Virus record (IMG/VR): IMGVR_UViG_3300020172_000158
Span: 1 to 24,472 of that record
Direction: 5' to 3' (one strand)
Length of the DNA stretch: 24,472 nucleotides
From: a virus
Shown here: positions 1-24,472 of the stretch, in pieces
Position numbering within the stretch: position 1 is the stretch's first letter
Layout: every line of letters starts with the position of its first letter
Program-made: the position numbers and the translations under genes
The notes under the pieces: generated by a model
The model's database searches: none
The model's input: the letters and a program-made list of their open reading frames with translations, nothing else
What the model was told of the DNA's origin: nothing

Positions 1-1465
1 CCATATCAATTCTTTGTTTCTCACCTTCACTGAATGATTCATAACTAAATGCATCACGGTGTCTTGATTTAATTGTTTCTTTGAATGATTCATCTAAATT
101 AAAATTAACAAAGAAATCAAATGTGGCAAGATGTTTGTTTACAACTTTATTAATAATGGGTAGATACTGTTTGATAATTTTAGTTTTAATACCAGTATCT
201 TTGAGTAGACCTGAAGCGGCTTCATAATATGTTTTTTCATCAATCAATTCTTTCTTCTTCTCTATTATTATCTCTAATTGAATATTCAATTCATTTAATT
301 TAGTATTTTCTGTTTCTAAATTATCTTGTTTAGATTTCAATGTTTCAATCTGTGATTTTAGTTTTGCAATATACTTATTTGTTTCTGTAATAGAAGTTGT
401 ATTGGTTGCATTACTAATTTGTAATTTCTGTATTTCTTTTTGTTTTACATTGATTACATTTAGTCGTTCTTGTTCTGCCAATAGTTTTTCTTCTAATACT
501 TTCAATCCAGATTCTATTTCGGAAACCCTGTCTTTATTATCTTTGATTTGTTGTTCTTTAAACCCCAAGGCAATTTCTTGCCTACAGGTTGGACAATTAT
601 CATTCTGTTCAAAGAAACCGATATCAGTCTTATATTTGGATAAGTTGTTCTCAATCTGCGATTCAATTTTAGTAAATTTCTTGAGTCTAGTCTCCACCTC
701 AATTTTGTTTTCCACGTCTGACTGTAATTCATTGATTGCATTGGATGTTTGCTGTATTTTTTCTTGTAATTCAAGTATGTCAGTATTATACAATTTGATT
801 TGATTATCATATTCTTCTATCTTCTCTTCATTAGTTTTTTGGATACTTCTAATATGAGTATTCTGTATTTCAATCTTTGCTTCTACAATTTGTAACTTAG
901 AATTGTTATCTGTAACCTGATCTTTATTACCAGATATTTTATCTTTCAATACAGTATTCATTGTAGAAAATATTTGTATATCTAATAAATCTTCAATGAT
1001 TGACCTACGATCATTTGCAGATAATTGCATGAATGGTACAAACGATGCAGAACCTAAGATAACAATCTGTGTAAATGATTTGTAGTTTAATTTCAAAATA
1101 AACTTTTCTAAGTATTCTTGATAATCTCTACTTGCGGCATCTTGATTTACTAAATCACCATCCTGATATATCTCAAAGATATTAGGTTTGATACCACGAA
1201 CAATTTTATATTTCTTATTACCAATATCAAATTCACATTCAGTAATACAATCTTTTTGATTGATAGAATTAATTAGTTGTGGTTTATTAATACTTCTAAA
1301 TGCTTTACCAAACAAAGAAAAACACAATGCATCAAGCATCGTAGATTTACCTGCGCCATTAGAACCAACAATTAAAGTATTGGATGATTTTTGAAAATCA
1401 ATCTCAGTAAAATAATTGCCAGTGCTAACGAAGTTTTTGTATCTAACTTTTTTGAATACAATCAT
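1..1465 (-). CDS. 46: gp46-like recombination nuclease subunit (SMC/Rad50 type ATPase), 3' end outside window
   Basis: ATPase subunit of the phage Rad50/Mre11-like complex with gp47, which resects DNA ends for recombination-dependent replication. The start is the ATG at 1465-1463, sharing one base with the gp47 stop (TAATG). About 488 codons are visible. Walker A GSNGAGKST lies at residues 34-42. Long Gln/Lys/Glu-rich coiled-coil arms flank a CPTC zinc-hook motif near residues 291-294. The ABC signature FSEGEKQR lies near 474-481, right at the window edge. The Walker B and D-loop, expected shortly after, lie outside. T4 gp46 is about 560 residues, so roughly 70 are missing to the left. The ribosome-binding site is weak (GAAAGAG), suggesting translational coupling to gp47. 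A sigma-70-like promoter inside the end of gp47 may add transcripts. The identity is firm from motif order and gene context. Confidence 0.95.
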   Translation of the reverse strand, partial: MIVFKKVRYKNFVSTGNYFTEIDFQKSSNTLIVGSNGAGKSTMLDALCFSLFGKAFRSINKPQLINSINQKDCITECEFDIGNKKYKIVRGIKPNIFEIYQDGDLVNQDAASRDYQEYLEKFILKLNYKSFTQIVILGSASFVPFMQLSANDRRSIIEDLLDIQIFSTMNTVLKDKISGNKDQVTDNNSKLQIVEAKIEIQNTHIRSIQKTNEEKIEEYDNQIKLYNTDILELQEKIQQTSNAINELQSDVENKIEVETRLKKFTKIESQIENNLSKYKTDIGFFEQNDNCPTCRQEIALGFKEQQIKDNKDRVSEIESGLKVLEEKLLAEQERLNVINVKQKEIQKLQISNATNTTSITETNKYIAKLKSQIETLKSKQDNLETENTKLNELNIQLEIIIEKKKELIDEKTYYEAASGLLKDTGIKTKIIKQYLPIINKVVNKHLATFDFFVNFNLDESFKETIKSRHRDAFSYESFSEGEKQRIDM

Positions 1466-2535
1466 TAATCAACTCTTTCGACATTTACCGCTTCTACATA
1501 TAGTTCTTTCATCAACCCTTTAAGTATATCAGGTTTTACATTCAATGTCAAGCCGTCAATATACTTATTTAAGATAGTCATAGTATCTTCTGCCTGATTT
1601 ATTAACTCTTCATCATCGGCAACTGAGGTATCAGTAAAATCTTCAACTATACCTATATCTGAAACACCTACCTTATATAAGTTATCCATTACCACATCAA
1701 ACAGATATGGGTTCTGTTTATTGATTACCACAATCTTAACATAGGCATCTTTCAATTGTTCATAATCAAAAGACTTCCAATGTGCAAACTCTTGTGTTGT
1801 ATCATCATAATGTAATTTGTGAAACATCTTATATGGATTAGGTATAAATTCTAATTCTCTTGTTTCAGTATCAAACACATGAAACCCTCTTTGGTCATCA
1901 TAGTCTGCCCATGTAATTTCATATTGATTACCAAGATATGTTATATTGCCATTAGTTGATTTATGATGAAAGTGACCAGACAATACAGTATCAAATCTAT
2001 TAAACAATGCCATATCTAATCCAGTTTGACAAACATTACCACGATCCATTTCAAATCCAGATATTTCAAAATGACCAAATACAATTTGACTCTTAGTATT
2101 ATTTAAAAATTCTAAACTACTTTGATGATTACTTGAATTGATCCATGGTACCAATGCAACATTAACACCATCATAAACTCTTTCAACAGGATCAATGTAT
2201 ACATTTACGTTATTGTAATGCTCAAACAATTCATTCATGGCATTAATTTCATTTGTATTCTTGTATGTAACATCATGGTTACCCACAATAACATCCATTT
2301 GAATATTGTTCTTTAATAATCTATCAAAGAATCTTTTACGCCAAGAATTCAATGTAACATAATTAATAAATTTTCTACGATCAACAACATCACCTAAATG
2401 ACAAACATGTTTAATGTTATTTTCTTCTAAGTATGGAAAGAATACATTTTCCCAAAACTTAAAAAAGAATTCATTGAATATTGCACTGTCACCTCTTGCA
2501 CCGGCATGGGTGTCATTTATTAGGGCTAACTTCAT
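1465..2535 (-). CDS. 47: gp47-like recombination endonuclease subunit (Mre11/SbcD type phosphoesterase)
   Basis: Nuclease partner of gp46 in DNA end processing. All metallophosphoesterase motifs are visible in order: DxH at residues 8-10 (NDTHAG), GDVVD at 48-52, GNHD at 85-88, a GH pair at 154-155, and GHFHH at 187-191. Together these coordinate the two catalytic metal ions in the Mre11 family. The length of 356 residues is close to T4 gp47 (339). I chose the ATG at 2535 over a TTG one codon upstream because GAGGAG sits six to seven bases before it. The start lies inside the end of the nucleotidyltransferase gene (23-base overlap), and the stop overlaps the gp46 start, so the three are probably translated from one message. 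Confidence 0.95.
   Translation of the reverse strand: MKLALINDTHAGARGDSAIFNEFFFKFWENVFFPYLEENNIKHVCHLGDVVDRRKFINYVTLNSWRKRFFDRLLKNNIQMDVIVGNHDVTYKNTNEINAMNELFEHYNNVNVYIDPVERVYDGVNVALVPWINSSNHQSSLEFLNNTKSQIVFGHFEISGFEMDRGNVCQTGLDMALFNRFDTVLSGHFHHKSTNGNITYLGNQYEITWADYDDQRGFHVFDTETRELEFIPNPYKMFHKLHYDDTTQEFAHWKSFDYEQLKDAYVKIVVINKQNPYLFDVVMDNLYKVGVSDIGIVEDFTDTSVADDEELINQAEDTMTILNKYIDGLTLNVKPDILKGLMKELYVEAVNVERVD
1523..1551 (-). promoter_or_regulatory. Sigma-70-type promoter within the 3' end of gp47, reading into gp46
   Basis: On the minus strand TTGACA (1551-1546) is followed after 17 bases by TATACT (1528-1523). This is 11 of 12 consensus positions at optimal spacing. The predicted start is near 1516, about 50 bases upstream of the gp46 ATG. 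The box pair is identical to the one ahead of uvsY, which argues against coincidence. It would let gp46 be made independently of the upstream genes. There is no direct evidence of activity. Confidence 0.55.
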
Positions 2536-2965
2536 CAAATTCTCCTCTTACCATATACTCTCGTGTATAGGTTCGTCTACGTAATTCACTACTACTAAAG
2601 TGGTGATCTCTACGATTAAAATAAATTTCAATACCTCTACCAGCACATATATCTTTTGCAGTAAATTGTTTTTCTTTATATTCATCACCAATGATTCTAA
2701 CTGATATTGGAAATGAACGGAAGATTTCTTCTAAATCACTTTCATATGTGTAGGGTATAATCTGATCAACATAGGTAACTGCCTTGAGTTGAATGTATCT
2801 TTCAACCACACTCTGAATAGGTTTATTCTTTTCTTTCCGATCTATAGATGGATCAGTTTGTAAACCTACAATCAAAAAGTCACATTGAGTCTTTGCTTCT
2901 TCTAACATCAATATATGACCAGCATGAAGTAAATCAAATGCACTACATGTAAAACCAACTCTCAT
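2513..2965 (-). CDS. Cytidylyltransferase-like nucleotidyltransferase (TagD / RfaE2 family)
   Basis: A 150-residue protein with the compact HxGH nucleotidyltransferase fold. It shows GFTCSAFDLLHAGH at the N terminus (HAGH at 14-17, nucleotide binding), ERY near 55-57, and a C-terminal SSSELRRR at 124-131 matching the family's (I/S)SxxLR-type loop that contacts the triphosphate. Such enzymes join CTP or ATP to small phosphorylated alcohols or sugars (glycerol-3-phosphate, heptose-1-phosphate), making precursors for surface polymers or lipids. The substrate cannot be read from this sequence. AAGGAG seven bases before the ATG supports the start. It lies between the late sigma gene and gp47 and overlaps gp47. 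It is not part of the T4 version of this cluster, so it looks like an auxiliary metabolic gene, possibly for surface or glycan modification. Confidence 0.85.
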   Translation of the reverse strand: MRVGFTCSAFDLLHAGHILMLEEAKTQCDFLIVGLQTDPSIDRKEKNKPIQSVVERYIQLKAVTYVDQIIPYTYESDLEEIFRSFPISVRIIGDEYKEKQFTAKDICAGRGIEIYFNRRDHHFSSSELRRRTYTREYMVRGEFDEVSPNK

Positions 2966-2975
2966 AATAATCTCC

Positions 2976-3533
2976 TTAGATTTCAGGTAGTTCTTTCACA
3001 TCCAATTCAATAAAGTTTTCAATACCTTTAATCTTTACTTTCTTTTTATTCTTTTTAGTTTCTTCAAAAGTATGAATGAATTCTGATATATTATCATACA
3101 TCTTGAACTGTTGCATATGACCATTCTCATCTTCAAACATTTCACCTTCATCTAATAAACCAAACTGTTCTGTTGCTTTGTATTTTACGTATAGTTGTTT
3201 CTTCTCTTTGGCAATTCTTCGTAGAAATGCAAAGTAAATAATCTGTGTAAAATAGGCAAATGGATTAGATGATTTAGCAGGATCAAAGTTTCTGAAATAC
3301 ATTATACAGTTTTCAATACCATCTGCAATCATTTCATCTCTAAATGAATAGGATACAAAGTTTGGTTTTCTGGATAGATGTTCTGCAATTTTAATAAAAC
3401 ATTCACCAATATAGTTCGGTACTATAGGTTCTGGTTTATCATCTTTCTTAGCATCAATGCACTTCTGGGTATATTCGTTTAGTGCCTTTAAGAAATCGGC
3501 ATTGTTGATATAGTGTGTTTTTTTCTTACTCAT
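2976..3533 (-). CDS. 55: gp55-like late transcription sigma factor
   Basis: The phage-encoded sigma factor that directs host RNA polymerase core to late promoters (TATAAATA), in T4 together with gp33 and the gp45 sliding clamp. At 185 residues it has the length of T4 gp55. Residues about 62-112 look like a sigma region 2 helix bundle, with an acidic, aromatic stretch ending in YFRNFDPAKSSNPFAYFTQI and a basic FLRRIAKEKKQ tail. There is no recognisable region 4, as expected for gp55. GAGGT eight bases before the ATG serves as ribosome-binding site. It sits in the recombination cluster under sigma-70-type promoters, so it should be made before the late genes it activates. The six exact late boxes in this window are its predicted targets. 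Confidence 0.9.
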   Translation of the reverse strand: MSKKKTHYINNADFLKALNEYTQKCIDAKKDDKPEPIVPNYIGECFIKIAEHLSRKPNFVSYSFRDEMIADGIENCIMYFRNFDPAKSSNPFAYFTQIIYFAFLRRIAKEKKQLYVKYKATEQFGLLDEGEMFEDENGHMQQFKMYDNISEFIHTFEETKKNKKKVKIKGIENFIELDVKELPEI

Positions 3534-3554
3534 AATGTTTACCTCATATTTCGC

Positions 3555-3583
3555 TTGACAGGTTATTCAATCTTTGTTATAAT
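3555..3583 (+). promoter_or_regulatory. Perfect consensus sigma-70 promoter pointing against all genes
   Basis: Plus strand: TTGACA at 3555-3560, a 17-base spacer, TATAAT at 3578-3583. All 12 consensus positions match at ideal spacing. The predicted start is near 3590. It lies in the 64-base gap between gp55 and the 143-residue gene, and reads rightward, antisense to that gene and then to uvsW. No plausible plus-strand gene follows, and I see no clear terminator close by. An antisense or regulatory RNA is the simplest reading. Confidence 0.65.
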
Positions 3584-3597
3584 GGTTTTGTCGTTCT

Positions 3598-4029
3598 TTA
3601 ATGTAATATTCTTTTCTTATTACTTAATACTTCTTTAATGGTTTCAATACTATCTACATACTCAGAGAACTCTTCTTCTGAAACATCCTCTTCATCACCC
3701 TCTTCGTTTAATGATTGTTCAATGTGGTCAGACTCTTCAATGATACATTCATTCAAATCAATCACTGCCTTATTATAATAATTAACAAGTGATTCTTTAG
3801 GTTCAAATACAGTTAATACATCAGTAGAGTATACTGCAGCAATATTATTTTGAATAATCTCTACAGGTAACCAAGGTACCATCATCATAACTGATTTACC
3901 AGTAATCTGTCTTTTAAATAATACTGTCATAGGATTGTTAAGTGTAACAATACCTTCTTCTTTATCTTCTTTCATAGATGCAATGATATCTTCACCTGAT
4001 TGCATCCTTATTATTTTTATGTTATCCAT
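3598..4029 (-). CDS. Unrecognised 143-residue protein with small beta-rich N-terminal domain and acidic tail
   Basis: No firm family. The N-terminal half (MDNIKIIRMQSGEDIIASM, then VTLNNPMTVLF, then MMVPWLP) alternates short hydrophobic strands in a way that resembles the small Sm-like or SH3-like barrels sometimes predicted for short T4-like phage proteins. That resemblance is a guess from pattern only. Residues about 96-130 are strongly acidic (Glu/Asp runs such as EEGDEEDVSEEEF), followed by a basic end. The ATG overlaps the uvsW stop by eight bases (ATGGATAA), implying coupled translation. A sigma-70-like promoter at 4080-4108 lies just upstream. The position between uvsW and gp55 suggests a role in nucleic acid metabolism or transcription control, but nothing in the sequence proves it. 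Confidence 0.8.
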   Translation of the reverse strand: MDNIKIIRMQSGEDIIASMKEDKEEGIVTLNNPMTVLFKRQITGKSVMMMVPWLPVEIIQNNIAAVYSTDVLTVFEPKESLVNYYNKAVIDLNECIIEESDHIEQSLNEEGDEEDVSEEEFSEYVDSIETIKEVLSNKKRILH

Positions 4030-5488
4030 TTTTCATCTCTATGTTATAAAACTTGTAATTGAACTTCTCATCGTCATACATTTTAACACGTCCAACGAAG
4101 TGTGTCAAGGTGTAATTGGTATGTTTACCTATTCTAAAATCATCAGAGATATCATAAAGAACTGCTTCTTCTTTATTATCACCTAATCTAAGTCCACGAC
4201 CAATTGATTGTAAATTACGAATTTTTGATTTAGATGGTGAGGCAAATATTACATTATGCAAATTACGTATATTAATACCAGTTGAGAATGTACCATACGA
4301 AGCAACGATAATGGCATCTTTTTCACGTTCAGTTATATCTCTAATAGATTCTCTAACTTCGGTATCAGTACCACCATACACAAAAAATACTTTACGTTTA
4401 CCTGCTTCTTCTTTTATAATATTATGTAGAACTTTACCATGTTTATCTACAAATTGAAATAGTATTAATGAATTACCTTTCAACGACAAGGCAAGATTTT
4501 TTATAAATGCGTTTCTTGCTGTGTTCAATACTATATATTCAATCTCTTCTTTGTAGTCCCACTTCTTAGATAACTTACAAACTTCTTCTGGATATTTAAG
4601 TATTAAACATTTAATCTTAAATTTAGATAACTGTTTGTTATCCATTAATTCTTTTGTTGTGGTTGCTCTGTATACTGGTCCAAATAACCCTTCTAATACT
4701 AATCTGTGTGTTTGTGTACCATCAAGTGTACCAGTGCAACCTATTCTATAATCTGCAAGTGATAGACCAGTCATTATAGTTGTCAATGACTTTGCTTTGA
4801 ATTGATGTGCTTCATCACCAAGAACAAAATCAAACTGTTCAAAATAATCTGGTGAATTTTTATAGATTGATTGCCATGTAGTGATAGTAAGAAATTTGTT
4901 TATTGATTTATCTTTACCAGAATACTGTCTATGGCAATACTCTTCAGAATTATATCCATATGATTTAAAATCACTATACATCTGTTCAACAAGAGATGTA
5001 GTTGGTACAATTAACAAACCTTTTTTACAATCAGAATATTGTAGATAACTTAATATCAAATATAATATTAAAGATTTACCTGATGCCGTTGGTGATATTA
5101 ATAATAATCTTTTATTGCGTATTGATTGAACAAAAGATTTTAATTGGTAATCTCTAACTTCAAAAGGTAATTTTAATGTAGATATAAATTCTTCTGCTTC
5201 TTTTACAGAAAATATATTTGTATTACTGATTGAAGAATCTATATCAAGAGTATATTCTCTTGTTTTACAAAAATCTTGTATGTATGGAACAAGACCATGA
5301 TATATAGTGTAAGACCTTAAATCTGCAAGTCTTATTTTACCATCCCACAATTTATTTTTATATGCAGGAGTAAATTGATATCCTGGTACATAAAAAGTAA
5401 AGAAGTCTGCCAACTCCTGTGCTATATTTCTTTCACATTCAAATTGAATATATGCTTCATTCTTCTTATGTAATATTAAATCAGGCAC
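4022..5488 (-). CDS. uvsW: UvsW-like DNA helicase
   Basis: Superfamily 2 helicase that unwinds R-loops and branched DNA. In T4 it helps switch replication from origin-dependent to recombination-dependent initiation. Length 488 (T4 UvsW about 503). Motifs in order: Walker A PTASGKS at residues 133-139, DEAH box at 225-228, TGT (motif III) at 252-254, and QSIGRGLR (motif VI) at 427-434. The first 100 residues form the small N-terminal substrate-binding domain. The start is a GTG at 5488-5486, overlapping the uvsY stop by eight bases. No ATG fits, so translation is probably coupled to uvsY. The stop overlaps the next gene in the same way. The plus-strand consensus promoter at 3555 could produce RNA antisense to its 3' half. 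Confidence 0.95.
   Translation of the reverse strand: MPDLILHKKNEAYIQFECERNIAQELADFFTFYVPGYQFTPAYKNKLWDGKIRLADLRSYTIYHGLVPYIQDFCKTREYTLDIDSSISNTNIFSVKEAEEFISTLKLPFEVRDYQLKSFVQSIRNKRLLLISPTASGKSLILYLILSYLQYSDCKKGLLIVPTTSLVEQMYSDFKSYGYNSEEYCHRQYSGKDKSINKFLTITTWQSIYKNSPDYFEQFDFVLGDEAHQFKAKSLTTIMTGLSLADYRIGCTGTLDGTQTHRLVLEGLFGPVYRATTTKELMDNKQLSKFKIKCLILKYPEEVCKLSKKWDYKEEIEYIVLNTARNAFIKNLALSLKGNSLILFQFVDKHGKVLHNIIKEEAGKRKVFFVYGGTDTEVRESIRDITEREKDAIIVASYGTFSTGINIRNLHNVIFASPSKSKIRNLQSIGRGLRLGDNKEEAVLYDISDDFRIGKHTNYTLTHFVGRVKMYDDEKFNYKFYNIEMKNG
4080..4108 (-). promoter_or_regulatory. Sigma-70-type promoter in the 3' end of uvsW
   Basis: Minus strand: TTGACA (4108-4103), 17 bases, TAAAAT (4085-4080), with TG one base before the -10 box (extended -10). 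The predicted start is near 4073, about 44 bases ahead of the 143-residue gene. It would drive that gene, gp55 and the genes beyond. Together with the similar signals at 1523-1551 and 5937-5965, it forms a set of same-spaced promoters over the recombination cluster. Confidence 0.5.
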
Positions 5489-5915
5489 CTTGAATAAATC
5501 TTTCCCATGCTATAAAGTCTCTCAGTTGAAATGTTCTACTATTTAGTTCTTTCATAATACTCTGACACACTTCAACAATTTCATCATGCATAACTTTAAT
5601 TGCAATATATTTGTTTAGGTCATCATCACTTTCAAGATATGATGCCACTTCAGATTTAAGAACAAAAGGAAAAGGTTCCCAACCATACTTCTTAAGTTGG
5701 TCATCATCAAGTTTACCGGTATAATATTCCCACTTTACTCTACGCATTTTATTAAACTTAAACTCTGCTTCTTTAGACAACAACCTATGTCTTGAAAGCA
5801 TATTTAAGTATTTGCTATGTAATTGTGGTATATTAATTAATTCTCTGCCAGGTTCTGTTCTATCAATCACAGAATCTTTGCGCCACATTTCTAATAATTC
5901 ATCAAGTTTATTCAT
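5481..5915 (-). CDS. uvsY: UvsY-like recombination mediator
   Basis: Recombination mediator that loads the UvsX recombinase onto single-stranded DNA covered by gp32. Length 144 (T4 UvsY 137). I recognise the T4 pattern: an N-terminal helix with the LxxxWxKDxxID motif, a central VKWEYYTGKLDDD segment matching the T4 RLDYYSGRGDGD region, and a C-terminal RDFIAWERFIQG matching the T4 QDMRAFEAGK end. It is mostly helical, with no enzyme motif, as expected. The ATG at 5915 has AAGGAG seven bases upstream. It precedes uvsW with an eight-base overlap, and the two are neighbours in T4 as well. A strong sigma-70-type promoter at 5937-5965 should start the cluster here. No uvsX is in the window. Confidence 0.85.
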   Translation of the reverse strand: MNKLDELLEMWRKDSVIDRTEPGRELINIPQLHSKYLNMLSRHRLLSKEAEFKFNKMRRVKWEYYTGKLDDDQLKKYGWEPFPFVLKSEVASYLESDDDLNKYIAIKVMHDEIVEVCQSIMKELNSRTFQLRDFIAWERFIQGA

Positions 5916-5922
5916 AAAAAAT

Positions 5923-5938
5923 CTCCTTATTTAAGGAG
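5923..5938 (-). promoter_or_regulatory. Hairpin that can hide the uvsY ribosome-binding site
   Basis: Minus strand CTCCTT-AAAT-AAGGAG forms a six-base-pair stem whose right arm is the uvsY Shine-Dalgarno sequence. The uvsY promoter at 5937-5965 should start transcripts near 5930, inside the loop, so its own RNA lacks the left arm. Only read-through RNA from the upstream late gene would contain both arms and fold the site away. Confidence 0.5.
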
Positions 5939-5965
5939 TATACACTAGTTAACCTATCTTGTCAA
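5937..5965 (-). promoter_or_regulatory. Sigma-70-type promoter for uvsY and the recombination cluster
   Basis: Minus strand TTGACA (5965-5960), 17 bases, TATACT (5942-5937): 11 of 12 consensus positions. The -35 box overlaps the last codons of the upstream gene. The predicted start near 5930 leaves a short leader carrying AAGGAG. It fits an early or middle promoter read by host sigma-70, separating this cluster from the late genes upstream. Confidence 0.7.
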
Positions 5966-6482
5966 TATTATAATAGGCATATCTTAAAGTAACATCGGCA
6001 GTAATAGGATTGTCTGGACTATCATTTACTGCCATTAAAAACGATGATAATGATGTAGGAAAACAATCTACAAATTTAAATCTATAATATGGTGTATTCG
6101 CAGATGTATATAATGTTAAAGTTGCCTGCGAATATTGTGGCATATCATTAACTGGTATATTTCTATTTAATCTTTTTAATGATTCATATTCATTAAAATC
6201 TGTAGGAAAAGTCATAGCACGAATCCAATCATGTATTTCTTTCCATCCTCGCAACTCTTCATCTACATGAAAGGTAACTACCAACGAATCATATATTGCT
6301 TTTTCACCAGGTGAATATAAATCAACAAATGGTGTTGATCTTTGCACTTCACTTAAAGATATACCGGGTACTGATACACTTTGAACAAAATATTGAACAT
6401 TAGGTACTCTATCAAACGAAAGAGTAAACTTGTTTGCGTGTAGAAAATTAGGATTTGATGGTGCTCTATTGAGTGCTGTCAT
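5949..6482 (-). CDS. Second tail-tube-like protein (gp19 fold), possible tube-end or completion protein
   Basis: 177 residues, probably a virion tail protein related to the tube protein gp19. Shared features with the gp19 gene at 13138-13683: an N-terminal N-x-F strand followed by a VQSVSVPGISL segment (gp19: KTAQLPGSTV), a VVTFHVDEELRGWKEIHDWI segment (gp19: VTVINDEDFVIRNAFERWM), and a C-terminal FKFVDCFPTSLSS strand (gp19: YNFIGVFPTDLSA) ending in a YAYY/YQWW-type motif. The length is near T4 gp3 (176), so a tail-terminator role is possible. A tube-initiator role in the baseplate is an alternative. It lies alone between the gp23 terminator and uvsY. A late promoter ends five bases before the ATG, with no ribosome-binding site in between. 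No other start fits, because the conserved core begins at residue 17. Confidence 0.75.
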   Translation of the reverse strand: MTALNRAPSNPNFLHANKFTLSFDRVPNVQYFVQSVSVPGISLSEVQRSTPFVDLYSPGEKAIYDSLVVTFHVDEELRGWKEIHDWIRAMTFPTDFNEYESLKRLNRNIPVNDMPQYSQATLTLYTSANTPYYRFKFVDCFPTSLSSFLMAVNDSPDNPITADVTLRYAYYNIDKIG

Positions 6483-6487
6483 ATGTG

Positions 6488-6495
6488 TATTTATA
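6488..6495 (-). promoter_or_regulatory. Late promoter TATAAATA (leaderless geometry)
   Basis: Exact T4 late box on the minus strand, 6495 to 6488. With the usual -13 to -6 placement the first transcribed base is 6482, the A of the ATG of the tail-tube-like gene. It lies directly after the T-run of the gp23 terminator, so this gene has its own late transcript. Confidence 0.7.
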
Positions 6496-6497
6496 AG

Positions 6498-6532
6498 AAA
6501 AAAAAAGAGGACTTCTTTTGAAAGTCCTCTTT
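6498..6532 (-). terminator. Strong intrinsic terminator after gp23
   Basis: Minus strand AAAGAGGACTT (6532-6522) pairs with AAGTCCTCTTT (6514-6504), an 11-base-pair stem with a 7-base loop, and runs into nine T residues (6506-6498). This is a textbook intrinsic terminator at the end of the capsid operon, and it insulates the following late promoter. Confidence 0.85.
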
Positions 6533-6538
6533 AGAGAT

Positions 6539-6572
6539 GGTACCCGTATTATTTTTGTTATTATTGGGTACC
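6539..6572 (-). other. Inverted repeat between the gp23 stop and the terminator
   Basis: GGTACCC at 6539-6545 and GGGTACC at 6566-6572 form a perfect seven-base-pair stem with a 20-base AT-rich loop. With no T-run directly after it, this is not a terminator in itself. It could protect the 3' end of the capsid mRNA or act with the terminator that follows. Confidence 0.45.
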
Positions 6573-6578
6573 GTTTTA

Positions 6579-7910
6579 TTACATAATGTTTACGACTTTG
6601 AAACCACGATAGTAAACATTGCTTGTTACATTGATTGCGCCGAGGTCTTGTGTTGTACCATTTGCGAATGGGTTTGCAACAATACCGTAACGAGTCTTGA
6701 AACCAATCTTTGGTTGGAAAGTATTGGTGTCAACAGCACGAACCATTTGGAGAGGAACGTATGGGCAGTAGAACAAACCTGCGTCATAAGCGTTACTACC
6801 TTTATAACCAACAACAGCAAACTCTGCAGTTGAAGAAGCGATAAAGTATGGATCAATGTAAACTTTCAAACGACCAAACATTGTACCAGCAAATGTGTTA
6901 CCAGTGTCATCAACTGTTAGGTTAACTTGACCTTGTAAAGCAGAATTGTAATCTAACAATCCAGCCATTGCAAATGCAGAAGCAACGTCTGAAGAACAAA
7001 TTACAACATTACCTTTACCACGACGGGTTTGTTTAGCAATTGTATTTGCTTCACGTTCGATTTGGAATGCCAAACCTTTGATCTTTTCAACCATCCAACG
7101 ACCGTTAGAATCTGTGTCAAGGTCAAATGTACCAGCACTTGTTGTACCGATTTGAGCACCAACTTTAGCAGAGTAGTAAATTGTGCGGAGAACTTCACGA
7201 TTGATCTCAGCAAGAATTTCTGCAGAAAGAATGTTTGCTAATTCTGTTTCAGCGTCAAGACCATGAACTGCTTTCAAGTCTTGTGCCAATTCCATTGAGT
7301 ATTCAGCTTTCAAAGCACGAGTCTTAGCAGATACAGTTACTTTCTCGATTGTGAAACCCATTTCAGCAGGTGTCAAATCTTCAGCAGTAGCAGTTGCCAT
7401 TGCAGTGCAAGCAGCAGCATTACCAGTAAATGTGTTACTGTTGTAAGCAGCATTGTATGTAACATTCAATCCGGTTTGTGCACCAGAAATACCAGCAAAA
7501 CCGGTGTTTGCTTCATTGTAGAATGCTTCGATACCAGATGCAGCAACATTGCGGTTTGTACCGTATGTTGAACGCATTGCAAAGATCAAGCCAGTAGGAC
7601 CAGTCATTGGTTGAACGCCACAGATATCGTAAGCGATCAAGTTAGGCAATGAACGGCGTACCAAACTGATAAGGATTGGATCAAAACCAGCAACTGGACC
7701 TTGTGCAGGAGCACCGCCACCAAAACCACCTGTACCAGCATTGTTGGTTACTACTTCGTTCATGATACCAGCTTCTTTGAGCATGGCTTGTTGTTGATTC
7801 TCAAGAACTAACGCTGTAACTGCTCTGCGATATGAATCCTTGATTGGGGCCAATTCTGAATGCTCAAGAACTGGTTGCCATTTCTTTTGTAGGTCTTCCG
7901 ATAGATACAT
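6579..7910 (-). CDS. 23: gp23-like major capsid protein
   Basis: Main head shell protein, HK97-like fold. Length 443 (T4 gp23 521, cyanophage versions shorter). The N terminus starts with a helical stretch (MYLSEDLQKKWQPVLEHSE), then a Gly/Ala-rich linker near residues 55-70. In T4 the equivalent leader is removed by the gp21 protease. After it comes the characteristic FDPILISLVRRSLPNLIAYD segment with GVQPMTGPTGLIFAMRS, typical of T4-type capsid proteins. The C-terminal third contains the FQPKIGFKTRYGIVANPFA stretch. AAAGGAG before the ATG at 7910 is a strong ribosome-binding site. There is no exact late box between gp22 and gp23, so it is probably transcribed from the gp22 promoter. Two hairpins follow the stop. 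No gp24 vertex gene is in view. Confidence 0.97.
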   Translation of the reverse strand: MYLSEDLQKKWQPVLEHSELAPIKDSYRRAVTALVLENQQQAMLKEAGIMNEVVTNNAGTGGFGGGAPAQGPVAGFDPILISLVRRSLPNLIAYDICGVQPMTGPTGLIFAMRSTYGTNRNVAASGIEAFYNEANTGFAGISGAQTGLNVTYNAAYNSNTFTGNAAACTAMATATAEDLTPAEMGFTIEKVTVSAKTRALKAEYSMELAQDLKAVHGLDAETELANILSAEILAEINREVLRTIYYSAKVGAQIGTTSAGTFDLDTDSNGRWMVEKIKGLAFQIEREANTIAKQTRRGKGNVVICSSDVASAFAMAGLLDYNSALQGQVNLTVDDTGNTFAGTMFGRLKVYIDPYFIASSTAEFAVVGYKGSNAYDAGLFYCPYVPLQMVRAVDTNTFQPKIGFKTRYGIVANPFANGTTQDLGAINVTSNVYYRGFKVVNIM

Positions 7911-7934
7911 TTAAATCTCCTTTGTTGTTATAAA

Positions 7935-8921
7935 TTATTTCTTACTTTTTGAAATTGCTTGCATGACGGAATTAACATAAGGATCTAATGATGCCTGTTG
8001 TTTTTCTGAACCGTCCTCTACCTGTTCATGTAGTTGGTCAGCATCAGCCTTTTTAACATTGCCTGATGGGAAGTAGTTTTCACGGATAGTTTCAAGTTTG
8101 GTTTTGTATTCGTCCTCTGTGGAGAATTCAACACCCTCTGCGAGTGATTTGATTTTTTCAACTTGAGTAGCGATCAACCCTTCGGTAACTGCATGGGTAA
8201 TTTCTTGTTTACGTGATTCAACCAATGACTTCTTGATTTCAATACCACGTTCGATTTCTTCGTTAAGTTGGCCTTCAAGTTCTTCAACTTTAGTAGCTAA
8301 CTCTTCTACCAAATCAACTTTGTCTGATGGAACATCAATGTAATGTTCTACAAATAGATTTTTAAGACCAGCAATAAAATCTTCTGTTAATTCAGCACGT
8401 AGACCTTTTTCGATTGCGATTTCATTGTCGGCAATCCATTGCTCTACAACATATGACAAGTAATCATTTACTTTTTCTGTCAAATCTGTTTTAACTGATT
8501 CTACTGCTTCTTCTAACATAGAAGCATAACGTGCTTCTGTTTCTTCTTCTAATTGTGTAATACGGTCTTGAACTCGTGCTTCAAAAATGGTTGTAACTTT
8601 TGATCTGAATTCTTCAGAAATTGCTGAGTCAGCAAACATTGCATCAATATCACTTGATACATCTAAAAATTCGCCTTCTACTTCTGTTTCTTCCATTTTA
8701 GAGGAAGCATCTGATGGTTTTGTTGTTGGTGCAGTTGCAGACTTAGCGCCTTTAGTTGCATCAATTTTGTGTGAATCATCATCTGGTTTTGCATTTTGTG
8801 GTGTAGGACCGCCCATATCAACTACGGTTGCACCCTCTGGTTTTTCCATAGGCATAGCGTTCTTTCCTTTGGTACCAGAAAGAATTTCGGCTGCTGCCTC
8901 AAAAAGTTTGTTTGTTGCCAT
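7935..8921 (-). CDS. 22: gp22-like prohead core scaffolding protein
   Basis: Main internal scaffold around which the T4-type prohead assembles, later degraded by gp21. 328 residues. It is highly acidic and mostly alpha-helical, with long Glu-rich coiled-coil-like segments in the middle (LVEELATKVEELEGQLNEEI and similar near residues 205-225) and a low-complexity, charged N-terminal third with Thr/Ala/Lys. The C terminus ends DPYVNSVMQAISKSKK, a short basic tail. Many Glu-containing sites could serve the gp21 protease. It lies between the protease and the capsid gene, as in T4. It has its own exact late promoter 22 bases upstream and the site AAAGGAG. Identity rests on position, size and composition more than on motifs. 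Confidence 0.9.
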   Translation of the reverse strand: MATNKLFEAAAEILSGTKGKNAMPMEKPEGATVVDMGGPTPQNAKPDDDSHKIDATKGAKSATAPTTKPSDASSKMEETEVEGEFLDVSSDIDAMFADSAISEEFRSKVTTIFEARVQDRITQLEEETEARYASMLEEAVESVKTDLTEKVNDYLSYVVEQWIADNEIAIEKGLRAELTEDFIAGLKNLFVEHYIDVPSDKVDLVEELATKVEELEGQLNEEIERGIEIKKSLVESRKQEITHAVTEGLIATQVEKIKSLAEGVEFSTEDEYKTKLETIRENYFPSGNVKKADADQLHEQVEDGSEKQQASLDPYVNSVMQAISKSKK

Positions 8922-8943
8922 TGAAAATCTCCTTTTGTTTATT

Positions 8944-8951
8944 TATTTATA
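8944..8951 (-). promoter_or_regulatory. Late promoter TATAAATA for gp22-gp23
   Basis: Exact late box on the minus strand (8951-8944). The predicted start is at 8938, giving a leader of about 16 bases with AAAGGAG before the gp22 ATG. It overlaps the gap after the gp21 start of the same strand arrangement and is the only exact late box upstream of the capsid gene. Confidence 0.8.
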
Positions 8952-8955
8952 ATAA

Positions 8956-9606
8956 TTAAAGTTTTGATAAAAAGTTTTCGAAGAGTCTCAATGAAACTTC
9001 TTCTATTTGCTTACTTGAGGCTTTTCTAATTTGCTTTCTTGAGTTATCAATGTCGATCTCTACGAAACGACCCTCAACAAATAGCCATTCTTTGCCTTCC
9101 ATAATACCATTTACAAATGCACCAGGTGCTGATGGATCTGCAACAATATCTGCTGCCGTAGCAAGACGAAAATCATCCTGCACAACATTGACACCCTCAT
9201 TATTAGCAACTAATGAACCCATACCTCTTGATGATACACCTAGACTAACACCCGAATCAATAAAGTTTTTAACAATATTACCATAAGGTGTTTCTAAGAT
9301 CATTGCTTTACCAATAAAAGTATTGCCTTCTTTAGTCAAACTAACAATTTTGTGTGATACTCTTTCTAAATTAATACTTGGAGTATCTGGATGTCCTAAC
9401 TCTCCTAAAGCACGATTGGTATTAATATACTCTTCAGTATATCTTTGAACTTCACGCTCTAGAATAGGCATCTTATAAATTCTTCTATTCTTATTTGGTT
9501 CTTCAGCAACTAAAAATCGTCCTTCAATGAACAATGATTTTTTGCCTGATTCATTGGATTCAGTAATATAGTTTACTGATTCAATATTCTCTCTAATTAG
9601 TTTCAT
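8956..9606 (-). CDS. 21: gp21-like prohead maturation protease
   Basis: Serine protease that matures the prohead by cutting capsid and core proteins after Glu. Length 216 (T4 212). The catalytic regions of the herpes-assemblin/T4 gp21 class are visible: His72 in RALGELGHPDTPSINLERVSH and Ser125 or Ser126 in GVSLGVSSRGMGSL. The N-terminal FIEGRFLVAEEPNKNRRIY strand is also typical. Which of the two serines is the nucleophile cannot be decided by eye. The start ATG at 9606 has AGGA eight to nine bases upstream. It follows three core or virion genes and precedes the scaffold gp22, the same place as in T4. Probably transcribed from the late promoter at 11430. Confidence 0.95.
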   Translation of the reverse strand: MKLIRENIESVNYITESNESGKKSLFIEGRFLVAEEPNKNRRIYKMPILEREVQRYTEEYINTNRALGELGHPDTPSINLERVSHKIVSLTKEGNTFIGKAMILETPYGNIVKNFIDSGVSLGVSSRGMGSLVANNEGVNVVQDDFRLATAADIVADPSAPGAFVNGIMEGKEWLFVEGRFVEIDIDNSRKQIRKASSKQIEEVSLRLFENFLSKL

Positions 9607-9620
9607 AGTAGTTATCCTGA

Positions 9621-9983
9621 TTAAGCAAATGCTTGGCTATAAACATCATTAGCATAGGTGGCATGTTTTGATAATTCCATAACGATTGATCCACCTGTTG
9701 CAATAGTGCATACTAAGTTTGCAGAAGAAGTATTTGATATTGCATGTGAAAATTCATCAAACTTCATTTCACCGCTATTGTATAAAGATAATACTTGTGG
9801 CCCACCTGTTCTTGAAATAGATATATAACCGTTTGTAGACCATGTAACTCTACGAATAGAAATATCTGTTACTGTTTCTTGAGTCGATGCTGAAAGACTA
9901 GCAGTGGTAACGGTATAAGTTGCCGGACTATCAGCACGAAAAATACTAGTACCTCTTTTAGAATTTGTTATTTCATATGGCAT
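9621..9983 (-). CDS. Small beta-rich protein, likely virion component
   Basis: 120 residues, no family recognised with confidence. Short alternating hydrophobic strands, many Ser and Thr, few charges, no signal peptide or membrane segment: the look of a small beta-sandwich or decoration-type virion protein. The ATG directly abuts the stop of the preceding gene (TAA then ATG), so it is translated with the core genes. It lies between the 68-like core gene and the gp21 protease, where T4 has no extra gene. A head decoration or core role is an inference from position only. Confidence 0.75.
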   Translation of the reverse strand: MPYEITNSKRGTSIFRADSPATYTVTTASLSASTQETVTDISIRRVTWSTNGYISISRTGGPQVLSLYNSGEMKFDEFSHAISNTSSANLVCTIATGGSIVMELSKHATYANDVYSQAFA

Positions 9984-10409
9984 TTACTTTATCCCCATTG
10001 AGTTGCGGCGGCGAATTGATTGCGATCTTTTCATCAATACTCTTTTAAGTTTCGCACGACCTTTTGTTTTCCAATATCTTTTTAACATTCTTGCTTTATG
10101 AATTCTTGCCGTAGCAGGAATTCGTTTAAGTGTATTACCTGAAATTCTATAACCTTTAACACCAGATTTTCGAATATTTCGTTGAACAATTATTCTATTC
10201 TTTTTGTTTCTACGAATCCTTCGTCTAATCTTTGTAATTCTTCCTAACTTAATGACATTTGCTTCATCCAATTCTACTTCTTCAAATGAACCTTCAGCAA
10301 CATATCTCTTTGCTTCTTCTAATCTCTTTTCAGTAATTTCATTTAGTTTTGCAAATATTAATTCTTTTGCTTCACTAAGTCTATTACTTAAAATTAAATC
10401 TATAATCAT
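9984..10409 (-). CDS. Highly basic core protein, gp68-like candidate
   Basis: 141 residues, the length of T4 gp68. Residues 1-50 are an amphipathic, acidic helix region (LSEAKELIFAKLNEITEKRLEEAK, then FEEVELDEAN). Residues about 55-141 are extremely rich in Arg and Lys (RRRIRRNKKNR, KRYWKTKGRAKLKR, RRRNSMGIK). A basic protein beside the acidic scaffold gp22 and the protease fits a prohead core component that packs with gp22, possibly also contacting DNA. It overlaps the stop of the preceding 274-residue gene by four bases (ATGA). Position and composition support the gp68 assignment, but I cannot align it residue by residue with T4 gp68, so the symbol is left open. Confidence 0.8.
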   Translation of the reverse strand: MIIDLILSNRLSEAKELIFAKLNEITEKRLEEAKRYVAEGSFEEVELDEANVIKLGRITKIRRRIRRNKKNRIIVQRNIRKSGVKGYRISGNTLKRIPATARIHKARMLKRYWKTKGRAKLKRVLMKRSQSIRRRNSMGIK

Positions 10410-11230
10410 TTGGCACGTTTAAAAGCAAAGTCTGCTGCTTTTTGAAAATGACCAGGACTCTTATGTACCATATCTGCAAACTTCTTTTTATTCTGGTCAT
10501 TCAATGCATTATGCACTTGTGTTAATGCCGATGCAGTAAAATGATCTACCTTACGTGTTTGACCTGAAGCAAACTTTACAGAACTTGCAGATTTATTAGA
10601 TACAATCTTATGTAGTGTATCCATAACTGCCTCTTCTAATTCTACTTCTTCAGATTGTGTAACTGCATCAACTGATTTATCATTTGAATATGGTATACTA
10701 AAATACTTTTTAAGTTTATCATTATAGTATAAAGCAATCTTAGTATCATCTGGATACAAACGAATTGCTTTTCTTTTCAATACCAATACATTAGGAGGAT
10801 CACCTTTAAGGTTATCTTCTTCTATAATTTCAAATTCTTCTTTAATCTTATCTTCATCATCACCAATATCTGGTGCATCTTGTCCAACTTTAATACGATG
10901 CGACCTTACTTTTTGTCCATTTGCACCAATTTTAAAATCTGATGTAGCAATAACACCTTCATCTAAATCTTCTCTTACTGCTCTACGTGCCTGTGAGAAG
11001 ATTTGTTTATTATTGGTAATAACATCTACCATTTTATTGAAGATGTTTTGAATGATTGCTCTATCAGCAGGAGAGAAATTTGGTTTATCTTCTTCCATTT
11101 TACCAAGAATTTTATGTAATCTTTGTATCTGTGCTTTGTTACCTAAACCAGCACGTACCAAAATATCAAACTTTGAATAGTCTGATTTTTCTTCTTCTAC
11201 GATTGATTTAAATTCTTGTAATGATTTCAT
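10406..11230 (-). CDS. Prohead-core region protein of unknown function, 274 residues
   Basis: Not confidently recognised. Residues 1-90 are helical (EEEKSDYSKFDILVRAG, KILGKMEEDKPNFSPADRAI). A mixed middle follows (residues 95-200), including an acidic patch and a beta-like VLVLKRKAIRLYPDDTKIALYYN stretch. A separate C-terminal helical segment (residues about 203-274) carries SSVKFASGQTRKVDHFTASAL and KKKFADMVHKSPGHFQKAADFA and ends basic. The C-terminal part looks like a small module that may recur in head genes of related phages. It lies between the 59-residue gp67-like gene and the basic core gene, so a scaffold or internal-head role is likely. The start at 11230 is two bases past the stop of the upstream gene. 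In T4 nothing of this size sits here. Confidence 0.8.
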   Translation of the reverse strand: MKSLQEFKSIVEEEKSDYSKFDILVRAGLGNKAQIQRLHKILGKMEEDKPNFSPADRAIIQNIFNKMVDVITNNKQIFSQARRAVREDLDEGVIATSDFKIGANGQKVRSHRIKVGQDAPDIGDDEDKIKEEFEIIEEDNLKGDPPNVLVLKRKAIRLYPDDTKIALYYNDKLKKYFSIPYSNDKSVDAVTQSEEVELEEAVMDTLHKIVSNKSASSVKFASGQTRKVDHFTASALTQVHNALNDQNKKKFADMVHKSPGHFQKAADFAFKRAK

Positions 11231-11231
11231 C

Positions 11232-11411
11232 TTACTCTGTTTCTGAGGTTTCTACTTCGGGTTGATTACCAAATAAAGAACTTGCAATTTCTTGTTTACG
11301 TCCTTCTAAATTCTCAAAAGCACGAGCGGCCAATAACTCTTCAAGTGCATCTTTAGCACCTACGTTATCTCCTTGACCTACTAAATCTATAAAATTTCTA
11401 ATCTGTTCCAT
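11232..11411 (-). CDS. 67: 59-residue gp67-like prohead core protein (small gene)
   Basis: A short gene easily missed. ATG at 11411-11409, stop TAA at 11234-11232. It begins MEQIRNFIDLVGQGDN and contains a helical core DALEELLAARAFENLEGRKQ followed by EIASSLFG, then an acidic tail ending TSETE. Small acidic proteins of this kind directly after the portal gene match T4 gp67, a core component of about 80 residues that is processed by gp21. The exact late box at 11430-11437 gives a 12-13-base leader with AAGGAG before this ATG, strong support that it is real. It starts the core operon down to gp21. The name is by position and pattern; T4 gp67 is longer. Confidence 0.8.
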   Translation of the reverse strand: MEQIRNFIDLVGQGDNVGAKDALEELLAARAFENLEGRKQEIASSLFGNQPEVETSETE

Positions 11412-11421
11412 AATATTCTCC

Positions 11422-13086
11422 TTATTTCATATTTATAACTTTGGAAAACTTTTCTACCTGTCTATCTAATTCAGGTGTTTCCGATTCATTTGAACCTTTA
11501 TCTGCAGTATTATCTACTGGTGGATATTGTTCTGGTGTTGCTTGTTCTTGATCTTGACCTTGATCTAATGGTTGTCCATCTGGTCCCATTTGAACAGGTG
11601 GTGGTTCATCATCAATTTGTTTTTGCATCTCTTCAATTTCTTCATCAGTCAAACGCAATATATTTTTCTTTACCCATTCTTGTGAATAATACTTACCAAC
11701 ATATGGTTCAACTAAATTAAGAATTGATAATCTTTGTTGAAGTAAATCTACTTCTTTTAATTCTACAAAATTATTATCTTTCTTGTAATCATAATATATA
11801 TCTTCTCTAAATTTATCCCACTCTTCTTCGGTACATACACCTTTCAAAGATAATTGAACACGTAATGCATGGTCAAATAATTGAGAAAACTTATTGCGAA
11901 GTCTATTAATAAACTTATTAAATCTTAATTCATCTCTAGTTAATTCAGTTGTTCTACCAATACCTGCTAAACCACCACCGTTTTGTTGATCCATTCTTGA
12001 ATATGGAACACTAAGTGATTGTAATAACTTCTTTTGAAAGTATTGAACATCTTCAATTTGACCAAGATTTTGTCCTGCAGGCAATGTTGTAATTTCTGTT
12101 CCTTTACCACCTTCTCTACGTGGTAACCAAAAATCTTCCAACATTGACATATGTTTACGATCATCTCTTAACTCACCAGTATTGGCATCATATACCATTT
12201 TGTTACGATACTTAACCATAACATCACGCATATACTGTTCTGCTTTACCTTTTGGTAAATTACCTACGTCAATATAAAATATTCTACGTTCTGGTGCTCT
12301 AGATAATCTATAGATAACTACAGCATCTTCAATCATTCTTAATTGATTGAGTGGTTTAATTGCTTTATGCAAATATGAAATAACAAAAGTATTCTTTGCA
12401 TCCATCAATCCAGAATTTACACTAACAATAGATTCTGGTGCAATTCTTAATCCTTGAGATACACCTGCAGTATAACTCTGTGTAATAGTACCACGGTCAT
12501 TAAACATATAGTATTCAGCAATAGACTGAATAATTTCTGCACCTGTTTTTGGATCTCTTCCTTTTTTAATCTCACGAATCTTTCTAATCTTTCGTGGATC
12601 AATATATCTTAATTCTTTGATACCATCTTTAGGTTTCTTTTCATCTAAAACAATTTGAAAGTAAATTCTACCATCAATATACCAGCGTTTGTAAAGATCA
12701 TCAGCAAGATTACTAAAGTTTAACATCTTTAGTATAGTATCAAATTCTTCTTGAATTTTCTTTTTAATTGAATCTGGTTGTTTAAGATTATCCATTACAA
12801 TATCAACAACTGTACCATCTTCATCATGTGTGATAGACTCATTAACAATTTCATTAATTGCCATTTCACATTCAGGATGATTTGCCATTTCTCTATAACG
12901 AGTAATTAACTCTAACTCATTTCTAACGGAACCTTCTAAATCTACATAGGTACCGTAGTGAGCATTTTGAGTGATGACAACCGCACCATCATCTTGATTT
13001 GGTGGTGTGAATGAAGGTTGTTCAGGTTTTTCGACCTGAACAACATCCTTATTTCCGAGTGTAAAACCGAATAACTTAATAGCCAC
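11422..13086 (-). CDS. 20: gp20-like portal protein
   Basis: Portal vertex protein: a dodecameric ring at one head vertex through which DNA is packaged and to which the neck attaches. Length 554 (T4 524). The characteristic T4-type segments are present: residues about 40-90 (AHYGTYVDLEGSVRNE, MAINEIVNES), the central DDLYKRWYIDGRIYFQI, and PAGQNLGQIEDVQYFQKKLL. The last 70 residues are a Gln/Pro/Glu-rich, low-complexity tail. The start is a GTG at 13086-13084 with AAAGGA upstream. No ATG fits, and MAIKLFGFTLG-type N termini are usual for this family. It follows a terminator after gp19, so its own transcription probably comes from a weak late box at 13103-13110 or from read-through. The last codons contain the late promoter for the next operon. 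Confidence 0.96.
   Translation of the reverse strand: MAIKLFGFTLGNKDVVQVEKPEQPSFTPPNQDDGAVVITQNAHYGTYVDLEGSVRNELELITRYREMANHPECEMAINEIVNESITHDEDGTVVDIVMDNLKQPDSIKKKIQEEFDTILKMLNFSNLADDLYKRWYIDGRIYFQIVLDEKKPKDGIKELRYIDPRKIRKIREIKKGRDPKTGAEIIQSIAEYYMFNDRGTITQSYTAGVSQGLRIAPESIVSVNSGLMDAKNTFVISYLHKAIKPLNQLRMIEDAVVIYRLSRAPERRIFYIDVGNLPKGKAEQYMRDVMVKYRNKMVYDANTGELRDDRKHMSMLEDFWLPRREGGKGTEITTLPAGQNLGQIEDVQYFQKKLLQSLSVPYSRMDQQNGGGLAGIGRTTELTRDELRFNKFINRLRNKFSQLFDHALRVQLSLKGVCTEEEWDKFREDIYYDYKKDNNFVELKEVDLLQQRLSILNLVEPYVGKYYSQEWVKKNILRLTDEEIEEMQKQIDDEPPPVQMGPDGQPLDQGQDQEQATPEQYPPVDNTADKGSNESETPELDRQVEKFSKVINMK
11430..11437 (-). promoter_or_regulatory. Late promoter TATAAATA for the prohead core operon
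   Basis: Exact box on the minus strand inside the last codons of gp20. The predicted start at 11424 gives a leader that begins almost at the ribosome-binding site (TAAGGAG) of the 59-residue gene. It serves the core genes and gp21. Confidence 0.75.
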
Positions 13087-13102
13087 TATTATTTCCTTTA
13101 TG

Positions 13103-13110
13103 TCATTATA
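13103..13110 (-). promoter_or_regulatory. Possible weak late promoter for gp20
   Basis: TATAATGA on the minus strand, six of eight late-box positions, immediately after the terminator at 13113-13139. The predicted start at 13097 falls just before AGGAAA, the gp20 ribosome-binding site, the same geometry as the late box at 11430. Without it gp20 would depend on read-through. Confidence 0.35.
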
Positions 13111-13112
13111 AA

Positions 13113-13139
13113 AAGTATAAGGAGAATCTCCCTATACTT
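13113..13139 (-). terminator. Intrinsic terminator after gp19
   Basis: Overlapping the gp19 stop codon, the minus strand forms a 12-base-pair stem (arms 13139-13128 and 13124-13113, one G-U pair) around a three-base loop, followed by a T-rich run (CTTTTTAT). It ends the sheath-tube transcript. The stem is AT-rich at its base, so read-through to gp20 is likely. Confidence 0.65.
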
Positions 13140-13683
13140 ATGCTACGCCATCCCTTAATGCATCCCACCATTGGTAGGTTAGGTTAACTGTGAATTCTTC
13201 AATTGTATCATTTGAACCCCAATCAACATCAATTGCGGACAAATCTGTTGGAAACACGCCAATGAAATTATATTCTTTTACAATATTTCCACTTTTACCA
13301 TATTGGCGAACTGCGGCATTTTGAGTATATCCTAATTGCCCTTGTGCTGCTGGATTACGAATGTTATTGTTGTGACTATTTAAACCATTCATCCAACGCT
13401 CAAAAGCATTACGGATAACAAAATCTTCATCATTGATAACTGTAACTGACCAATCAGCAAAGGTTCTGTTACCAGCAAATTTCAATTCACGTCCAAAATA
13501 CTGAACGGGAACTGAATTTACTGTTGAACCTGGCAATTGAGCAGTCTTACACATGAAACTAAATTTTCTACTTGCATTTCCAGGAATTGCCCAGAAAGGA
13601 AATTCCATTGATACTTCAAATAGATTTGGTCTTGCTCCATCTCCAACTAACTGAGAGCGGAACTCGTTTACATTAAAAGCCAT
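13138..13683 (-). CDS. 19: gp19-like tail tube protein
   Basis: Subunit of the inner tail tube, stacked as hexameric rings inside the sheath. Length 181 (T4 163). Typical segments: an N-terminal RPNLFEVSMEFPF strand, FSFMCKTAQLPGST, the FADWSVTVINDEDFVIRNAFERWM region, and the C-terminal YNFIGVFPTDLSAIDVDW followed by EFTVNLTYQWW. AGGAG before the ATG and a near-consensus late box overlapping the gp18 stop support the start. It follows gp18 by 27 bases, the order seen across T4-like phages, and is closed by a terminator. A paralogue lies at 5949-6482. Confidence 0.95.
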   Translation of the reverse strand: MAFNVNEFRSQLVGDGARPNLFEVSMEFPFWAIPGNASRKFSFMCKTAQLPGSTVNSVPVQYFGRELKFAGNRTFADWSVTVINDEDFVIRNAFERWMNGLNSHNNNIRNPAAQGQLGYTQNAAVRQYGKSGNIVKEYNFIGVFPTDLSAIDVDWGSNDTIEEFTVNLTYQWWDALRDGVA

Positions 13684-13704
13684 TTAATATTCTCCTATCT
13701 CTCT

Positions 13705-13712
13705 TATTTATT
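13705..13712 (-). promoter_or_regulatory. Near-consensus late promoter for gp19
   Basis: AATAAATA on the minus strand, seven of eight late-box positions, overlapping the gp18 stop. The predicted start at 13699 gives a leader of about 15 bases with AGGAG before gp19. Tube protein is needed in large amounts, so a separate start would make sense. Confidence 0.4.
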
Positions 13713-15408
13713 AGATTGCACCAACGATTTCATCAAATGCAACACCGGTTCCAACTGCAACAAAATTAAGTTGAATGAAGTTAATAGAACGGGCAGGTTT
13801 GATGTAAATATCACCAACAAACTGATTTGAATCAATAACATTTGATGTGTTGTTTGTTGTATCACAGATTACTCTGTAGTCGTAAATACCACGGCGACCT
13901 TTAACCTCACGCAAGAATGGATCTACAAGATTTACAAATGCGGCTCTTGTAAATTCATCATTGAATTCAAATAGTGATCCACGTGCAGCACGAGCAATTG
14001 ATTTCTCAAGAACAATAAACAATCTACGAACATTGATACGATCAAAAGCAGATGACTTACCAGTTTGCAATGTCTTATCACCGTAAAGAATTGTACCTTC
14101 ACCAGCAAATGTAACTACTGGATTAATAGAATTCTTATACAATGTATCTCTTTGTGTTGATGTAGGATTCCATGCTAACTTAACAACATTCTTGATAACA
14201 CCTCTTGAAACACCAGCAGGTGAGAACCAAGGATCACGTTCTGCATCTGTTCTAGCACAGAGACCAGCAATGTCACCATTCAATGGAATCCAACGATATA
14301 CATTGTTGTATTTGTCAAATTGGTATTTGTAACCACTATCAATAAATGCATACGATGATTTTGTGTATGCGGCAACTGTTGCAGTAACACTTGTTAATTC
14401 ACCATTGTAGTTATCAACAACATCATCTTGTTGAGGTGAAGCAAATACGATACAATCTTTACGTGATTCAGCAAGTCCAATTAACTTATTAGGTATTGTT
14501 GTACCTGTTGTTACACCAGCCATTAAGAATGAAACTTCTTCTGCGTCTGCATTGGTAAACAAATCATATGTTGAACTGATGTTTGCAGCAGTTGGAGTAT
14601 CATCAACACCGCCAGCTAATGAAGATGTTAAATTACCAGCAAGATTTCTAAATGTAACTGCACCAGCAATTGAAGTTCCCCAATTGTTATCTGCAGCAGC
14701 AACTAAATTAGAAGCATTAGGATGACCTGTCCACCAAATATATCTTGATTTGGTATTGATTACATCTTTATAGTAGTTACTTGTTCCATCAGGATTTTTA
14801 ATATCAGATGCTTTTGTTGCATAAGAAAATCTTTCTAATACTGTATTTGCAGCAGATGAAAATGCACCATCTTCATCAACAACAACAATATGCAATTCGT
14901 CATTAGCAGAATTTTTATTAGATGCTGCAACAGATGTACCTGGTGCTGAATCAAAGTATCCACTATATGCCCATGTGCTAAAACCATTTGAATCACACAT
15001 TGATACTTTTAGTGAATTACCTAAAGCACCAGCATATTTGGCATGAAAGAATGTTGTAGTATTTGAACTATAATTTGCTTCATAATCGTCATCGTTCAAA
15101 ATCAAATGTGGGGTACTTACACCGCCACCTGCAGCATTTCTAGCAGCAGTACCAACTGAACGAGCAAATTTAAAGTTGGCACCGTATGCTAAGAAGTTAG
15201 CAGCAGTAAAAAATGTTCCGTATGTATTTGCATCTGGTTTACCGAATGTATCCGCAAATTGTGATTCACTGCTAATAAGAACTACGTTATTTGCAGGACC
15301 CCAAACAGATGCACCAGCTAAACCACCAATAGTAGTTGACACAGAAGGAACAACTGTAGTCGTATCTACTTCGGAGACCAGAACTCCTGGTGATAATTGA
15401 AAAGCCAT
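13711..15408 (-). CDS. 18: gp18-like contractile tail sheath protein
   Basis: Sheath subunit that surrounds the tube and contracts during injection. Length 565 (T4 659). The N terminus MAFQLSPGVLVSEVDTTTV and the VSTTIGGLAGASVWGPAN segment are hallmarks of phage sheath proteins. The C-terminal region from RGVIKNVVKLAWNPT through RRLFIVLEKSIARAARGSLFEFND to FIQLNFVAVG is the conserved core. The middle (about residues 110-330) is the more variable outer domain. The ATG has AAAGGAG upstream. Upstream of it lies an array of late-type boxes, consistent with very high late expression. The gene is followed by gp19 with a short gap. Confidence 0.97.
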   Translation of the reverse strand: MAFQLSPGVLVSEVDTTTVVPSVSTTIGGLAGASVWGPANNVVLISSESQFADTFGKPDANTYGTFFTAANFLAYGANFKFARSVGTAARNAAGGGVSTPHLILNDDDYEANYSSNTTTFFHAKYAGALGNSLKVSMCDSNGFSTWAYSGYFDSAPGTSVAASNKNSANDELHIVVVDEDGAFSSAANTVLERFSYATKASDIKNPDGTSNYYKDVINTKSRYIWWTGHPNASNLVAAADNNWGTSIAGAVTFRNLAGNLTSSLAGGVDDTPTAANISSTYDLFTNADAEEVSFLMAGVTTGTTIPNKLIGLAESRKDCIVFASPQQDDVVDNYNGELTSVTATVAAYTKSSYAFIDSGYKYQFDKYNNVYRWIPLNGDIAGLCARTDAERDPWFSPAGVSRGVIKNVVKLAWNPTSTQRDTLYKNSINPVVTFAGEGTILYGDKTLQTGKSSAFDRINVRRLFIVLEKSIARAARGSLFEFNDEFTRAAFVNLVDPFLREVKGRRGIYDYRVICDTTNNTSNVIDSNQFVGDIYIKPARSINFIQLNFVAVGTGVAFDEIVGAI

Positions 15409-15420
15409 GTTATTTTCTCC

Positions 15421-15466
15421 TTTTTATATTCATGGAATTTATAACTCAATTTATAGTATATTTATA
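15421..15466 (-). promoter_or_regulatory. Late promoter cluster for gp18-gp19: one exact box plus three near copies
   Basis: Minus strand TATAAATA at 15466-15459 (exact), TATAAATT at 15455-15448, TATAAATT at 15443-15436 and TATAAAAA at 15428-15421. The first three are 11 and 12 bases apart, close to one helical turn. The first three predicted starts (about 15453, 15442 and 15430) all leave the AAAGGAG site of gp18 intact. The fourth would start inside it and is probably not used. Confidence 0.7.
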
Positions 15467-15469
15467 ATT

Positions 15470-17098
15470 TTAGAATGTTGACGGCATATAACCACGATTC
15501 TTCGCTACAGTCCATATGTCCTCCCCATCAAATATCTTTTCGTCCTCTTTTCCATCATCAAAAATACCTATTGGCATATATTCATCTTCTAAATGCATCT
15601 TACTTTCTTCCATTAATCTACGTCTGATATCAGAATTTGTAGTCTCTCTAAAGAAAGTTTGTGATGTTAACCAAGAAAATAGAACTAATGCCATCACCAA
15701 ATCGTCATGATTACCTTCTTCTGCCTCATATGAATCTCTTACCTTGACAAATGTGTTTAACTCAGATATAATATCAAAATCTTCAATAATTAGTTTCTTT
15801 GTTTCTACCAAAGTCTTTAAGTTTGCACACCCAATCTTCTTAACAGGTGTTGTGGTCTTTATACCAAATGATACCGCTTTCTTGTATCCAGCAGATAAAT
15901 GCTGACCTTTTGTTACATGTTTCTGTATTTTGAATATATTCTCGTATTCTAATTCATAATGTAAAATGTCAACAACTTGTTGACCTACATTATTAGTCTC
16001 TGCCAACAGAAATGCACCATTATATCTTTGTCCTATATTATATATGATAGTAGGAAAGAGTAAAGGTGCAATGTTATTATCTCTATATTTTGCCACTAGT
16101 TTATATGGTATATCTGTTACATCAACAACTGCAACTGTAGAATAGTCTTGACCTACACCCTCTGCACAGTCTACAGTCATCACATAGGTTCTATCTGGTC
16201 TTGGCATTTCATGTATATCTAATCCCTCAATAGAACTTAATGGATCTCTAAATGCTAATTGTCTTAATATAATACCAGGTATTAATGTTGCAGAAGAACC
16301 AATGAATTCAGTTTCAAACTCTTGTTGAAATTGTTCTTCACTAGTATTTCTAATTGTTTCTTCTTTCCACTTTTGATCCCTGCCTGGTACCATTGACCAG
16401 TGAACTTCAAGTGGTATATACGTTGATCGTTTCTCTGTAGAATCTACCCACATCTTATAGAAATGATTTAGACCATAAGGTGTAGATACAATAATTACTT
16501 TTGTTGTTTTACCTGAAGAGATAACGGGATATGTAGATGTAAAGAAATCATTTGCCATATTCTGTGGAACGAAAGCAAACTCATCAAGAAAGATTAAGTT
16601 GTATGTTCCTCCACGAACACCAGAATTTGATGTTGCAAATGCGGCAATCTTAGAACCGTTCTCTAATTCTAAACTTCTTTTATTCCAAACTACAATACCT
16701 TGTTGTAACCAAATAGGTAAATATTCGTATGCATATTGTATCCTACTTAAAATATCTTGTGCAAGATTACCTTTATTGGCGAGAATTGCAACTGAAAAGT
16801 TTTCTTTGAACAATACACACCATAACATATAACCTGCAGATGTTGTAGTTTTACCTACTTGCCGTGGCATCTTACAAATACTAAAACGATTCTTATGAAA
16901 ATTTCTAACCATATCTTCTTGAAATGGCCACATCTCAAAAGGAATAAGACCACGATCCACGTTGACGATTTTTACATACGTCTTAATGAAGTAAACAGGA
17001 TCCTCTATACACTTTGCAATTTCTATTGCTTGTTCTTCAGTGTATGATAACTCAACCCCTGTTGGTTTTAGTTTTGGATTACCTAGATAACCTTGCAT
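15470..17098 (-). CDS. 17: gp17-like terminase large subunit (packaging ATPase and nuclease)
   Basis: Motor that cuts concatemeric DNA and pumps it through the portal. Length 542 (T4 610). ATPase: Walker A PRQVGKT at 78-84 and Walker B LIFLDE at 168-173, followed by the STPYG coupling motif near 205-209. RNase H-like nuclease: Asp310 (MTVDCAEG), Glu367 (LLAETNN) and Asp465 or Asp466 (GNHDDLVMA), the expected acidic triad. The ATG shares one base with the dps stop (TAATG), so translation is probably coupled. Transcribed with gp13-dps from the late promoter at 20834. A consensus sigma-70 promoter on the opposite strand lies inside it at 15744-15772. Confidence 0.97.
   Translation of the reverse strand: MQGYLGNPKLKPTGVELSYTEEQAIEIAKCIEDPVYFIKTYVKIVNVDRGLIPFEMWPFQEDMVRNFHKNRFSICKMPRQVGKTTTSAGYMLWCVLFKENFSVAILANKGNLAQDILSRIQYAYEYLPIWLQQGIVVWNKRSLELENGSKIAAFATSNSGVRGGTYNLIFLDEFAFVPQNMANDFFTSTYPVISSGKTTKVIIVSTPYGLNHFYKMWVDSTEKRSTYIPLEVHWSMVPGRDQKWKEETIRNTSEEQFQQEFETEFIGSSATLIPGIILRQLAFRDPLSSIEGLDIHEMPRPDRTYVMTVDCAEGVGQDYSTVAVVDVTDIPYKLVAKYRDNNIAPLLFPTIIYNIGQRYNGAFLLAETNNVGQQVVDILHYELEYENIFKIQKHVTKGQHLSAGYKKAVSFGIKTTTPVKKIGCANLKTLVETKKLIIEDFDIISELNTFVKVRDSYEAEEGNHDDLVMALVLFSWLTSQTFFRETTNSDIRRRLMEESKMHLEDEYMPIGIFDDGKEDEKIFDGEDIWTVAKNRGYMPSTF
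15744..15772 (+). promoter_or_regulatory. Perfect consensus sigma-70 promoter antisense within gp17
   Basis: Plus strand TTGACA at 15744-15749, 17 bases, TATAAT at 15767-15772, 12 of 12 consensus positions. The predicted start is near 15779, running rightward antisense to the rest of gp17. No plus-strand gene follows. It lies over codons for the stretch DIISELNTFVK of the nuclease domain, so protein constraint and chance must be weighed. A second identical signal at 3555 makes chance less likely. Confidence 0.55.
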
Positions 17099-17532
17099 TA
17101 CTTAATAATACTTCTCAACATCCATGCATGTTTTTGATGTTTACCTAATAAGTCTTGTAAGAAATTAGACACTGCTGGTTCATTTGCTTGATCGGCTGCA
17201 ACAATACCTGCACGAAGATGATAAATGTATCTATCATTATCATTTTTTATTTCTGCCATCATTAATAAAGGCATTGGTATTGTTGTTGCATCTTGTATAT
17301 CTGATAACTCTTGAAATCTTGATAATGAACCTGGTGCATATGAATCTAATCTTCTTAGATGTTCTGCAATATCGTCTGTCTGTATCCAAATAGCATTATA
17401 GAGTTCATCAAGAAAAGAATGATATTGAGGAAAATCTTTACCTTCAATGTTCCAATGATAGTTGTGTGTCTTTAAGTAAAGGCAAAAGTTAGTTGCTAAG
17501 ATTACTTTTAGTTGTTCAATTAGTTGATCCAT
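17098..17532 (-). CDS. dps: Dps-like ferritin (DNA protection during starvation family)
   Basis: A 144-residue four-helix ferritin-like protein. Dps proteins form 12-subunit shells that oxidise Fe(II) with hydrogen peroxide and protect DNA. The five ferroxidase ligands of E. coli Dps (H51, H63, D67, D78, E82) all have counterparts with identical spacing: His26, His38, Asp42, Asp53 and Glu57, within THNYHWNIEGKDF and DDIAEHLRRLD. The enzyme centre therefore looks intact. It lacks the lysine-rich N-terminal DNA-binding tail of E. coli Dps, so any DNA contact would be indirect. It is inserted exactly between the terminase subunits, with TAATG overlaps on both sides. Its ribosome-binding site AGGAG lies within the last codons of gp16. 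A late gene by context; not part of the T4 core. Confidence 0.92.
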   Translation of the reverse strand: MDQLIEQLKVILATNFCLYLKTHNYHWNIEGKDFPQYHSFLDELYNAIWIQTDDIAEHLRRLDSYAPGSLSRFQELSDIQDATTIPMPLLMMAEIKNDNDRYIYHLRAGIVAADQANEPAVSNFLQDLLGKHQKHAWMLRSIIK

Positions 17533-17927
17533 TACTTACTACTCCTAATTAATTTTACCATCTCTGTAGTTGAACCGATGAATACTGCTTTATCTATAAC
17601 GGTTTTTTCTGATGTTGGTTGATTGTTGTTTAATTCTTTTCTTTTCTTTTGTATATCTAATAAATCTTTATTCAAGTCTGCCAATGTTTTAATTAAGTTA
17701 GCAGCAACTTCATATGCTCTTGGATGTTCAGTTTCTTTTGCCACATTTAATAAATTATCAACAGCAACATTACCTTTTTGTAATAGTGAATTGATGTTTG
17801 TTCTGGCAATATTAAAGTCTGTTTCAACATCATTATTGATAGATATAACTACAGGTACTTCTTCTACTATTTTTTCTGTAGGTTCAATTTCAAATATTTC
17901 TGATAAGTTTTTTTCTAAAGTTTTCAT
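17532..17927 (-). CDS. 16: gp16-like terminase small subunit
   Basis: Regulator of packaging that recognises or positions DNA and stimulates the gp17 ATPase. Length 131 (T4 164). Mostly helical: a variable acidic N terminus (about 1-35), then the pattern FNIARTNINSLLQKGNVAVDNLL, VAKETEHPRAYEVAANLIK, and TLADLNKDLLDIQKKRKELN, the central helical hairpin typical of T4-type small terminases. The ATG shares one base with the gp15 stop and the stop shares one with the dps start. In T4 gene 17 follows directly; here dps intervenes. Confidence 0.9.
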   Translation of the reverse strand: MKTLEKNLSEIFEIEPTEKIVEEVPVVISINNDVETDFNIARTNINSLLQKGNVAVDNLLNVAKETEHPRAYEVAANLIKTLADLNKDLLDIQKKRKELNNNQPTSEKTVIDKAVFIGSTTEMVKLIRSSK

Positions 17928-18928
17928 TATAAAGTTTCAGGCCATTCTGTAAAGGTTTCAGTAAACCCATAAAAATCTGTAGCATTTGCTGAAGAAGGAT
18001 CTGGTCGTGTAAGTATTGTAGTCATAAGTTGTGGTTGTAATACAACACTAGAAACGGTATATAATGCACCAGAATCATCACCTTGTATTCTATCATTTGC
18101 TTTTAGCACACCTGATGCATGAGTTACTTGTATTTGACCTGTGCTATTATTACTAAAATACTCTAAATATCCACTCCAATCTCTATTTAATAAACGAATA
18201 ACTTCACCTTGAATAAATTGGTTATGACCATTAGCGTAATCCACATAATAAGTTCCATTTGTTTTAGAATCACTATCAATATAAATATTTGTATTTGCAG
18301 ATTTAATTAACTTAGTATTAGTAACAACTGCAGGAAATATATATGCTTTTGCGGTAAATTGCAATGTCCAAATTACCATACGGGTAGATGAAAAATCTCC
18401 TTCATAATCTATGCTATGATTTACACTATTCAATATAACTGGCATATCATATTTTTTACCCATAGTAGGAATAAAATTTAAAGTAACAGTAAAATCTGGT
18501 GTAAAATATGGTAATATTTGTTCAATAATTTGTGTACCATCTTCTATATTTCTAACATAGATTGAAAGTGAAAAATCAAAATTGTATGGAACTGGAGCAT
18601 ATTGACTATTGAAACTCTTAGTTGTTGTGTTTGTATAGAAACTTTGTTGTAGAGTTGCTTTTTTACGGGTAGAATCATAAGTCATACCTTCCATATCAAA
18701 ACTCATTCTTGGTAAAGAAGTAGAAATGGATTTAGTAAGTGTTGAATCACTTGTTAATCTTGTAATAAATTTTTCTTTTGGACCATATGATAATGGCACT
18801 TTAATTGTTTCATATTCATCTAATTGATCATTACTATATCGTATCAATTTGATATCATTAAATAATGTACCAAAGGCAACAACAATTTTTCTTATTGTTC
18901 TATTATAGAAATGTTGATTGCCTAACAT
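17927..18928 (-). CDS. 15: gp15-like tail completion / sheath terminator protein
   Basis: Hexameric protein that caps the sheath and tube at the head-proximal end and joins the neck. Length 333 (T4 272). The N terminus with HFYNRTIRKIVVAFGTLFNDIKLIRY is typical of T4-type gp15, as are VPLSYGPKEKFITRL and the PRMSFDMEGMTYDSTRK segment. An extra beta-rich stretch near residues 236-295 (QGEVIRLLN to IQGDDSGALYTVSS) accounts for much of the added length and resembles a module in gp14. Start and stop overlap the neighbours by one base (TAATG). Confidence 0.93.
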   Translation of the reverse strand: MLGNQHFYNRTIRKIVVAFGTLFNDIKLIRYSNDQLDEYETIKVPLSYGPKEKFITRLTSDSTLTKSISTSLPRMSFDMEGMTYDSTRKKATLQQSFYTNTTTKSFNSQYAPVPYNFDFSLSIYVRNIEDGTQIIEQILPYFTPDFTVTLNFIPTMGKKYDMPVILNSVNHSIDYEGDFSSTRMVIWTLQFTAKAYIFPAVVTNTKLIKSANTNIYIDSDSKTNGTYYVDYANGHNQFIQGEVIRLLNRDWSGYLEYFSNNSTGQIQVTHASGVLKANDRIQGDDSGALYTVSSVVLQPQLMTTILTRPDPSSANATDFYGFTETFTEWPETL

Positions 18929-19842
18929 TATGCTTCTCCAAATGGATTATGTTCAGTGAAATCAATAATATCATCTGATTCATTTTGTATTAAAGTATTA
19001 TCAGCATTATCTTCAAAGATAGTATTATTAACTTGTGTTGAATCATCTTCATATGATAAGTTGAAACGAGCATTACTTGAAACGCCAATAACATTAGCAG
19101 AATTAGCAAACGTACCTTTTGTCTGTATAACTGTTAATATTATATTTGAAGTGTTTGCACTGCCATTATATGAATATACAACTGCTTGTGCTGTTGCAGT
19201 ATTTAATGTGGCGCCTTGATATACATACTCACCTGAGATATATCCACCTGAACTATTTGCAGAGGTAAGTTTAAGTTGTGTTCTCTTGTATGAATCAAAT
19301 ATTTGTGCATCAACTTCTGGCACACCAGTAGCAATAACTTCTTCTGAAAATACAAATTGTTTCATTTTTAATGCATAAACATAAACATTACCACCACGAC
19401 CACGGCCCAATGTATAAAACATTGCTTGATTATTTTCATGTTCTACAAATGTTATTTCAAAAAAGTTTTGAACTAAAGGTACATAAACTAAATCACCTTC
19501 TCTTGGATGTATTAAACCTTTTACTGTTTTTAAAAATCTTCTACGTGCTACTAATAAAGTAACTTCATCACGTATCTCTAATCCAAATTTAGAAATAAAA
19601 TCACCTTCTCCATCCATACCAGTAACATTTTCAAGATACATTTCTATTGAATATGCAGAAGTATATGTTTTTAATGTATCTTCACCATATAGATGATCAA
19701 TTTCATCTCTAGATGTTCTTGGTAAATACCAAACATCCATACCATTAATTTTCATGGCTTCAATGACTAAATCTTCAACAAGCAATTGCTCACTTGTTAC
19801 TTGACTTACTGGAAAATTATTGAAATAGAAGTTAGTTGCCAT
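18928..19842 (-). CDS. 14: gp14-like neck protein
   Basis: Neck component that connects the portal-gp13 assembly to the tail. Length 304 (T4 256). The N terminus (NFYFNNFPVSQVTSEQLLVEDL, then GMDVWYLPRTSRDEIDHLYGED) and the GDFISKFGLEIRDEVTLLVARRRF segment are characteristic. Residues about 195-265 form a beta-rich insertion (GGYISGEYVYQG to VIGVSSNARFNLSYEDD) similar in pattern to one in gp15. The C terminus is acidic and ends FTEHNPFGEA. Overlaps gp13 and gp15 by one base each; no separate promoter. Confidence 0.93.
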   Translation of the reverse strand: MATNFYFNNFPVSQVTSEQLLVEDLVIEAMKINGMDVWYLPRTSRDEIDHLYGEDTLKTYTSAYSIEMYLENVTGMDGEGDFISKFGLEIRDEVTLLVARRRFLKTVKGLIHPREGDLVYVPLVQNFFEITFVEHENNQAMFYTLGRGRGGNVYVYALKMKQFVFSEEVIATGVPEVDAQIFDSYKRTQLKLTSANSSGGYISGEYVYQGATLNTATAQAVVYSYNGSANTSNIILTVIQTKGTFANSANVIGVSSNARFNLSYEDDSTQVNNTIFEDNADNTLIQNESDDIIDFTEHNPFGEA

Positions 19843-20807
19843 TATCCAATAAACATATCATTTGGTAATACATTGTAAGATTGCATTTCTTCTTCTATTT
19901 TATCAATTTCTACTTGTGCTTCTTGCATAATTCTTGGTCCATCTAATGTAACTCCACCAGGTAATTGTATACCTGCAAATTTACTTAAATTAGAACCCCA
20001 TTGGTATTTAATTTTTGCAGTAGCATATTGTTTTAAAAATCTATCATCGTAAGCTTGTCCAATACCATCTTTAGTAATTGTTGATGCAGTATTGGTAGCA
20101 GTAAATGCTGTTGCAACATTTAAAGAAGTTTCAGAATCAATTGCTACAACTCTTCTTACTTGTCTAGAATTAGTTCCAACAATAAAATTAATTTCATCAC
20201 CAATTATAATATCTCTTAAAAATGTTGTATTTGTTCCTGTAACTGTAGTATTACCATACTCAAAACTTGCAGTACCGTCCATATATTGAGTAGCAGGAAT
20301 TATTTTTCTATAACATTCCATTACCAGATATTCTCCCTCCATCACATCTCTAGACCAATCAATATCTAAAAATAACTTGTTTATATTTCGATTAAATCTA
20401 TATTGAGGCATACCAGAAAACAACATATTTAATGTAGTAATATGTTGCATTGTAATTTCATATGACACATAAGATACTGATGTAAAATCATAAAGGTCAT
20501 GCAATCTTAATTGATAACGCATATCAAACATATTTACGGATGATGTTGAATTATCAAATGGTAATACACTAATAACAGAACTAATTTGATCTGGACAATA
20601 AATCCAACCACGAGCTATATCATCAGCTGAAACTTTATGTTTCATATAGATTTTTTCAGTGCCATCAAAATGATAATCTTGCCAAAATTGTAAAGCATCT
20701 TGCACACGATCTTCAAGTTGATCATCATCCACGTTAATTTCAATAACGGGATGACCCAATCTACGGAGACAATATTCTTTAAATTCTGCTTTTGTAGTTA
20801 TAGCCAT
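19842..20807 (-). CDS. 13: gp13-like neck protein (head completion)
   Basis: Head completion protein that binds the portal once DNA is packaged and receives gp14 and the tail. Length 321 (T4 309). The N terminus (EFKEYCLRRLGHPVIEINVDDDQLEDRVQDALQ pattern, helical) and the C-terminal FLKQYATAKIKYQWGSNLSKFAG segment are typical. Residues about 178-248 (FEYGNTTVTGTNTTF to TASTITKDG) look like a separate small beta domain. First gene of the 13-17 operon, with an exact late promoter 27 bases upstream. The leader carries AGG about ten bases before the ATG, a weak ribosome-binding site. Confidence 0.94.
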   Translation of the reverse strand: MAITTKAEFKEYCLRRLGHPVIEINVDDDQLEDRVQDALQFWQDYHFDGTEKIYMKHKVSADDIARGWIYCPDQISSVISVLPFDNSTSSVNMFDMRYQLRLHDLYDFTSVSYVSYEITMQHITTLNMLFSGMPQYRFNRNINKLFLDIDWSRDVMEGEYLVMECYRKIIPATQYMDGTASFEYGNTTVTGTNTTFLRDIIIGDEINFIVGTNSRQVRRVVAIDSETSLNVATAFTATNTASTITKDGIGQAYDDRFLKQYATAKIKYQWGSNLSKFAGIQLPGGVTLDGPRIMQEAQVEIDKIEEEMQSYNVLPNDMFIG

Positions 20808-20833
20808 ATTTTTTTACCTATAATAGTATTGTC

Positions 20834-20841
20834 TATTTATA
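20834..20841 (-). promoter_or_regulatory. Late promoter TATAAATA for the gp13-gp17 operon
   Basis: Exact box on the minus strand. The predicted start at 20828 gives a leader of about 20 bases. No further exact late box appears until after gp17, so one transcript of roughly 5.3 kb probably carries gp13, 14, 15, 16, dps and 17. Confidence 0.8.
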
Positions 20842-20876
20842 ATATAAGAATATTAATATGGCAAGATTCAACCAAA

Positions 20877-22118
20877 TCAAACATTAATTAGATATTTTTC
20901 ACAATGTTGCGGTTGTCCAGTAACAGATTTCATTCTATCAATTGTTTCTCTGTCAACTAAATCAGGATGTACCCACCAATCTTCAAAACTTGCCCAATCG
21001 TTAGGTGCAATATCTGCGGCAACCAATTCATATCCTTGCGATAACAAATATTTACGTGATTTATCTCTGTATGACCTAGTGATATCTGTATAGTAATCAT
21101 GCTCAAATGTGATAACTGCAAATCTAAATTCATCAAAAGGAATACCTAAAAGTATTTCAAATGTTGTTGAGGGTGGTTCACAATCTAATTGTAGATAATC
21201 AAAATCATTACCCATATTCAGTGAACGTAAAAATGTTCTATAATTAATTTTAGTAGCATCAAGATGATGAACTGGATTACTTCTATGTTCTCTAAATTTA
21301 GCAACTTCATGGTCTAAGATTTCTAATGAATGTCCAGTCCAACCAAATTCTTTTTCTAACAATGCAGTATTACTACCATAATATGGATCAGCAGCACCTA
21401 CTTCAAAATATTTTCCATTTTGTTTTCCATTCAACATTGTAAGAATAAACATATCTTGGTAACATTGTGAATAGTTTTGTTCAATATTTTCACTACCAGT
21501 AAACTTAAATTTTAATGCAGGTTGTTTACTTTTATCATATGGATTAAATGCATCTTCTTTTCTTAATCCAATACGAGTAACACTATATTGAACTGCACGA
21601 CCATGTGCCTCATCTAAATCATTACCGTGATTAATTATAATTTCTTGAAACAAATTTCTACATTCATCTGTTTTGCCACACCACCAAGACGATATTGCTT
21701 TTTGAAATAACAATCCATATGCACCAGGATATTCAACCCATGTTCTTAATGGCGATACTGATTTATCCCATATTGCTATACCAATAGTTGCATAGTTATA
21801 TGATTCAAACCATTGTCTTTGCCACTCCATCAATCTACTTAATAAGAAATATGCTTCTGGTCTTGTAGGTGAATGCCAAATTGCTTGCTGAAGTAAACAC
21901 TTGGTACTAAACTCTCTTCTTCCCTGTTTCATAAAACATAAAGAAACTTTTAACATACATTCATATGCTAAATTTTTATCTTCAGTTTTTTCACAGCATT
22001 TCATATAGAATGAAATGGCAGCTGCATATTGTTCTTTTTTATGATATTCTTGTGCTAATGCAAAACAACTTTCATCGTCACGATATTTAATATAATCTAA
22101 TAATTTTTGCTTATCCAT
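20877..22118 (-). CDS. TPR protein fused to an FkbM-type methyltransferase
   Basis: 413 residues from the chosen start. Residues about 1-190 are helical tandem repeats of tetratricopeptide type (for example CFALAQEYHKKEQYAAAISF, then AYFLLSRLMEWQRQWFESYNYA). Residues about 215-370 are a class I SAM-dependent methyltransferase of the FkbM group: SQCYQD at 217-222, motif I YFEVGAADP at 237-245 with GSNTALLEKEFGWTG after it, FDYLQLDCEPP at 306-316 and FEHD at 338-341. FkbM enzymes usually O-methylate sugars or secondary metabolites. I chose the ATG at 22118, which overlaps the upstream stop by eight bases and has GGAAG nine bases before it. A start ten codons earlier would lie deeper in the upstream gene. 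It follows the beta-propeller gene in one late operon. The substrate is unknown; phage or host surface glycan is an inference. Confidence 0.88.
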   Translation of the reverse strand: MDKQKLLDYIKYRDDESCFALAQEYHKKEQYAAAISFYMKCCEKTEDKNLAYECMLKVSLCFMKQGRREFSTKCLLQQAIWHSPTRPEAYFLLSRLMEWQRQWFESYNYATIGIAIWDKSVSPLRTWVEYPGAYGLLFQKAISSWWCGKTDECRNLFQEIIINHGNDLDEAHGRAVQYSVTRIGLRKEDAFNPYDKSKQPALKFKFTGSENIEQNYSQCYQDMFILTMLNGKQNGKYFEVGAADPYYGSNTALLEKEFGWTGHSLEILDHEVAKFREHRSNPVHHLDATKINYRTFLRSLNMGNDFDYLQLDCEPPSTTFEILLGIPFDEFRFAVITFEHDYYTDITRSYRDKSRKYLLSQGYELVAADIAPNDWASFEDWWVHPDLVDRETIDRMKSVTGQPQHCEKYLINV

Positions 22119-23082
22119 TGATGTAATCTTCCATGTCATTTTCATCAAATGCTACAATATACGAAGCATTATCTTGAAACCCAAATGTTAATATAAACTT
22201 ACCGTTATGCACTGCACCACCACAACAAAATTCAATTTTACCACCCATAAACGAAAATGGTTTAGATGTCTTAATACGATTCCAATCTTTATCCCAAACT
22301 ATAATTCTATGTCTATAGATTGCATCTTTATTACCAATTTCTGTTTTAAGTAAATCTACTTCGTGAACTACTGCACAATAGTTATCTTTCCATGTAAACA
22401 CTTGTGAACCACCACGCCAATCTTTGAACCCTGGAGTAAATTCTCCATGATGAATTTGTTCGCATGTTTTTGTTATTGGATCAACTTTAACAACTTCAAT
22501 AGGATTACACCACTTAACAAAATGATATGGTAAATCTAAAATTGGCATCCAATTCTTTTCACAGTAACTATCATCTTTTAATGGTGCAGGAATTCTAAAT
22601 CTTGAAATCTCTTCTGCTTTATCACCAGAGATTGTAATTTCTGATAATTCCATTCTACCTTGTCCATTTGGTGTTGTATCTCGTCTAACACCACATAGAT
22701 ACATTTTATCATCCCAATTAAACAATCTACAATCTTCAAGACCAATAAATTCCCAAAGTGGTCTTACATCTAATTTAGATGTTTCAACATATTTACAACT
22801 AACTGTTTTGTAATTTTCATCTAACTCTAACAAGAAATTCTTTGTAGTTAAAGTTATATCATCTTCTGGATGAAGATAATTTAATGGACCATAAAAGAGA
22901 GATACCTTTTCGTTCTCTGAATGGTATAAGTTATAATTAACATGCCTAATATTTACCATCAATTTACCATTAGAGAAAAATAACGAGGGGTTTAATAATC
23001 CAGTACCCCCTGTTAATTTTGAATCTACTAGTAACGGTTCAATCTCAAACTTTAATTTCTCTAAAATAATATCATCTTGCAT
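22111..23082 (-). CDS. Five-bladed beta-propeller glycosidase-like protein (GH130/GH43-clan resemblance)
   Basis: 323 residues with repeated blade-type motifs: NPSLFF at 31-36, GLEDCRLF at 114-121, EKNWMP at 175-180, RGGSQVF at 223-229 and FCCGGA at 285-290. GLEDxR and KNWxP resemble the GxEDPR and KNW signatures of GH130-like phosphorylases and related five-bladed propellers. In those enzymes a conserved Asp or Glu attacks the sugar bond. Whether this protein is an active enzyme or only binds sugar cannot be told. No signal peptide. It lies after an exact late promoter, between the collagen-like fibre gene and the TPR-FkbM gene, which suggests joint action on glycans. The ATG at 23082 has AAAGGTG nine bases upstream. 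Confidence 0.75.
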   Translation of the reverse strand: MQDDIILEKLKFEIEPLLVDSKLTGGTGLLNPSLFFSNGKLMVNIRHVNYNLYHSENEKVSLFYGPLNYLHPEDDITLTTKNFLLELDENYKTVSCKYVETSKLDVRPLWEFIGLEDCRLFNWDDKMYLCGVRRDTTPNGQGRMELSEITISGDKAEEISRFRIPAPLKDDSYCEKNWMPILDLPYHFVKWCNPIEVVKVDPITKTCEQIHHGEFTPGFKDWRGGSQVFTWKDNYCAVVHEVDLLKTEIGNKDAIYRHRIIVWDKDWNRIKTSKPFSFMGGKIEFCCGGAVHNGKFILTFGFQDNASYIVAFDENDMEDYING

Positions 23083-23113
23083 ATCAAATCACCTTTCATT
23101 ATGTTTACTGCAT

Positions 23114-23121
23114 TATTTATA
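23114..23121 (-). promoter_or_regulatory. Late promoter TATAAATA for the propeller-FkbM pair
   Basis: Exact late box on the minus strand in the gap after the fibre gene stop. The predicted start at 23108 gives a leader of about 25 bases carrying AAAGGTGA before the ATG at 23082. It shows that these two genes belong to the late, virion-assembly programme. Confidence 0.8.
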
Positions 23122-23128
23122 TCTCTAA

Positions 23129-24472
23129 TTATACTTGTATAAATGATTGAGAAATGTACCACACTGTATCTGAATTAAATTTAGTGCAAACATATATTGT
23201 TACTTTACTTGCTGCGGTAGCAACAGCTGGTAATGTAGCACTGTTATTGTAAGCAAGAGTTTCACCACTGGGTGCAGCAAATGCTACTGTTCTTCCACCT
23301 GTTCCATCTTGCTTACATACAACAACAAATGTTCTTACTGCAGTACCACCAGGTTGACTTGATGGTAATGTAATAGTTACATTTCCAGTTAATGTAATTC
23401 TTTGAACATTATCTGTTGATGTTAATGTAAATGTAGTACCAGAGTTTGTATATGCTGCAGCACCTTCTCTAAAGTATGATATTGTATTACCACCAAAAGA
23501 AACATCACCAGAGAATGTTCCACCACCAAATGGTGTTCCAGTTAAACCTTGTGTACCTTGTGTACCAGTAGTACCTTGACTACCCGTAGTACCTTGAGTG
23601 CCTTGTGGTCCTTGAATACCTTGTATACCTTGAGCACCAGTAGTACCTTGACTACCTGTGGCGCCTTGACTACCAGTAGCACCTTGAGCACCAGTAGCAC
23701 CTTGACTACCTGTGGCGCCTTGAGAACCGGTAGCACCTTGTGATCCAGTAGCACCTTGAGAACCTGTTGTTCCTTGAACACCTTGCGTACCTTGTGTACC
23801 AGTAGTACCTTGTGATCCAGTAGCACCTTGAGCACCAGTAGCACCTTGACTACCTGTAGTTCCTTGAACACCTTGTGTACCTTGAACACCTCTAACACCA
23901 GTAATTGTTATTGTCCAAGATGATGCTAATGTTGTTCCAAGATTATAATCAGCAGCAATAGCAAATGTTGTTCCTGTAGTAATTGTTACAATACCTTCAA
24001 ACAAATTATCGGCTGTATTGATAGCACGAACACGATCACCTGTAGCAAAAGCACCTTGAATATTAGTAGTTAATGTAATTGTTCCAGAACTAGCGGGTGT
24101 TGCAGAAGTTGTTGATGTTACACCAGCATATCCAGTACCTTGCAAACCTTGTATACCTTGTGTACCCTGCACACCTTGTATACCTTGAATACCCTGAGTA
24201 CCTTGAGTACCCTGTGTACCTTGAACACCTTGGATACCTTGTGTACCTTGAGTACCTTGAGAACCAGTAGCACCTTGACTACCAGTTATACCTTGAACAC
24301 CTTGAGTACCTTGACTACCTGTAGTTCCCTGAGAACCTGTGGCACCTTGACTACCTGTAGCACCTTGTGATCCAGTAGTTCCTTGAACACCTTGAGTACC
24401 TTGTGATCCAGTAATTCCTTGAACACCTTGAGTACCAGTAGCACCTTGACTGCCTGTTGTTCCTTGAACACC
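23129..24472 (-). CDS. Collagen-like fibre protein, N terminus outside window
   Basis: 447 residues visible; the reading frame is open to the right edge, so the N terminus is missing. Residues 1-113 and about 195-313 are Gly-X-Y repeats, mostly [12 protein letters not shown] and GTTGSQ, with a single Pro in the repeats, typical of phage collagen-like fibres. Between them lies a small beta domain (about 114-194: [20 protein letters not shown] to [13 protein letters not shown]). The C terminus (314-447) is Ser/Thr/Val-rich beta sequence ending [10 protein letters not shown], a likely trimeric tip. A GTG at 24172 is an internal Val within the repeats, not a start. Role: probably host-recognition or appendage fibre. 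It precedes glycan-type genes, which may act on it or on the host surface. Confidence 0.88.
23534..23890 (-). repeat. Collagen-type coding repeat, second block
   Basis: Degenerate 9-base units coding Gly-X-Y, such as the plus-strand words ACCTTG alternating with ACCAGTAGC or ACCTGTAGT. The same words recur tens of times, with third-base variation. The near-identical units make this block prone to slippage and to expansion or contraction, and give rise to spurious open frames in other registers. Confidence 0.85.
24134..24472 (-). repeat. Collagen-type coding repeat, first block, continuing past the window edge
   Basis: Same Gly-X-Y coding units as the block at 23534-23890, here with more GTQ, GIQ and GVQ triplets near its 3' part (24134-24250). 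The block is cut by the right edge, so its full length is unknown. Confidence 0.85.

Follow-up and report, generated by a model that had tools for sequence, protein, structure and literature searches.

A predicted sigma-70 promoter directed against the surrounding genes is conserved beside gp55 in T4-like phages

The promoter and its neighbouring genes

The stretch of viral DNA that we analysed, referred to here as the window, comprises 24,472 nucleotides (positions 1 to 24,472 of IMG/VR record IMGVR_UViG_3300020172_000158), and all of its identifiable genes lie on the minus strand. They include gp55 (2976..3533; phrog_234, E 7.7e-60), which encodes the late sigma factor; a gene for a protein of 143 amino acids (3598..4029; T4-GC 139, phrog_471); the helicase gene uvsW (4022..5488), with the domain PF21241 UvsW_N and helicase domains; and uvsY (5481..5915; phrog_231, E 1.4e-36). 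The gene gp55 starts at 3533 and the 143-amino acid gene stops at 3598; in the 64-nt gap that separates them, the plus strand carries TTGACA-17-TATAAT at 3555-3583, and the perfect sigma-70 promoter that a sequence-only reading of the window had placed here was thus reproduced, with a match of 12/12 and a spacer of 17 nt. The -35 hexamer (3555..3560) and the -10 hexamer (3578..3583) each match the consensus at 6/6 positions, and the spacer (3561..3577) ends in TGT (T3575, G3576, and T3577) directly ahead of TATAAT, an extended -10 element (TGn) that the earlier reading did not include. The predicted transcription start, G3590, lies in another TGT (3589..3591). The promoter opposes the genes of the window: gp55 diverges from it, and its path would lead first over the 3' end of the 143-amino acid gene, then over uvsW and, further on, uvsY. 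The DNA downstream of the promoter in the window has an AT content of 0.761 and, as had been stated before, contains no convincing plus-strand gene.

The match had also been described as rare by chance, and this was borne out by dinucleotide shuffles of the window (spacers of 15-19 nt), in which 0.10 perfect matches were expected compared with 2 found. The second one, overlooked by the earlier reading, is a TTGACA-17-TATAAT at 15744-15772 (+), antisense within the large terminase gene. At the equivalent place in diverged relatives only 4-9/12 positions match, indicating that the terminase site is a chance or coding match, and it can be used as a negative control.

By profile comparison, the product of the 143-amino acid gene is an Sm-like protein (Hfq/Lsm fold), which the sequence-only reading had not recognised. 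Pfam PF16243 (Sm_like) matched 41/69 relatives of the protein (best E 8.1e-44), the protein of the window itself passes the cut-off of Pfam DUF6561, and the family profile matched the Sm-like protein of PDB 3by7 with an E of 8e-16. This homology is limited to the neighbouring gene and does not extend to the promoter element, and we know of no RNA partner for the 3by7 protein. The name under which the gene appears in cyanophage databases, 'methylamine utilization protein', is misleading.

Elsewhere in the window, and all on the minus strand, we noted a cytidylyltransferase-like gene (PF01467; 2513-2965) inserted between gp55 and gp47, a Ferritin-like/Dps-like protein (Pfam Ferritin, E 2.8e-22; 17098-17532) encoded directly upstream of the terminase gene, and a long collagen-like protein with GxxGxx repeats (23129-24472), probably part of a tail fibre, whose gene runs beyond the end of the window.

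Conservation across T4-like phages

We compared 240 loci with relatives of gp55 from viral contigs, together with a set of annotated phages; in 215 loci a member of the 143-amino acid family stands directly before gp55. An antisense promoter matching at least 11/12 positions was present in the gap of 188 of these 215 paired loci, compared with 1.3 expected from dinucleotide shuffles, and in 105/123 loci of the non-redundant set, compared with 0.6 expected. At the neighbouring junctions (before the 143-amino acid gene, before uvsW, and after gp55), the number of antisense promoters at this level was 0. The element was found in 14/14 of the cultured or complete-genome relatives checked that keep the gene order. 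It matches at 12/12 positions in HTVC008M, Mosig, and Sinorhizobium phage phiN3, the last of which lies outside the Kyanoviridae, at 11/12 in S-SM2, S-CAM7, ACG-2014f, AG-345-L05, Syn9, P-SSM2, Syn1, S-RIM2, S-SM1, ACG-2014b, and P-RSM1, and at 10/12 in P-SSM4. The hosts of the carriers are Synechococcus, Prochlorococcus, SAR11, the soil rhizobium Sinorhizobium, and unidentified freshwater hosts. Near gp55 of T4, a Vibrio T4-like phage, a Pseudoalteromonas phage, and a Desulfovibrio phage, the element was not found. In loci where at least one extra gene separates the 143-amino acid gene from gp55, 12/23 carry the element at 10/12 or better, and the retained element stands on either side of the insertion, varying by locus. 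In a separate observation, one 162-kb contig (G003) contains two different gp55 genes, located near 3 kb and near 160 kb. The promoter region of one resembles that of the window, and the other is only 74% identical; this contig is possibly a chimeric assembly.

It could be argued that the perfect promoter is a chance match in AT-rich DNA, since the window holds another one in the terminase gene. We rejected this explanation, to which we assign a negligible probability, because the conservation is specific to the gp55 gap. Where distant relatives share this gene order, the two boxes have been retained free of coding constraint, as the earlier proposal of a real promoter opposing the genes had called for; the proposal is thereby strongly supported, and we regard the promoter reading as very likely.

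To see what is conserved, we aligned on their hexamers the 74 loci that have a 17-nt spacer and computed an information profile. Information content is high in the -35 and -10 hexamers and low in the spacer. Past the -10 hexamer it climbs once more, starting at the third base and lasting until about +15, beyond which it is at background level, so that the conserved stretch is the polymerase footprint only (-36 to about +15). Because the hexamers served to find the sites, their conservation was judged by the shuffle controls; the downstream part played no role in finding the sites and thus provides independent evidence of conservation. Among relatives, the -35 hexamer is near invariant, the spacer varies between 16 and 18 nt with an unconserved sequence, and the -10 hexamer is invariant at positions 1, 2, and 6 and varies at positions 3-5, which are also the positions at which real sigma-70 sites vary. 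A TGT stands 5-6 nt after the -10 hexamer in 114/117 non-redundant loci (8 expected). Sigma-70 transcripts begin 6-8 nt after the -10 hexamer, and with the TGT at this distance a G falls where transcription would normally start, which is G3590 in the window and, in Syn9, a position near 123,698 on the minus strand. By sequence comparison, then, selection is shown to act on the -35 and -10 hexamers, on their spacing, and on the start-site TGT, across T4-like phages whose hosts are very different. Further, retention in the same place in such distantly related T4-like phages indicates that the antisense promoter is almost certainly a working control element, one overlooked so far.

What follows the footprint is different. 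In the 74 anchored loci we found no conserved RNA body past about +15; antisense terminators within 300 nt occur in 8/117 loci compared with 4 expected and are not considered enriched; and no Rfam family matches the antisense RNA. A small antisense open reading frame (at least 30 amino acids, beginning with ATG behind a Shine-Dalgarno-like site and no more than 100 nt from the start) qualified in 1/117 loci, which also agrees with the earlier view that no plus-strand gene lies downstream. A conserved antisense small open reading frame and a conserved terminator or RNA body were accordingly both dropped as candidates.

The start-site palindrome and its copies

Many relatives have a palindrome centred on the start-site TGT, within the stretch that follows the -10 hexamer and reaches about +16 (3584..3605 in the window). 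At least four pairs were counted in 41/117 loci compared with 5.9 in shuffles; some control windows at shifted positions also have a somewhat raised palindrome score (8-17 of 56-117). The sequence varies from phage to phage, as in AACGG-TGT-CCGTT, GGTCT-ATGT-AGACC, CAGGA-ATG-TCCTG, and AACCT-TTGTAG-AGGTT. The TGT is present in the window and in its nearest relative, but neither shows a clear palindrome, the arms in the window being poor, and the palindrome is absent or degenerate in the close clade of the window. The start-site TGT, the palindrome, and the recurrence of this promoter type elsewhere in the genomes of relatives had all escaped the sequence-only reading.

The palindrome word of the gp55 gap recurs at other promoters in 7/11 genomes of relatives, at one to three other promoters per genome; it was not found at other promoters in HTVC008M, Mosig, AG-345-L05, and the partial close relative G001. 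S-CAM7 has four copies, S-RIM2 and ACG-2014b three each, Syn9, S-SM2, and phiN3 two each, and P-SSM4 two copies with a less exact match. The recurring words stand at strong promoters with unrelated spacers, and words taken from other genomes mostly gave no match unless the phages were related. The two copies of phiN3 share the spacer as well and may be a recent duplication. Copies in the sense direction lie ~20-40 nt before early genes; those of S-RIM2, for example, precede a CpeT-like gene and a gene for a small phrog_718 protein. In S-CAM7, one copy falls in a 1-kb region where no gene is annotated, and all four share the first ~38 nt of the predicted RNA, part of which is also present in Mosig. 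Two of the S-CAM7 sites (at 208299 and 65715) are candidates for short non-coding RNAs whose first ~38 nt equal those of the gp55 antisense RNA, and one of the two ends at an intrinsic terminator ~65 nt after its start. We also note that the ordinary early promoters in the early region of G001 (28-90 kb) share an extended consensus, TTGACATTYGGT..TATAATGTAGTCTGAATTGATTGAT, which spans the start-site region and differs from the gp55 antisense promoter.

The arms of the palindrome covary around a constant TGT loop, and mismatches of the G-T type outnumber those of the A-C type by 26:2 (16:3.7 in shuffles), which suggested an RNA hairpin at the start site. A DNA operator fits better, because transcription is predicted to start downstream of the 5' arm and because, within a genome, the arms return at other promoters whose spacers are unrelated. 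We infer that the palindrome is an operator for a phage regulator that would coevolve with it, given that the word is fixed within a genome, changes between genomes, and reaches upstream of the transcript. As the window and its nearest relative lack a clear palindrome, this proposal concerns the family and not the sequence of the window.

Possible roles of the antisense transcription

The closest known counterparts of the element are the early sigma-70 promoters of T4-like cyanophages, which have the form TTGACA-16..18-TATAAT and serve the host polymerase; cyanophages are without the T4 proteins that modify this polymerase (PMC2984593). The present element differs from them in that it opposes the genes, has an invariant TGT at its start, and, in many relatives, carries a genome-specific start-site palindrome common to only one to three other promoters. 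A precedent for antisense transcription among T4-like cyanophages is the CfrI RNA of S-PM2 (PMC2984593, PMC5931967). CfrI is located at psbA and a homing endonuclease gene, whereas the present element is found at gp55, the Sm-like gene, and uvsW and persists in phages of different hosts. The passages retrieved from three transcriptome papers (PMC5082946, PMC5931967, PMC10976474) do not report an antisense site at gp55, and no description of the element was found in the literature searched; the Syn9 transcriptome paper (Doron et al.) lies outside that search.

The reading that we favour, at about even probability, is that of a functional, regulated sigma-70-type promoter that drives antisense transcription across the Sm-like gene and uvsW, with interference in cis as its likeliest effect. 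The unmodified host RNA polymerase would use the promoter early in infection, a timing that can fairly be drawn from the unmodified sigma-70 consensus, and would transcribe the plus strand from G3590, opposing the Sm-like gene and, beyond it, uvsW and uvsY; that an antisense RNA would cover the 143-amino acid gene and uvsW is predicted from the geometry. By collision or by pairing of RNA with mRNA, this transcription may hold down or mark the uvsY-uvsW-Sm-like transcripts on the late side during expression of gp55 and the gp46/47 genes, which lie on its other side; this step of interference in cis, too, is suggested by the geometry. The earlier reading had suggested a delay of UvsW or a tuning of the gp55 mRNA, effects that such transcription might have. 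The promoter would be switched off as gp55 transcription takes over from sigma-70 transcription; where relatives have the palindrome, a putative phage regulator, binding across the start site, would also shut it off and would control the one to three other promoters in the genome as well. Selection would then presumably act on initiation and transcription in cis. That only the polymerase footprint is kept favours models in which initiation or the passage of polymerase matters and not the sequence of the RNA. Four observations count against the favoured reading, namely the absent or degenerate palindrome in the close clade of the window, the somewhat raised palindrome score in some of the shifted controls, the ~38 nt shared by the S-CAM7 copies, which hint at a role of the RNA in that phage, and the absence of the element near gp55 in T4 and the three other phages named above.

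The main rival, in our judgement an unlikely one, is a replication origin of the type of T4 oriF (ori(uvsY)) and oriG (ori(34)), at which the antisense RNA would form an R-loop that primes leading-strand synthesis into the late genes and is later removed by UvsW. The T4 origins require a promoter followed by an AT-rich element, about 100 bp in all, form R-loops that need no specific RNA sequence, and have these R-loops unwound by UvsW (PMC3016281). At the gp55 gap there is likewise a promoter within about 100 bp and uvsY and uvsW adjoin, and the conservation of the promoter footprint alone, without the RNA body, is what indifference to RNA sequence would lead one to expect. The T4 origins, however, use MotA-dependent middle promoters and an AT-rich unwinding element that is not evident here: the AT content downstream is barely raised in relatives (0.698 compared with 0.684 further on; 0.761 in the window), which is a weak test. 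There is also no GC-skew switch at the site in S-SM2, P-SSM4, and G001, again a weak test because all genes run one way, and the other promoters of this type within a genome stand before ordinary early genes. Less probable than an origin, and improbable in our view, is a small RNA acting in trans or as antisense together with the adjoining Sm-like protein, as bacterial small RNAs do with Hfq. The Sm-like fold of the neighbouring gene product raises the idea of an RNA partner, and the S-CAM7 copy with an intrinsic terminator after ~65 nt and the RNA start shared by the four copies agree with it, but the sequence is unconserved past about +15, terminators are not considered enriched, and Rfam has no match.

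Ranked just after the small RNA, with a comparably low probability, is a roadblock or insulator, in which polymerase held at an over-strong consensus promoter would block late transcripts from entering gp55. The near-perfect consensus, the confinement of conservation to the polymerase footprint, and the site at the border of the late operon and gp55 would all suit it, but a strong promoter for gp55 is also present in the gap of most marine relatives, and the palindrome over the start site points to regulation more than to permanent occupancy. That gp55 promoter raises the further question of whether the antisense promoter is a by-product of bidirectional initiation with no role of its own, given that a sense promoter occurs in the same gap in 74/123 loci and that marine phages have overlapping -35 boxes. 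We think this very improbable: the antisense promoter is commoner and nearer to consensus than the sense one, and in the set of loci like the window, 20/30 resemble the window in that the antisense promoter reaches at least 11/12 and no sense promoter does so.

Returning to regulated antisense transcription, we tentatively offer a wider reading, as a possibility that we hold with less assurance than the reading in cis: in T4-like phages across several host phyla, the antisense promoter between the late genes and gp55 may be a shared control point with a start-site palindrome read by a coevolving phage-encoded regulator, and transcription from it, in cis or as an R-loop origin, would time the shift from early to late infection. 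The initial observation is thus confirmed and is stronger than a reading of one sequence could tell. Several of the carriers (Syn9, P-SSM2, HTVC008M, and phiN3) are cultured, and the function of the element is therefore directly testable. The element lies at the boundary between the late genes and the gene for the late sigma factor, adjoining uvsW and the gene for an Sm-like protein. The range of hosts whose phages carry it is a rare breadth for a non-coding feature, and the element is one of few such features that are apparently so widely shared among T4-like phages outside the T4 group proper.

Follow-up and report, generated by a model that had tools for sequence, protein, structure and literature searches.

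A Dps-type mini-ferritin gene between the terminase subunit genes of T4-like phages

Described phage Dps proteins and the locus in the window

Dps proteins encoded by phages have been described before, in settings that differ from the one reported here. In the 'Gratiaviridae' and other phages of the human gut, DPS has been proposed to confer tolerance of oxidative damage (Benler et al. 2021, PMC8008677), and a role in the handling of iron and peroxide has been proposed for the Dps that Semele and other Lactobacillus phages encode (PMC6669764). The gut-phage protein is like the Dps of our window in being phage-encoded and in its proposed oxidative-damage role; however, that role was put forward for strictly anaerobic Bacteroides hosts, and the passages of PMC8008677 that deal with DPS name neither a terminase-junction locus nor a T4-like clade. 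The Semele protein, matched by Foldseek at E 1.9e-6, is likewise phage-encoded, but its gene lies near replication genes and it is 19% identical to the window Dps. Among the matches listed for the open-licence PMC literature, no title or start of an abstract concerns Dps at the terminase junction or a Dps lineage specific to T4-like phages, and the main text of two myophage papers and a Lake Baikal virus paper (PMC7029224, PMC9004378, PMC7678222) does not mention Dps. Phage Dps as such is already published; the literature searched yielded neither the present lineage nor its place between the terminase genes.

The window, by which we mean the whole 24,472-base stretch analysed, is an IMG/VR virus record with a T4-like late module on its minus strand, where the genes run in the order gp13, gp14, gp15, gp16, dps, gp17, gp18, gp19, gp20 (Table 1). 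The first-pass annotation had given the limits of the dps reading frame exactly, leaving its strand unsaid, and had placed it between the two terminase subunit genes. Matches to Pfam (both genes) and PHROG (gp16) bear this out, with gp16 upstream and gp17 downstream. The TAATG joins described on both sides are seen as one-base overlaps, of gp16 with the dps start and of the dps stop codon with gp17, and the ribosome-binding site does lie within the final gp16 codons.

Table 1. Coordinates of dps and of the genes and motifs around it in the window
Feature	Position	Strand	Remarks
dps	17098..17532	-	144-aa tail-less Dps-type mini-ferritin; ligands H26 H38 D42 D53 E57
Gene 16, terminase small subunit	17532..17927	-	PF11053 E 2.8e-10; PHROG 445 E 4.7e-36
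Gene 17, terminase large subunit	15470..17098	-	PF03237 E 8.4e-25
Gene 15-like tail sheath stabiliser	17927..18928	-	run shared with dps; Pfam and PHROG
Gene 14-like neck protein (head closure)	18928..19842	-	run shared with dps; Pfam and PHROG
Gene 13-like head-tail adaptor	19842..20807	-	PHROG 211; first gene of the run
Candidate promoter, T4-late-promoter-like ATAAATA	20834..20840	-	26 nt 5' of gene 13 start codon; run includes dps
Next ATAAATA on the minus strand	15459..15465	-	5' of gene 18
AGGAG, likely dps ribosome-binding site	17542..17546	-	read from sequence; 9 nt 5' of dps ATG

Late transcription in T4-type phages is associated with an TATAAATA-like promoter motif. ATAAATA occurs nine times in the whole window, below the chance expectation of 17.4, so that only where the copies lie is informative; eight of the nine are on the coding strand. 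Across relatives, with expected counts taken from first-order Markov resampling, the 70 nt upstream of gp13 contain NATAAATA in 30 of 61 distinct sequences (2.7 expected), those upstream of gp18 in 35 of 84 (8.8 expected) and those upstream of gp19 in 49 of 59 (0.7 expected). The same interval held no copy before gp14 (0/85), gp16 (0/111), gp17 (0/117) or gp20 (0/49), and the two copies before gp15 among 104 sequences are at chance (1.6 expected). The coding strand of the window has no ATAAATA between the copies before gp13 and gp18, and so none before gp16, dps or gp17. Because motifs precede gp13 and gp18 with none between, dps is likely read from a late message together with the neck and terminase genes, in line with the earlier suggestion that Dps is made late.

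In 69 of 120 relatives (4.3 expected) a further copy of this motif stands some 16 nt upstream of dps, the window itself being without it. The copy extends into the final codons of gp16, which mostly read AAT AAA and then TAA or TAG, and gp16 coding may explain part of it; in one locus (L344), however, gp16 terminates in a different frame and the copy persists, and at the nine dps-less junctions examined it is absent. For a promoter its distance from the start codon is short, and a single message for the whole run does not account for it.

The gene 16/17 junction in related phages

Related T4-like genomes were searched for dps at this junction with gp17 as the query, so that loci were not chosen by dps; of 417 matching stretches 415 were confirmed, and the 80 best were retained. 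In 69 of these best 80 of 415 gp17 loci (IMG/VR) dps lies at the junction, so it is not absent from close relatives, while in 10 gp16 is followed directly by gp17 (L045, L049, L071, L074, L075, L080, L084, L087, L094 and L097) and in one, L091, the sequence ends before the junction. Since 10 of the 80 relatives are without it there, dps is dispensable at the junction. Among 171 loci up to L184 with a Dps match, some contigs being represented twice, 153 have gp16 and gp17 on either side, 14 have one of these flanks and lie near a contig end, and four (L003, L031, L033 and L035) carry Dps elsewhere. A second type of Dps, 43-47% identical to that of the window, also occupies the junction; of 80 loci retrieved with a second-type query, 68 have both neighbours, seven have one and five have none, and the lowest-ranking of these may be other types.

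With 13 distant gp17 forms left out, Dps types A and B require at least four changes on the gp17 tree, which points to exchange of Dps alleles in place, and presence or absence of the gene requires three. In these 13 loci (L112 and 12 others) gp17 is distant, at 41-47% identity, and Dps is 60-80% identical, which makes it probable that gp17 was replaced there and the adjoining dps kept. Compared as DNA with L006, the window is 100% identical in gp16 and dps and 98% in gp17 but 73% in the aligned part of gp15, and for this reason we consider that this gp16-dps-gp17 block has probably recombined. Over 1083 type-A pairs with dS of 0.1-1.5, the median dN/dS is 0.20 (quartiles 0.16-0.23, maximum 0.40), indicative of purifying selection. 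A recent insertion is not supported, since most of the closest gp17 loci share the gene, it is under purifying selection and its product belongs to a nearly all-phage clade; dps is a standing part of these phages and no stray gene.

The first-pass view of genes 16 and 17 as normal neighbours in T4-like phages also needs correction, as the junction is not fixed: other genes lie between the two in HTVC008M, Mosig and S-PM2. HTVC008M resembles the window phage in carrying cargo at this very junction, but its cargo consists of unrelated enzymes, a tryptophan halogenase and a PhyH-type dioxygenase, and dps was not found within the 10 kb read. Mosig has one hypothetical gene there and S-PM2 three, and in P-SSM2, where gp16 falls outside the stretch read, hypothetical genes directly precede gp17. 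The 16/17 junction is therefore a cargo slot in the nearest isolates. Within the Dps-bearing loci, GIY-YIG-type reading frames occur between dps and gp17 in L054, L056, L057, L099, L176, L538 and L540, and the one tested, from L056, matches PHROG 314 (homing endonuclease); between gp16 and dps there are HNH-like frames, judged by eye, in L551 and L556 and other frames in L545 and L546. Homing endonucleases are plausible agents of dps allele exchange. Such inserts are uncommon, with wide gaps in five of 153 loci and in 10 of 80 second-type loci, some of the latter holding other cargo. In related T4-like phages the single Dps gene is found away from genes 13-20, and in other phages the slot holds unrelated cargo; proximity to the terminase genes, taken alone, is therefore a poor guide to what Dps does.

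Fold and ancestry of the junction Dps

The window protein matches Pfam Ferritin (PF00210) at E 2.8e-22, with 79.6 bits against a cut-off of 24.5, and over residues 2-143, which is the whole protein, it matches the profile of PHROG 3636 (phage 'DNA binding protein') at E 8.2e-34. The best solved chain by sequence is PA0962 Dps (E 8.9e-22). These matches put its Dps/ferritin identity well above chance. Its scores against the NCBIfam Dps equivalogs fall below the curated cut-offs (NF006975, 42.9 of 114 bits; NF041388, 44.8 of 170; NF052461, 38.8 of 300), and by this measure it is a Dps family member, yet none of the named equivalogs.

A single-sequence folding model was poor (pLDDT 51), and an AlphaFold monomer model built on 71 aligned sequences was used instead (pLDDT 98.1, pTM 0.92). 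It predicts helices at 2-28, 34-61, 70-76, 88-115 and 119-143, the short 70-76 helix lying in the BC loop. The 50 PDB matches listed by Foldseek and those listed by VIA-align are of Dps type, NAP, MrgA, Dpr and TpF1 among them; Foldseek gives a TM-score of 0.95 to PA0962 Dps, and VIA-align superposes the model on T. elongatus Dps over 144 residues (Z 23.5, rmsd 0.9). The bacterial proteins PA0962 (Pseudomonas aeruginosa, 8ff9), TpF1 (2fjc) and Dlp-1 (1ji5) share with the phage Dps a full-length fold, the ligand pattern and the short BC helix; they are 28-31% identical to it, and it differs in forming a separate branch and in having its gene in a packaging operon.

A tree of 89 Dps rows was built with IQ-TREE under a C20 mixture, from sets taken in part from the best matches listed; with 144 columns, an unsettled bootstrap and long branches for L003, L033 and L035, its inner forks are weak. 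One clade of 63 rows (support 96/93) holds all 23 junction rows and 39 of the 42 other phage rows, among which L185, from a MAG contig, is counted as phage; the remaining phage rows, L434, L435 and L035, stand among bacteria. Outside this clade are 23 of the 24 bacterial rows, taken from the best 80 genome matches, the exception, L234, coming from a MAG contig. The main junction group of 17 rows has support of 100/100. Recent acquisition from a host, which it had been suggested that a comparison with host Dps might reveal, was considered and is not supported: the window Dps sits in the nearly all-phage clade, and no close donor is among the matches listed, the 79 bacterial-contig Dps (from the best 80) being 32-41% identical. 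A single 54% match is L185, with neighbours that are phage-like by eye. The tree shows two or three junction groups. Separate origins for them were also considered, and as one origin is not rejected (p-AU 0.139) we claim only types A and B.

Related Dps genes occur away from genes 13-20 in 14 large contigs. Because a T4-type portal is found in 12 of the 14 and each contig has one match to the window Dps, Dps reads as a recurrent gene of T4-like phages, with the terminase junction as one of several locations. At the six off-junction loci read, the neighbours are mostly charged, repetitive reading frames. The Synechococcus phage S-SRM01 (MW015081), a T4-like member of the Kyanoviridae and the best-scoring isolate, offers a comparison: its Dps, at one tblastn place, has 25 residues before H26 as in the window protein, but is 34% identical, has G at position 42 and is encoded away from the terminase genes. 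A search of 14 contigs for psbA found it in none, and a search of 14 for an AdoMet decarboxylase family match likewise found none; speH is given as a trait of freshwater SAR11 myophages in PMC7029224. With PADLOC, the only link to defence was a weak GajA match (E 0.0025), judged to be chance.

Proposed role and its alternatives

All five residues that act as metal ligands in Dps proteins, H26, H38, D42, D53 and E57, are present in the window protein. Its residue 3 aligns to position 28 of the E. coli-type NCBIfam model, and the offset of 25 places them at 51, 63, 67, 78 and 82, which we take to be the ligand positions of E. coli Dps, in agreement with the E. coli spacing noted at first pass. 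All 111 distinct junction Dps that are readable here keep H26, H38, D53 and E57, one further row of the alignment having no letters at these positions. The N-terminal tail is missing, with 25 residues before H26 both in the window Dps and in 157 of 159 junction loci (repeats included). With a pI of 5.5 and a net charge of -6, the window protein is acidic. The absent basic tail and the acidic protein favour iron removal over DNA coating, as had been suggested. In its fold the phage protein is also like the Dps of Agrobacterium tumefaciens (1o9r, Z 20.8), a cellular protein whose structure title describes a Dps family member that protects DNA without binding.

We therefore propose, with moderate confidence, that the gene encodes a phage-dedicated Dps mini-ferritin that detoxifies iron and peroxide late in infection without coating DNA. 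Judging from the motifs and overlaps, Dps would be translated from the late message of virion genes together with the terminase subunits. Its subunits, as fold and family suggest for the modelled monomer, would form the usual dodecameric shell, in which inter-subunit sites would take up Fe(II) through the ligands above; its oxidation by hydrogen peroxide or oxygen would leave the iron stored in mineral form. The dying cell would thereby contain less free iron and less peroxide, and replicated but unpackaged phage DNA, along with phage enzymes, would be spared Fenton damage, the protection coming from removal of iron. That iron and peroxide chemistry might limit lytic phage production is seldom considered. 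With a ferritin lineage that is largely phage-specific, and that occupies the terminase junction in one clade and other places in the rest, such a limit becomes testable; the prediction is that yield is held down by DNA damage late in infection.

The position of the gene within a packaging operon would also suit a head- or virion-associated Dps, active within the prohead or packaged into it, that would protect the DNA inside or organise it. In keeping with this, three Dps-fold phage entries (763, 333 and 432 aa) among 18 structure matches at E<=0.001 bear the name 'Prohead protease', and in another T4-like phage (L374) a PHROG 1645 virion structural protein is encoded three reading frames before dps. 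However, fusion of Dps to head proteins, at which the entry names hint, was set aside, as no fused Dps reading frame occurs among 163 + 79 loci (242, repeats included). The basic tail is absent, and the N-terminus is variable (MDQLIEQ, MEQLIQQ, METLIEM), with no conserved cleavable head-targeting peptide of the known motif. We regard a head-associated role as unlikely. A fuller version is in our view doubtful: a dedicated, long-diverged T4-like mini-ferritin lineage would belong to virion assembly, produced alongside the terminase and structural proteins and, in some phages, as a fusion to prohead proteins; it would enter or line the prohead environment and keep DNA under packaging free of iron-driven breaks, and its alleles would have been moved between phages at the terminase junction by homing endonucleases.

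An improbable alternative is that the protein serves as an iron store rather than a detoxifier, collecting the iron set free when host proteins are degraded and supplying it to phage iron enzymes or to progeny tails that carry iron. The ferroxidase ligands do imply mineral storage, and phage papers reportedly name a 'Ferrojan horse' idea, but nothing was found that links dps to tail iron, and rubrerythrin, the only other such family sought, occurs in two of 16 contigs.

Counting against our preferred reading, late detoxification, the junction family is not uniform at the fifth ligand. Position 42 in 132 distinct junction Dps is D in 28, E in one, G in 64, N in 33 and another residue in six. 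As it is acidic in only 29 of 132, a full five-ligand centre is not under strict constraint; by sequence, the five-ligand set holds for the window phage and not for its family. The first-pass term 'ferroxidase-competent' accordingly stands for the window protein as far as its residues go and fails as a family trait. The family might then be retained chiefly for metal binding by four ligands or as a structural cage, its ferroxidase activity being weak, as G or N at position 42 in 97 of the 132 would allow. This we hold to be quite unlikely, since the other four ligands are invariant, an acidic residue is present at 39, 42 or 43 in 111 of the 132, position 42 is M in 24 of 79 bacterial relatives among the matches listed (E in 53), and the window phage retains all five. 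The many natural variants, in which one ferroxidase residue is D, N or G, are material for biochemistry. Junction Dps are acidic at position 39 in 67 of 132 cases and at both 39 and 42 in one of 132 (Fisher p 1e-9). A swap of the carboxylate between 39 and 42 was considered on this account, but it is without significance once relatedness is allowed for, and we keep it as a lead only. The exclusion is weaker in other phage Dps, 12 of 163 being acidic at both positions (six more distinct sequences fell outside the search pattern and were dropped), and is absent among the 79 bacterial Dps from the matches listed.

Lastly, that dps is mobility cargo of little benefit, spread with other genes adjoining homing endonucleases at the 16/17 slot, is very unlikely: GIY-YIG-type frames in seven loci, HNH-like frames in two and the other cargo of other phages speak for it, but the low dN/dS, the four invariant ligands and the scarcity of such inserts at most loci speak against it.

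Terminase genes and endonuclease-like frames beside dps

The large terminase was probably swapped beside dps, the gene for the Dps mini-ferritin, in 13 of the relative loci, namely L112 together with L111, L115, L116, L125, L129, L141, L143, L157, L163, L165, L175 and L184. At each of these a distant form of gp17 (41-47% identity) adjoins a normal dps and the other neighbours are clade-like. The gaps on either side of dps can also hold reading frames that resemble homing endonucleases, of the GIY-YIG type between dps and gp17 (L054, L056, L057, L099, L176, L538 and L540) and HNH-like between gp16 and dps (L551 and L556).

The motif preceding dps

Among 120 relatives, 69 carry a AATAAATA-type motif immediately upstream of dps, a position at which the window lacks it. 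In L344, one of the relatives that carry it, the motif is retained although gp16 terminates in a different reading frame. It may represent a late promoter, a ribosome-binding context, or both.

Variation in Dps and related folds

Acidic residues at both position 39 and position 42, the latter being the fifth ferroxidase ligand site, are nearly exclusive of one another, occurring together in only one of the 132 distinct Dps proteins encoded between gp16 and gp17. This pattern possibly reflects a metal ligand that has moved. The Dps of L030, encoded in the last 230 bases of that locus, matches L038 over its first ~45 residues and then another type at the contig end, consistent with either a recombinant or an assembly join.

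A Dps fold is also found in three long phage proteins in BFVD that are named 'Prohead protease' (A0A6J7WPK9, A0A6J7XDU5 and A0A6J7WIS1); proteins of this type were not found among the dps loci examined here. Two of the 16 dps-bearing phage records tested, G005 and G008, contain a rubrerythrin-family match.

Other genes

The N-terminus of one protein encoded beside the portal gene, MKSLQEFKSIVEEE, bears a likeness to T4 head-targeting peptides.

Coordinates of additional genes in the window and in one relative locus
Feature	Location	Remarks
Nucleotidyltransferase, cytidylyl/adenylyltransferase type	window 2513-2965	TIGR00125 above its cut-off
Protein adjoining portal gene	window 9984-10409	no clear family
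Protein adjoining portal gene	window 10406-11230	no clear family; N-terminus MKSLQEFKSIVEEE
Protein with TPR matches	window 20877-22148	between Gly-rich repeat protein and gp13 (head-tail adaptor)
323-aa protein	window 22111-23082	no NCBIfam match; between Gly-rich repeat protein and gp13
Gly-rich repeat protein	window 23129-24172	
Rubrerythrin-family match	L273 4968-5408	record G005
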